Assembly: GCA_018882895.1 (NCBI GenBank)
Contig: VERF01000011.1
Coordinates: forward strand, 1-53,384
DNA: 53,384 nucleotides
Direction: 5' to 3'
From: Candidatus Kapaibacterium sp.
GTDB lineage: Bacteria; Bacteroidota; Ignavibacteria; Kapaibacteriales; Kapaibacteriaceae
A program made the translations under genes and the position numbers. Positions 1 through 53,384 of this stretch are shown here, one piece after another. How positions within the stretch are numbered: the first letter of the stretch is position 1; every line of letters begins with the position of its first letter. The notes beneath the pieces are model-generated. The model did not search any database. It saw only the letters and a list, made by a program, of their open reading frames with translations, and was not told the origin of the DNA.

Positions 1-150
1 ACCAATGACCTGTTCTCACGCTGATTCACAAACCGTCTGACAACCCCAAACAGGAACAATCAACCCCTGTCTACCAATGGCAGGAATAACACTAAAAAGT
101 GTCAACCGATTTTAGGAAGCTACAGGACGCTTCGCGGAATCCGTATTGCG

Positions 151-178
151 TTACCTGTAACCTGTAACCTGTAACCGG
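151..178 (+). repeat. 7-bp tandem repeat, GTAACCN units
   Basis: Four consecutive heptamers read TTACCTG, TAACCTG, TAACCTG and TAACCGG. The block lies just downstream of the stop codon of the minus-strand HAD gene. A related block in inverted orientation lies at the other end of the same gene (1299-1328), and a third, variant block is at 1409-1432. Function is unknown. Confidence 0.8.
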
Positions 179-187
179 TACCCTGAT

Positions 188-1294
188 TCAGAGCCCCACG
201 AGCTCTACAGTTCCGTCGATCGTGGCGTGCAGGACTGTTGTCTGATCGTAGCGGATGCGAAAGTCATCTGCCTCCATGCGAGAGAGGCCGGCCACGAGCA
301 GGTGGTTTTCTTGCCAGTCATCGGTCAGACCGAGGGCAGGCAGGAAGGTGAGGTTGCGTTGCCGGCATTCTTCGATGAGGCGCGCATGGCGCTGCGCATT
401 TTCAGCATCAGTTGTCAGGGTTGACTGGGGGTTTTCGGCGCCGAGAAGGGCGACCTGGGTTGCCCCCTGACCTTTCATCCAGGCGATGACGGCTGGTGGA
501 AGGGGCTGGCCTATGCGCATCGTGCCGAGACCATCGACATCAAAGCGGGTGTTGTGGTAATGATCAAGAAGTTCCTGTGAGACGGGCATGACGGACCACG
601 ACTTAAGAAGTGTTCGGATGATATTGGCTGTTCGTTCGGGTGGATGCAGCGAGTCGACCACGTGCGAAGCGCCGGCTCGGGAGAGGGTCTCTGATGACTG
701 AACGCCGGTTGTTACGCAGAGCGACGGAATGTCATGCGCACGCGCACATTCAACGTCGCCAACCGCATCGCCGATGACGATGCACTGCAAAGAGGTAAAG
801 GCTGTTCCATGGTGGTCATTGTACCGCTGTATGGCAAGGGGCGGAAGCTCTCGGCGATCAGCATAGTCTCCACCAAATGCCCCGTGCTCAAAGAATCCGT
901 CGAGCCCAACCATGGCTAGCTTGTGAAATCCGATCACTTCAACATTGCCAGTCACCAAGGCATGTCCGACGCCGTGTTCACGAAGTAGCTCCAGTGTTTG
1001 CCGAGCACCTTCCATGATGATCGTTGTATCCGGACGTATCAGCTCCTGCGCCGAAGAGATCATGTTGCGCTCGATCTCAGGCCATGCCACTTCTATGTCG
1101 TTGGCCGAGTGTCCCACAGCTGCGCCGATCTCGTGCACAAGACTGCGGTCCGTGCGTCCGGCAAACGACATTGATGCAACGGCGTTGGACACGTCGGTAT
1201 TGAGCACAGAACGGAATGCTCGGATATACATCTCGCGTCCAATGCCCTGTGTTATGCGCAGAAGCGTTCCGTCAATATCCCAGAGAATTAGCAT
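188..1294 (-). CDS. HAD-family phosphatase fused to a DUF3293-like domain
   Basis: A 368-residue protein with two parts. Residues 1-235 form a haloacid-dehalogenase phosphatase of the phosphoglycolate phosphatase type: motif I is DIDGT with the nucleophile Asp6 and acid/base Asp8, motif II includes Thr115 (LVTGN), and motif IV is GDAVGD with Asp176 and Asp180. The cap lies between motifs I and II, and the substrate cannot be told. Residues 240-368 match my memory of the DUF3293 pattern (ELLDHYHNTRF, then ENPQS, DAENAQRHARL, and a late GLSRMEADDFR), a small domain of unknown function usually seen as a separate protein. Met236 could be an internal start, but the frame is continuous. A TAATTTTG -7 element lies about 90 bases upstream on the minus strand, giving a leader of roughly 80 bases. 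The gene is divergent from purD. The HAD call is firm; the DUF3293 call rests on remembered sequence patterns. Confidence 0.85.
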   Translation of the reverse strand: MLILWDIDGTLLRITQGIGREMYIRAFRSVLNTDVSNAVASMSFAGRTDRSLVHEIGAAVGHSANDIEVAWPEIERNMISSAQELIRPDTTIIMEGARQTLELLREHGVGHALVTGNVEVIGFHKLAMVGLDGFFEHGAFGGDYADRRELPPLAIQRYNDHHGTAFTSLQCIVIGDAVGDVECARAHDIPSLCVTTGVQSSETLSRAGASHVVDSLHPPERTANIIRTLLKSWSVMPVSQELLDHYHNTRFDVDGLGTMRIGQPLPPAVIAWMKGQGATQVALLGAENPQSTLTTDAENAQRHARLIEECRQRNLTFLPALGLTDDWQENHLLVAGLSRMEADDFRIRYDQTTVLHATIDGTVELVGL

Positions 1295-1298
1295 TAGC

Positions 1299-1328
1299 AG
1301 GTTGTAGGTTACGGGTTACTGGTTACGG
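1299..1328 (-). repeat. 7-bp tandem repeat, inverted copy
   Basis: Read on the minus strand the units are CGTAACC, AGTAACC, CGTAACC and TACAACC, the same 7-base period as the block at 151-178 but in the opposite orientation. It lies in the 5' leader of the HAD gene, immediately upstream of its ATG, so it would be transcribed. Confidence 0.75.
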
Positions 1329-1381
1329 TCGGTGTCGTTCCCGCTGAAACGCAGATCGAAGCAAAGGCGAAAGCCTGACTT

Positions 1382-1389
1382 CAAAATTA
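1382..1389 (-). promoter_or_regulatory. Bacteroidota-type -7 element of the HAD gene
   Basis: On the minus strand the sequence is TAATTTTG, an exact match to TAnnTTTG. No clear TTG box is found 18 bases further upstream, where the CCGTAAT repeats lie. The inferred leader to the ATG at 1294 is about 80 bases. Confidence 0.45.
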
Positions 1390-1408
1390 GCTACGCCTCA
1401 GGTTGTCA

Positions 1409-1432
1409 TCCGTAATCCGTAATCCGTAATCC
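1409..1432 (+). repeat. CCGTAAT heptamer, three perfect copies
   Basis: Three perfect 7-base units, CGTAATC on the plus strand, lie in the intergenic space between the HAD gene and purD. The unit differs from the GTAACCN blocks at 151 and 1299 mainly by C to T in the fifth base, so all three blocks probably belong to one repeat family. Confidence 0.8.
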
Positions 1433-1441
1433 TCCTCCGCC

Positions 1442-1449
1442 TATCTTCG
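1442..1449 (+). promoter_or_regulatory. Possible -7 element of purD
   Basis: TATCTTCG matches TAnnTTTG at seven of eight positions and ends six bases before the purD ATG. If it is used, the transcript would start at or next to the start codon. Confidence 0.3.
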
Positions 1450-1455
1450 CACACT

Positions 1456-2724
1456 ATGGAACGAATACTGCTAATCGGTTCGGGTGGGCGGGAACACGCG
1501 CTGGCCAAGACACTTGTGGGGTCGGCATCATGTGAGAAGCTCTGGGTAGCGCCGGGAAATCCGGGCATAGAGCGTGAGGCCGAATGCGTTGCGATCAATG
1601 TTGCAGACCATGTTGCAATCGAAAAGTTCTGCATGCGAAACGACGTGACGCTTGTGGTGGTCGGACCTGAGCAGCCCCTTGCCGAGGGACTTGCCGACTC
1701 GCTTCGGGCAGAGAACATTGACGTGTTCGGTCCTTCCAGGGCTGCGGCTCAGCTTGAGACCTCCAAGGGTTTTTCAAAGGACTTCATGAAGCGGCACCAT
1801 GTGCCGACCGCACCGTACAGGCGATTTGGCTCCAACGATCGTGATGAGGCAATGACCTATGCGGGCCAGCACTCATTGCCTGTGGTGATTAAGTATGATG
1901 GTCTTGCCGCCGGCAAGGGTGTGGTGGTGGCCGAGACACACGCGCAAGCGCAGCAGGCCGTTGAGTTGATGTTCGATGGGGCCTTTGGTGACGATGGGAT
2001 CGTCGTAGAGGGTTTTCTCACGGGTCAGGAAGCGAGTGTCTTCGCCGTGTGTGATGGGCGTGACTTCGTTGTGTTGGCGCCTGCTCAGGATCACAAGCGC
2101 ATCGGGGATGAAGACACGGGCAAGAACACCGGGGGAATGGGTGCCTATGCACCGGCACCTATTGTGACAAAGGAGATCCTTGATGTTATCTCTGAAACGA
2201 TCATCCGTCGGGTGCTGGATGGAATGGTTGCCGAGGACATGCCGTTTGTGGGATGTCTGTTCTGTGGTCTCATGATCGACGGCAGCAACGTCAGCGTGGT
2301 CGAGTTCAATGTCCGCTTTGGAGACCCCGAAACACAAGCCGTCATGAGCGTACTCGATGCCGATGTTGCTGCATTGTTTGCGTCCGCAGCACGAGGATCT
2401 ATTGATGCTTCGACCATTCGGTCGACGCATATGGGCTTTGCATGTAACGTCGTGCTGGCATCACGCGGATATCCGGATGCATTCGAAAAGGGGCTACCCA
2501 TCACCGGCATTGAAGAAGCAGAGTCCGATCCTTATGTGACGGTCTACCATGCCGGAACCCGTGTCAGCGATGGGGAACTCGTGACCAACGGTGGACGCGT
2601 TTTGGGAGTGACGGCCGTTGGGTCAACGCTCTCTGAGGCCGTTTCGAGGTCATACCAGGCGTGCGCTAAGATCAACTACGACACCAAGTACCATCGCACC
2701 GATATCGCCAAGAGGGCATTGTGA
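1456..2724 (+). CDS. purD: Phosphoribosylamine-glycine ligase (GAR synthetase)
   Basis: This cytoplasmic ATP-grasp enzyme joins glycine to 5-phosphoribosylamine in the second step of de novo purine synthesis. At 422 residues it has the usual length. The N-terminus MERILLIGSGGREHALA is the family signature, followed by VVVGPEQPLAEGL, the ATP-grasp segment VIKYDGLAAGKGV near residue 145, GEDTGKNTGGMGAYAP-like residues near 225, and the metal-binding VVEFNVRFGDPETQ near residue 285. The start is fixed by the conserved N-terminus. No Shine-Dalgarno sequence is visible, and a weak -7 element sits six bases upstream, so the message may be leaderless. The stop overlaps the next gene by four bases (GTGA), which suggests translational coupling. 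Confidence 0.97.
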   Translation: MERILLIGSGGREHALAKTLVGSASCEKLWVAPGNPGIEREAECVAINVADHVAIEKFCMRNDVTLVVVGPEQPLAEGLADSLRAENIDVFGPSRAAAQLETSKGFSKDFMKRHHVPTAPYRRFGSNDRDEAMTYAGQHSLPVVIKYDGLAAGKGVVVAETHAQAQQAVELMFDGAFGDDGIVVEGFLTGQEASVFAVCDGRDFVVLAPAQDHKRIGDEDTGKNTGGMGAYAPAPIVTKEILDVISETIIRRVLDGMVAEDMPFVGCLFCGLMIDGSNVSVVEFNVRFGDPETQAVMSVLDADVAALFASAARGSIDASTIRSTHMGFACNVVLASRGYPDAFEKGLPITGIEEAESDPYVTVYHAGTRVSDGELVTNGGRVLGVTAVGSTLSEAVSRSYQACAKINYDTKYHRTDIAKRAL

Positions 2725-3644
2725 AGATTCTTGTCACCGGCGGTGCCGGATTCATCGGTTCGCATGTTGCCGAGGCGTATCTCAATGCCGGACATGATGT
2801 TGTCGTTGTGGATGATCTCTCCATGGGCTTCCGGCAAAATGTGCCGGGTGGCGCCCGTTTTGTTGAGATGTCTATTACCAGCGATGCTTTCACCGAATTT
2901 GTGATCGGCGAGCGATTCGATGCCATCAATCACCACGCGGCTCACATGGAGCTTCGTGTCAGTGTAGACAAGCCCGTCCACGATGCCACCATCAATGTTC
3001 TCGGGTCGCTACGGCTGCTCGAGGCAGCGCGCACCTCATCTGTCGGTCAGATCATACTTGCCTCGACAACGGCCGTTCTCGGTGAGTTTGTAGACCTGCC
3101 GGCTACTGAGGCGCATCCGGTGCGCCCCATAGCCCCCTACGGAGTCTCAAAGAGGGCAATGGAACTTTATGCAGACTACGAGCGTATCACACACGGCATG
3201 AGCATTGCGACATTGCGGTACACCAACGTATATGGTCCGCGACAGAACCCAAACGGAGAGTCGGGCGTCATCGCGATCTTTCTTGAGAAGTTTCTCAAGG
3301 GGGCGGTCCCGACCATCCACGGTGATGGCAGTCAGGAGCGGGATTACGTCCACGTTCACGATGTTGCGAAGGCAAATCTGATAGCTCTCGAGCAAAGGGT
3401 CAGCGGCACCTATCATATCTGTCGCAACAGTGCGGCTAGTGTCAATGACGTTGTTGCTGCGCTCCGGGCTGCACTCGGCAACCAAAATGACGTTCACCAT
3501 GGACCTGCCAAGGCGGGAGACCCGGCTCGCACACGGGGATCGCACGATGCCTTCACTAGCTTCACCGGGTGGCGTCCACAGATTGAGCTCGCAGACGGCA
3601 TTTCGCAAACTGTGGACTGGTTTCTGCAGCGCGGTCGCACGTGA
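2721..3644 (+). CDS. NAD-dependent epimerase/dehydratase, UDP-glucose 4-epimerase-like
   Basis: A 307-residue extended short-chain dehydrogenase/reductase. The Rossmann motif GGAGFIGSH lies at residues 7-15. The catalytic set is STTAV near residue 115 and YGVSK (Tyr and Lys of YxxxK) near 140. Later RYTNVYGPRQNP and DGSQERDYVHVHDVA are typical of UDP-sugar 4-epimerases and related nucleotide-sugar enzymes. The substrate cannot be fixed, but UDP-glucose/galactose or UDP-glucuronate type is likely and would feed surface polysaccharide. The start is GTG at 2721, overlapping the purD stop by four bases. The pairing with purD looks like transcription convenience rather than a shared pathway. Confidence 0.88.
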   Translation: MKILVTGGAGFIGSHVAEAYLNAGHDVVVVDDLSMGFRQNVPGGARFVEMSITSDAFTEFVIGERFDAINHHAAHMELRVSVDKPVHDATINVLGSLRLLEAARTSSVGQIILASTTAVLGEFVDLPATEAHPVRPIAPYGVSKRAMELYADYERITHGMSIATLRYTNVYGPRQNPNGESGVIAIFLEKFLKGAVPTIHGDGSQERDYVHVHDVAKANLIALEQRVSGTYHICRNSAASVNDVVAALRAALGNQNDVHHGPAKAGDPARTRGSHDAFTSFTGWRPQIELADGISQTVDWFLQRGRT

Positions 3645-3748
3645 GTCAAGATGTTCGGCACGGGGTAAACGGACTTCTTTTCGTCGGTGGGGAATGAAAA
3701 AAGAAGTGCACAAGAACCCCGAGACTTTTCCACGTGGTGGATGCAATG

Positions 3749-3756
3749 TAATTTCG
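3749..3756 (+). promoter_or_regulatory. Possible -7 element of the oxidase operon
   Basis: TAATTTCG matches TAnnTTTG at seven of eight positions and lies 54 bases before the cytochrome c start. No good -33 box is seen. It is the best promoter candidate in the 166-base gap ahead of the operon. Confidence 0.3.
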
Positions 3757-3810
3757 ACGCGTTTTGCTACCGAAGGTTTCGACGCAATCAATGGAAAGAG
3801 GTCTGTGAAA

Positions 3811-4344
3811 ATGCAGTTCTTTACAAAGCGCCTTGGAATTGGAATCCTTGCCCTTGGCTTGGTGACGGTTCTTTCTGGCTGTAATGTCCGCGGTCTGTTC
3901 ACTTCATATGGTGACGATCCGGTATGGGTCGATCCAAATGCTGCAACTGCTACCGACGCGGCAGCGGCCGATGCCGGAGGTCCGGGCAAGGCAGTCTATG
4001 GGCGCATTTGCGCCGCCTGCCACCTCGGAAGCGGTAAGGGCGTCCCCGGCAACAACATCCCTCCTCTTGCAGGATCGGCGCTCGCCACAGGAGATGCACG
4101 CAAGCCGATTGGCATCGTTCTGCACGGACTTCGTGGACCGATCGAGCGTAATGGCGTTCAGATCAATGGTCAGATGGCCGCATGGAAAGACCAGCTTGAT
4201 GATCAACAGATCGCTGATGTGCTTACGTATGTGCGTAGCGCATTCGGCAACGCTGCCGGCCCCGTGACTGCAGACGAGGTGAAGGCCGTGCGCGAAGAAA
4301 CGGCCTCGCGCACCGTGCAATACACGGAAGCTGAGCTTCCGTAA
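3811..4344 (+). CDS. Cytochrome c lipoprotein, monohaem
   Basis: A 177-residue class I cytochrome c that probably hands electrons to the oxidase encoded next. The N-terminus MQFFTKRLGIGILALGLVTV ends in the lipobox LSGC, so the protein should be anchored to a membrane facing the periplasm. A low-complexity Ala/Asp linker follows, then the single haem site CAACH near residue 69. The likely distal Met is in NGQMAAW near residue 127, and the C-terminal helix is DVLTYVRSAFG. The frame is open further upstream, but the signal peptide and AGAGG at 3797-3801 support ATG 3811; GTG 3805 is possible. The protein may stand in for the cytochrome domain that is fused to subunit II in many caa3 oxidases. 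Confidence 0.9.
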   Translation: MQFFTKRLGIGILALGLVTVLSGCNVRGLFTSYGDDPVWVDPNAATATDAAAADAGGPGKAVYGRICAACHLGSGKGVPGNNIPPLAGSALATGDARKPIGIVLHGLRGPIERNGVQINGQMAAWKDQLDDQQIADVLTYVRSAFGNAAGPVTADEVKAVREETASRTVQYTEAELP

Positions 4345-4386
4345 TCGTTCATTCACGAAACACCACTACACCGGAGTCTGATTCGC

Positions 4387-5235
4387 ATGGATCGCATTCT
4401 GTCCTACTTCGACATGTTGCCTTGGTTCCCAGAGAACACCTCGACCTTCGGGGGGGAACTTGACAGCCTGTTTGCCATCATCTACTGGATCAGCGTCGGG
4501 ATCTTCTTCCTGACGTTCGGGATCATGGGGTTCTTCCTTGTGAAGTACCGCTACAAGCGAGACCGCCGTGGATACAACTATCACGGTAATAACATCGTTG
4601 AACTGACGTGGACAGTTCTGCCGACGATCCTGTTTGCATGGATCGGTCTTTATTCGGATGACATCTGGGAACGGACGAAGTACTCGTCGCGCTTGCCCAA
4701 GGCCGATGTCCAAGTGCTCGTCATGGGGAAGACCTTCGGCTGGCAGTTCCTCTACCCGGGTGCCGATGGCGAGTTCGGTCGCAATGCGTACACTGACCGC
4801 GACAATTGCCGCAAGCTGATCACGGGTCTCAATCCCTTTGGTATTGATTCAACCGACCCGCGGAGCATGGACGATTTCACAACGGAGAATCAGTTCAAGG
4901 TCCCGGTGAATGCTAACGTCGTCATGCATGGCTCTTCGCAGGACGTTCTGCATAGCTTCTTCCTGCCCCACGCCCGCGTCAAGCAGGACGTAGTGCCGGG
5001 AACATGGATGAACATCTGGTACAATATCTTCAAGACAGGCAAGTTCGAGCTTGCTTGCGCCGAGCTTTGCGGTGGTGGACACTATTCCATGCGTGCAGAG
5101 TACGAGGTGCTGAGCAAGTCGTCATATGATGCCTGGGTCGACAAAAAAGTAGCAGAGGCAATTGCTGCACGTTCGCCTCAACCAACCGTTGCGCCGTCGG
5201 CTGATACTGCCACGGTCGCCTCACTCACTAAGTAA
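4387..5235 (+). CDS. coxB: Cytochrome c oxidase subunit II
   Basis: The CuA-carrying electron-entry subunit of the haem-copper oxidase, 282 residues. Two transmembrane segments lie near residues 30-55 and 72-92. The periplasmic cupredoxin domain has the first CuA histidine in VLHSFFLPHARVKQD and the main ligand cluster CAELCGGGHYSM near residues 219-230, so the CuA site is complete. The C-terminus ends in an Ala/Pro/Thr tail with no fused cytochrome c domain, unlike many caa3 oxidases. That fits the separate cytochrome c lipoprotein just upstream. A short gap separates it from the next gene, coxA, in one apparent operon. Confidence 0.96.
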   Translation: MDRILSYFDMLPWFPENTSTFGGELDSLFAIIYWISVGIFFLTFGIMGFFLVKYRYKRDRRGYNYHGNNIVELTWTVLPTILFAWIGLYSDDIWERTKYSSRLPKADVQVLVMGKTFGWQFLYPGADGEFGRNAYTDRDNCRKLITGLNPFGIDSTDPRSMDDFTTENQFKVPVNANVVMHGSSQDVLHSFFLPHARVKQDVVPGTWMNIWYNIFKTGKFELACAELCGGGHYSMRAEYEVLSKSSYDAWVDKKVAEAIAARSPQPTVAPSADTATVASLTK

Positions 5236-5259
5236 TCCCGCACAAGGAGATCTCCACGT

Positions 5260-7113
5260 ATGAGTACAGCAACGATTGAGACGGCAACACCGGTTGCCCA
5301 TGAGGATCACGGACACGAGCATCACCATGACCTTCCATGGTATCGCAAGTATGTGTTCTCGACCGATCACAAGGTGATCGCCAAGCAGTTTATGCTCTCG
5401 TCACTATTCTTTCTGTTCATCGGTGGAGCGTTTGCGCTCTTCATCCGCTGGCAGCTTGCCTATCCCGGCAAGCCGGTACCGGTGATCGGCTCTATCCTTC
5501 CGGCAACGTGGGTCACAGAGCCGGGCAGTGGCATCATCACCCCTGAGTTCTACACGCAGCTTCTGACGATGCACGGATCGATCATGATCTTCTTCGTCAT
5601 CATCCCGTTTGCCGCCGGTATGTTCGGAAACTTCTGTATTCCGCTGATGATCGGCACAGACGACATGGCGCTGCCGCGACTCAACATGTGGTCGTTCTGG
5701 CTTGTGCCGCCGGCCGGTCTGATCATGATGGCCGGTTTCTTTACCGATACAGGGTATGCGGCGGCGGGGTGGACGTCATATCCGCCCCTTTCGGCTATGA
5801 CTGGACTTGAAAAGTTCACTATCAGTGGCCAGACGCTTTGGCTCATTAGTGTCTTCCTTGTCGGCTTCTCATCGATCATGGGTGCCGTCAATTACGTAAC
5901 AACCGTGCTGAACAAGCGTGCCAAGGGAATGAAGCTATTCGACATGCCTCTCACAGTATGGGCACTGTTCATCACTGCGATCCTCGTGACGCTCGGCACG
6001 CCAGTGCTGGCAGCCGGTTTGGCGATGCTGTTCATGGACAATTTCCTGCACACGAGCTTCTTCCTGCCTGATAACCTAGTGACGAGCTCGAAGTACTTCG
6101 GTGGGGGACAGCCAATTCTGTTCCAGCACGTGTTCTGGTTCTATTCGCACCCGGCCGTTTACATCATGATCCTGCCCCTTATGGGCATTGTTTCAGACGT
6201 GATGGCTACGTTCTCACGCAAGCCGATCTACGGTTATAAGGCCATGGTTTTCGCCATTGCCGGTATTGCCTTTCTTGGCTTCGTGGTCTGGGGCCACCAC
6301 ATGTTCCAGTCGGGTATGAACCCTCTGCTCGGAACCACCTTCATGTTGTCGACTATCGTGATCGCCGTTCCTTCGTCGATCAAGGTCTTCAACTGGCTCG
6401 GCACACTCTGGCGCGGCAACATCAAGTTCTCGACTGCCATGTTGAACGCACTGGCTTTCGTCTCGATGTTCATCATCGGTGGCCTATCGGGAGTCTTCAT
6501 GGCCTCGGCACCGGTGGACATCTACATCCACGACACCTACTTCATCGTTGCTCACATCCACTATGTTCTCTTCGGCGGCTCGCTCTTTGGGATCTTTGCC
6601 GGTATCTACTACTGGTATCCTAAGATGTACGGAAAGATGCTCAACGAGCGTTGGGGTAAACTGCATTTTGTGTTGACATTCATCACGTTCAACCTGACCT
6701 TTTTCCCGATGCACGTATTGGGCCTTGGCGGCCACATGCGTCGTATCTACGATCCTAATGTTTATGACTTCCTTAAGGGGCTTTCTGACGTCAATGAAGT
6801 CATAACCATTGGTGCAATTGGACTTGGATTTGCTCAGCTCGTGCTTGTGTTCAACGTTCTCTGGTCTCTCAAGTACGGCAAGCGTGCGCCTCGCAATCCG
6901 TGGCGTGCCAATTCACTCGAGTGGGCCGCTCCTGAGCATCCCGGACACGGCAACTTCGATAAGGACATTACTGTGTACCGTGGGCCGTATGAGTTCAGTG
7001 CAGAGGGGCGCAAGAGTGACTATTGGCCGCAGTGGGAGCCAGGAAGCTCCAAGACGGTTAACCATCACACGATCGCTGTCGAAGAAGAAACCCGTTCCTT
7101 CGGCAGTCACTAA
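5260..7113 (+). CDS. coxA: Cytochrome c oxidase subunit I, A2-type
   Basis: The catalytic subunit, 617 residues and about 12 to 14 transmembrane helices, holding low-spin haem and the haem-CuB centre where O2 is reduced. Helix II carries MHGSIMIFF with a haem ligand. The CuB/Tyr site reads YSHPAVY at residues 295-301. The usual Glu of HPEVY is replaced, and the Tyr-Ser pair just ahead is the mark of A2-type oxidases such as the Rhodothermus enzyme. WGHHMF supplies two more CuB histidines, and HDTYFIVAHIHYVLFGG carries the remaining haem ligands. A His-rich N-terminus (HEDHGHEHHHD) is present. AAGGAG at 5244-5249 supports the start. Confidence 0.97.
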   Translation: MSTATIETATPVAHEDHGHEHHHDLPWYRKYVFSTDHKVIAKQFMLSSLFFLFIGGAFALFIRWQLAYPGKPVPVIGSILPATWVTEPGSGIITPEFYTQLLTMHGSIMIFFVIIPFAAGMFGNFCIPLMIGTDDMALPRLNMWSFWLVPPAGLIMMAGFFTDTGYAAAGWTSYPPLSAMTGLEKFTISGQTLWLISVFLVGFSSIMGAVNYVTTVLNKRAKGMKLFDMPLTVWALFITAILVTLGTPVLAAGLAMLFMDNFLHTSFFLPDNLVTSSKYFGGGQPILFQHVFWFYSHPAVYIMILPLMGIVSDVMATFSRKPIYGYKAMVFAIAGIAFLGFVVWGHHMFQSGMNPLLGTTFMLSTIVIAVPSSIKVFNWLGTLWRGNIKFSTAMLNALAFVSMFIIGGLSGVFMASAPVDIYIHDTYFIVAHIHYVLFGGSLFGIFAGIYYWYPKMYGKMLNERWGKLHFVLTFITFNLTFFPMHVLGLGGHMRRIYDPNVYDFLKGLSDVNEVITIGAIGLGFAQLVLVFNVLWSLKYGKRAPRNPWRANSLEWAAPEHPGHGNFDKDITVYRGPYEFSAEGRKSDYWPQWEPGSSKTVNHHTIAVEEETRSFGSH

Positions 7114-7140
7114 AGGGATATTGGGCGACGAAGCATAAGC

Positions 7141-8313
7141 ATGACGCCACAGGACTCATCTTTAGCGACATCTCATCGCATGATTCACCGCATTGCAGTG
7201 GTTTTGTGTGTGCTGACCTTTGGACTCATTGTCTGGGGTGGGCACGTCAACACCACAAGAAGTGGCATGGCCTTCCCAGATTGGCCGACGTCGAACCTAG
7301 CTCCAATGGTCACCTACAGCCCTTCCGAATGGCTCTGGGCAAAGGACCGCTTCTGGGAGCATGGTCACCGTCTATTCGCTACCGTGGTAGGAATCGTAAC
7401 GACACTGCTTTTGGTCATATCGTTTCGATCGACGCCGAAAGCGCAGCGTCCGGGCAGGTCCCTGGCCGCCGTGATCGCTGGCATCTTTCTGATTATTGCC
7501 AGCGCCGTGCTTGGCATCAACAACATGCCCATGAGCTTCATGGAATTGTTCATGATCGCTCTTGGACTGCTAACGGTCGGCCTCGTGGTAAAAGCCATCA
7601 AGACCGATTCATCGGGGCGAATTGTCTGGCTTGCCCTGGCGGCGTTCACAGCGGTCTGCTTGCAAGGTTCTTTTGGCGGATATACCGTGCGGCACAATTT
7701 GCCTGACTGGACATCGACGTCACACGGGGTGCTTGCGCAGCTGTTTCTGATGATCGTCCTGGCCATTGCACTGCAGACATCTGCCTCGTGGCGTGAACGA
7801 CATAGTCAGGCGGCACTAAGCACATCGACGACTACGCTTGCATCGGTGACGTGGGCTTTGACATTCATGCAGTTCGTGCTAGGAGCATTGACGCGCCACA
7901 CAGACTCATGGGGCGTGAGTGTGACGTTCCCACAATGGAGTGATGCCGGCTTCTTTCCGTCGGCCGAGATGCTGCAGTACCCACAGGTGGTGATACACTT
8001 CATCCACCGCTCGCTTGCGTATGTGGTGGCCATCGCCATCGTTCTTCAGTTCTTACGACTTCGTTCTGAGGGCGCACCCTCGGATGTTCGCCGAACATCT
8101 GCGATTTCGCTTGCTTTGGTTGGTGTGCAGATACTACTCGGAGCCGGCATACTCTGGACAGCGCGGGGAGAACTCGTCACCACTCTTCACGTCATGGTGG
8201 GGGTAGTGATCCTCGTCTCGAATGCCATGACCATGCTCAGTGTTCGGCGCCAGCCCCTTGCCGTCATTGACGAGAGGGTCGTTCGCGGACTCGCCCATGA
8301 GGGGGGACGATGA
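7141..8313 (+). CDS. ctaA: Haem A synthase (COX15/CtaA family)
   Basis: An integral membrane enzyme that oxidises the C8 methyl of haem O to make haem A for the oxidase. At 390 residues with about eight transmembrane helices it has the expected two-fold repeat. Four conserved His sites are visible: WEHGHRLFA near residue 75, TSTSHGVLAQ near 197, VVIHFIHRSLAYV near 285, and LVTTLHVMVG near 345. TTRSGMAFPDWPTS near residues 38-50 is the family loop. It overlaps the following haem O synthase by four bases (ATGA), so the two successive enzymes are translationally coupled. Position inside the oxidase operon supports the call. Confidence 0.95.
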   Translation: MTPQDSSLATSHRMIHRIAVVLCVLTFGLIVWGGHVNTTRSGMAFPDWPTSNLAPMVTYSPSEWLWAKDRFWEHGHRLFATVVGIVTTLLLVISFRSTPKAQRPGRSLAAVIAGIFLIIASAVLGINNMPMSFMELFMIALGLLTVGLVVKAIKTDSSGRIVWLALAAFTAVCLQGSFGGYTVRHNLPDWTSTSHGVLAQLFLMIVLAIALQTSASWRERHSQAALSTSTTTLASVTWALTFMQFVLGALTRHTDSWGVSVTFPQWSDAGFFPSAEMLQYPQVVIHFIHRSLAYVVAIAIVLQFLRLRSEGAPSDVRRTSAISLALVGVQILLGAGILWTARGELVTTLHVMVGVVILVSNAMTMLSVRRQPLAVIDERVVRGLAHEGGR

Positions 8314-9239
8314 GTCTCTCAAGCGGCAACACCGAAGCAGTTATCGAGACTCCGGCTGCCGAGAAGGTTCCGTCAATTGCGGCGATGTACTACGAGCTGA
8401 CAAAGCCGGGCATCAGCAAGATGGTAATGATGACGACGCTGGCAGGATATCATCTTGCCTTGCCGTCGACAACGTCGCTGTTCTCGACGTCACAGGCCGT
8501 TCATCTTGCAGCAACGATGTTTGGAACGTTGCTCATTAGCAGTGGTAGTTGCGTCGTGAACCACATCATGGAACGCGACGTCGATTCGCGGATGAAGCGC
8601 ACATCAAAGCGACCAATTCCGTCGGGAGCTATCAGTGTACGTAGCGCGTCGATCTTCGCAGCGATACTTTCGTTGTCGGGAGCGGCCCTGCTGCTGACCG
8701 TCAACGCGTTGACGTTCTGGCTGGCCATTGCAACGTGGCTCAGTTATGTGATGGTGTACACGCCGATGAAGACACGCTCCTCACTGGCAGTGATCGTCGG
8801 TGGTGTGCCCGGAGCATTGCCCTTCATGGGGGGCTGGACTGCGGTTACAGGAGCAGCGGACGCGATGGCGTGGGTTCTCTTTGCCATCCTCTTCTTCTGG
8901 CAGCTTCCTCACTTCTATGCGCTCTCATGGATGTACCGAGCCGACTACCGTGAAGGGGGCATGGTGCTTCGCGCAATCACTGACGACACCGGCAAAACGC
9001 TGGCCGTACAGATGACGCTCACCAGTGTCTTGTTGCTCTTTTCGGCTGTCGCACCGACCCTTCTTGGAGTGACCGGCAACGTTTACCTTACGGGCGTGCT
9101 CGCACTTGGCGGCTGGCTCATCGTGCAAAGTGCACTCTTCTTCAGACAACCGGATGCCGCAATGGCGCGCAAGGTTCTTCTAACCTCGTACGCGGTCCTC
9201 ATGGGGATCGTCGTGCTCATGTTTCTCGACAAACAATGA
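8310..9239 (+). CDS. ctaB: Protohaem IX farnesyltransferase (haem O synthase)
   Basis: A membrane prenyltransferase of the UbiA family that adds a farnesyl group to haem b, giving haem O, the substrate of CtaA just upstream. It has 309 residues and about eight or nine helices. The first Asp-rich prenyl-diphosphate site reads NHIMERDVDSRMKRT near residues 85-100, followed by RPIPSG. The second conserved loop has YTPMKTRSS near residue 150, and the HFYALSWMYRADYREGG stretch near 206-222 is typical of CyoE/CtaB. The start overlaps the ctaA stop by four bases. Confidence 0.96.
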   Translation: MSLSSGNTEAVIETPAAEKVPSIAAMYYELTKPGISKMVMMTTLAGYHLALPSTTSLFSTSQAVHLAATMFGTLLISSGSCVVNHIMERDVDSRMKRTSKRPIPSGAISVRSASIFAAILSLSGAALLLTVNALTFWLAIATWLSYVMVYTPMKTRSSLAVIVGGVPGALPFMGGWTAVTGAADAMAWVLFAILFFWQLPHFYALSWMYRADYREGGMVLRAITDDTGKTLAVQMTLTSVLLLFSAVAPTLLGVTGNVYLTGVLALGGWLIVQSALFFRQPDAAMARKVLLTSYAVLMGIVVLMFLDKQ

Positions 9240-9260
9240 TCATCAACTACAGGTGGTAGC

Positions 9261-9860
9261 ATGTCAGCAGCACTGAATCTTTCTCACGAGCCGGTCACCA
9301 AGATCGCCCATGGCAAGATGGCCATGTGGGCGTTCCTGGCATCGGAGCTTATGTTTTTCACGGGTTTCTTCGGAACCTTCATTGTGCTCCGCAACACAAA
9401 CTACCAGGCCTTCTACGATGCCTCTCATCACTTGAGCTGGCCACTTGCGTTGTTGAACACATTCATTCTGATCGGCAGCTCGTTGACGATGGCTTTGGCC
9501 ATCTATAATCTTGAGCGCAAGAACAACGGGATGTTTCAAACCTACCTCGGCCTGACCATCCTGGGTGCCTTTGGCTTCCTTATCGTCAAGTATTTCGAGT
9601 ACAGTGCCAAGTGGGCTGACGGTTTGTTCCCGGGTCAGGAAAACCACACGTTGTTCTACTCGTTCTACTTCATCATGACGGGCTTTCACGCTCTTCACGT
9701 TATTGCCGGCATGATCCCAATGGCATTCATGCTTATGAAGTCCTACACCAAGGGAGGATATCCGTATCCGGTCAAGGTAGAGACGTTAGGTCTGTACTGG
9801 CACTTTGTGGACCTGATGTGGATCTTCATCTTCCCGGCTCTGTATCTCATCTTCCCTTAA
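9261..9860 (+). CDS. coxC: Cytochrome c oxidase subunit III
   Basis: A 199-residue subunit III of the short bacterial type with five transmembrane helices. It stabilises subunit I and lies along the O2 path. Recognisable stretches are MAMWAFLASELMFFTGFFGTF near residues 20-40 and FYFIMTGFHALHVIAGM near 133-150, whose Glu and His residues are strongly conserved, and the closing YWHFVDLMWIFIFP. The gene is in the oxidase operon between ctaB and subunit IV, with short spacers on both sides. Confidence 0.95.
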   Translation: MSAALNLSHEPVTKIAHGKMAMWAFLASELMFFTGFFGTFIVLRNTNYQAFYDASHHLSWPLALLNTFILIGSSLTMALAIYNLERKNNGMFQTYLGLTILGAFGFLIVKYFEYSAKWADGLFPGQENHTLFYSFYFIMTGFHALHVIAGMIPMAFMLMKSYTKGGYPYPVKVETLGLYWHFVDLMWIFIFPALYLIFP

Positions 9861-9901
9861 TTCCAATCGAATCCTCACGACCGTTCTCCAGGAGTACAAC
9901 C

Positions 9902-10276
9902 ATGGGTCATGATCACGGAAACGTCATTCCCGCCTACATGAAGGTGTTCTTCACGCTCTGCGCCATGACGCTTCTCACGGTGGCAGCTGCTAAGCTGGTC
10001 CATTTCCCTGATGTGGGATTTGTCCACGGCTATGTGATAAATATCACAGTTGGTCTTGCCATTGCCGTCTTCAAGGTGATTTGCGTGATGTACATCTTCA
10101 TGCACCTTAAGTTCGACAACCCGTTCTTGCGTTTCTTCGTCTATGTGCCGGTCTTTCTGTTCATGGTACTGTCCTTTGGACTGAACCTTGAGTTTGGTAA
10201 AGCCCCCTCAAATCAGCATGTAACTCGCACTGTGTATCAGCAGTTGCATCCGGGTGAACACAAGGCTGGGCACTAA
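9902..10276 (+). CDS. coxD: Cytochrome c oxidase subunit IV family protein
   Basis: A small 124-residue membrane protein with three predicted transmembrane helices (about residues 12-30, 45-68 and 78-98), matching the prokaryotic subunit IV family in size, topology and position. The core KVICVMYIFMHLKFDN is the part I recognise. ATG 9902 was chosen over the longer open frame because GGAG precedes it and the N-terminus MGHDHGNVIPAYMKVF is typical. The exact role of this subunit in bacteria is not well defined; it is thought to be an accessory or assembly subunit. Confidence 0.88.
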   Translation: MGHDHGNVIPAYMKVFFTLCAMTLLTVAAAKLVHFPDVGFVHGYVINITVGLAIAVFKVICVMYIFMHLKFDNPFLRFFVYVPVFLFMVLSFGLNLEFGKAPSNQHVTRTVYQQLHPGEHKAGH

Positions 10277-10295
10277 GCAGAGACAGAATCACGCA

Positions 10296-10874
10296 ATGCG
10301 ATTACTTGCCATCACCACACTGCTTTCGATTCTCGTCGGGCTGACTGCATGTCAGCAGGAGGGGGCTCAGCAGACATTCGACAAGACGCCTTGGGATACT
10401 CTTCCGGTGCTTCGAGCGGTCTCGTCGTTTTCGGGGCGTGATCAGGACAGCGCTGTGTTTCGAGCTGATGCGATGAAGGGCCGGCCATGGATTGCCTCGT
10501 TCTTCTTCACCAGATGCCAAACCGTTTGTCCTGCACTGAACAATGTGCTGGCTGGCATCAGTCGCGAGTTCTCGTCGAAGGTGTCTTTTGTTTCGCTGAC
10601 ATCAGATCCGGACAATGATCTTCCGAGCGTTATGAGAGCCTATGGCGAGCAATATGGAGCTAAAAGAAGCACCTGGGCATTTGTCACCATGCCGTTGGAT
10701 TCGATGATTCGTGTATCAAGCAGTGATCTTGGTTTGGTTTCTCCATCGGAGCCAGACCTTCATTCAACACGATTCGTACTGATTGATTCCGAGATGCAGG
10801 TTCGCGGATACTATGACAGCGCCGATCCTGCTGATGTAGAGAAGCTGCGCTCCGTCCTTAAGGCAATACCATGA
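10296..10874 (+). CDS. SCO1/SenC copper chaperone lipoprotein
   Basis: A 192-residue thioredoxin-fold protein that delivers copper to, or keeps reduced, the CuA site of subunit II. The N-terminus MRLLAITTLLSILVGL ends in the lipobox LTAC, so it should be membrane-anchored facing the periplasm. The copper motif CxxxC is present as FFFTRCQTVCPAL near residues 72-80. The third ligand is a His in LHSTRFVLID near residue 157, and SLTSDPDND is the family loop between them. It follows coxD and overlaps the next gene by four bases, consistent with an assembly role for this oxidase. Confidence 0.93.
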   Translation: MRLLAITTLLSILVGLTACQQEGAQQTFDKTPWDTLPVLRAVSSFSGRDQDSAVFRADAMKGRPWIASFFFTRCQTVCPALNNVLAGISREFSSKVSFVSLTSDPDNDLPSVMRAYGEQYGAKRSTWAFVTMPLDSMIRVSSSDLGLVSPSEPDLHSTRFVLIDSEMQVRGYYDSADPADVEKLRSVLKAIP

Positions 10875-11317
10875 ACCTGGAACAGCTTCCTGCTCTCAAC
10901 GCTACGTTGAACGCCCTTTCCACTGTGCTGCTTGTCGTCGGTTATCGACTCATACGACAGCGTCGGATCGAGCAGCACCGAATGGTCATGATCACGGCGT
11001 TTGTCGTCTCGATCGTTTTTCTTGCCTGCTACCTGCTTCATAAGTGGCATCTGTACACCACAACCGGATCGTACAACACTGTGTTTCCGGGCCAGGGGAT
11101 GTGGCGTAACATCTATCTGCTGATTCTGATCACGCATGTAGCGCTGGCCGCCACGGTTCCGTTCCTGGCGATCATCACCATTCGTAGGGGGCTTGCCATG
11201 TCAGTGGAAACACACCGTCGCATTGCTCGCATAACCCTGCCGATCTGGCTGTATGTCTCCGTGACTGGCGTCATTGTCTACTTCATGTTGTACCAATGGT
11301 TCACACCGACGTCATGA
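10871..11317 (+). CDS. DUF420 membrane protein, oxidase-linked
   Basis: A 148-residue protein with four predicted transmembrane helices that matches my memory of the DUF420 (YozB/CtaM-like) family found beside oxidase genes. Members of the wider group have been linked to oxidase maturation, but the mechanism is unsettled. Conserved-looking His residues are in EQHRMVM near residue 36, LHKWHLY near 58, LITHVAL near 89 and ETHRRIARI near 116, which could bind haem or metal. The start overlaps the SCO1 stop by four bases and the stop overlaps the next small gene by four, so it is well embedded in the operon. Confidence 0.85.
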   Translation: MNLEQLPALNATLNALSTVLLVVGYRLIRQRRIEQHRMVMITAFVVSIVFLACYLLHKWHLYTTTGSYNTVFPGQGMWRNIYLLILITHVALAATVPFLAIITIRRGLAMSVETHRRIARITLPIWLYVSVTGVIVYFMLYQWFTPTS

Positions 11318-11541
11318 AACTGATCGCATCAATTGTCTTCATGATCATCTCAATGATCAACGAGGCTATGGCGTGTCCGGCGTGTAAGGACGGCTTCACA
11401 AAGGGTGGCTCCAACGCCACTGTTGGTGATGCCTATTCACTTTCGGTCATCGTCATGTTGAGCGTACCAGTCATCATCTTGACAGTTGCGATCGTGACGA
11501 TCGCACGACGACTTCGACAACATCCAAATTCTGTTGCGTGA
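11314..11541 (+). CDS. Small exported CPAC-motif membrane protein
   Basis: A 75-residue protein with an N-terminal hydrophobic signal (MKLIASIVFMIISMINEAMA), then CPACKDGFTKGG right after the likely cleavage site, one transmembrane helix at about residues 44-66, and a basic tail. I recall similar small signal-CPxC-helix proteins beside oxidase genes in Bacteroidota but no assigned function. The paired cysteines outside the membrane could bind copper or haem, or act as a thiol switch. The ATG at 11314 overlaps the DUF420 stop by four bases; an upstream in-frame ATG at 11296 is less likely. It is the last gene before the actA promoter. Confidence 0.75.
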   Translation: MKLIASIVFMIISMINEAMACPACKDGFTKGGSNATVGDAYSLSVIVMLSVPVIILTVAIVTIARRLRQHPNSVA

Positions 11542-11582
11542 TTCATGTGGACAATCATGCGACATAGGTTCACTGGGAACGG

Positions 11583-11590
11583 TATATTTG
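11583..11590 (+). promoter_or_regulatory. -7 element of the actABCDEF operon
   Basis: TATATTTG is an exact TAnnTTTG match, 27 bases before the actA ATG and in the 76-base gap after the oxidase operon. No clear TTG box lies 18 bases upstream. It suggests that ACIII can be transcribed separately from the oxidase genes. Confidence 0.5.
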
Positions 11591-11617
11591 CACGACAATT
11601 ACTGCTGAGGGAAGCGA

Positions 11618-12376
11618 ATGTTTTCACGCAAGTTTGACATGGGGGTCAAGGTCGGCGGCGCGGTCGTAGGCGGCGTCGTTGGTGTCCTCTTCCTCCTGGG
11701 CTACTTCGGATTCCGTAACGACTTTGCCGATGTTGGCTATCGTCCCGAACAGCCTGTGCCATTCTCTCACAAGCTGCATGCCGGGCAGTTGCAGATCCAC
11801 TGCCAGTACTGTCATGCCGGCGTGGAGAAGTCGGCTCATTCACCGGTGCCGACTACGCAGACGTGTATGAATTGTCACACGGCTGTCAAGGCTGAGTCGC
11901 CAAAGCTCAAGCTCGTGCGCGACTCGTATGAGACAGGCAATCCGATTTCATGGGTTCGCATCCACAAGGTACCGGACTACGCGCACTTCAATCACAGCCG
12001 TCATATTCGCGCGCAGATTGACTGTAAGTCATGTCACGGCCCGATTGAAGAGATGGGCGTTGTATCTCAGGCAAAGCCTTTGAGCATGGGTTGGTGTCTT
12101 GACTGTCACCGTAATCCTGAAGCAAACATTGTCGGCGCGCGCCCGATCTCAGGAGTGTTCACCGGTAAGGTTCACAAGATGGAGAACCTGCTCGACAGTG
12201 GGTACATCTTCACTCCGATCAAGGCACAGGTTGCTGACAAGGCTTCTTTAAAGCCGCTCACTGTTCCTCAATACGGTGGTTACGATGTCAACCTGCCGAA
12301 GGTTGAAGTCGCCGGCATCCCGCACCCTAAGGTCGCCGGTGTCGGTCCTGAGAACTGCTCGTCGTGTCATTATTGA
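11618..12376 (+). CDS. actA: Alternative complex III subunit ActA, pentahaem cytochrome c
   Basis: A 252-residue membrane-anchored cytochrome that carries electrons out of the quinol-oxidising complex. The single N-terminal helix is near residues 9-31 (VVGGVVGVLFLLGYFGF). Five CxxCH haem sites can be counted: CQYCH, CMNCH, CKSCH, CLDCH and, near the C-terminus, CSSCH. Additional His residues in PVPFSHKLH and FNHSRHIRA would serve as distal ligands. This matches the pentahaem ActA of the structurally known ACIII complexes. GAGG at 11607-11610 supports the start. First gene of actABCDEF. Confidence 0.94.
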   Translation: MFSRKFDMGVKVGGAVVGGVVGVLFLLGYFGFRNDFADVGYRPEQPVPFSHKLHAGQLQIHCQYCHAGVEKSAHSPVPTTQTCMNCHTAVKAESPKLKLVRDSYETGNPISWVRIHKVPDYAHFNHSRHIRAQIDCKSCHGPIEEMGVVSQAKPLSMGWCLDCHRNPEANIVGARPISGVFTGKVHKMENLLDSGYIFTPIKAQVADKASLKPLTVPQYGGYDVNLPKVEVAGIPHPKVAGVGPENCSSCHY

Positions 12377-12424
12377 TCGACGGGTTTCACAACAACGATT
12401 GAAACATCCCTTCAAGGTTCGCAT

Positions 12425-15394
12425 ATGTCCGACCGTTCACTCCATGCATCAACCAATCCAATGTGGAAGAGCATAGACGAGCTCGCCGAGGGTCGCGGAG
12501 AGTCAGCAGAGTTTTCTCCGGGAACCACGACGTCGGCCTTGGCTGATTCCGGCGTCAGCCGGCGCAGCTTCATGGCACTGGTTTCGGCCTCGATGGCACT
12601 CACGGCTGCAGCATGCCGCCGTCCGGAGCAAAAGCTTGTTCCATCCGTGAAGTCGCTGCAGAACGCAACGCCTGGTTTGCCGATTTACTACGCTTCGGTC
12701 TATTCACATCGAAACGTTGCCTACGGTGCGGTTGTCAAGACCCGCGAAGGACGCCCGATCAAGGTCACGGGTAATGCATCGCACCCCGGACTGCCGCGCG
12801 GCGCAGCCAACGCAGAGATGCAGGCGTCGCTCCTTTCGCTTTACGATCCGGATCGAATCCGTCGCCCGAAAGTGCGAGGGCAGCACACGTCGTTTGATGC
12901 CGCCGCCACAAAGATGGCCGAGGCCTTCACGCAAGCGGCTGCTGAAAACAAGAAGGTGGCTTTGTTTGTCGATGAGCATTGCTCACCGACGTACGCGCAG
13001 CTATTGAATGAATTTGTTGCTGCGATCCCCAATGCCGTGATCGTCATGATTCCTGCGATCGTCAATGACGGGGCAGCCGTTGCCAACAAGGCGATCTTTG
13101 GACGTGACACGCAGATCGTGCCCGACCTTTCACTTGCCTCTGTGATCGTCAGCGTCGATGCCGATTTCCTCGGCACTGATTCCCTGTCGTTGTATCATAC
13201 CACGCGTTTTTCCTCGCGCCGCACGCCGTCAAAAGCTAATTCAGAAATGTCACACCTCACGGTTGTGGAATCGCAGTATTCTGCAACCGGCATGAATGCA
13301 GATGTGCGAGTTCGCACAGCCCCTTCACAGGTTGAGGCATTCATCCAAGAGCTCCACGCGGCGATCGTTGGCGGCGCTTCGGCATCAAATCCAGCTGTAG
13401 CAGCTGCGGCAAAGCGTCTGAAAGGTGCTGCCGCAGGTACAGGCGTGGTTTTGGCTGGTGGTCATCTTTCGGCTCATGCCCATGGTTTGGCCGTGGCAAT
13501 CAACAGCGCGCTTGGTTCGGTTGGTGCAGGCAAGATCATCGATGCCAGCCGCACCCTGCCGAACTCCGGCGAGAAGGGGGCTGCCCTTGCTGATATCACG
13601 TCGCAAATGGAAGCCGGTAACGTACATGCAGCCATCTTCCTTGATGTGAATCCAGAGTATTCTGCATCGCGTGCACTGAAGAATGCCATCCTGAAGAAGG
13701 TGGCATTCCGTGGCACAATCAACCTTTATGACGATGAGACGTCGCAGATCGCAGATGCCTCGATTCCGGCCGCTCACTGGCTTGAGTCATGGGGCACGGC
13801 GGTAAGCCCAGACGGATACCTCAGCGTTCAGCAGCCGGTCATCGCACCGCTCTGTGACGGTGTTCCGTCGCTTCAGGATTCGCTCATGACCATCGGCAAG
13901 AAGGTCAACGCAGCCTTCATGGCTTCGACGGCTACCTATGCTGACTACGTCAAGGGGGCTATTGCAACTACGTATCCTGCTTCTAACTGGGTTGAAACAC
14001 TCCAGACCGGCATTGTGGCGGGTACCGGCCGCGTGGCCACAGAGGTGCCGGCAAATCTTGGTGCCGTAGCAGGTCTTGCAAAGGCAACAGTAGGTGGTTC
14101 GACAGTTCTGATGAACGTGCCATCAGCCGCACTCTACGATGGTCGTCTTGCCAATAATGCATGGCTACAGGAGCTTCCCGACCCGGTAACGAAGATCACT
14201 TGGGATAACGTGGCTCTGATGAGCCCTGCCATGGCCGTCAAACTTGGTCTTTCCACAAGCGCCGAAGATCCAAAGGCACTTGCCAAGGCCAATGAGAGTG
14301 TCATAGCCATTACCACACGTCAGGGTAGCATTGAACTTCCTGTGATGGTGCAACCGGGCATGGCCGACGACACGATCGTCACCCAGCTTGGTTATGGGCG
14401 CTCAGCCTGTGGCAGCATCGGTGCGGGAGTGGGAGCCAATGCATTCGCCATTGGCGGTGTCGGTTATCATCCCGTTGAGAATGTGTCGGTCACCGGAGCA
14501 CGTCACCGCGTGGCCACGACGCAGAATCATCATACACTGGGTGAAGTCCCCGGTGATACGAAGAACGAGCGCAATGTTGCCCAATCGCTCAAGCTCAGTG
14601 ATCTGGCAACCACGACCTCACTTGAGCCCGATTACATCAAGGATGAGGCCGGCAAGCCCCTTTCGATTGTCAGCGAGTACCAGTACAAGGGACATCGTTG
14701 GGGTATGGTGATCGATATGAGCGCCTGCACGGGATGTTCATCATGTGTTGTTGCCTGCCAAAGCGAGAACAACATTCCGGTAGTCGGTAAGGACCAGGTT
14801 CTGCTCGGGCGTGAGATGCATTGGATCCGGCTGGACAGATACTATGCCGGCACGCTGCAGGATCCGAGCGCAACTGTGCTCGAGCCAATGCTGTGTCAGC
14901 ACTGCGAAAACGCTCCGTGTGAAAATGTGTGTCCGGTTGCGGCCACGACGCACTCGCCGGAGGGACTCAATGAAATGACCTACAATCGTTGCGTCGGCAC
15001 ACGCTACTGTCTTAACAACTGCCCGTATAAGGTGCGCCGATTCAACTTCCTGAACTACAAGGACGAGCGTCAGCCGCTTGATCTCGTGTTCAATCCTGAG
15101 GTGTCTGGCCGCATGCGCGGTATCATGGAGAAGTGTACGTTCTGCGTCCAGCGTCTGCATGAGGCAAAGTGGCACGCGCGAGACGAAGGACGCGCACGCG
15201 TCAAGGATGGTGAAGCGATCACGGCATGCCAAGAGGCCTGCCCAGCAGGTGCGATCATCTTTGGTGACGCAAATGATGCAAGCAGCAAGATCTCGATCGC
15301 CCGTAAGAGCGAGCGCAGCTTCCACGTGCTGGCAGAGATCAATACACGTCCGTCGGTGACCTACCTTGCCAAGGTCATCAACGACATGGCGTAA
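12425..15394 (+). CDS. actB: Alternative complex III subunit ActB, iron-sulfur and molybdopterin-like
   Basis: The large periplasmic subunit, 989 residues. Near residue 40 a twin-arginine signal (SRRSFMALVS) runs into a lipobox-like AAAC, so it is probably Tat-exported and lipidated. Residues about 80-740 are the molybdopterin-oxidoreductase-like part, which in this family binds no molybdenum. The C-terminal ferredoxin part starts with CTGCSSCVVAC near residue 768, continues with CQHCENAPCENVCP and CVGTRYCLNNCP, then CTFCVQR and CQEACPAG. These are the ligands of three [4Fe-4S] clusters and one [3Fe-4S] cluster known for ActB. The domain order matches the fused ActB1-ActB2 type. Confidence 0.94.
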   Translation: MSDRSLHASTNPMWKSIDELAEGRGESAEFSPGTTTSALADSGVSRRSFMALVSASMALTAAACRRPEQKLVPSVKSLQNATPGLPIYYASVYSHRNVAYGAVVKTREGRPIKVTGNASHPGLPRGAANAEMQASLLSLYDPDRIRRPKVRGQHTSFDAAATKMAEAFTQAAAENKKVALFVDEHCSPTYAQLLNEFVAAIPNAVIVMIPAIVNDGAAVANKAIFGRDTQIVPDLSLASVIVSVDADFLGTDSLSLYHTTRFSSRRTPSKANSEMSHLTVVESQYSATGMNADVRVRTAPSQVEAFIQELHAAIVGGASASNPAVAAAAKRLKGAAAGTGVVLAGGHLSAHAHGLAVAINSALGSVGAGKIIDASRTLPNSGEKGAALADITSQMEAGNVHAAIFLDVNPEYSASRALKNAILKKVAFRGTINLYDDETSQIADASIPAAHWLESWGTAVSPDGYLSVQQPVIAPLCDGVPSLQDSLMTIGKKVNAAFMASTATYADYVKGAIATTYPASNWVETLQTGIVAGTGRVATEVPANLGAVAGLAKATVGGSTVLMNVPSAALYDGRLANNAWLQELPDPVTKITWDNVALMSPAMAVKLGLSTSAEDPKALAKANESVIAITTRQGSIELPVMVQPGMADDTIVTQLGYGRSACGSIGAGVGANAFAIGGVGYHPVENVSVTGARHRVATTQNHHTLGEVPGDTKNERNVAQSLKLSDLATTTSLEPDYIKDEAGKPLSIVSEYQYKGHRWGMVIDMSACTGCSSCVVACQSENNIPVVGKDQVLLGREMHWIRLDRYYAGTLQDPSATVLEPMLCQHCENAPCENVCPVAATTHSPEGLNEMTYNRCVGTRYCLNNCPYKVRRFNFLNYKDERQPLDLVFNPEVSGRMRGIMEKCTFCVQRLHEAKWHARDEGRARVKDGEAITACQEACPAGAIIFGDANDASSKISIARKSERSFHVLAEINTRPSVTYLAKVINDMA

Positions 15395-15444
15395 GAGCAA
15401 TACAGCAACTGAGTAACACAACGATTCACTGACGGGAACCAATC

Positions 15445-16866
15445 ATGACGGTGGTCCAGGAACAAGAGAGATTGAAGGCCATGGCGCACGGCGACGAGCC
15501 GGTGCGTGAAGACCTCGTCCTCGGTAATCCAACGATGCGCGACGTTACGGCGCGCATCGCCAGCATCGTGGAGTCGAAGATCACGATGAAGTACCTCGCC
15601 ACGCTGGGCGTTACCGGTGCGATGGCCGGATGGGGACTCTTCGCTTTGTACTATACGATCACGACCGGTATCGGCGTGTGGGGTCTGAACAATCCGATCG
15701 GTTGGGGATGGGATATCACCAACTTCGTCTTCTGGATCGGTATCGGACACGCCGGGACCCTGATCTCGGCTATCCTGTTCTTGTTCCGCCAGAAATGGCG
15801 CACGGCCATCAACCGCTCGGCAGAGGCCATGACGATCTTCGCTGTGATCTGCGCCTTGACAATGGTGCTCAGTCACACGGGGCGACCGTGGCTTTTCTAC
15901 TGGCTCTTGCCGTATCCGAACCAAATGGCCATGTGGGTGAACTTCCGTTCACCGCTGATGTGGGACGTGTTCGCCGTTAACACCTACTTCACCGTATCGG
16001 CATTGTTCTGGTTCATTGGTCTGATACCCGACTTGGCGACGCTGCGTAACTATGTCAAGGGACCAATTGCGCAAAAAGTATACGGTGTGCTGTCGCTCGG
16101 CTGGACCGGTTCGACGCGCAACTGGCATCATTATGAGATCGCATACATGATCCTGGCTGGCATTTCCACGCCACTGGTTCTTTCGGTGCACTCGGTGGTG
16201 TCCTTTGACTTCACCGTTGGTATCCTTCCGGGTTGGCACACGACGATCTTCCCGCCATACTTCGTTGCCGGCGCTATCTTCTCAGGTTTCGCCATGGTGC
16301 TGACACTTTTGGTCATAACCCGCGAAATTCTCGACCTCAAGCAGTTCATCACTCTCAAGCATTTTGAGAACATGAACAAGATCATGCTCGCCACGGGTAT
16401 GATGGTGGGGTACGCCTACATCCTAGAGTTCTTCATCGCATGGTACTCGGGCAGTGACTGGGAACGGTGGATCTTCGTTAACCGTGCCTTCGGAGATTAT
16501 GCGTGGGCTTACTGGACGATGTTCACTTGCAACGTCGTCTCTCCACAGGTGTTCTGGTTCAAGAGCGCCCGACGTAATATCCCACTGATGTTCGTCATCT
16601 CGATCTTCATCAACATCGGTATGTGGTTCGAGCGTTTCACGATCATCGCTACGACGCTGCACCACGACTTCCTGCCGGCATCGTGGGGATACTACTCGCC
16701 GACTTGGGTTGAGATCTCGATCTTCATCGGTACGTTCGGAATTTTCCTGACGCTGTTCCTGCTGTTTGCCAAGTTCGTTCCCGTGATCGCTATCGCCGAG
16801 ATCAAGAGCATCATGCCCGGCGCTCAGCCGAAGCACCATCACGATCACCACGGTGATACGCACTGA
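15445..16866 (+). CDS. actC: Alternative complex III subunit ActC, NrfD-like quinol-binding
   Basis: A polytopic membrane subunit of 473 residues with about ten helices, of the NrfD/PsrC family, which forms the quinol site of ACIII. Recognisable parts are [26 protein letters not shown] near residues 105-130 (in pieces), [19 protein letters not shown] near 145-165, and [15 protein letters not shown] near 222-236. The C-terminus is rich in histidine ([11 protein letters not shown]), which looks like a soluble metal-binding tail rather than part of the fold. The gene lies between actB and actD with 50- and 39-base gaps. Confidence 0.94.
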
Positions 16867-16905
16867 TTTTGAACAACCACCTGCACTGAAGAACGAAGGT
16901 TACCT

Positions 16906-17448
16906 ATGAGTACGAAACCCGTTGGCATCATTGGAGAGCTCACCGATGTGAATCTCACCATGACTATTGCCGAAAAACTTCGCGATGCCGGATTCCGAAA
17001 CTGGGATATCCATACGCCGTATCCCGTGCATGGACTCGACAAGGCAATGGGCATCAAACGGTCGATTCTGACATACTTCTCGTTCGTCGGAATGGTAGGG
17101 GGCTTGTCATCTGCTCTCGGGTTGCAGTTTTGGACCGGGGCCGTTGACTACAAGCTCAACATTGGTGGCAAGGGGTTCTTCAACTGGCAGTTCTCTCTGC
17201 CGATTGACTTCGAGCTTACTATTCTTGGCACGGCCATCTTTACCGTGCTTGGGCTGTTTCACCTGTGCCGCATGCCGACGTGGTTTAACAAGTATCAGGA
17301 CGACGAGTCCTTCAAGAAGGCCACTGATGACGTCTTCGTGGTCACGATCGATGCTGACGACGATCGTTTCTCTGCAACCGAGACGGCAGCGCTGCTGACC
17401 AACCTCGGCGTTGGAAATGTGCATCTCGTGCACGCGACGGCCAACTGA
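16906..17448 (+). CDS. actD: Alternative complex III subunit ActD (DUF3341)
   Basis: A 180-residue subunit of the DUF3341 family with two transmembrane helices near residues 57-78 and 100-122. The N-terminal domain (GIIGELTDVNLTMTIAEKL, then FRNWDIHTPYPVHGLDKAMG) is diagnostic. The C-terminal part (DVFVVTIDADDDRFS, then LLTNLGVGNVHLVHA) resembles a small alpha/beta domain. ActD packs beside ActC in known ACIII structures; it binds no cofactor. ATG follows actC by 39 bases. Confidence 0.92.
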   Translation: MSTKPVGIIGELTDVNLTMTIAEKLRDAGFRNWDIHTPYPVHGLDKAMGIKRSILTYFSFVGMVGGLSSALGLQFWTGAVDYKLNIGGKGFFNWQFSLPIDFELTILGTAIFTVLGLFHLCRMPTWFNKYQDDESFKKATDDVFVVTIDADDDRFSATETAALLTNLGVGNVHLVHATAN

Positions 17449-17473
17449 TGTTGAATATCACGACACAAGACGT

Positions 17474-18097
17474 ATGAAACTTCGCTTCTCGCAAATCATC
17501 CAGATCGCCATCGGCATAGGGCTTGCCGTATTGGCTGTCATGCTCTTCACCGGACAGAAGACCTGGTTCTCAGAAGATCCTCCGATAGAGATCCAGCCGA
17601 ATCTCGACCATCAGTTCCGGGCCATTCCGCAGTCGCCTAATTCGTTCTTCGCCGATGGCAAGAGCCTGCGCGAACCGGTCGAAGGTTCGATTGCGCGCGG
17701 TGCACAGCCGTATCAGCTCGGTCCGGGAGATATCGATGCTGCCGAGACGGCAAATGTCGACCCGAAATTGCCGAAGACGGAGTTCGTGCTTGCACGTGGT
17801 CAGAATCGTTTCAATACGTTCTGCTCGCCCTGTCATTATTACAATGGCAAGAGCGAGAACTCAGCTGTATCCAAGCGTGGATGGGCCGGTATTCCGGATC
17901 TTACACGTCCAGAGACGGCAGCCCTATCGAACGCACGAATCTTCCACATCATCAGCGCGGGGCAGAACTTGATGCCAAGTTATGCCGACAAGATCGATCC
18001 GATCGACCGCTGGGCTATCGTCCGCTATCTTCGCACGCTGCAAGGCGTCGAAGGTGTAGCTAGTAACTCTCCCGTCGCGTCGACGGCAACGAACTGA
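17474..18097 (+). CDS. actE: Alternative complex III subunit ActE, monohaem cytochrome c
   Basis: A 207-residue cytochrome c with one N-terminal helix (about residues 8-26) and one haem site, CSPCH, near residue 117. The distal Met is probably in LMPSYADK near residue 166, followed by the C-terminal helix WAIVRYLRTLQ. It passes electrons from ActA towards the terminal oxidase or the soluble cytochrome. The frame is open from 17411, but ATG 17474 gives the expected membrane anchor and lies 25 bases after actD. No lipobox is obvious, unlike some ActE proteins. Confidence 0.92.
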   Translation: MKLRFSQIIQIAIGIGLAVLAVMLFTGQKTWFSEDPPIEIQPNLDHQFRAIPQSPNSFFADGKSLREPVEGSIARGAQPYQLGPGDIDAAETANVDPKLPKTEFVLARGQNRFNTFCSPCHYYNGKSENSAVSKRGWAGIPDLTRPETAALSNARIFHIISAGQNLMPSYADKIDPIDRWAIVRYLRTLQGVEGVASNSPVASTATN

Positions 18098-18117
18098 GGA
18101 AGAGGAGCACAAGAAAA

Positions 18118-19344
18118 ATGAGTAACGTTCAACTTGGTTCGACGCCACTGATCGGCAAGATCAATCAGATCGGCATGATACTGGCAGCTGTTGGTGCCGC
18201 AGGTCTTGCTGGCGTATACGTGATCTCCGGATCTGAGCGGTTCTTCGCAGATTACCTGCTTGGCTTCTGGTACTTTGGCGGTATCAGTGTCACAATGATG
18301 TTCTTCGCGGCGCTGCAGTATCTGGCTCGTGCCGGATGGAGCGCTTCGATCAGGCGTATCGCCGAGAACTATGCCGGTCTTGTGCCGGTGATGATCGTGT
18401 TGATGATACCGATCATCGCCAACATCTACATGGACCATCACTCGATATATGAGTGGGCACATGGAAATGAACTGAATGAAGATGAGATCCTTGTCAAGAA
18501 GGCTGCGTATTTCAGCCAAGGCATGTTCAAGTTCGACTTCTTCGCTATTCGGCTGGTGATGTACTGTGTGCTCTGGTTCGTGATGCACCGATTCATCATC
18601 GGCAACTCGCTGAAGCAGGATGCAATGGCCGGCGATATCTCTCCTACGCGCGCCAACTGGAAGCGCTCAGCCCCCTTTGTGCTGATGTATGCCATTACGA
18701 TCACGTTTGCGGCATTCGATCTTCTCATGACGCTCGAGCCACACTGGTTCTCGACGATCTGGGGTGTGTATGCCTTTGCCGGACACTTTGTCGCTGCCTT
18801 GTCGATCATCACGATGACCGCCGTGGCCCTGCACAGCGGCGGCTACCTCAAGGGTTACATTCGCGACGAGCACTTCCATGATCTGGGTAAGCTCATGTTC
18901 GCGTTCTCGGTGTTCTGGACGTATATCGCCTTCTCACAGTACTTCATCATCTGGTATGCGAACCTTCCTGAAGAGACGATCTACTTCACGAACCGCATGA
19001 CGCACGGCTGGGAGTATTTCGGCTATGCGCTCATTCTGACGCACTTCGTCGTGCCATTTATGGTGCTTCTCCGCCAAGATGTGAAGCGCAAAAAGAAGGT
19101 GCTCGTTGCCGCAGGCATCATCATATTGATTTCGCACTTCATCGATCTGACGTGGATCATCATGCCGGCTGTTGGACATCACATTCTCAAGGCTGAGTCG
19201 GTGACCTTCGGTTGGCAGGAACTGACCGGCTGGATCTTCTTTGCCGGGCTGTTCCTGGTCTTTGCAGCCCGTCAGTTCAAGGCCAACAATGCCGTGGCCA
19301 TCAACGACCCGCTTTTGAACGAGTCGTTCGAATACCACGCCTGA
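18118..19344 (+). CDS. actF: Alternative complex III subunit ActF, NrfD-like
   Basis: The second large membrane subunit, 408 residues and about ten helices, related to ActC. It includes FFAALQYLARAGWSASIRRIAENY-type loops near residues 63-85, FDLLMTLEPHWFSTIWGVYAF near 200-220, and SVFWTYIAFSQYFIIWYANLPEET near 263-285, all features of the quinol:cytochrome c oxidoreductase family. In known complexes ActF contributes to the proton-path half of the membrane part. A strong purine-rich ribosome-binding site lies just upstream (AGGAAGAGGAG). It is the last gene before the terminator at 19364. Confidence 0.94.
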   Translation: MSNVQLGSTPLIGKINQIGMILAAVGAAGLAGVYVISGSERFFADYLLGFWYFGGISVTMMFFAALQYLARAGWSASIRRIAENYAGLVPVMIVLMIPIIANIYMDHHSIYEWAHGNELNEDEILVKKAAYFSQGMFKFDFFAIRLVMYCVLWFVMHRFIIGNSLKQDAMAGDISPTRANWKRSAPFVLMYAITITFAAFDLLMTLEPHWFSTIWGVYAFAGHFVAALSIITMTAVALHSGGYLKGYIRDEHFHDLGKLMFAFSVFWTYIAFSQYFIIWYANLPEETIYFTNRMTHGWEYFGYALILTHFVVPFMVLLRQDVKRKKKVLVAAGIIILISHFIDLTWIIMPAVGHHILKAESVTFGWQELTGWIFFAGLFLVFAARQFKANNAVAINDPLLNESFEYHA

Positions 19345-19363
19345 TAGCCCCATTCGACACTTT

Positions 19364-19398
19364 ACGGCCTCGATATCGCACGATGTCGGGGCCGTTTT
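19364..19398 (+). terminator. Rho-independent terminator of the ACIII operon
   Basis: A ten-pair stem (ACGGCCTCGA with TCGGGGCCGT, one wobble pair) and a 12-base loop are followed by TTTT. It begins 19 bases after the actF stop and separates ACIII from lpdA. Confidence 0.85.
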
Positions 19399-19415
19399 CG
19401 TTGAAGGAATCTCCG

Positions 19416-19423
19416 TAACTTTG
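19416..19423 (+). promoter_or_regulatory. -7 element of lpdA-lipB
   Basis: TAACTTTG is an exact TAnnTTTG match, 46 bases before the lpdA ATG and just after the ACIII terminator. The -33 side is weak (TTTTCG about 15 bases upstream). Confidence 0.5.
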
Positions 19424-19469
19424 CCGCGCAAATCACCACGTTTTTTCATCGAATCTCCGCATTCACACT

Positions 19470-20873
19470 ATGAACACACATACGTTTGACCTTGTCGTCA
19501 TCGGATCGGGACCCGGGGGCTACGTCGCCGCCATTCGTGCTGCTCAGCTTGGCCTGAAGGTAGCCTGCGTTGAGCGCGACCGCCTAGGAGGCGTCTGCCT
19601 GAACTGGGGCTGTATTCCGTCAAAGTCCCTGCTCAAGAACGCGGAGTACATGAACTTTCTCAAGCATGCTGATGACTACGGGTTCGGCATCAAGAATTTG
19701 GATGTGGACTTTCCGAAGGTCATCGCCCGCTCGCGTGGTGTTGCCGATAGAATGAGCGGTGGTGTTGCCTTCCTGTTCAAGAAGAACAAGATCACTCAGA
19801 TCAAAGGATGGGGCTCAGTCAAGACCAATACAACCGTCGAGGTCAAGGATGAAAAGGGGGCTGTCACGGACCTTGTCACGGCCAAGACCATCATGATCGC
19901 CACGGGAGCACGTCCACGTACGATCCCGGGAATTGAAGTTGATCGCGAGTTCGTGCTGACATCGACCGAGGCCATGCTTCAGCAGAAGACTCCGAAGTCA
20001 CTCATCGTCATGGGCGCCGGTGCCATTGGAATTGAGTTTGCTTACTTCTACCAGTCATTTGGCGCGGAAGTGACCGTGATCGAGATGCAGGATCGTATCC
20101 TGCCGGTGGAAGATGACGATGTCTGTAAGGAACTTCGCAAGACCTTTGAGCGCGATGGAATGAAGATCCTGACCGAGACGAAGGTTGTCTCTGCCAAGAA
20201 GAAGGGCAAGGGCGTCGAGGTCATTGTCGAGCGCAAGGATGGCACCAAGGAAACATTGACAGCCGATCTTGCCCTCAACGCCATTGGCGTGCAAGGTAAC
20301 ATCGAGAACATTGGACTTGAGAACGTCGGCATCACTGTCGAACGCGGCTGGATCAAGGTCGACAAGTTTCTGCGTACCAACATCCCTAATATCTATGCGA
20401 TCGGCGATGTAGCTGGCGCCCCATGGCTAGCGCATAAGGCCTCAGCAGAGGGTATCGTGGCTGCAGAACATATCGCCGGGCATCACACAGATGGCGTTGA
20501 TTACAACAACATTCCCGGATGCACATATTGTCAACCTCAGGTTGCCAGCCTCGGCCTAACCGAGCGCAAGGCAAAGGAAGCCGGTTACGAGATCAAGGTT
20601 GGTAAGTTCCCGTTCACAGCCAATGGTAAGGCTCATGGCATCGGTAAGGCGCAGGGCTTTGTTAAGCTCGTGTTTGACGCCAAGTACGGAGAACTTCTCG
20701 GTGCTCATCTTATCGGACCGGATGTTACGGAGATGATCGGCGAGATGGGTATCGCCCGCACACTGGGAGCCACCGGCCCGTCGATCTTCAAGACCATTCA
20801 CGCCCATCCGACGCTGAGCGAGGCGATCATGGAGTCGGCCGCCCTTGCATACGATGAGTGCGTCAACCTGTAA
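19470..20873 (+). CDS. lpdA: Dihydrolipoyl dehydrogenase (E3)
   Basis: The flavoprotein that reoxidises the lipoyl arms of 2-oxoacid dehydrogenases and the glycine cleavage system, reducing NAD+. At 467 residues it has the usual length. It has the FAD motif GSGPGGY near residue 12, the redox-active pair in GGVCLNWGCIPSKSLL (Cys46 and Cys51 approximately), the NAD motif GAGAIGIEFA near 182, the second FAD motif YAIGDV near 308, and the catalytic His-Glu pair in HAHPTLSEAIMES near 443-448. It is followed after three bases by lipB, so enzyme and lipoate supply are co-transcribed. Confidence 0.97.
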   Translation: MNTHTFDLVVIGSGPGGYVAAIRAAQLGLKVACVERDRLGGVCLNWGCIPSKSLLKNAEYMNFLKHADDYGFGIKNLDVDFPKVIARSRGVADRMSGGVAFLFKKNKITQIKGWGSVKTNTTVEVKDEKGAVTDLVTAKTIMIATGARPRTIPGIEVDREFVLTSTEAMLQQKTPKSLIVMGAGAIGIEFAYFYQSFGAEVTVIEMQDRILPVEDDDVCKELRKTFERDGMKILTETKVVSAKKKGKGVEVIVERKDGTKETLTADLALNAIGVQGNIENIGLENVGITVERGWIKVDKFLRTNIPNIYAIGDVAGAPWLAHKASAEGIVAAEHIAGHHTDGVDYNNIPGCTYCQPQVASLGLTERKAKEAGYEIKVGKFPFTANGKAHGIGKAQGFVKLVFDAKYGELLGAHLIGPDVTEMIGEMGIARTLGATGPSIFKTIHAHPTLSEAIMESAALAYDECVNL

Positions 20874-20876
20874 GGT

Positions 20877-21503
20877 ATGATCGTCCAGCAATGGGGTACA
20901 ATTGAGTTTCGCGATGCATGGCGTCGGCAGCGAGAGCTTGTCGACGCCATTCTGCATCAGGACCATCCCGATACGCTGGTACTCTGTGAACACCCAAGTG
21001 TCATCACGCTTGGACGAAACACTCAACAGGGGAGCGTTCTGACGCAGCGAGAGTTGCTCGGCCTGCGCAACATCGACGTCATAGAGATCGATCGCGGTGG
21101 GGAAGCCACCGTTCACAATCCTGGCCAGCTGGTGGGGTACCCGATCTTCAACTTGCAGCGTACCAAGCCAGACCTGCATTGGTTTCTGCGCACGGTCGAG
21201 CAGAGCATCATAGATGCCCTCAGGTCGTTTGAGATCGAATCCGGACGTGTCGATGGCCTGACGGGAGTCTGGATCGACTCACAGCGCAAGATCTGCGCCA
21301 TCGGCATCCACTGCAGCCGCTGGGTCACCTCTCATGGCTTTGCCCTGAACGTCTGCAATGACCTGTCACTGTTCTCCGAGATCGTCCCGTGTGGGATCAC
21401 TGATCGCGGTGTCACATCCCTTCAGCGAGAGATCAATCCGTGCCCGCCCCTTGACGAGGTGGTAAAAGCAGTTTCGAATTCATTTACAAATAACTTCCAG
21501 TAA
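20877..21503 (+). CDS. lipB: Octanoyltransferase (lipoate biosynthesis)
   Basis: Transfers the octanoyl group from acyl carrier protein to the lipoyl domains of 2-oxoacid dehydrogenase and glycine cleavage proteins, ahead of sulfur insertion by LipA. It has 208 residues, the normal length. The family signature GGEATVHNPGQLVGYPIF lies near residues 73-90, the catalytic Lys in RKICAIGIHCSRWVTSHGFALN near 141, and the thioester Cys in IVPCGITDRGVTSL near 171. ATG is three bases after the lpdA stop. lipA is not in the window. Confidence 0.96.
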   Translation: MIVQQWGTIEFRDAWRRQRELVDAILHQDHPDTLVLCEHPSVITLGRNTQQGSVLTQRELLGLRNIDVIEIDRGGEATVHNPGQLVGYPIFNLQRTKPDLHWFLRTVEQSIIDALRSFEIESGRVDGLTGVWIDSQRKICAIGIHCSRWVTSHGFALNVCNDLSLFSEIVPCGITDRGVTSLQREINPCPPLDEVVKAVSNSFTNNFQ

Positions 21504-21684
21504 ATGAGCTAAGGAGCTGAATCATCGTAAGTTATTGCATTATCCACAGTTACCCGAATGCGTCATGCAAGTCACGAAAGGAAGCAATCATTGAGTACGT
21601 AAATATGCGTATTTGTGGATTATTGTGTGGAAAAAACTAAGTCTTTTGCTGCAAAGGGGCTTGCCGCGACACGAAAAAATCATT
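21504..21684. other. AT-rich intergenic stretch with three DnaA-box-like 9-mers
   Basis: No gene is seen here. Three 9-mers resemble the DnaA box TTATCCACA: an exact match on the plus strand at 21540-21548, TAATCCACA on the minus strand at 21614-21622, and TTTTCCACA on the minus strand at 21626-21634. The surrounding sequence is clearly more AT-rich than the rest of the window. It could be a DnaA-binding regulatory or titration site. I do not call it the replication origin, because the polar heptamer AGGGGGC does not change strand preference here. Confidence 0.45.
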
Positions 21685-21716
21685 TTGACATAATCATGCT
21701 CCGACGTGTATGTTTG
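21685..21716 (+). promoter_or_regulatory. Promoter of tRNA-Gly
   Basis: TTGACA at 21685-21690, an 18-base spacer, then TATGTTTG at 21709-21716, an exact match to the Bacteroidota-type promoter. The mature tRNA starts 20 bases downstream. The rplS promoter has the same spacing. Confidence 0.8.
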
Positions 21717-21735
21717 TACCGTTGACAATCGACAA

Positions 21736-21809
<74 letters not shown>

Positions 21810-21843
21810 GGCGACGCAAGTCGTCACTTCCTCTTTATGCTGC

Positions 21844-21888
21844 ATGCCTTGCCATCTCATTCCCCCCTGATGGCGAGGCATTTTTTTT
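21844..21888 (+). terminator. Strong terminator after tRNA-Gly
   Basis: A 13-pair stem (ATGCCTTGCCATC with GATGGCGAGGCAT, one wobble) closes a 12-base loop rich in C and runs straight into eight T residues. It lies 36 bases after the tRNA. Confidence 0.9.
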
Positions 21889-22154
21889 CGGATAGTATCT
21901 CGGGGTTGGCGTTAGGACCATTTGACGTTCGATTGGCGCCACCGGAAAGTTAGGCTCAACTGAGATCTGAATTTGAAGTCTGAGCTTTTGTAGATTTCGC
22001 TGTCGTGGCACACTACAAAACATCCGATCTGCGTCATTGATGCCGCGGCGTGCCACTTCCGGAGCATCGCTGTTTTCATTTCAACCAATCACGCGGTAGC
22101 ATGCAGACTCAACTTGGATCACGATTCTGCGCATTGAACGCCACTAGCTCGAAG
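21889..22154 (+). other. Leader region of porU
   Basis: No separate gene is recognised here. The porU frame is open from 22050, and an in-frame ATG occurs at 22101. The nearest promoter-like element is TAGATTTC at 21991-21998, seven of eight positions of TAnnTTTG, with no good -33 box at the right distance. Confidence 0.3.
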
Positions 22155-25100
22155 ATGCGTCTTTTCGCATTGGTTCTGTTCGTTGTTTGCACAACAGCCG
22201 GAGCAGATGCTGCAGATCGCAATCATCAGGTGCGTGTTGTCAGATCGAACGAAGCCGAACTGATTCTTGACGTACGTTCCGATGCAGTGCTGTCTGAGGT
22301 AACGCATGACAATAACACGTACGTGCGTCCTGCTTCAGAGCGTTTGCGCCTCATGCAATGGCAGGGTCGCCGCCGATATGTCCGCTCATATGATGTGATC
22401 GTGCCCGGTCCGAACGGCTTCTCACTGGAGGGGGCACAATTCCGAACAAAAGAGGTGAGCCCAGGTCAGAGCTCCAAAGAGCCCCTTACGCCTCTTGTGC
22501 CAACGGCTACATGTAACGATCGAATCTGCTTAACCTACGAGGGTATTGCTACAGACCGCCATGTTGCACGTCTCGATGTGGTAGTAGCCGAGGAGACGGC
22601 CACCGGCTTCTCGATGCTCACCACGGCCGACATTCGCATACGATTCGATAGCAAGGGGGCTCAACCAGGACGCCCATCATCCAATGCTCCTTTGCTTGCG
22701 CTCAATCCAAGTGTTTCTTGGACGGCTTCGGTCGCTGTTGGCAACCTGAGAAGCTTCAAGGTTTCGGGCGATGAGGTTCAAGCAGAGACCCAGCCTGTGA
22801 TGTACCGCCTGCGGATCAGTCGCGAGGGCGTCTATCGCATTACGTCGGATCAGCTTCGCAGTGCCGGCATCGCCACCGATGCAGCTGCGGCCACCTCGAT
22901 CAAGGTCTTTGGTGGTGGCGGCAGGGAGTTGCCTGAGTCTGTTGACTCGGCACTGGCCAATCAGCTGCGTGAACAGCCAATAATCGTGCAGACCAACGGT
23001 GACGGATCAATTCGTGAGGTGGTCTTCTATGCCAGTGGATCAACTGGTTGGGTGCAGTCCGGCACGCAGATCTCGCACCGTATCAATCACTACTCGAACG
23101 AAGCAGGCTACTACCTGGCGGTAGGGGGGCAGCCTGGCCTGCGTGCTGCTGCGCGCCCCGTTCCAAACGAGGAACCAACCATTAAGCCCACAACTACGGT
23201 TGGGCGAGTGTTCAGCGAGGAAGAGATCGTCAATCCTCTGCCTCCCGGATCCGGACGCCGATGGCTTGGCAGGACGATCGAGAATCGCTCGTCCATTGTT
23301 GTGACCATGCCTTTGCCCGGTCTGGTGCCAACCGGCAATATCCTGTATCGATACGTCGTGGGCCATCGCAGCCGTTCGTCCAACGGCGTTATCTCCGTCA
23401 CCGAGTCTGGTGCAACAGTCAGCCAAGTGAGTCTTCCGCCGGTGCCCGAGTACATGGATGTGTACACCAATTCAGGGTTTGGGACCATAGCCGCCTCACG
23501 TATTCCGGCTGACGGCAGGACGGCGCTTCGATTTTCCTATCAGTCAAATGACAACAGTTCCACTGGCCTGATCGATTGGGTGGAAGTACACTATCCCCAG
23601 AGTCTGGATGCCCAGTCTAACACGTATACGTTCTGGACGCAGACCGACGCTGCCGTGCAGGAGTACTCGGTCAATGGATTCAGCGGTACGGTCTATGCGT
23701 TCGACGTGACGGATCCGTCGCGGCCGGCCATGGTGGGAAATGCTGCCTCGGTAGGGGGCATGTTCGCCGTCCGTGAGCGCATTGCCTCAGGACAGGCTCG
23801 ACGTTTCTTTCTCACGGCGGAACTGTCGTCCATTGGCTCTCTTGAGAGAGTGAACGTCCCGTCATTCGCCGAGAGTGATCGGGCTGCAGACGTGCTGGTG
23901 ATCGCGCATCCCGACCTGCTCGAGTCTGCAAACCAATTCGCCCAATATCGCCGTGGTCGCGGCAAGTGCAGCGTCAGCGTGTTTACGACCGAAGAGATCT
24001 ATGCTCGTTTCAGCTATGGTATGCTTGATCCGACGGCGGTACGCGACTTCCTGGCCAATGCCATTGCCAGGTGGACACCTCGTCCTTCGCATGTTGTGCT
24101 GTGGGGTGACGGGCATTACGACTACAAGAACATCTCGACTACACAGAAGAATTTCATACTTCCGTACGAGAGCCTTGATCCCGACAATGCAGACATCGGT
24201 CTGACCACGACCTCCACCGATGACTACTTTGTTCGTGTCGTTGGGACTGATCGAAGGCCGGATCTCGCCTCAGGACGTGTGCCGATCCGAAGCAACGCTG
24301 AAGGCCGGACGTTCATAGCGAAGATCCGCCGATACGAGACCGAATCATCTCGCGATGATTGGAGAACCCGCATCACGCTTCTTGCCGACGATGGAGAGAA
24401 GGAAGACCGCAAGTCCGATGGGTCGACGCACTTGGACCAAAATGAAGAACTGATCTCTGAATACGTACCCGTCGAGTTTCAGCCGCGTAAGATCTACATG
24501 GTCGAGTACCCCACCGAGAACATCGCGCGTGGACGTCGCAAACCGTCGGTCACCCAGGAACTGGTCTCGACCGTCAACACGACAGGCTCGGTGCTGCTGA
24601 ATTATATCGGCCACGGTAATCCGCGCGTCTGGGCACACGAGCAAGTGTTCGTGCGCGAAACAACGCCGAAGGAACTTCTTAACAGCAACAAGTTCTTCTT
24701 CCTGACGGCGGCCACGTGTGACTTCGCGCGTTTCGATCTGACAGATATTCAGTCAGGTGCCGAGGAGCTTCTGCTTATGCCCGATGGTGGAGCCATAGGC
24801 GTGTTCTCGGCAGCTCGGGTGGTGTATTCGCTGGCCAACGCCGCTCTGAACCAGGAGTTCTATGCCGACCTGTTTACGCGCATGCCTGACGGCACCTATC
24901 CGACCATCGGACAGGCAATGTATAGAGTCAAGCAGGCCTTCAACGGTGGAAATGATGAGAAGTTCCTCATACTGGGCGATCCGACGCTAACGTTGCTCGT
25001 ACCCGATCATGGCGTACGCTTTACGGCCATCAACGGTGCAGACATCGAGGGCGATTCCTCCGCAGTCAACGTTGCGGCGCTCAGCACCGTGCAGGTCAGT

Positions 25101-26090
25101 GGTGTCGTTTCGCGCCCCCTGTCAAAGGAGGCTGACGAGAGCTTCAACGGGAACATCACTGTCTCTTTGACAGATGCTGCGCGTATGGTGACCGTCATTG
25201 ATGATGATGTCTATAAGTCTCGCAATGTCTTTCGGCGTCCCGGCTCGGCACTCTGCAGGGGCTCATTCAAGGTTGAGAAGGGGCGATTCACGGCCACGTT
25301 CGTCGTCCCCAAGGACATTTCATTCTCTCGCGATCTTGCCTCTCTCTACGGCTATGCAGCCTCGGATGACGATCGCTTCGCGATGGGAGCCACCAACCGA
25401 GTAGTGGTCGACGGCGTGACGGATGTTAGAGATCCGGAAGCCGACGGGCCGGAGATCAAGGTGTTTGTTGACTCCCGAAAGTTCGTTCCCGGAGGCATCG
25501 TGCGCCCCAATCCTGTGCTCATCGTCGACCTGGCAGATGAGACGGGCATCAACACGACGGGCGTCGGTATTGGGCATGACATAACGGCGCAATTCAACAA
25601 CGCAAGTGGTATCGAGATCCTGACGCCGACGTTTACCACTTCGCTGGAGAATCCTCGTGCCGGAACTGCTCAGAAGCAGATTTTCGGACTTGGTCCCGGC
25701 ATGCACACAGTCACGGTGCAGGCGTGGGACGTATACAACAACGTATCCAGTCACAGCACAATGTTCCGCATCCCCGATGGCGGTGATGCGATCATTGCCG
25801 AGGGACTGTTCAATTTCCCGAATCCGTTTTCGTCCTCCACCACCATCCGCTTCACCCACGCCAGTCAGCGTCCGTTCAGTGCGACGCTCTTGATCTATGA
25901 TCTGCAAGGGACGCTGCTGCTTGAGCGTCCGATGTCGATCTCAGACATGCAGACGGCAGACATTGTCTGGGACGGTCGCGACGAATCGGGTGATATGGCT
26001 CAGTCGGGTATGTATCAGGCCGTGGTGCGTTTGATGGATGCCGACGGAACGACGTCCTTCGTAAGTGGTAAACTGACCCTCATTCGCTAA
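22155..26090 (+). CDS. porU: Type IX secretion sortase PorU (peptidase family C25)
   Basis: The surface protease of the type IX secretion system that removes the C-terminal signal of cargo and joins the cargo to lipopolysaccharide. From ATG 22155 it has 1311 residues with a clean signal peptide (MRLFALVLFVVCTTAGADA). A longer start at 22101 is possible. A beta-rich N-terminal half is followed by the gingipain-like domain at about residues 575-940, with HVVLWGDGHYDYK, a catalytic His in YIGHGNPRVW near residue 820, and the catalytic Cys in LTAATCDFARFD near 855. The last 95 residues (NFPNPFSSSTTIRF to KLTLIR) form a T9SS-type C-terminal domain, as in known PorU. porV follows directly. Confidence 0.93.
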   Translation: MRLFALVLFVVCTTAGADAADRNHQVRVVRSNEAELILDVRSDAVLSEVTHDNNTYVRPASERLRLMQWQGRRRYVRSYDVIVPGPNGFSLEGAQFRTKEVSPGQSSKEPLTPLVPTATCNDRICLTYEGIATDRHVARLDVVVAEETATGFSMLTTADIRIRFDSKGAQPGRPSSNAPLLALNPSVSWTASVAVGNLRSFKVSGDEVQAETQPVMYRLRISREGVYRITSDQLRSAGIATDAAAATSIKVFGGGGRELPESVDSALANQLREQPIIVQTNGDGSIREVVFYASGSTGWVQSGTQISHRINHYSNEAGYYLAVGGQPGLRAAARPVPNEEPTIKPTTTVGRVFSEEEIVNPLPPGSGRRWLGRTIENRSSIVVTMPLPGLVPTGNILYRYVVGHRSRSSNGVISVTESGATVSQVSLPPVPEYMDVYTNSGFGTIAASRIPADGRTALRFSYQSNDNSSTGLIDWVEVHYPQSLDAQSNTYTFWTQTDAAVQEYSVNGFSGTVYAFDVTDPSRPAMVGNAASVGGMFAVRERIASGQARRFFLTAELSSIGSLERVNVPSFAESDRAADVLVIAHPDLLESANQFAQYRRGRGKCSVSVFTTEEIYARFSYGMLDPTAVRDFLANAIARWTPRPSHVVLWGDGHYDYKNISTTQKNFILPYESLDPDNADIGLTTTSTDDYFVRVVGTDRRPDLASGRVPIRSNAEGRTFIAKIRRYETESSRDDWRTRITLLADDGEKEDRKSDGSTHLDQNEELISEYVPVEFQPRKIYMVEYPTENIARGRRKPSVTQELVSTVNTTGSVLLNYIGHGNPRVWAHEQVFVRETTPKELLNSNKFFFLTAATCDFARFDLTDIQSGAEELLLMPDGGAIGVFSAARVVYSLANAALNQEFYADLFTRMPDGTYPTIGQAMYRVKQAFNGGNDEKFLILGDPTLTLLVPDHGVRFTAINGADIEGDSSAVNVAALSTVQVSGVVSRPLSKEADESFNGNITVSLTDAARMVTVIDDDVYKSRNVFRRPGSALCRGSFKVEKGRFTATFVVPKDISFSRDLASLYGYAASDDDRFAMGATNRVVVDGVTDVRDPEADGPEIKVFVDSRKFVPGGIVRPNPVLIVDLADETGINTTGVGIGHDITAQFNNASGIEILTPTFTTSLENPRAGTAQKQIFGLGPGMHTVTVQAWDVYNNVSSHSTMFRIPDGGDAIIAEGLFNFPNPFSSSTTIRFTHASQRPFSATLLIYDLQGTLLLERPMSISDMQTADIVWDGRDESGDMAQSGMYQAVVRLMDADGTTSFVSGKLTLIR

Positions 26091-26095
26091 CTTTG
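26088..26095 (+). promoter_or_regulatory. -7 element of porV
   Basis: TAACTTTG is an exact TAnnTTTG match whose first three bases are the porU stop codon. It gives a leader of about 30 bases to the porV ATG at 26130, so porV may also be expressed apart from porU. Confidence 0.4.
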
Positions 26096-26129
26096 CCCCC
26101 CTGTCAACGTGGGTACAATGGAGTTTTAC

Positions 26130-27209
26130 ATGACGGTAGTCCGGCAAATAGTTTTCGGTCTTGCGGTACTCTTCGCAACGTCATCGCTTGCTCTGGCGCA
26201 GGCAGGGGGCGCGGCAGTGCCGTTCCTGCTTATCACGCCCGACTCGCGTGCAAGCGGGATGGGGGACATCGGCACGGCGATGACCGATGACATCAACGCA
26301 ATCTTCTGGAACACCGGTGCGCTGGCATTCAATGACGCCTCCAACCAGGTCGCGCTGAGCTTCGCAAAGTGGCTTCCACAGTTCAATGCTGACCTGTACT
26401 ACTCGTATGGCACGTATGGTCAATACGTTGAGGAGCTCGGCGGTACAATCGCCGGCTCGTTCATCTTCATGAATCTGGGCGAGTTCACTAAGACAAATGA
26501 AAACGGCCAGGCTCTCGGGAAGTTTCGCTCCAACGAATTCTGTGTCGGCGTCGCCTACGGCACGGAAGTAGGCAACGACGTTGGTCTCGGTGTACAGGTC
26601 AAGTACATCCAATCGAATCTGGCACCTGCCAGCGGCGCAGGTACACCGGGCGCGGGAGTCGGTATCTCGAGTGCATTCGACCTTGGCGTGATGTGGCGTC
26701 CATCCGAGCTCGACATCTTTGGTGAGGAGTTTGGCAATCGCCTTAGCGTGGGCGCTAACCTGCAGAACTTCGGTCCGAAGATGACCTATGACCGCGAATC
26801 GGACCCGCTTCCAACCAACCTGCGTGTAGGCGTTGCCGTGACCGTTCTTGAAGATGAGTTCAACAAGCTCACGTTCTCGTCGGACATCATGAAATTGCTC
26901 GTTCGCCGCGAAGGCCGCAACTCGGACCCGCTTCCAATTTCGCTTGTTACCTCATGGGAGCGCGGTGGACTAGAGACGGGCTTTGGCATGGAGTATGTCT
27001 ACGATAAGTCGGTGGCACTCCGTGGCGGTTACTTCACAGAACCTGCCGCCGCCGGAGCGCGTGAGTACTTCACGCTGGGTGCTGGTGTGAATTACGATAT
27101 CTTCCGGGCCGACTTCAGCTACTACATCACGGTCGAGCAGAATCACCCTCTGGGCAACACGCTCCGTTTCTCGTTGATCGTCGACTGGGGTCGCGAAGCG
27201 AACCTGTAA
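26130..27209 (+). CDS. porV: Type IX secretion outer-membrane protein PorV
   Basis: A 359-residue FadL-like outer-membrane beta-barrel that shuttles cargo from the translocon to PorU. The signal peptide is MTVVRQIVFGLAVLFATSSLALA. The mature start has the PorV/PorQ hallmark AVPFLLITPDSRASGMGD, then DDINAIFWNTGALAF. The rest is a series of amphipathic strands ending in an aromatic-rich C-terminus (NTLRFSLIVDWGREANL), typical of outer-membrane insertion. Three in-frame starts exist (GTG 26109, ATG 26118, ATG 26130). GGAG at 26120-26123 and the compact signal peptide favour 26130. The neighbouring porU makes the assignment firm. Confidence 0.92.
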   Translation: MTVVRQIVFGLAVLFATSSLALAQAGGAAVPFLLITPDSRASGMGDIGTAMTDDINAIFWNTGALAFNDASNQVALSFAKWLPQFNADLYYSYGTYGQYVEELGGTIAGSFIFMNLGEFTKTNENGQALGKFRSNEFCVGVAYGTEVGNDVGLGVQVKYIQSNLAPASGAGTPGAGVGISSAFDLGVMWRPSELDIFGEEFGNRLSVGANLQNFGPKMTYDRESDPLPTNLRVGVAVTVLEDEFNKLTFSSDIMKLLVRREGRNSDPLPISLVTSWERGGLETGFGMEYVYDKSVALRGGYFTEPAAAGAREYFTLGAGVNYDIFRADFSYYITVEQNHPLGNTLRFSLIVDWGREANL

Positions 27210-27233
27210 GGGGCCTGCAGAGAGCCCTGCCTC

Positions 27234-27848
27234 CTAGCGATCGACTTCCTCGGCTTTGCGCCGCCTGCGTCGCCATAGCCAGTATCCGAAGCCCAAGGCA
27301 AGCACGATGGTGATGGCCCATCCGTAGGCAGAGATGTAGCCCTCCACATCACGCCAGCGCTGGCCCACGTGCATGCCCGCAAAGAGCAGGATGCCGTTCC
27401 AAACAAGTGCGCTTATGCTGCACTGGATCACGGTACGAATCAGGGGTAGCTTTGATACTCCTGCGGCAAACGCCACAACGGCCCGCGTGCCGGCCAGAAA
27501 TCGGTTCGAAACAATGATCAGTCCATGGTACTTGTCGAACAGACGCTCGACGTAAGCCAGCGTATCATGATCGATAAATGGCACCCAGCGTGATTCGGCG
27601 ATGGCCTCGCCATAGCGACGACCAAGCGCATAGGCAACGCAGAACCCCGCAACCGAGCCCACCGTGGCCACGGTCAACGTGGGCGTAAAGCCGATCACCC
27701 CCATTCCGATGAGCGAGCCCATGAACACGAGCAGAACGTCGCTCGGTGAAGGGGGCACGAGATTCTCGATGAAGGCAATCAGAAAGGTCACTGCAAGGAT
27801 CGCCCAGACCGGCAAACCCTGCAGGAATTCGATAAGTGATTCGATCAT
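27234..27848 (-). CDS. DedA-family membrane protein
   Basis: A 204-residue inner-membrane protein of the DedA/SNARE-associated family. Recognisable parts are the amphipathic re-entrant segment FIENLVPPSPSDVLLVFMGSL near residues 25-45, GRRYGEAIAESRWVPF near 75-90, and NRFLAGTRAVVAFAAGVSKLP near 113-133, whose Arg and Gly residues are conserved in the family. Members act in lipid-carrier recycling (undecaprenyl phosphate or phosphatidylethanolamine translocation) and in proton-gradient upkeep; which one applies cannot be told. The frame is open 14 codons further upstream, but Met at 27848 gives the usual N-terminus. The gene is convergent with porV and divergent from the aldehyde dehydrogenase. 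A weak minus-strand -7 element (TAGGTTCG) lies at 27875-27882. Confidence 0.9.
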   Translation of the reverse strand: MIESLIEFLQGLPVWAILAVTFLIAFIENLVPPSPSDVLLVFMGSLIGMGVIGFTPTLTVATVGSVAGFCVAYALGRRYGEAIAESRWVPFIDHDTLAYVERLFDKYHGLIIVSNRFLAGTRAVVAFAAGVSKLPLIRTVIQCSISALVWNGILLFAGMHVGQRWRDVEGYISAYGWAITIVLALGFGYWLWRRRRRKAEEVDR

Positions 27849-27867
27849 GGCATGTAAGCTTGAAGCA

Positions 27868-27903
27868 TTGACAGCGAACCTACACAGCATCGACGTAAAT
27901 TTG
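27868..27903 (+). promoter_or_regulatory. Promoter of the P5C dehydrogenase gene
   Basis: TTGACA at 27868-27873 and TAAATTTG at 27896-27903, an exact TAnnTTTG. The spacer is 22 bases, longer than the 18 seen elsewhere, so the -33 assignment is less sure. A weak divergent element for dedA lies inside the same stretch. Confidence 0.5.
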
Positions 27904-27927
27904 CGCTCTTCTCAACATGAGGACATT

Positions 27928-29475
27928 ATGAAGCCATTTGTCAACGAAGCGTATCACGACTTCACCAAGCCGGCCGTTGCGGCCAAACAGCGCGCCGCCA
28001 TCGATGCCGTTCGCAAGGCCTTCGGTAAGGAGTACCCGAACATCATCAACGGCAAGCGTGTCAAGACGGCCATCAAGACCAAGAGTCTGAACCCCGCCGC
28101 CCCCTCCGAAGTGGTCGGCATCTTTCAGAAGTCCGGCGTCGACGATGCAGAGAAGGCAATGCGTGCGGCACTGAAGGCCTTTGAGACGTGGAAGAACGTC
28201 GACCCGAAGAAGCGCGCCAACGTGCTCTTCAAGGCCGCCAATATCATGCGCCGGCGTCGTCTCGAGATCAACGCGTGGATGATCAGCGAAGTCGGTAAGA
28301 ACTACCTCGAAGCTGATGCCGACACCTGTGAGGCGATCGACTTTCTGGAATTTTATGGCCGCGAGATGTTGCGTCTTGCCGGACCTCAGCCGATCGTGCC
28401 GCAGCCGGGAGAGAAGAACGAACTTCTCTACATTCCACTTGGCGTAGGCGTGATCATCCCACCATGGAATTTCCCGTTTGCGATCCTTGCCGGCATGTCT
28501 GCCGCTGCAATAGTCACCGGAAACACCATCGTACTGAAGCCATCGAGCGATTCGCCGATGATGGGTTGGCTGTTCGTGGAGATCATGAAGGAAGCCGGAC
28601 TTCCCGATGGCGTGCTGAACTTCCTCGTGGCCTCCGGTGCCGAGGCGGGGGATTATCTGGTTGGACATCCGAAGACAAGATTCATTTCCTTTACAGGCTC
28701 GATGCAGGTCGGCCTGCATGTAAATGAACTTGCTGCCAAGCCGCAGCCGGGGCAGATCTGGATCAAGCGTGTCGTTGCCGAGATGGGCGGTAAGGATGCA
28801 ATCGTCGTTGATTCAGAGACTGATGTGGATGTGGCAGTGCAGGGTGTGGTTGCCGCGGCATTCGGCTTCCAAGGTCAGAAGTGCTCGGCGTGCTCACGGG
28901 CGATCATCGATGCGAAGATCTATGACGAATTCGTCGCCAAGCTCAAGATCGCCGTCGACGCCATCGTCGTGGGCGACCCGAAGGACGATGTGCGGATGGG
29001 GCCTGTGGTCTCTCCTCGTGCGGAACGCACGATCCTCGACTACATCGAGATCGGTAAGAAGGAAGGCAAGCTCATCTGCGGTGGATCGAAGGTGGCCGGT
29101 ATGGATGGTTACTTCATCCAGCCAACCGTTTTCGTCAACGTCAAGCCAACGGCGCGCATCATGCAGGAAGAGATCTTCGGTCCGGTGCTGGCGGTGTGCA
29201 AGGCGCGTGACTTTGACCATGCACTCGAGATCGCCAACAAAACGATCTATGGACTGACCGGAGCCGTTTACACGCGCAATGCCCGCAAGCTGGCACGCGC
29301 CCGCAATGAGTTCCATTGCGGCAACCTCTATCTGAACCGAAAGTGCACCGGAGCAATGGTCGGCGGTCATCCGTTCGGTGGCTTTAACATGAGCGGTACT
29401 GATTCCAAGGCAGGTGGACACGACTACCTGATGCTGTTTTTGCAGGGTAAATCCGTGGCAACCAAGGTGTCGTGA
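27928..29475 (+). CDS. 1-pyrroline-5-carboxylate dehydrogenase
   Basis: A 515-residue aldehyde dehydrogenase that oxidises glutamate semialdehyde (P5C) to glutamate with NAD+, the second step of proline breakdown. IPPWNFPFAI near residue 177 and VLKPSSDSP near 201 bind the cofactor. The general base is Glu285 in AEMGGKDAI and the catalytic Cys319 lies in GQKCSACSR, the form typical of the RocA/P5CDH branch. The C-terminus YLNRKCTGAMVGGHPFGGFNMSG (in pieces) is also characteristic. The open frame extends to 27664, but GAGG at 27919-27922 and the family N-terminus favour ATG 27928. Proline dehydrogenase is not in the window. The stop overlaps the next start by one base. Confidence 0.92.
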   Translation: MKPFVNEAYHDFTKPAVAAKQRAAIDAVRKAFGKEYPNIINGKRVKTAIKTKSLNPAAPSEVVGIFQKSGVDDAEKAMRAALKAFETWKNVDPKKRANVLFKAANIMRRRRLEINAWMISEVGKNYLEADADTCEAIDFLEFYGREMLRLAGPQPIVPQPGEKNELLYIPLGVGVIIPPWNFPFAILAGMSAAAIVTGNTIVLKPSSDSPMMGWLFVEIMKEAGLPDGVLNFLVASGAEAGDYLVGHPKTRFISFTGSMQVGLHVNELAAKPQPGQIWIKRVVAEMGGKDAIVVDSETDVDVAVQGVVAAAFGFQGQKCSACSRAIIDAKIYDEFVAKLKIAVDAIVVGDPKDDVRMGPVVSPRAERTILDYIEIGKKEGKLICGGSKVAGMDGYFIQPTVFVNVKPTARIMQEEIFGPVLAVCKARDFDHALEIANKTIYGLTGAVYTRNARKLARARNEFHCGNLYLNRKCTGAMVGGHPFGGFNMSGTDSKAGGHDYLMLFLQGKSVATKVS

Positions 29476-30218
29476 TGTATCGCCCCCTGACACTCACCTG
29501 TGTAGTGATTCTCTGCCTGGCAGCAGGTCATCAGCACTCCAAAGCACAAACTGGCAGGGTGAACCAGCCGGCGGTACCACTTGGACGGATGCACGGAACG
29601 TGGTTCAACGCGCGGTTCATCGAGGAACTCAATCGATCGCGGTCACTGATGGGAGCGATGTCAAAGGTCACGTCTTCCGATCCGCTGTGGGTAAGGATCG
29701 ACACAACGGCCGCTACATCGACCGCCGTCGTCGGCTACAACGTCAACCGAGTCGATTCGATGCCCATCTTCAAGAAGGTCATCAAGGGGGCCGGACAGAA
29801 GTGGGTGATCGGCAATACCGAGCAGCCCTTCTGGATGTTGGCCGATGACGAGATCGCCCGTGCGTATATCGCCCTGACGTCACTCGATAGTCTTGACTCG
29901 CAACCCATCGTTTTGGGGGCACTTCCATCCAAGAATCCGGATCCTTTGTTCATTCTGCGAAGGATGGTCAACAACTCGATCCTAGCAGGCAAGTGGAAGA
30001 GAGCCGACGGAAAAGAGGTCCGTTTCAGCAACGACCTAGTGATGACGGTGGGCGCCGAGTCCGTCCGCTACAACATGAGTTTTGAGCGTGACGGCGCGCA
30101 GGCGCGCATCACCACCACTGATGGGCAGCCCGTTTCATGGATCGTAGAGCGTGCGGGCCGAAAGCTGACGCTTCGTCCCACGAAGGGGGCCCCGCAGGTG
30201 CTGACGCTGTTGCCATAA
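29475..30218 (+). CDS. Secreted protein of unknown function
   Basis: A 247-residue protein I do not recognise. The signal peptide MYRPLTLTCVVILCLAAGHQHSKA is followed by the mature start QTGRVNQPAVPLGRMHGTWFNARFIEEL. The middle contains SLDSLDSQPIVLGALPSKNP. The C-terminal third (LAGKWKRADGKEVRFSND, then VSWIVERAGRKLTLRP) has the alternating strand pattern of a lipocalin-like or small beta-barrel domain, with two GxW motifs. The ATG overlaps the upstream dehydrogenase stop by one base (TGATG), so the two are probably co-transcribed, though no shared function is evident. It has no T9SS tail or lipobox. Confidence 0.7.
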   Translation: MYRPLTLTCVVILCLAAGHQHSKAQTGRVNQPAVPLGRMHGTWFNARFIEELNRSRSLMGAMSKVTSSDPLWVRIDTTAATSTAVVGYNVNRVDSMPIFKKVIKGAGQKWVIGNTEQPFWMLADDEIARAYIALTSLDSLDSQPIVLGALPSKNPDPLFILRRMVNNSILAGKWKRADGKEVRFSNDLVMTVGAESVRYNMSFERDGAQARITTTDGQPVSWIVERAGRKLTLRPTKGAPQVLTLLP

Positions 30219-30257
30219 AATGTTTGGACGCATGGTAACATCTTGGCATGTCACGAC

Positions 30258-30289
30258 TTGACGTTCGTTCAAAAAATGTTGTATCTTTG
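30258..30289 (+). promoter_or_regulatory. Promoter of rplS
   Basis: TTGACG at 30258-30263, an 18-base spacer, and TATCTTTG at 30282-30289, an exact TAnnTTTG. The leader to the ATG is about 70 bases, which could hold regulation of the ribosomal gene. No clear hairpin was identified in it. Confidence 0.75.
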
Positions 30290-30366
30290 CGGCCCGTTCG
30301 GCAAAGACTACGGCAGGAACGGTTCAGACGAATAGAAAACACAGACACAGAACACACGGAGCAACA

Positions 30367-30750
30367 ATGCACCCCAAGGTAAAGGCCATTGAAACGATGG
30401 CAGCCGCAGAAGCCTTTGAGCAGCGTACTGCCAAGGCCGGCGAAGCCTCGCCGATCATTCCGGACTTTCGTCCGGGCGATACGGTGAAGATCGCCGTGCG
30501 CGTGGTTGAAGGTGAGAAGGAACGTGTCCAGAACTTCCAAGGTGTGATCATCGCACGCCGCGGCTCGGGCATGAATGAGACATTCCGAGTCCGGAAGATC
30601 TCTAACGGCGTCGGAGTTGAGCGGATCTTCCCGATCCATTCGCCGATCATTCAGTCCATGCAGGTCGTCAAGGAAGGCTCTGTACGCCGCGCCAAACTCT
30701 ATTACCTACGCGGCATGAGCGACAAGAAGATCCGTCAGAAGCTGTCCTAA
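30367..30750 (+). CDS. rplS: 50S ribosomal protein L19
   Basis: A 127-residue large-subunit ribosomal protein at the interface with the 30S subunit. [20 protein letters not shown] near residues 36-55, [37 protein letters not shown] (in pieces, 58-95) and [18 protein letters not shown] at the C-terminus are all L19 signatures. It has a short N-terminal extension compared with many L19 proteins. GGAG lies five bases before the ATG. trmD and rimM, common partners, are not next to it; it has its own promoter and terminator and so forms a single-gene unit. Confidence 0.96.
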
Positions 30751-30792
30751 GACTCAGCTTCCGTCGGTCGCATCAATTCGATTTTTCCAGGG

Positions 30793-30823
30793 GGCCCTGC
30801 AGATTGCGGGGCCTCGTTGTTTC
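30793..30823 (+). terminator. Terminator of rplS
   Basis: A nine-pair stem (GGCCCTGCA with TGCGGGGCC, one wobble) closes the three-base loop GAT and is followed by the T-rich TCGTTGTTT. It ends just before the cinA start at 30838. Confidence 0.75.
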
Positions 30824-30837
30824 AGAACGGTGCCGAG

Positions 30838-32079
30838 ATGCGTGTTGCCCTCATTTCTATCGGTGACGAGGTCCTCATCGGACAGGTTGTCAACCGTAAT
30901 GCAGCGTGGCTGGCCGAGGAGCTCACCCTTATCGGTTGCAGCGTAGCTGAACACGTCACAATAAGCGATACTGCAGAGCAGCTCACGTCCACGATCGACC
31001 GTGTGCGAACATCATGTTCGGTGATCATCATGACAGGGGGCTTGGGTCCAACGCATGATGACATCACCAAGGATGTGCTGACCAGCTACACCTCGGACCG
31101 GCTGGTTATGTCGGAGCAGTGGCTGGCTCATTTGCATGACTGGATGCGCGAGCGCGGCCGCGAGGTCACCGAGCGCAATGCCGCACAAGCCCTCGTGCCA
31201 TCGCGGGCGACCATCCTGCCAAACCCCATCGGGACCGCACCGGGTCTGGCGATTGACCATGCCGGTTGCCTGCTGGTGGCGCTTCCGGGCGTTCCCACCG
31301 AGATGCAGCACATCATGCTTGATCATGTTGTACCGATGCTCGGCGATCGGCTACGAGAAAGCGCCGGCGCACGCGCACAATACATGACGCTTCTAACGGC
31401 CGGTGTGGCTGAGAGCACATTGGCCGATATGCTGGGTGATCCGTCAGATTTTCTGGGCAATGCCACGCTGGCCTTTCTGCCCAGCTACCATGGTGTCCGC
31501 TTGCGCATTGGCATGCGTCATGCCGACGAGGCAGTGCGTCTTCAGGAGCTCTGGAGAGTGCGAGATCATATCCTGCAGAAGGCCGGTAAGTATGTGTATG
31601 GATCGGACAAGCAGACACTGGCCGAGGTCATCGGTACGCGTCTGCGCGAGAGAGGGGAGACCTTGGCGATCGCTGAATCATGCACCAGCGGCATGCTGGG
31701 AGCGCGCCTGACGGACGTGGTCGGCTCAAGCGCGTGGTTCCTCGGCGGCGTGATGTGCTACAGCAATGAGTCAAAGGTGCGCGATCTGTCCGTTCGCGAG
31801 GCAACACTTGCCGCCCAGGGCGCAGTGAGCGTCGAAGTTGCCAAAGAGCTGGCTGAAGGCGTCCGCACACGCTTCGCAAGCACCTATGGCATTGGGATCA
31901 CAGGCGTTGCCGGTCCGGGCGGCGGCTCGGTCGAAAAGCCGGTTGGTACGGTGTGCATCGCTGTGGCTGTAAGCGGACACTGTGTCTCGACGCGATTTCA
32001 GTTCGGTAACGACCGTTACGTCAATCGCGAGCGGAGCGTCGGCGCGGCCATGGCCATGCTCTGGAGGTTGCTGAAGTGA
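30838..32079 (+). CDS. cinA: CinA-family protein, NMN amidohydrolase-like
   Basis: A 413-residue two-domain protein. The N-terminal molybdopterin-binding-like domain (MRVALISIGDEVLIGQVVNRN, then TGGLGPTHDDITKD near residue 68) corresponds to the ADP-ribose pyrophosphatase half. The C-terminal PncC-like domain (ETLAIAESCTSGMLGARLTDVVGSS near 275-300, in pieces, and GITGVAGPGGGSVEKPVGTV near 357-376) is the nicotinamide mononucleotide deamidase half. Together these recycle NMN in the pyridine nucleotide cycle; the older name refers to competence induction. ATG 30838 was chosen over TTG 30817, which lies inside the rplS terminator. It overlaps tsaD by four bases. Confidence 0.93.
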   Translation: MRVALISIGDEVLIGQVVNRNAAWLAEELTLIGCSVAEHVTISDTAEQLTSTIDRVRTSCSVIIMTGGLGPTHDDITKDVLTSYTSDRLVMSEQWLAHLHDWMRERGREVTERNAAQALVPSRATILPNPIGTAPGLAIDHAGCLLVALPGVPTEMQHIMLDHVVPMLGDRLRESAGARAQYMTLLTAGVAESTLADMLGDPSDFLGNATLAFLPSYHGVRLRIGMRHADEAVRLQELWRVRDHILQKAGKYVYGSDKQTLAEVIGTRLRERGETLAIAESCTSGMLGARLTDVVGSSAWFLGGVMCYSNESKVRDLSVREATLAAQGAVSVEVAKELAEGVRTRFASTYGIGITGVAGPGGGSVEKPVGTVCIAVAVSGHCVSTRFQFGNDRYVNRERSVGAAMAMLWRLLK

Positions 32080-33080
32080 ACATCCTTGCCATCGAGACAT
32101 CGTGCGATGACACCGCTGCCGCCGTGCTGAGTAACGGCAACGTACTGAGCAACGTCATTTCATCGCAAGTCGTACACGACCTCTACGGTGGGATCGTACC
32201 CGAATTGGCCTCTCGCGAGCACATGCTGCTGATCGCTCAGATCGTTGATTCCGCGATGGCCAAGGCCAGCATGGACCTCGCGTCCATCGACGCCATCGCC
32301 GTCACCAGTGGCCCCGGCCTGGCAGGATCACTCCTGGTGGGAACGCACTTTGCTAAGGGGCTGGCGCTGGCACTCGGTGTTCCTTTGCATCCGGTGCACC
32401 ATATCGAGGCTCACTTGTATTCGGGATACCTCGAAGAACCCACGCTGGCGTATCCGAGTGTCACGCTCGTGGTCAGCGGCGGACACACAAGTATCTTTCT
32501 AGTTGAATCCCCGGAGTCATACCAAGTTCTCGGGTCGACCACCGACGATGCCGCCGGCGAGGCGTTTGACAAGATCGCCAAGATGCTGGGGTTGGGATAT
32601 CCGGGTGGACCCGCCATCGACCGCCATGCCGCCATGGGCAATGCCGAGGCCTTTGCATTCCCACGAAGCCGCATGCACGAGGACTCGTACGACTTTTCGT
32701 TCAGTGGACTCAAGTCGGCCGTCCGGCGCGTGGTTGAGTCACTCTCGGGTAAGGACAAGCCCCTTCCCATAGATGACCTGTGCGCATCAGCTCAGACAGC
32801 GATCACCGATGTCCTGGTCAGCAAGACAATGCGTGCGGCAAAGGCCAACAACGTTCCTGCTGTGACCATCGCCGGTGGGGTAAGTGCCAACACTGAACTG
32901 CGCCAGCGCATGGCCGATGCCTGTAGCCAGGCCGGCATGCAATTCGTGGCGCCACGGATGCAGTATTGCGTCGACAATGCAGCAATGATCGGAGCTGTTG
33001 CCGCCATGCGCATAGCACGGGGACATTCGGCCGGTACGGTTGATTTCTGCGTCGACCCGAAGCCGATCCGCAGGCGCTGA
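32076..33080 (+). CDS. tsaD: tRNA N6-adenosine threonylcarbamoyltransferase subunit TsaD
   Basis: Transfers threonylcarbamoyl to A37 of ANN-decoding tRNAs, working with TsaB and TsaE. It has 334 residues. The N-terminus MNILAIETSCDDTAAAV, the metal-binding HHIEAHLYSGYLE near residue 110, VSGGHTSIFLV near 132, and VAGGVSANTELR-type motif (IAGGVSANTEL) near 268 are all signatures. The start is GTG, overlapping the cinA stop by four bases. The gene is convergent with glyA; only two bases separate the stop codons and no terminator is visible between them. Confidence 0.97.
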   Translation: MNILAIETSCDDTAAAVLSNGNVLSNVISSQVVHDLYGGIVPELASREHMLLIAQIVDSAMAKASMDLASIDAIAVTSGPGLAGSLLVGTHFAKGLALALGVPLHPVHHIEAHLYSGYLEEPTLAYPSVTLVVSGGHTSIFLVESPESYQVLGSTTDDAAGEAFDKIAKMLGLGYPGGPAIDRHAAMGNAEAFAFPRSRMHEDSYDFSFSGLKSAVRRVVESLSGKDKPLPIDDLCASAQTAITDVLVSKTMRAAKANNVPAVTIAGGVSANTELRQRMADACSQAGMQFVAPRMQYCVDNAAMIGAVAAMRIARGHSAGTVDFCVDPKPIRRR

Positions 33081-33082
33081 CC

Positions 33083-34378
33083 TTACAGAGTCGGATACAG
33101 AGCGAACCGATTGCAGAAGGCCTTTACATCGGCCTTCACCGAAGCATAGACCTCTTCATTGCCGATGTTTGTGATCACTCGATCGATGAATCGCGCGATC
33201 TGGCGCATATCGTCCTCAACCATTGAGCGACTCGTCATGGCTGCCGTTCCAAGGCGAATGCCACTGGTGACCAGTGGTGGCTGCGTGTCGTACGGAACGG
33301 CGTTCTTATTACACGTGATGCCCGACGCGTCAAGGGCATTTTCAGCCTGCTTGCCGGTGACGTTCTTGTTGCGCAGATCGATCAGCATCAGGTGATTATC
33401 CGTTCCGCCTGAGACGATGTTGTAGTCATGCTTCATGAGCTCATCGGCCATGGCTGCGGCATTGCGAACAACCTGCTTGGTGTATTCGTCAAACTCATCG
33501 GTGAGACATTCACCAAATGCCACTGCCTTGGCGGCGATCACATGCATCAGTGGGCCACCCTGAATGCCGGGCATCACCATTGAATCGATGAGTTCGCCCA
33601 TGAGCTTCTTGCGTCCGCTCTTTGGGGCCACCTTGCCGAATGGATTCTCGTAGTTCTTGCCCATCACGATCAGACCACCGCGCGGACCACGCAGTGTCTT
33701 ATGCGTTGTGGAGGTAACGATGTCACAGTATGGGACGGGGCTCATCAAACGCCCCTTTGCGATCAAGCCGGCCGGATGGGCGATGTCTGCCAAAAGAAAC
33801 GCACCAACTTTGTCAGCGATCTGACGAAATGCCGAGAAGTCGATCTCACGGGAATAGGCGCTGGCTCCCACGGTGATCATCTTCGGGCGGTGCTGCGTGG
33901 CAAGGTCCTCGACAACATTATAGTCGATGCGCCCTGTTGCCTGATCAAGACCATATCCGAGGAAGTTGTAGAACATCCCGGAGAAGTTCACTGGTGAGCC
34001 GTGCGTAAGGTGGCCTCCGTGGGCCAGATCCATGCCGAGCACGGTATCGCCCGGCTTGAGGTAGGTGAAATACACGGCCATGTTCGCACCCGATCCGGAG
34101 TGCGGCTGTACGTTGGCATACTCGGCACCGAAAAGCGTCTTGAGGCGCTCAATGGCGATGTTCTCAGCCACGTCCACCCACTCACATCCGCCGTAATAGC
34201 GCTTGCCGGGATAGCCCTCGGCGTACTTATTGGTCAGGATGCTGCCCTGGGCCTCCATCACGCTCAGAGACGTGAAGTTCTCGCTGGCAATGAGTTCGAT
34301 CTTGTCACACTGACGTCCGTATTCACCCTGCACGGCGTGAAAGACTTCCGGGTCGGCTTGCTGAAGATTCGTGTACAT
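33083..34378 (-). CDS. glyA: Serine hydroxymethyltransferase
   Basis: A PLP enzyme that converts serine and tetrahydrofolate to glycine and 5,10-methylene-tetrahydrofolate, the main source of one-carbon units. From Met at 34378 it has 431 residues. [11 protein letters not shown] near residue 27, [15 protein letters not shown] near 48-62, and the PLP-lysine motif [14 protein letters not shown] near 225-238 are diagnostic. The frame is open 66 codons further upstream, but that extension is unlike the family and is rejected. The gene lies 67 bases downstream of the T9SS-tail protein on the same strand, with no -7 element seen in the gap, so it may be co-transcribed. Confidence 0.96.
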
Positions 34379-34445
34379 GTTTGGTATGTGGTGAGGTGTC
34401 GAAGTGGTGAACGCAGGAGGGTTGCTTGGGGGTGTTAGCTGCGGC

Positions 34446-35390
34446 TTAGCGAACAATCGAAAGCGGTAGCAGGAAGTTCCTGTCGGCTGAACGAACAACA
34501 AGCGAGTACATACCTTGCGGCATGGTGCCAAGTTCCAGAACCAATGCTGGCGCTTCAACAAAACGGCGGCGAGCAAGGGGCATCACGGCTCCCGTGGTCG
34601 AGACGATATCGATGTCGACCTGCGTGCCCAAAAATGACGTGGGCATGGTCAGCACGGAAACGTCCGAGGTAGGATTCGGTGCTACCGAGAACCGCACGTC
34701 CTGCTCATACGACCGCACAGAGGTGAAATCGGACGAATCCAGGCAAATGGTCTGACCAGACGCAAGGTCATTGATGCACAACAGTCCTGAGCCCGGTTCG
34801 CCAACACCACCGGCAAGACCAGAGGAAGACCAGTTGATGATCCAGTAAAACTTGCCCATCTCAAACAGGCCAGGCACAGATTCTACGGCTGACGTCAGAA
34901 CAGAGAACGTTGCATTGCTGTCGGGAAAGGCCGTATTGAATGCACTGAACTTTGAATTGCTCTTCAGCGCTGTAACCAGCGCCGGGCCCTCGGTGAACTT
35001 GCCGGGGAGTGGAATTTGACCAATACCCTCAAACAGCGAAGGGTCTGCCAGATTCACGTCTGCGGGAATGGGCGGTGCCGAGCACGTGAAGAACAGTCGG
35101 ATGAATGGCGCGAAAACGGTCGTGTCCTTGCTCTTGCTGCGCACGATGTAGAGCCACATCGGTGCACGACCATCCTTGGAACTCATGGCCAGTTCGATCG
35201 AAGTGCCACCCAAGGGAAGCTCAAGGCCGACGGCGACCACTCCGAGCACCTCGGCGTCGGTGGCCCCGGCAATCGATGCCTTGGCCGCAGTCAGGCATTG
35301 ACTCGGATCATAGGCAGGGGGCGAAAACTGTGCATACACACTGCCCACGGCGAGCACGAGCATAACAAGTATTGAACAAACGAACCGCAT
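34446..35390 (-). CDS. Secreted protein with T9SS C-terminal sorting domain
   Basis: A 314-residue exported protein of unknown function. The signal peptide is [20 protein letters not shown]. Residues about 20-225 form a domain I do not recognise, with a few cysteines ([23 protein letters not shown]). The last 80 residues are a type A-like sorting domain: [30 protein letters not shown], then a [11 protein letters not shown] segment and the short end LPLSIVR. It is therefore a candidate cargo of the PorU/PorV pathway encoded in this window. An exact TAGATTTG -7 element on the minus strand at 35428-35435 lies 37 bases upstream of the start, back to back with the promoter of the E1 gene. Confidence 0.82.
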
Positions 35391-35427
35391 GGCGGACCTC
35401 GTGAAATGGTCGGAAGAAATCGGAGTG

Positions 35428-35435
35428 CAAATCTA
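35428..35435 (-). promoter_or_regulatory. -7 element of the T9SS-tail protein gene
   Basis: On the minus strand the bases read TAGATTTG, an exact TAnnTTTG, 37 bases upstream of the ATG at 35390. It is ten bases from the opposing element of the E1 gene. Confidence 0.45.
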
Positions 35436-35445
35436 CCACCTGCCG

Positions 35446-35453
35446 TAGTTTTG
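35446..35453 (+). promoter_or_regulatory. -7 element of the fused E1 gene
   Basis: TAGTTTTG is an exact TAnnTTTG, 32 bases before the ATG at 35486. No good -33 box lies at the usual distance. The two divergent elements would overlap in their polymerase footprints. Confidence 0.45.
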
Positions 35454-35485
35454 CCCCGAACGTAGGCACGAAAAACAGAGGCATC

Positions 35486-37534
35486 ATGACGAAGAATCAG
35501 TGGTACGAAGTTGCGCGAACGGTCCTTGCTTCGCGGATCATCGATACGATCGAGGAAACTGAACTGGCCCCATCGGGCAAGGTCACTTATCAGTTTTCGG
35601 CACGCGGACATGAGCTGGCCCAAGTGATCTTGGCCCAGTCTCTGCGGCAGGGTCATGATGCTGCAACGGTCTACTACCGCTCCCGCCCGTTTGTCATGGG
35701 GGCCGGGATGACCTTTGAAGAATCATTTGCCGGACCGCTTGCCCTTGCCGGCAGTCGCAATGGCGGACGTGATATCGGCGTTGTGCATCACCTGCCAAAT
35801 CGCAACGGAGTCACCGTGCTGCCCGCATCGGGCGACGTAGGCGCACAGTACACACCGTGCGTTGGCTGGGCGCAGGCGATCACGTATCACACGGATGTCC
35901 TCAATGACGAAGCATGGAAGGGAGCCGTGGCCGTTGCTCTGGGAGGTGACGGGTCGACGGCAACCAATGGCTTTTGGGCAGCGCTCAACATCGCCACAAC
36001 GCTTAAGCTTCCGATGATCTTCTTCATCGAAGACAATCAGCTCGGCATCAGCGTGCCCGGTACGATGCAGACGCCGGGGGGGAACATTGCCAGCAATCTG
36101 GCTTCGTTCGGGAACCTGCGCATTGTTGAGGTCGACGGGACCAATCCCGACGAGGCCGAACGCATGATCACCAAGACCGTTGATCACGTGCGCGAGTCGC
36201 GGCGACCGGCTCTTCTGCGCGTGCGCGTGCCGCGCATCTGCGGACACAGCGGGGCCGATAGTCAGTCGTACAAGACCGCCGAACAGCGTCAGGATGATCT
36301 CGAGCGAGATCCGATCGATAAGCTCAAGGCCATGTTCATCCGCAAGAAGTACACCGACGAGCAGGGCTGGGATGAACTCGTCGAATCGGTACGTCAAGAC
36401 GTGCGCGCTTCACTGGAAACTGCTCTGGCGCAGCCGCAGCCTGAGGCCGCCGACGCGCTGACAAAGCTCTTCGACGATGGCTCAGCGGCGAAGCACGGAG
36501 GGCTGGCTGCCGAAGGTATTGCGCCGGAACCAACCTCTTCGGTCATCACCGAAGAGGGACCGCGTATCAACCTCATCGAGGCCGTAAAGCGCACACTCGA
36601 CCACGAACTTGGCGTCAACCCGCGCTGCGTTGTCTTCGGTGAGGACGTCGGCGTGAAAGGGGGCGTACACGGTGCCACGGTCGACCTGCAGGTACGACAT
36701 GGCGCAGGACGCGTGTTCGATACATCGCTCAACGAAGATGGCATCATCGGCCGTGCCGTGGGCATGGCTGCCTCGGGTCTTGTGCCGGTTCCGGAGATCC
36801 AGTTCAGAAAGTACCTCGATCCGGCAACGGAACAGATCAACGACTGCGGCACGCTGCGCTGGCGCACCAACGGTGACTTCGCTGCACCGATGGTGGTGCG
36901 CATTCCAGTGGGCTTCTCAAAGCGCACGGGCGATCCGTGGCACAGCGTCAGCGGCGAAGCGATCCTTGCCCATACGCTGGGTTGGCGCATCGCGATGCCG
37001 TCGAATGCGCAGGACGCCGTTGGTCTACTTCGCACTGCGCTGAGAGGAAACGATCCGACGTTCTTCCTTGAGCATCGTGCCATTCAGGACACGGCGCCTG
37101 GCCGCGGTGTGTATCCGGGTGATGCCTACGCAATCCCATTCGGAGTCGCCAACACCGTACGTGCCGGTTCGCGAGCCACCATCGTTACCTGGGGCGAAAT
37201 GGTGCACCGAGCCAAGTCGGCCGTCGATCAGCTTGGCGAGGATATCGAGATCATCGATCTGCGAACGATCGTGCCGTGGGACCGCCAGGCGGTGATGGAC
37301 TCGGTTCGACGCACCAACCGCTGCATGGTATTGCACGAAGACACGATCACGGCCGGCTTCGGAGCCGAGATCGCAGCGTCGATCTCCCGCGAGTGCTTCG
37401 CCTCACTGGATGCCCCGGTGGTGCGGTGCGCCTCGGCCGACGTGCCGATACCGTACAACAAGGGAATGATGGATGCGGTGATCCCGACGATCGACGACGT
37501 TGCCGCTCAGCTGCGCGCACTGCTGTCTTACTGA
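35486..37534 (+). CDS. 2-oxoacid dehydrogenase E1, fused alpha and beta subunits
   Basis: A 682-residue thiamine-diphosphate enzyme that decarboxylates a 2-oxoacid and acylates the lipoyl arm of E2. The alpha half (about 1-330) has the ThDP motif: GGDGST near residue 154 and the closing Asn in IEDNQLG near 186. A variable linker follows, and the beta half starts near residue 358 (INLIEAVKRTLDHEL), with VFGEDVGVKGGVHGAT near 383 and LHEDTITAGFGAEIA near 616. The fused form is common in Bacteroidota, usually for branched-chain 2-oxoacids (2-oxoisovalerate); pyruvate is also possible. No E2 gene is nearby; lpdA and lipB at 19.5-21.5 kb would serve it. GAGG lies four bases before the ATG. Confidence 0.9.
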   Translation: MTKNQWYEVARTVLASRIIDTIEETELAPSGKVTYQFSARGHELAQVILAQSLRQGHDAATVYYRSRPFVMGAGMTFEESFAGPLALAGSRNGGRDIGVVHHLPNRNGVTVLPASGDVGAQYTPCVGWAQAITYHTDVLNDEAWKGAVAVALGGDGSTATNGFWAALNIATTLKLPMIFFIEDNQLGISVPGTMQTPGGNIASNLASFGNLRIVEVDGTNPDEAERMITKTVDHVRESRRPALLRVRVPRICGHSGADSQSYKTAEQRQDDLERDPIDKLKAMFIRKKYTDEQGWDELVESVRQDVRASLETALAQPQPEAADALTKLFDDGSAAKHGGLAAEGIAPEPTSSVITEEGPRINLIEAVKRTLDHELGVNPRCVVFGEDVGVKGGVHGATVDLQVRHGAGRVFDTSLNEDGIIGRAVGMAASGLVPVPEIQFRKYLDPATEQINDCGTLRWRTNGDFAAPMVVRIPVGFSKRTGDPWHSVSGEAILAHTLGWRIAMPSNAQDAVGLLRTALRGNDPTFFLEHRAIQDTAPGRGVYPGDAYAIPFGVANTVRAGSRATIVTWGEMVHRAKSAVDQLGEDIEIIDLRTIVPWDRQAVMDSVRRTNRCMVLHEDTITAGFGAEIAASISRECFASLDAPVVRCASADVPIPYNKGMMDAVIPTIDDVAAQLRALLSY

Positions 37535-37544
37535 CGTCGGCGCC

Positions 37545-39566
37545 ATGAAGAAGCTGGTTCTCAAGACGGCCTCGCTCGGCGCCACGGGTCGCGCCTACCG
37601 CATCCCGTACGAGCAGGTCCTGAACCAGCAACAGCTGGAAGCCGTGATGCACACCACCGGTCCAGCCCTGGTGCTGGCCGGCGCCGGTACAGGCAAGACG
37701 CGCACGCTCACGTATCGCGTGGCGCGGCTGGTGGAGGATGGGCTCGACCCGGCATCGATCCTGCTTTTGACCTTTACGCGTAAGGCCGCCGCTGAGATGG
37801 TCCGCCGCGCTTCGGCGCTGCTCGACGGACGATGCGAGCAGGTAGGGGGCGGAACATTCCACTCGTTTGCATGGAGCACGCTTCGACGCTTCGGCGTGCC
37901 GGGTAGAGCCGACACCGCGCCCCCTGTGCAGATCCTTGATCAGGCCGACGCAGAGGACGTGATGAGTCTTGTTCGATCACGATCGTCGGCTCTGCGGGGA
38001 CGCAAGCGATTTCCAAACAAGTCAACCCTTCACGACATGTACTCGAAGTCGGTGAACATGTCCAAGCCCCTTGCCGACATCATCGCAGAGCAGTATTCAC
38101 AGTTCGTGGATGACGCCGAGACCATTGCCGAGATCATACGGGCGTACAACACGTACAAGCACTCCAATGGACTGTTTGACTACGACGATCTATTGCTGTA
38201 TCTGCTGGCAGCCACACGCGATGAGAAGATCGGTCCCGTGCTGCGAGCGCAATACCGCCATGTGATGGTGGATGAGTATCAGGACACCAACAACCTGCAG
38301 CATCAGATCATCCTTGGGCTTGTTGGTCAGACGGGCAACCTTTTAGTGGTGGGCGACGACGCACAGAGCATCTACTCGTTCCGCGGATCGAACGTGCGCA
38401 ACATTCACGATGTGCCCGAGACCTACCCGTCATGCCGCATCATCCGCCTGGAGCAGAACTACCGCAGCTCGCAGCAGATCCTTGACGTGTGCAACGCGAT
38501 CATTCAGGGGGCTCCCGGGATGTTCGACAAGCATCTTCACAGCGACCTGCCTGCGGGCGATCCACCTATGCTCGTATCGGCCGTCAACGAACGTCAGCAG
38601 TCGCAATTCGTCGTGCAGCAGATCCTGGATCTTCGTGAAACGGGTGTGCCCCTTTCCGAGATCGCCGTGCTGGTGCGCAGCGGGTTTCTGTCGTTTGATC
38701 TCGAGATCGAATTGCAGAAGGCCAACATCCCATTCCGGAAGTTCGGTGGACTGCGTTTTGCCGAAGCGGCACACGTAAAGGACGTGATCGCACGACTGCG
38801 GCTGACGGAGAATCCGCGTGACGTGATCAGCTGGCATCGCGTGCTGTTGCAGCTCGAAGGTGTGGGGCAGAAGACCGCCGAGCAGGTTATCGACGCGCTG
38901 CTTGCCGAGGCCGACCCGCTGGCCAACCCTGAGCGTTCCTACGGTGTCGGTCCCAAGGCTGCTTCGGTGGTGGCCACGCAGGTCTCAACGCTCTCCAAGG
39001 CGCGCACCGTGGCACGTCCGGAGCAGCGACTGCAGATGCTCGCGGACCTGTACCATCCTGTGCTGCAGGCCAAGTACGACGATGCACCCAAGCGCTGGAA
39101 GGACGTCGAGACCATCATCGGTATCGCCGGCAGGTATGCGTCAGTGTCGGAGTTCCTGGCCGACATTGCCCTGGAGCCCCCTTCGGAGAGTCTTGACGAC
39201 ATCGACCCGGATGACCCGGAGCAGGAGTTTGTGACGGTCTCGACGATCCATTCTGCCAAGGGGCTTGAGTGGAACACCGTCATCCTGCCATGGGTCAACG
39301 ACGGACGCATCCCGTCGGCCCGCAGTGCCGACAGCGAGGAGTCGCTCGAGGAGGAACGTCGGCTCTTATACGTCGCTGCCACACGCGCCAAACGTCGCCT
39401 CATGATGGTCTATCCCGCGGTGATGTTCGAGTGGCAGCACTCGGATGTGCTCGGCAAGCCCAGCCGCTTTCTTGACGACCTGCCGAAGGACATTCTACCG
39501 TCGTACTACCTGTCGGAATCCGAAGACGATGCCTCCGAGCAGGCAGCATTGGGAGAGGGAGCATGA
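37545..39566 (+). CDS. UvrD/Rep-family ATP-dependent DNA helicase
   Basis: A 673-residue superfamily 1A helicase for repair or replication restart. Motif I GAGTGKT lies near residues 46-52, motif Ia LTFTRKAAAEM near 73-83, motif II VDEYQDTN near 241-248, motif III VVGDDAQSIYSFRGS near 270-284, motif IV QNYRSSQQIL near 303, motif V STIHSAKGLEWNTV near 567, and motif VI YVAATRAKRRLMM near 609. All are intact. GDDAQSIYSFRGS resembles Rep/UvrD proteins rather than the PcrA form. No nuclease domain is seen. ATG 37545 begins ten bases after the E1 stop; the open frame to 37500 is ignored because it overlaps E1. It overlaps the next gene by four bases. Confidence 0.92.
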   Translation: MKKLVLKTASLGATGRAYRIPYEQVLNQQQLEAVMHTTGPALVLAGAGTGKTRTLTYRVARLVEDGLDPASILLLTFTRKAAAEMVRRASALLDGRCEQVGGGTFHSFAWSTLRRFGVPGRADTAPPVQILDQADAEDVMSLVRSRSSALRGRKRFPNKSTLHDMYSKSVNMSKPLADIIAEQYSQFVDDAETIAEIIRAYNTYKHSNGLFDYDDLLLYLLAATRDEKIGPVLRAQYRHVMVDEYQDTNNLQHQIILGLVGQTGNLLVVGDDAQSIYSFRGSNVRNIHDVPETYPSCRIIRLEQNYRSSQQILDVCNAIIQGAPGMFDKHLHSDLPAGDPPMLVSAVNERQQSQFVVQQILDLRETGVPLSEIAVLVRSGFLSFDLEIELQKANIPFRKFGGLRFAEAAHVKDVIARLRLTENPRDVISWHRVLLQLEGVGQKTAEQVIDALLAEADPLANPERSYGVGPKAASVVATQVSTLSKARTVARPEQRLQMLADLYHPVLQAKYDDAPKRWKDVETIIGIAGRYASVSEFLADIALEPPSESLDDIDPDDPEQEFVTVSTIHSAKGLEWNTVILPWVNDGRIPSARSADSEESLEEERRLLYVAATRAKRRLMMVYPAVMFEWQHSDVLGKPSRFLDDLPKDILPSYYLSESEDDASEQAALGEGA

Positions 39567-40075
39567 AGAAGGCCTTGTTTCTCGACCGTGACGGAATCAT
39601 AAACAAGCGTATCATCGGTGGATACGTTCGATCGCCCCTTGAGTTCGAGCTCTTACCTGACGTGGTGCCGATCCTTCTTTCGGCGCGCCAGCGCGGCTAC
39701 CTTCTCATCCTTATCACCAACCAGCAGGGTGTTGGTAAGGGGCTCATGACAACCTCCGACCTTGACGTCGTGCACGAGTTCATGCAGTCGGAGCTTGCCG
39801 CGCACGGCCTGCGCCTTGATGTCATCTACGTGTGCACGGACCTTGCCACATCCAACAGTCCACGCCGCAAGCCCGCCCCTGGCATGCTGTTGGAGGCCAT
39901 CGCCGAAAACAACCTCGACGCCGCACAATGCTGGTTCCTGGGAGACTCGCTCACCGACGCCCAGGCTGGCAAAGCCGCCGGCGTCCGCACAGCTCTTGTG
40001 GGTGATTTCTCGGCCAAAGATGCCGACATCATTGCGCCGACGCTCGCGTTGATCCTGGGGACATCAGCTCTGTAG
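39563..40075 (+). CDS. HAD-IIIA phosphatase, histidinol-phosphatase/GmhB-like
   Basis: A 170-residue phosphatase of the HAD-IIIA type. The nucleophile motif is FLDRDGIIN (Asp8 and Asp10), motif II is LITNQQGVGKG near residue 50, and the last motif is FLGDSLTDAQAG near residue 132. RRKPAPGML near residue 112 corresponds to the RKP-PG-M loop of D-glycero-manno-heptose-1,7-bisphosphate 7-phosphatase and the N-terminal half of HisB. The zinc-binding cysteine and histidine cluster just before that loop in GmhB is absent: only one Cys remains, in VCTDLATSNSPRRKP. The substrate is therefore uncertain. The ATG overlaps the helicase stop by four bases. Confidence 0.85.
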   Translation: MKKALFLDRDGIINKRIIGGYVRSPLEFELLPDVVPILLSARQRGYLLILITNQQGVGKGLMTTSDLDVVHEFMQSELAAHGLRLDVIYVCTDLATSNSPRRKPAPGMLLEAIAENNLDAAQCWFLGDSLTDAQAGKAAGVRTALVGDFSAKDADIIAPTLALILGTSAL

Positions 40076-40325
40076 CATCGTTCCATTCACGCCACAACTC
40101 ATTGCTGAAGGTGTCGTTGATTAGATCGTAGGAACTCATCCGTTGCCTTATCGGCCGATACAGCCAGAAGTCATTCACTCTCGACAGCTCATGCCGTCAC
40201 AACATGAACTTCCTCAACTAAGTCAGTGGCACTATCTTCGTCGATTCAATGGGATGCGCGTGTACCTCGTGGGTTTGTACAGGGGGCGTTGCAGTGTCTT
40301 TGTAAACTTTGATCAGGACTACGGA
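40076..40325 (+). other. Intergenic stretch ahead of the Nudix gene
   Basis: A 250-base gap. The Nudix frame is open through most of it (from TTG 40143), with possible earlier ATG starts at 40191 and 40254. The translated stretch is not recognisable and lacks a hydrophobic start. No convincing promoter, terminator or hairpin was found. Confidence 0.3.
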
Positions 40326-41450
40326 ATGAACTTCGAACCACAGAAATTCTTCATCGGTCTGATGGACTTCTTTTCCATCCTACTGCCCGGCGCTATCCTT
40401 TCGTTCATCCTTATGGATGATGTGGGGCCGATTCTTCTCGGTCAGCGCTACGCAAGGCTTACGGGTTCAGAGGCATGGACGGTGTTTCTCTTTGCGAGTT
40501 ACTTACTCGGACATATCACGTTCCTTCTCGGTTCGTGGTTGGATTTGATCTACGACTGGCTGCGTACTCGAACGCTGAATCGGCAGATCGAGCAGGTTGC
40601 TCGCAATGGACGACTCCTCTTCTGGCCATTAAGGGTCTGCATAGCGATCATTTTCAAACGTGAGCGAGACAAGGCTGTTGACGCCGCTAACATGCTCAAA
40701 AAGCGCTCACTTGGTGATCTGAAGACAGAGGATGCAGTAAATGCTTTCCAATGGTCCAAGGCCTATCTCAATCTCAATAGTCCGCAGAGCATGACGATAG
40801 TCCAGCGCTTTGAAGCGGACTCCAAGTTCTTTCGCTGCTTCACTATAGTTCTGCTAATCCTGATCGTGTCGTGGCCATGGCACAGCAACTGGTCAACTGA
40901 GGGTGTCATCTTTGCTGTACTACTATTACCCCTTGCTGTATGGAGATATATGGAGCAGCGCCATAAGTCCACTAATCAGGCTTACTGGTCCGTGATGACG
41001 CTGATCGCGCCACCCCCCGCACTCCCAGTTAAGGAGTCTGTCTCAACACCGCAAAGTGTAACTCATGCTGGTGGAGTGGTGATGCGAACCCGGCGAGGTC
41101 GGTCGCAGGTTCTTCTTGTTGAGAGCAAGGATGATCCAAATCAGTTGGTCTTACCAAAGGGAAAGGTCGAAACAGGCGAGAAACTGCGGGAGACTGCAGT
41201 GCGCGAGGTACACGAAGAAACCGGCGTGTGGGCATCCATTGTCCACGACATGGGCGAGTTGGCTTTCATGGTAGATGGCAAAGAGGTAAAGACACGATTC
41301 TTCGCGATGAAAGCTATCGGCCGTGGCATCGCGAAAGACCGAGGGCGGAAAAAGTACTGGTTGGAGGTGTCGGAGGCCATCGGAAAAGTACCGTTTCCTG
41401 AAACGCGTGAACTCCTGAAAAATGCTGCGGCTTCGATGAAGTCAACTTGA
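40326..41450 (+). CDS. Membrane-anchored Nudix hydrolase
   Basis: A 374-residue protein with a membrane N-terminal part and a C-terminal Nudix domain. Two helices near residues 10-30 (MDFFSILLPGAILSFIL) and 50-80 are followed by a cytoplasmic stretch with basic and acidic patches (IFKRERDKAVDAANMLKKR), then two more helices near 180-200 and 205-222. The Nudix box starts at GKVETGEKLRE near residue 279 and ends in REVHEETGV, with every key Gly, Glu and Arg in place, so it should hydrolyse a nucleoside-diphosphate-linked or polyphosphate substrate; which one is unknown. I recall relatives starting MNFxxQKFFIGLMDFFS with the same order. ATG 40326 was chosen for that reason. The third-position base use looks more AT-rich than in its neighbours. 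Confidence 0.82.
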   Translation: MNFEPQKFFIGLMDFFSILLPGAILSFILMDDVGPILLGQRYARLTGSEAWTVFLFASYLLGHITFLLGSWLDLIYDWLRTRTLNRQIEQVARNGRLLFWPLRVCIAIIFKRERDKAVDAANMLKKRSLGDLKTEDAVNAFQWSKAYLNLNSPQSMTIVQRFEADSKFFRCFTIVLLILIVSWPWHSNWSTEGVIFAVLLLPLAVWRYMEQRHKSTNQAYWSVMTLIAPPPALPVKESVSTPQSVTHAGGVVMRTRRGRSQVLLVESKDDPNQLVLPKGKVETGEKLRETAVREVHEETGVWASIVHDMGELAFMVDGKEVKTRFFAMKAIGRGIAKDRGRKKYWLEVSEAIGKVPFPETRELLKNAAASMKST

Positions 41451-41518
41451 ATTGACGCATACGGCGCACTATGGTTACAAGCACCTGCGCAGCATTGAAG
41501 CAACAATAGACCTACGTG

Positions 41519-44347
41519 TCACAAATACGCTTCCAGCTCGCTCTCGCTTTGCAGCAGCACCGGACGTCCACGGGAGCCGTCGGGAGGACCGACGATGCCG
41601 GTCATTTCGAGTTCGTCCACAATGCGGGCGGCGCGGGCGTAGCCGATCTTGAGACGGCGTTGCAGGGTTGACGTGCTGGCCTGCTGTAGCTGAATGAAGA
41701 TGCGGGCGGCGTCCTCGAACAGCGCGTCGCGGTCGTCGCCGGAGGAGCCCCCTGACCCGGACCGTTTATTGATCGATGGCAGCATGTACGGCGTTGAATA
41801 CCCGTGCTGCTTGCCGATCCACTCGCAGAGAGCCTCGACCTCATCGGTAGAGATGAATGCATTCTGCATACGGATGGGAAGGGGCGTGTTGCCGGGGGCA
41901 AAAAGCATGTCGCCATTGCCGATGAGGTGTTCGGCGCCGGTACCGTCGAGGATCGTGCGCGAGTCGATGCGCGAGCTGACCTGGTAGGCGATGCGAGCAG
42001 GGAAGTTGGCCTTGATCAGGCCCGTGACAACGTCCACGCTCGGACGTTGTGTGGCCACGATGCAGTGGATGCCCACGGCACGGGCAAGCTGAGCAAGGCG
42101 GCAGATGGGTTCTTCGACTTCCTTAGAGGCTGTCATCATGAGATCAGCCAGCTCGTCGATGATCACAACGATGTACGGAATGGGGCGATGTGTGATGCCG
42201 CCCTTGTCCTTGATCTTGCCCTCGCGTACGCGCTGGTTGTAGTCGAGAATGTTGCGCTGACCCGCCGCTGCAAGGATGCTGAAGCGCTGTTGCATCTCTT
42301 CGACAAGCGCCTTGAGAACGATGACGGCGTTCTGTGGCGAGGTGATGATCGACTCGTTGATGTCGGGCGAAATGGCCAGAAAGTGATCGCGCAGCGATGC
42401 GTAGAGATTCATCTCCACACGTTTCGGGTCGACGATCACGAACTTCAGGTCGCGCGGATGCATCCTATAGAGCAAAGAGGCGATGATCGTATTGATCCCC
42501 ACCGACTTGCCTTTGCCTGTGGCACCGGCGATGAGTAGGTGCGGCATCTTGGTTAGATCTGCACAGTACACCTCGCCTACCACGGTCTTGCCCATGGCCA
42601 GGGGCAGTTTGATGTTGGCGTCGTGATACTTCGGGCTTTTGATGATGGCACTGAAACGCACGATCGCAGGGTGCTGATTCGGGATCTCGATGCCCACGGT
42701 GCCCTTGCCGGGGATCGGCGCGATGATGCGCACGCCCTGTGCCTTGAGAGCAAGGGCAATATCATCGGAAAGATTTTCGATCTGGGAGACCTTGATGCCC
42801 GATGCCGGGACGAACTCGTATTGCGTCACCACCGGACCCGGCGTCACGGTGAGATTCTCAATCCTGACGCGGAAGGTCTCGAGCTTCTCCTGCAACGTGC
42901 GGGCATTGGCTTCCAGCTCGGAGTCATCAACAGCCCCCTCATCGGGAATATCAACCAGGAGTCCTGCCACAGGGGGCTTGTAGGCGATCTCTTCATCGTA
43001 GAGCGTCACGTTAGAGAGCTGCACTTCCGGTTCGATCGGAAACAGCGTGCTCTGAACCGTGATCGGCACGGGGCGCTGAACGACCACATCGGAAGGCGGC
43101 GGAGCGCTGTCGAGATCGATCTCATCCGACTCCGTCTCGTCGTCCTCGTCACGCTGAACCAGACTGATATCCTTGTTTGGATGCAGCTGCTGGAGACGCT
43201 TTTCGACCTCGCCAAGATCCACCGAAGGCGGTTCCGGTGTAGGCGGAGTTGGTGTTGGCGTCCGCTGTTTTGGGGGTTCCGGCTGAGGAGGCTGTGGTTT
43301 CAGGGGGCGAAGAATGCGCACTGATCCCGAGAGTTGCTGACCAAACGGCTCGTCGGCAGGGGGCTGCTCGTCGGTAGGTGCGAGTTCGTCGTCGTCCTTT
43401 GCCCGTCGGAGCATGGCCGCCGGCTCGTCATCGAGATTGCGAGGTCGGATGATCGAGCGGTTGCCTGACGAGAAGAATGATGTGCGTCGAAGGGTCGCCG
43501 GCTTGTCGAGTTCTTCAACCTCTTCGTCCTCTGAAGTTGCATCCGGATCAAGTGTGGGTTCTTCGTGCTCCTCCGGACCGTCGACCGGTTGACGGTCTGG
43601 CTCCTTGGTCCAGATGTACGACAGAAGCGACGACAACCGCATTCGCAGGCCATCAAGAATGTCGCGTCCGGTCTCGGCCATGCTCTTAACGTTGAGCTGG
43701 AACCCAAAGACGAACAGGGCTGCCGTAATCAGGAGCCAGATCAGAATGCTGCCGAACCTGCCCACCAGCGGCGTCGTGATACCGGCCAGAAACTGTCCAA
43801 TGGCACCGGTGGCTTCGCGAGGAATGAAGTCGAAACCATCGATAAGCTGCAACGATGCGATCAAGCTTGCCAGAGCAGTAAAAGCCGATACGGAGATGAT
43901 CGAGCGTCTGGCCACAAGTGGCGTGATGCGCTGATATCGAAAAAGGTCGTAGGCCCAAAACATGAATAGGACCGGAAGCAGGGCTGACCATAAGCCGATG
44001 CATGCCGTGTACATCCAGTTGGCAAGCACGGCACCGAAGAGTCCGATCCAGTTATGCGTCTGGTCGAACTTCATGCGGATCTCACTGTCGCCCTGGATCA
44101 CTCGCATCACATCGCGGAGCGTCAGCTGTGCATTGGCTTCATCGGCGCGGGAATAAGAGATCAGCGCAACCAGCATCAGTAGCGAGAACACGGCAAGCAG
44201 GGCAGCGCCGATCTTGAATCGGCGCAACCGGTCGACCTCGTCGTTGAGGCTGCGTTGACGCGGCCGCGGAGCGTCCTCCGTCGGAGACGGATCGCTCTGC
44301 GTCGGCGTGCGCCGTTTAAGTGGTATGTGATCCGGACGTGGAGCCAT
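41519..44347 (-). CDS. ftsK: DNA translocase FtsK
   Basis: A 942-residue septal DNA pump that moves chromosome ends to dif during division. Residues about 45-200 hold four transmembrane helices. A Pro/Glu-rich linker (about 230-480) contains RTPTPTPPTPEPP. The motor domain has Walker A GATGKGKSVGIN near residues 605-615, Walker B IVVIIDELADLMM near 728, and QRPSVDVVTGLIKANFPARI (in pieces) near 770. The last 65 residues form the winged-helix gamma domain (ARIFIQLQQASTSTLQRRL, then YARAARIVDELEMTGIV), which reads polar DNA signals. A minus-strand TAAATTG -7-like element lies at 44367-44373. The gene is divergent from kdsA. Confidence 0.95.
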   Translation of the reverse strand: MAPRPDHIPLKRRTPTQSDPSPTEDAPRPRQRSLNDEVDRLRRFKIGAALLAVFSLLMLVALISYSRADEANAQLTLRDVMRVIQGDSEIRMKFDQTHNWIGLFGAVLANWMYTACIGLWSALLPVLFMFWAYDLFRYQRITPLVARRSIISVSAFTALASLIASLQLIDGFDFIPREATGAIGQFLAGITTPLVGRFGSILIWLLITAALFVFGFQLNVKSMAETGRDILDGLRMRLSSLLSYIWTKEPDRQPVDGPEEHEEPTLDPDATSEDEEVEELDKPATLRRTSFFSSGNRSIIRPRNLDDEPAAMLRRAKDDDELAPTDEQPPADEPFGQQLSGSVRILRPLKPQPPQPEPPKQRTPTPTPPTPEPPSVDLGEVEKRLQQLHPNKDISLVQRDEDDETESDEIDLDSAPPPSDVVVQRPVPITVQSTLFPIEPEVQLSNVTLYDEEIAYKPPVAGLLVDIPDEGAVDDSELEANARTLQEKLETFRVRIENLTVTPGPVVTQYEFVPASGIKVSQIENLSDDIALALKAQGVRIIAPIPGKGTVGIEIPNQHPAIVRFSAIIKSPKYHDANIKLPLAMGKTVVGEVYCADLTKMPHLLIAGATGKGKSVGINTIIASLLYRMHPRDLKFVIVDPKRVEMNLYASLRDHFLAISPDINESIITSPQNAVIVLKALVEEMQQRFSILAAAGQRNILDYNQRVREGKIKDKGGITHRPIPYIVVIIDELADLMMTASKEVEEPICRLAQLARAVGIHCIVATQRPSVDVVTGLIKANFPARIAYQVSSRIDSRTILDGTGAEHLIGNGDMLFAPGNTPLPIRMQNAFISTDEVEALCEWIGKQHGYSTPYMLPSINKRSGSGGSSGDDRDALFEDAARIFIQLQQASTSTLQRRLKIGYARAARIVDELEMTGIVGPPDGSRGRPVLLQSESELEAYL

Positions 44348-44377
44348 TTGCCTCGATGCTGCGGCTCAATTTAGTGG

Positions 44378-44385
44378 TAAATTCG
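44378..44385 (+). promoter_or_regulatory. Possible -7 element of the kdsA operon
   Basis: TAAATTCG matches TAnnTTTG at seven of eight positions and ends eight bases before the kdsA ATG, so the transcript would be nearly leaderless. No Shine-Dalgarno sequence is visible in the short gap. Confidence 0.35.
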
Positions 44386-44393
44386 CCCCGTTC

Positions 44394-45173
44394 ATGCAGG
44401 CAACACAGCAACTCCCGATCATTATCGCCGGTCCGTGTCTCGTCGAGTCACGTGATCTGATCATGCGCGTAGCCGAGCACTTGGCCGGTATTTGCTCCAC
44501 CATGCCCGTTGAGCTTGTTCTAAAGGGCAGCTATCGTAAGGCCAACCGCACCAGCGCCGGGTCGTTCAGCGGGATTGGTGACGAGCAGGCTTTGGGCTTC
44601 CTTCAGGAGGCCGGACGCGTGCACGGCCTCAGAACGCTAACGGACATTCACTCTGACGCCGAAGCCGCCATGGCGGCCGAGTTCGTTGATGTGCTGCAGA
44701 TACCTGCATTTCTGAGTCGGCAGACCTCACTCCTGCAGGCCGCCGCGGCCACGGGGCGAACGGTGAACATCAAAAAGGCGCAGTTCATGGCGCCCGATGA
44801 CATGGCCAAGGCCGCCGAAAAGGTCACCCAAGCGGGCAATCCCAACGTTTGGCTCACCGAGCGGGGGACGTCCTTCGGCTACCATGATCTGGTGGTCGAT
44901 TTCCGATCACTCGTCATCATGCGCCAGACCGGCCTGCCGGTGATCTTTGATGCCACACATAGTGTGCAGCAGCCATCTATTGGCGCGCAATCGGGTGGAC
45001 GCCGCGAGTTCATCCCCGCGCTTGCCCGAGCTGCGGCTGCGGTAGGGATCGACGGGATCTTTGTCGAAACGCATCCCGATCCTGCGAGCGCGCTCAGCGA
45101 TGCGGCCACGCAGCTGCCGCTGGAACAGATGGCCGAATTCCTCGCCATGGTGCTGGATCATTGGCATCGATGA
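44394..45173 (+). CDS. kdsA: 3-deoxy-8-phosphooctulonate synthase (KDO-8-P synthase)
   Basis: Condenses phosphoenolpyruvate with arabinose 5-phosphate to give KDO 8-phosphate, the committed step of lipopolysaccharide inner-core sugar synthesis. It has 259 residues. IIAGPCLVESRD near residue 10, LKGSYRKANRTS near 43-54, DVLQIPAFLSRQTSLL near 99-115, VNIKKAQFMAPDDM near 124-137, and VIFDATHSVQQP near 185 are the family blocks. It has LTERG for the CxxxGxxxG region, with NVWLTERGTSFGY in place of a metal-ligand Cys, which suggests the metal-independent class. It overlaps the LptC-like gene by four bases. Confidence 0.95.
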   Translation: MQATQQLPIIIAGPCLVESRDLIMRVAEHLAGICSTMPVELVLKGSYRKANRTSAGSFSGIGDEQALGFLQEAGRVHGLRTLTDIHSDAEAAMAAEFVDVLQIPAFLSRQTSLLQAAAATGRTVNIKKAQFMAPDDMAKAAEKVTQAGNPNVWLTERGTSFGYHDLVVDFRSLVIMRQTGLPVIFDATHSVQQPSIGAQSGGRREFIPALARAAAAVGIDGIFVETHPDPASALSDAATQLPLEQMAEFLAMVLDHWHR

Positions 45174-45706
45174 CCAGGGGGCTTGCATTTTCTTGCGTGT
45201 ACGTGCTGGTGCTGACTGCCTGCGGTGAGCGTCCGGCCGTGACAAAGGTTTCGGATGATCCGTTTCTCTCAGCCCCTTCCCAGATGGCAACCAACATCGT
45301 GGTGACGTTCTCGGACTCGAGCTTTGTGAAGGCTCGACTCTATGCAAGTGTCGGCCGGATTCTTGAGCAGGAGCAACAAACCACCATGAGCGGCCCCGTG
45401 ACGGTGGATTTTTTTGATCGTCAGAATTCCGACCCGGTGGCACGGATGACATCGGACTCGTGCCTGGTTGAAGACCGCACCAAGAACATGACGGCGATCG
45501 GAAACGTGGTCGTCACATCGCTGCGACGTGACATTGTGCTTCATACATCGAAGCTCTCATGGGTGCAGTCAACACAGCGCATCAGAAGCGATGAGGCCGT
45601 AACCATAGAGACACCGCAGGAACGTATCGACGGTGTGGGCTTTGAGTCAAACCAAGACCTTACGTCGTACCGATTGCTTCGCGTCCGAGGAGTACAACGC
45701 AAATGA
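45170..45706 (+). CDS. lptC: LptC-like lipopolysaccharide export lipoprotein
   Basis: A 178-residue lipoprotein with signal MTRGLAFSCVYVLV and lipobox LTAC. The rest is a beta-jellyroll-like repeat pattern of the LptC/OstA fold: VVTFSDSSFVKARLYASVGRI, SGPVTVDFFDRQNSDPVARMTSD, NMTAIGNVVVTS and TIETPQERIDGVGFES. Bacteroidota LptC proteins have the same order of blocks. It would receive lipopolysaccharide from the LptBFG transporter. The start overlaps the kdsA stop by four bases, and the stop overlaps tpiA by four. The KDO-synthase neighbour supports a role in envelope assembly. The family call is by pattern and less certain than its neighbours. Confidence 0.8.
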   Translation: MTRGLAFSCVYVLVLTACGERPAVTKVSDDPFLSAPSQMATNIVVTFSDSSFVKARLYASVGRILEQEQQTTMSGPVTVDFFDRQNSDPVARMTSDSCLVEDRTKNMTAIGNVVVTSLRRDIVLHTSKLSWVQSTQRIRSDEAVTIETPQERIDGVGFESNQDLTSYRLLRVRGVQRK

Positions 45707-46461
45707 GAACTCGATTTGTGGTCGGCAACTGGAAGATGAACCTTCTGCGCGGCGAGGCACTTGAGCTTATCGAAGCGCTCAAGAGTGTTGACGCCGTCTC
45801 GCACGAACACGTCAGTGTGGTCGTCTGTCCGCCTTTTACCGCGCTGTCGACGCTTACAGAGCATGGCCTGCAGGGTATCGAACTTGGTGCGCAAAACTGT
45901 CACGTCAGCCAGAAGGGGGCGTTCACAGGAGAGGTCAGCGCTGAGATGCTTCGAGACGTCGGGTGTTCGTACGTCATCGTCGGTCACAGTGAACGCCGGC
46001 GAGACCAGCATGAGACCGATGCCGAGATCGGACGTAAGGCACTGCACGCTCTGCAATTCGGTCTGCGTCCGATCATATGCGTCGGTGAACAGCTCGAGGA
46101 GCGCCAGAGCGGCATGACACATGAGGTCCTCCATCGGCAGATCAGCGAAATCATCGAGGCTGCAGGTGCTGACGTTGTATCCAAATCAGTGATCGCCTAC
46201 GAGCCCGTCTGGGCTATTGGTACGGGGCTTGCAGCCACTACAGAGCAGGCTCAGGACGCACACGCGGCCATCCGCGCTCATCTGGATCAGCACGCTGTCA
46301 CGCACAGAGTTCCGCTCCTTTATGGCGGGAGTGTTACTGCCGCCAATGCGGCTGGACTTTTTAGCTGTCCGGATGTTGACGGTGCTCTTGTGGGTGGTGC
46401 ATCTCTCAAAGCGATGGAGTTTGCGCAGATCGTCCACGCGGCGCGGGATAGTACCCGATGA
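45703..46461 (+). CDS. tpiA: Triosephosphate isomerase
   Basis: Interconverts dihydroxyacetone phosphate and glyceraldehyde 3-phosphate in glycolysis. It has 252 residues. The catalytic Lys is in VGNWKMNLLRG near residue 11, the electrophilic His in IVGHSERR near 96, and the catalytic Glu in AYEPVWAIGTGLAAT near 168, which runs into the mobile loop. The C-terminal phosphate-binding YGGSVTAANA near 212 and DGALVGGASL near 230 are intact. The ATG overlaps the LptC stop by four bases, and the pgsA start overlaps its own stop by four, so it lies inside a tight lipid/envelope operon. Confidence 0.97.
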   Translation: MRTRFVVGNWKMNLLRGEALELIEALKSVDAVSHEHVSVVVCPPFTALSTLTEHGLQGIELGAQNCHVSQKGAFTGEVSAEMLRDVGCSYVIVGHSERRRDQHETDAEIGRKALHALQFGLRPIICVGEQLEERQSGMTHEVLHRQISEIIEAAGADVVSKSVIAYEPVWAIGTGLAATTEQAQDAHAAIRAHLDQHAVTHRVPLLYGGSVTAANAAGLFSCPDVDGALVGGASLKAMEFAQIVHAARDSTR

Positions 46462-47051
46462 GATTCACGTACGCCAACATCGTTACGCTAAGTCGGTTCT
46501 TCATGGCGCCGATCTTCCTGATCTTCATGCTATCGGAGTCACCGGTCGGGACAGTTGTCGCCCTGATCATCTTCATCATTGCGGCACTATCGGATTGGCT
46601 CGACGGATTTCTTGCGCGTAAGTACGGCGAAGTGACTGATCATGGCGTGTTTCTTGACCCACTTGCCGACAAGGTCCTTACCACATCGGCTTTTGTGGCG
46701 CTGTACATGCTCGACATCATGGACATGTGGATGCTCGTGGTGATTGTTCTTCGCGATTTCGCGACCACCGCGATGCGCTCGATTGCCGATGATCGAGGCA
46801 TGACGATGAAGACCAGCAGGGTGGCAAAAGTGAAGACGTTCTTGCAGATGGTAGTGATCATCGTTGCAGTCCTTTGTGTTGCCATTCAACGGGCAGCGCC
46901 CGTAAGCTTAGAGCAATGGGGCTATGCATCATTCGTCCTGGTGTATGGAGGGATCTGGGCAGGGCTTCTACTGGTGACGCTTCTTTCGATCTACAGTCTG
47001 ATCCAATACATCATCGTCAACCGGAGACTTTTCAGTCGTGGCAGCACATAA
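46458..47051 (+). CDS. pgsA: CDP-diacylglycerol-glycerol-3-phosphate 3-phosphatidyltransferase
   Basis: An inner-membrane enzyme of 197 residues that makes phosphatidylglycerol phosphate from CDP-diacylglycerol and glycerol 3-phosphate. The CDP-alcohol phosphotransferase motif D-x2-DG-x2-AR-x8-G-x3-D-x3-D is present as DWLDGFLARKYG then HGVFLDPLADKV near residues 42-75. About five transmembrane helices are predicted. The substrate glycerol 3-phosphate can be made from the triose phosphates handled by the adjacent tpiA. The gene overlaps pgpA, the next enzyme of the pathway, by 14 bases. Confidence 0.95.
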   Translation: MRFTYANIVTLSRFFMAPIFLIFMLSESPVGTVVALIIFIIAALSDWLDGFLARKYGEVTDHGVFLDPLADKVLTTSAFVALYMLDIMDMWMLVVIVLRDFATTAMRSIADDRGMTMKTSRVAKVKTFLQMVVIIVAVLCVAIQRAAPVSLEQWGYASFVLVYGGIWAGLLLVTLLSIYSLIQYIIVNRRLFSRGST

Positions 47052-47565
47052 GATCCCTCGACCCAAGCTTACCACCCTGCCACAGTATGTGGCGACGATG
47101 TTTGGCATCGGCCTGCTGCCGATCATGCCTGGATCCTACTGCAGCGTGATCATCGCTCTGCCCGGGCTGTGGCTGAGCCTTTTCACCGCCGTGCCGGCTG
47201 CGGACATTGCCATCGGCTATGCCATCGCGGGGGTCTTTTTTACCATCATTGGTCAATGGAGCATTGGTCGCATTCAAGAAGGATGGGGACACGATCCGAG
47301 TGTCGTTGTCATTGACGAGGCCGTCGGAATGTGCATCACCATGCTGTTTCCGGCGGTGTACGGAGGCCTTGCCCTTTGGATGACGGCAGTGCTGCTCTTC
47401 CGTGTCTTCGACGTGATGAAGCCTTGGCCCATGAACGTCATCAACGATCGAACTGAAGCATGGGCCGTTATGGGTGATGATGCTGTGGCTGGGCTTGTGG
47501 CGGGAATATCCACGCAGATCGTGGCCTCCGCGCTCATGACGCTTGGTCTTGCTATCCTGCCGTGA
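47038..47565 (+). CDS. pgpA: Phosphatidylglycerophosphatase A
   Basis: Removes the phosphate from phosphatidylglycerol phosphate, completing phosphatidylglycerol. It has 175 residues and about four membrane segments. The family blocks are MFGIGLLPIMPG near residue 22, GHDPSVVVIDEAVGM near 82-96 with the metal-binding Asp and Glu, FRVFDVMKPWP near 122, and GDDAVAGLVAG near 148. The start is GTG 47038, inside the end of pgsA, which points to coupled translation of the two pathway steps. Confidence 0.95.
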   Translation: MAAHKIPRPKLTTLPQYVATMFGIGLLPIMPGSYCSVIIALPGLWLSLFTAVPAADIAIGYAIAGVFFTIIGQWSIGRIQEGWGHDPSVVVIDEAVGMCITMLFPAVYGGLALWMTAVLLFRVFDVMKPWPMNVINDRTEAWAVMGDDAVAGLVAGISTQIVASALMTLGLAILP

Positions 47566-47588
47566 TCTTTGCCGTAGTGACCTCCGGG

Positions 47589-47610
47589 AAGCCCCATTTC
47601 AAGGGGCTTT
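47589..47610 (+). terminator. Hairpin after pgpA
   Basis: A seven-pair stem (AAGCCCC with GGGGCTT) closes a seven-base loop 24 bases after the pgpA stop. Only two or three T residues follow, so it may be a weak terminator or a 3'-end processing hairpin. Confidence 0.45.
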
Positions 47611-47666
47611 CAGGCCTAATAGGGTGTAAAAAGCCCATGAAATAGGTCGTTGTGGACAAATCACCC

Positions 47667-47697
47667 TTGAAAACCCCTGTCAGCGCACGATAATTTG
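47667..47697 (+). promoter_or_regulatory. Promoter of the HU gene
   Basis: TTGAAA at 47667-47672, an 18-base spacer, and TAATTTG at 47691-47697, one base shorter than TAnnTTTG. The spacing matches the promoters of tRNA-Gly and rplS. A DnaA-box-like TGTGGACAA lies just upstream at 47651-47659. The leader is about 40 bases. Confidence 0.6.
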
Positions 47698-47743
47698 CTT
47701 CCACGCAAGTTCTTTTTCTCAATCGTACTACGTGGAGTTCTCC

Positions 47744-48106
47744 ATGAACAAGGCACAGCTTATCGAAGCTATCGCCAACGGTACTGGTCTTAGCAAGACG
47801 CAGGCCGACAGCGCACTCAATGCCTGCATCGGTGCCATCAAGTCCGAGATGGCCAAGGGTGGCAGTGTTTCTCTCATCGGCTTCGGTTCATTCAGCGTTG
47901 GCAAGCGCGGCGCACGTACCGGTCGCAATCCTGCCACAGGCGCAACGATCAAGATCGCTGCTCGTAAGGTAGCGAAGTTTACGGCCGGTGCAGACCTCAA
48001 GTCGGTCGTCAACGGCGAAAAGAAGGCCGGTGGCGCCAAGAAGGCAGCTCCGAAGAAGGCAGCTCCAGCAAAGGCAGCTCCAAAGAAGGCCGCAAAGAAG
48101 AAGTGA
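47744..48106 (+). CDS. HU-family DNA-binding protein with Lys/Ala-rich tail
   Basis: A 120-residue nucleoid protein. Residues 1-90 are a standard HU/IHF fold: MNKAQLIEAIANGTGLSK, the hinge VSLIGFGSFSVGKR near 46-58, and the DNA-binding arm GRNPATGATIKI near 64-75, ending in ARKVAKFTAGADLKSVVN. Residues 92-120 are an added histone H1-like tail rich in Lys, Ala and Pro (AAPKK and KAAP repeats), which some HU proteins carry and which should tighten DNA binding. GGAG six bases upstream fixes ATG 47744. The gene has its own promoter and a strong terminator. Confidence 0.95.
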   Translation: MNKAQLIEAIANGTGLSKTQADSALNACIGAIKSEMAKGGSVSLIGFGSFSVGKRGARTGRNPATGATIKIAARKVAKFTAGADLKSVVNGEKKAGGAKKAAPKKAAPAKAAPKKAAKKK

Positions 48107-48123
48107 TGACAGTCGGTAATGAA

Positions 48124-48149
48124 GCCCGCCAATCGGCGGGCTTTTTTTT
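48124..48149 (+). terminator. Strong terminator of the HU gene
   Basis: A perfect seven-pair stem (GCCCGCC with GGCGGGC) closes the loop AATC and is followed by eight T residues. The pyrB start follows after only a few bases. Confidence 0.92.
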
Positions 48150-48161
48150 GGCCTATTTTTG

Positions 48162-49070
48162 ATGCTGATGCAACAACGCCACTTGCTCTCAACGGACGAT
48201 CTGACGCTTGAGGAGATCGACAAGATCCTCGTGCGTGCATCGGAGCTTCTCACTCCATCCGGACTATCGGTGTTCAATGTCGACACACTGGTAGGGCGGC
48301 GATTCGTTTTGGCTTTCTTCGAACCATCAACGCGCACGCGCCTGTCGTTCGAATCAGCGATTCATCGTACGGGCGCCAGCTGCGTTCACTTCGCGGAAGC
48401 CGGTAGCAGCGTAGAGAAGGGCGAGTCGCTTGATGAGACCATTCGGACCATCGAGTCCATGGGATTCGATGGAATGATCATCCGCCACGCCGTAAACGGC
48501 ACGCATGCGCACATCGCGGCGCGTACGTCAATGTCGGTCATCAATGCAGGCGAAGGAACGATGTCGCATCCGACGCAGGCCCTGCTCGACGCGTCAACCA
48601 TCCGTGAGAAATTCGGTCGCATCGATGGTGTGAAGGTCGTCATCATCGGTGATCTTCTTCACTCGCGGGTTGCCCGCTCTACAACATCGATTCTGCGTCG
48701 TCTCGGAGCTGAGGTCGCATGGTGCGCTCCTGAGAGCCTGGCGCCGGTGGACCGCAGTGGTTACTCACTACGTTTCGATGATGCACGCAGTGCCATGGAA
48801 TGGGCCGATGTGGCCTATCTTCTTCGCATTCAGCGAGAGCGCATCGTATCGGACGTCGTGCCCGATGTCGCATTCTACCGAGAGCATTACGCCGTCGATG
48901 ATTCTTTGGCCGTACAGTATCCATCGGTGTTTGTCATGCACCCGGGGCCGGTGAACATCGGCGTCGAGCTTGATGCCTCCGTCCTGGATCTTCCCCAGTG
49001 TCTGGTCCATCGACAGGTCACGCATGGCGTGGCCGTTCGCATGGCTGTGCTCGAACAGCATTCCCGTTAA
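48162..49070 (+). CDS. pyrB: Aspartate carbamoyltransferase catalytic subunit
   Basis: Condenses carbamoyl phosphate with aspartate in pyrimidine synthesis. About 302 residues. The carbamoyl-phosphate motif [13 protein letters not shown] is near residues 47-60, [13 protein letters not shown] near 85-97, HAHIAART near 112, HPTQALLD near 132-139, and the second phosphate site [10 protein letters not shown] near 262-271. The usual Arg in HPGPxNRG is Ile here. ATG 48162 and ATG 48168 are both possible starts; neither has a clear Shine-Dalgarno sequence. The gene begins 12 bases after the HU terminator, so it may depend on read-through or an unseen promoter. carB follows after 46 bases. The regulatory subunit PyrI is not here. 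Confidence 0.93.
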
Positions 49071-49116
49071 CATACCTCAGTCTTCCAAACGAACATTCGC
49101 TGACAAACACCATCAC

Positions 49117-52363
<3,247 letters not shown>

Positions 52364-52383
<20 letters not shown>

Positions 52384-53248
52384 CGTTCCGGCGGTCTGGA
52401 CGATCCGCGACATCGTCAACTGGGGCAAGGAGTTCTTCACCTCGAAGGGCATCGACGAGGCCCGTCTGACCATTGAATTGATGGTGTGTTCGGTATTATC
52501 GATCCGCCGCATTGAGCTGTACACGGATCATGATCGGCCCCTTACCAAGGAAGAGCTCGCCCGACTCCGAGAAATGGTCCAGCGGCGCGTCAAGCATGAG
52601 CCACTTCAGTACATCATCGGCACGGCTGACTTCTTTGGGCTGACCTTTGAGGTGAACCCCTCGGTGCTCATTCCGCGGCCGGAAACGGAGATATTGGTTG
52701 ACCGGGTTCTGCGCCATGTTGCTGCTTCTGATCGGCCCTTGAACTGTCTGGACGTGGGCACCGGCAGCGGGATCATCCCGGTGACCATAGCAAAGAACTC
52801 ACCGACTACGCAGTGGACCTGCATTGACCTTTCCGGGCCGGCCCTTACCTGCGCGCACGCCAACGCCGTGCGTCACGGAGTCGCTGATCGCTTGATGCTG
52901 GTTGAGGGGGACTTTCTCGATACCATTCCGGCAGGGGGCCCGTGGGATGTTGTTACAATGAATCCTCCCTACATTGATCAATCGGAAATCAACGAGCTTC
53001 AGCCGGAGGTCCGAGACTTTGAGCCCATCGAAGCGTTGACGGATAAGGCCGACGGGTTGACCTTTTACCGGAGATTTGCAGAGGTGTCGGCAGACATCCT
53101 CACTCCATCGGCGATGGCTTTTCTGGAGATTGGCTTTGGACAATCCGAAGCCGTGCGAACGATCCTGACCTCTGCCGGTCTTCATTGCGAGTTCATTGCA
53201 GACCTGGCCGGAGTGCCACGCGTTAGCCTCGTGCATCGTCAGGGATAG
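52364..53248 (+). CDS. prmC: Peptide chain release factor N5-glutamine methyltransferase
   Basis: Methylates the glutamine of the GGQ motif of release factors RF1 and RF2. It has 294 residues. The N-terminal helical domain (residues 10-80) has [32 protein letters not shown] near 73-91 and [12 protein letters not shown] near 102-113 follow, then the S-adenosylmethionine site [13 protein letters not shown] near 129 and the catalytic NPPY in [14 protein letters not shown] near 199. The ATG lies inside the end of carB. It is the last recognisable gene of the window; the stop is followed by 136 bases with no supported feature. Confidence 0.95.
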
Positions 53249-53384
53249 ACCAATCAGGGGGCGAACATGAGAACAATGAACTGGAGATTCGCGGTAGATT
53301 CGCACTTGGCTCAACAAAGACCAAGGCCAACCAACGTAATCCAACGAACAACAACTTTTCTCCCACTATCAGATAATCGTCAAA

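What the first reader, a model, noticed from the sequence alone, without database searches (positions are those of the whole stretch)
40326..41450. Membrane-tethered Nudix hydrolase of unknown substrate
A four-helix membrane part carries a fully intact Nudix box at the C-terminus. Nudix enzymes are usually soluble, so membrane placement suggests a lipid-linked or signalling nucleotide substrate at the membrane. Its base composition looks unlike its neighbours and the gap before it is long, which would fit horizontal transfer.
Basis: partly seen in the sequence, partly recalled or inferred. Interest (0 to 1): 0.5.

Follow-up and report, generated by a model that had tools for sequence, protein, structure and literature searches.

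The report
Csx27-like membrane protein fused to Nudix
A single, horizontally acquired bacterial gene joins a four-helix membrane module, of the kind that accompanies the CRISPR enzyme Cas13b, to an intact nucleotide-cleaving Nudix enzyme, and several relatives sit inside Tc toxin operons, so it may be a nucleotide-responsive membrane effector rather than an ordinary tethered enzyme.

Summary
ORF 40326-41450 (+, 374 aa) has four predicted TM helices, then an intact Nudix domain, predicted cytosolic. Composition is atypical. Four congeners have an empty site: the flanking HAD and FtsK-like genes lie 7-235 bp apart instead of 1,443. One genome scan found seven further intact fusions (41-59% identical) in Nitrospirota, Pseudomonadota, Actinomycetota and Bacteroidota. 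The membrane half is at least as constrained as the enzyme half, which argues against a passive anchor. In 6 of the scan's 10 loci, and in one found later, the gene or its remnant lies between TcB-TcC and TcA genes of a Tc toxin operon; the TcC tails there are unrelated while the intact fusions stay alike. The window's genome has no TcB. Membrane modules without Nudix also exist. Best reading: a mobile, one-gene, nucleotide-responsive membrane effector, Nudix acting as switch or reset of a Csx27-type module, somewhat as TRPM2 pairs a channel with a Nudix domain. Ligand, pore and Tc role are inferred. New variant of a known kind.

The parts
40326..41450 (+). Csx27-like-Nudix fusion gene, 374 aa plus stop
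40315..40318 (+). Shine-Dalgarno-like AGGA, 7 nt before the ATG
   Evidence: read directly
40326..41006 (+). Csx27-superfamily membrane module (residues 1-227)
   Evidence: PADLOC PDLC01605 Csx27 E 2.6e-7, residues 12-222 on profile 6-198 of 206; 8 of 8 members match
40347..40403 (+). TM1 (residues 8-26) with the FFIGLMDFFSILLPG motif
   Evidence: motif conserved
40473..40529 (+). TM2 (residues 50-68) with SY..GH
   Evidence: S58, Y59, G62, H63 invariant in 8 members
40827..40883 (+). TM3 (residues 168-186), preceded by RFEADSKFFR (161-170)
   Evidence: R161, F162, E163, A164, D165, K167, F168, F169 and R170 invariant in 8 members
40896..40952 (+). TM4 (residues 191-209), followed by RYxxQRxK
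   Evidence: R207, Y208, Q211, R212, K214 invariant in 8 members
41007..41060 (+). variable linker (residues 228-245), low model confidence
   Evidence: pLDDT below 50 at residues 231-242
41061..41435 (+). Nudix hydrolase domain (residues 246-370)
   Evidence: Pfam PF00293 E 1.1e-13; fold like Ap4A/Ap6A hydrolases
41160..41228 (+). Nudix box (residues 279-301), intact
   Evidence: pattern search, 8 of 8 members
39563..40075 (+). left flank: HAD-family phosphatase, 3' end faces the insert
   Evidence: Pfam; homologue in 11 of 11 genomes of the genus, own included
41519..44347 (-). right flank: FtsK-like DNA translocase (named by eye from the sequence, not by a family search), 3' end faces the insert
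   Evidence: adjacent to HAD without an insert in 4 congeners
40076..41518 (.). 1,443-bp interval that holds the acquired gene; 7, 7, 108 and 235 bp in four congeners

Best explanation
The gene is a horizontally acquired, self-contained membrane effector: a Csx27-superfamily four-TM module with a catalytically equipped Nudix domain on its cytoplasmic side. Most likely the Nudix domain binds a nucleoside-diphosphate-linked ligand under the inner membrane and hydrolyses it. Ligand binding and hydrolysis set the state of an oligomeric four-TM module (pore or membrane-perturbing), so the enzyme is the switch or reset of a membrane response. Shown here by sequence: architecture, homology to the Csx27 model, the intact Nudix box, purifying selection on both halves, acquisition in this lineage, and recurrent placement of relatives in Tc toxin operons. 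Inferred: oligomerisation, pore or membrane activity, ligand identity, coupling between the halves, and a stress, defence or toxin-release role.
For: Membrane part matches Csx27 over nearly its whole length, as do 8 of 8 family members. Profile comparison with six other Csx27-like proteins of the phylum: 96.6% probability, E 6.5e-10, over residues 11-72. A bona fide member of that model sits beside a Cas13b gene (L075: Cas13b E 1.7e-227; Csx27 E 1.7e-63, with the related model tm_4 at 1.9e-81). Seven further intact fusions in four phyla keep both halves. dN/dS is 0.09-0.23 in both halves, and amino-acid identity is higher in the membrane half in 5 of 5 pairs and in 7 of 7 comparisons with the window (59.3 v 48.8, 63.7 v 57.7, 63.4 v 55.3, 61.5 v 56.9, 44.4 v 36.6, 62.1 v 52.0, 43.5 v 41.0%): a working part rather than a bare anchor. 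Invariant polar and charged residues lie next to TM3 and TM4. Modules of the same kind without Nudix exist (L025, E 1e-8; L073, E 2e-13). More distant Csx27-like modules lie beside Cas13b, an IrrE-type peptidase with an MBL protein and a type I restriction enzyme. TRPM2 is a precedent for a channel with a cytosolic Nudix domain, enzymatically active in the invertebrate forms tested (PMC6461439, abstract). Csx28, the other Cas13b accessory, forms an octameric pore that depolarises the inner membrane (PMC12669027, passage).
Against: I know of no experiment that shows a pore for a Csx27-family protein; the accounts even differ on its effect (represses Cas13b: PMC8209922, passages; said to augment its function: PMC12669027, passage). 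The match to bona fide Csx27 is remote: profile against that single sequence gives only 42% probability, E 2.6e-4, and the 96.6% result covers only the first two helices. In the three closest pairs dN/dS is about equal in both halves (0.186 v 0.166, 0.190 v 0.178, 0.221 v 0.227; dS is lower in the membrane half too), and the two window pairs have saturated dS (2.3-3.3), so the membrane half is as constrained as the enzyme, not clearly more. In TRPM2 catalysis is reported not to be coupled to gating (PMC6461439, abstract). No ligand is known. The window gene's immediate neighbours look like housekeeping genes, without a partner.
Confidence: 0.35

Rival explanations
1. Membrane-tethered housekeeping Nudix hydrolase: the four-TM part only places an otherwise ordinary pyrophosphohydrolase at the membrane, near its substrate.
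For: Nudix domain has an intact box and a fold close to Ap4A/Ap6A hydrolases and MutT1 (Ndx1 1vc8 TM-score 0.86 by target length, 34% identity; 3i7u E 8.9e-9).
Against: The membrane half is at least as constrained as the enzyme half, carries invariant charged motifs, and exists without the enzyme. The patchy distribution does not look like housekeeping.
Confidence: 0.28
2. Tc-toxin accessory: in many relatives it works in production, assembly or release of the Tc complex, for example as a holin-like release gate; the window copy is an orphan.
For: Gene or remnant lies between TcB-TcC and TcA in 6 of 10 loci of a scan that was blind to Tc, and in L072. The TcC tails there show no BLAST similarity but the intact fusions are 65-80% identical to L034's. 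In 279 relatives of Accumulibacter, all 3 intact fusions fall among the 13 TcB-bearing genomes. Lysis cassettes are embedded in known Tc operons (PMC10847048, abstract and passages).
Against: Window genome and the Arthrobacter and L035 genomes have no TcB match. Four of eight Tc- or SpvB-linked copies are broken (L038, L039, L040, L072). 10 of 13 TcB genomes in the sample lack the fusion. Lysis genes were not looked for near these loci.
Confidence: 0.2
3. One-gene anti-phage or stress defence element: the module senses infection and triggers membrane damage or depletes a nucleotide.
For: Csx27-like modules sit beside defence genes in other genomes: Cas13b, type I restriction, and an IrrE-type peptidase with an MBL protein. 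Solo gene with patchy distribution.
Against: No defence gene was recognised among the neighbours that I examined of the window gene, L033 and L037, but PADLOC was not run on those neighbours. No relative in 72,556 plasmid or 50,697 phage records, or in five scans of viral contigs.
Confidence: 0.2
4. Immunity or antitoxin to the toxic tail of the neighbouring TcC protein.
For: Position directly after the TcC tail; 109, 42 and 13 bp between the genes in L031, L032 and L036.
Against: Tails have no BLAST similarity between loci while the intact fusions are 65-80% identical to L034's, so it is unlikely to be tail-specific; it also occurs in genomes without TcB. In L034 another small ORF (175 aa) takes the slot next to the tail.
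Confidence: 0.05

Closest known systems
Csx27, accessory of type VI-B1 CRISPR-Cas13b (PADLOC PDLC01605)
   Same: Four TM helices, N-terminal [YMF][DE]...PG motif, near full-length profile match.
   Different: No Cas13b beside it, a C-terminal Nudix domain, remote sequence similarity; the Csx27 in L075 is 235 aa and stands alone.
Expanded Csx27 family of four-TM proteins (Makarova et al. 2019; paper not held, known here from passages of PMC7642515 and PMC8209922)
   Same: Four-TM members outside CRISPR. Our L076 (MBL protein, IrrE-type peptidase) resembles that description.
   Different: No paper in the held library has Csx27, membrane and Nudix together. Nudix with Tc toxin gave two papers, listed but not opened. 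The original paper could not be read, so a Nudix fusion may be mentioned there.
Ap4A/Ap6A hydrolases (Ndx1) and mycobacterial MutT1, Nudix enzymes
   Same: Fold and Nudix box.
   Different: No fused membrane module; the Tyr that I recall as typical of ApnA hydrolases, 16-18 residues after the box, is absent in 8 of 8 members.
TRPM2 channel-enzyme (NUDT9-H)
   Same: Membrane channel with a cytosolic Nudix domain, catalytically active in the invertebrate forms tested (PMC6461439 abstract).
   Different: Analogy only: a eukaryotic channel activated by ADP-ribose; no homology was tested or is claimed.
Csx28 pore of type VI-B2
   Same: Membrane accessory of Cas13b; a pore that depolarises the membrane (PMC12669027, passage).
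   Different: Homology to it was not tested here.

Membership tests
Csx27 superfamily (four-TM module) | Four TM helices | tested here: met
   Residues 8-26, 50-68, 168-186, 191-209
Csx27 superfamily (four-TM module) | Significant profile match over most of the domain | tested here: met
   E 2.6e-7, profile 6-198 of 206; 8 of 8 members; hhalign 96.6% over 60 columns; against one bona fide Csx27 alone only 42%
Csx27 proper (type VI-B1) | Encoded beside cas13b | tested here: not met
   Neighbours are a HAD phosphatase and an FtsK-like gene; the rest of the genome was not searched for Cas13b
Nudix hydrolase superfamily | Intact Nudix box GX5EX7REUXEEXGU | tested here: met
   8 of 8 members (L034 has Ala at the last place); Pfam E 1.1e-13
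Nudix hydrolase superfamily | Nudix fold | tested here: met
   AlphaFold2 model, Nudix part pLDDT 68-91 by blocks of ten; Foldseek to 3i7u E 8.9e-9 and 1vc8 TM 0.86
ApnA hydrolase subgroup | Tyr 16-18 residues after the box (recalled signature) | tested here: not met
   Absent in 8 of 8; L037 has Tyr at 15
ADP-ribose pyrophosphatase subgroup | Pro about 15-16 residues after the box (recalled signature) | tested here: not met
   Absent at 15-16 in 8 of 8; L031 has Pro at 14, L035 at 17 and 20
Tc operon accessory | Encoded between TcB-TcC and TcA | tested here: not met
   Not in the window, and no TcB match in its genome; met in L031, L032, L034, L036, L038, L039 and L072
Channel-enzyme (works like TRPM2) | Ligand-gated pore together with an active Nudix domain | not testable with these tools
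   Needs biochemistry and electrophysiology

The most novel reading that the evidence does not exclude
This is a bacterial channel-enzyme: a Csx27-family pore gated or reset by a fused Nudix hydrolase that reads a nucleotide alarm signal. It moves as a single gene between phyla and has been recruited into Tc toxin operons. If so, Csx27-family modules in general, including the Cas13b accessory, may be membrane effectors controlled by nucleotides.
Probability: 0.2. Interest if true: 0.78.

Novelty: new variant of a known kind. Interest (0 to 1): 0.52.

Why it matters
How Csx27-family membrane proteins work is unsettled. A natural, conserved fusion of this module to an enzyme class with a testable chemistry offers a handle: find the Nudix substrate and one has a candidate signal for the membrane module. 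The recurrent position inside Tc toxin operons, next to variable tails, also names a candidate component for how these large complexes are controlled or released in environmental bacteria.

Tried and rejected
Searches without a relative of the membrane part: plasmids (at an E limit of 10, searches gave only 6 and 4 records at E 0.2 or worse, mostly under genes annotated as something else), phages, and five scans of viral contigs. Full protein in 60 relatives, own genome included: besides itself only matches in or next to the Nudix domain, in 14 genomes. Pair profile A2: 1 of 123 genomes of the order and 1 of 391 of the class, in both cases the own genome; in 150 relatives of G285, G285 itself plus two partial matches with stops, not accepted. 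Of the 11 genomes with a Csx27-model match among 395 of the phylum, I dropped three (L021, L022, L026) as false on reading the ORFs; matches at E 4e-5 to 9e-4 are therefore not safe by themselves. In one search I did not count G936 (E 1.6e-4, 62 residues) as a relative.

Rejected: a tail-specific immunity role; a transposon with terminal repeats (no inverted repeats in 39950-41620; no transposase-like ORF seen in the insert); an Rfam RNA (none); a sigma-70-like promoter (none found). ORAI as best structural neighbour of the membrane model (Z 6.0, 4.8 A, 110 residues) was set aside, because Z under 8-13 means little for helical proteins; no known fold is excluded by this. The viral structure library gave nothing below E 0.6. 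The tree of eight proteins has no starred branch; the window groups weakly with Arthrobacter (81/84), so no donor is named.

Weak points: the genome scan worked in effect with one peptide pattern, FF[IF]GLM[DE]F, since its second pattern came from a block that I had joined by hand, so farther relatives are under-sampled. Some broken copies may be sequencing or assembly errors; at least L039 is in a low-coverage MAG.

Full report
What is there. The ORF at 40326-41450 (+) encodes 374 aa. An ATG stands at the homologous place in 7 of 7 other full-length proteins, and AGGA stands 7 nt before the window's ATG. Averaged over the family, hydropathy gives four TM helices (8-26, 50-68, 168-186, 191-209); the charge of the 72-150 loop places it, and therefore the C-terminal Nudix domain, in the cytoplasm (inference by the positive-inside rule). 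The Nudix domain is clear (Pfam E 1.1e-13), with an intact box in 8 of 8 members. The AlphaFold2 model (pLDDT 79.8, pTM 0.64) shows a Nudix fold closest to Ap4A/Ap6A hydrolases and MutT1. Subgroup signatures that I recall for ApnA and ADP-ribose enzymes are not met, so the substrate stays open.

What the membrane part is. No Pfam, NCBIfam or PHROGs family matches it significantly. PADLOC's Csx27 model does, at E 2.6e-7, over residues 12-222 and profile 6-198 of 206, and it matches 8 of 8 family members at E 0.01 or better. In 395 genomes of the phylum the same model rings in 11; I accept 8 (the window, L017, L018, L019, L020, L023, L024, L025) and drop 3. The 8 accepted share a motif [YMF][DE]...PG in the first helix. 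A profile of the fusion family against six of the others gives 96.6% probability, E 6.5e-10, over 60 columns; against the single bona fide Csx27 it is 42%, E 2.6e-4. That bona fide protein lies directly beside a Cas13b gene, so the model's name is sound. Other Csx27-like genes lie beside an IrrE-type peptidase and an MBL-fold protein (L076), and in a type I restriction locus (L077). Csx27 is reported to repress Cas13b, and a comparative study predicted a wider four-TM family linked to DNA uptake (PMC8209922 and PMC7642515, passages); a 2025 classification says instead that Csx27 and Csx28 augment Cas13b (PMC12669027, passage). The comparative study itself is not held. No paper in the held library has Csx27, membrane and Nudix together.

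The fusion is a family. One scan of the genome collection returned 10 loci. Seven hold an intact fusion: L031 (Nitrospiraceae), L032 (Burkholderiales), L033 (Arthrobacter), L034 and L036 (Accumulibacter), L035 (Proteobacteria), L037 (Chryseosolibacter). Three hold remnants: L038 (Halomonas), L039 (Leptolyngbyaceae), L040 (Lunatibacter). Identity to the window protein is 41-59%. It is rare: 3 intact of 279 relatives of Accumulibacter, no intact fusion in 292 relatives of Halomonas (two broken copies, and one membrane module without Nudix), none in 10 congeners, and only the own genome in 123 genomes of the order and 391 of the class by a two-row profile. The scan's pattern was built from the window and L025, so farther relatives are under-sampled. 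Modules without Nudix exist: L025 (198 aa, E 1e-8), L073 (214 aa, E 2e-13) and a broken one in G1049.

Both halves are under purifying selection (dN/dS 0.09-0.23). Amino-acid identity is higher in the membrane half in 5 of 5 pairs and in 7 of 7 comparisons with the window. In the three close pairs, however, dN/dS is about equal in the two halves, and in the two window pairs dS is saturated. The fair statement is that the membrane half is at least as constrained as the enzyme, which is more than an anchor needs.

Acquisition. In 11 of 11 genomes of the genus, own included, the HAD gene is present. In 4 of the 10 congeners the fetched stretch holds the end of the FtsK-like gene too, and there the two stand 3' end to 3' end, 108 (G009), 7 (G005), 7 (G008) and 235 bp (G006) apart, without the gene; in the window the interval is 1,443 bp. 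In the other 6 congeners the FtsK-like gene was not found in the fetched stretch, up to about 1.5 kb beyond HAD; contig ends and other arrangements were not told apart. The insert shows no inverted repeats and no convincing second gene. GC and codon use fit.

The Tc connection. In L031, L032, L034, L036, L038 and L039 the gene or its remnant lies between a TcB-TcC gene and a TcA-like gene, in the same direction; L072, found later, is a seventh case. Pfam confirms SpvB, TcdB_mid and TcA_TcB_BD domains in L034, and TcA-type domains in L032, L036 and L038; the rest rests on BLAST to L034 and L036. L040 has only an SpvB-domain ORF about 7 kb upstream. Between L031, L032, L034, L036 and L038 the TcB-TcC cores are 71-77% identical, but similarity stops near residue 2,400 (about 2,000 in the L031 stretch, which begins inside the gene), so the last 250-320 residues, the usual place of the toxic tail (recalled), show no BLAST similarity. 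The fusions of L031, L032 and L036 are 65-80% identical to L034's. In 279 relatives of Accumulibacter, TcB is found in 13 and the intact fusion in 3, all 3 within the 13. The centre genome was chosen because it has both, and the three loci are close kin, so this supports linkage but is not an independent statistic. Against a strict Tc role: the genomes of the window, Arthrobacter and L035 have no TcB match, and that of L037 is on another contig (250,433 against 134,487 bases, no shared 40-mers in 16 tested). Four of 8 Tc- or SpvB-linked copies are broken, none of the 4 others; of L035 only 283 bases upstream are held.

Mechanism. I commit to a nucleotide-responsive membrane effector: Nudix domain as ligand binder and hydrolase, Csx27 module as the working membrane part. 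Precedents are TRPM2 (abstract of PMC6461439, which also reports that catalysis is uncoupled from gating in the channel tested) and the Csx28 pore (passage of PMC12669027). Lysis modules embedded in Tc operons (PMC10847048, abstract and passages) make a release role conceivable for the Tc-linked copies. None of this is shown for the present protein.

Verdict. The find is a conserved domain fusion, new as far as I could search, in a known superfamily, with an unexpected recurrent genomic context.

Noticed in passing
L034:8951-9475: 175-aa ORF between the variable TcC tail and the fusion gene, no Pfam match; position suggests a tail-specific partner.
   Followed up: partly
L042:2026-2133 (G009): The empty site in the closest congener carries a short tandem array of TACTTCCG/TAATTCCG-like units between HAD and the FtsK-like gene.
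   Followed up: no
L076:259-3011: Csx27-like gene in one run of genes with an MBL-fold protein, an IrrE-type (M78) peptidase and an ORF that by eye looks like an HTH regulator.
   Followed up: partly
L077:391-11579: Csx27-like gene in a type I restriction locus with an nSTAND-like protein (below Pfam's cut-off) and a DUF4209 protein.
   Followed up: partly
L073:3754-6346: Membrane module without Nudix (214 aa) directly after an ORF that by eye looks cyclic-nucleotide-binding (no family search).
   Followed up: no
window 41139-41375 (Nudix part): Nudix domain also matches the PADLOC candidate family PDC-S07 (E 8.1e-8).
   Followed up: no
L062:9190-9804 and onwards (G1049): Broken Nudix-less cousin lies a few kb from another gene that by eye looks like FtsK; may be chance.
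   Followed up: no
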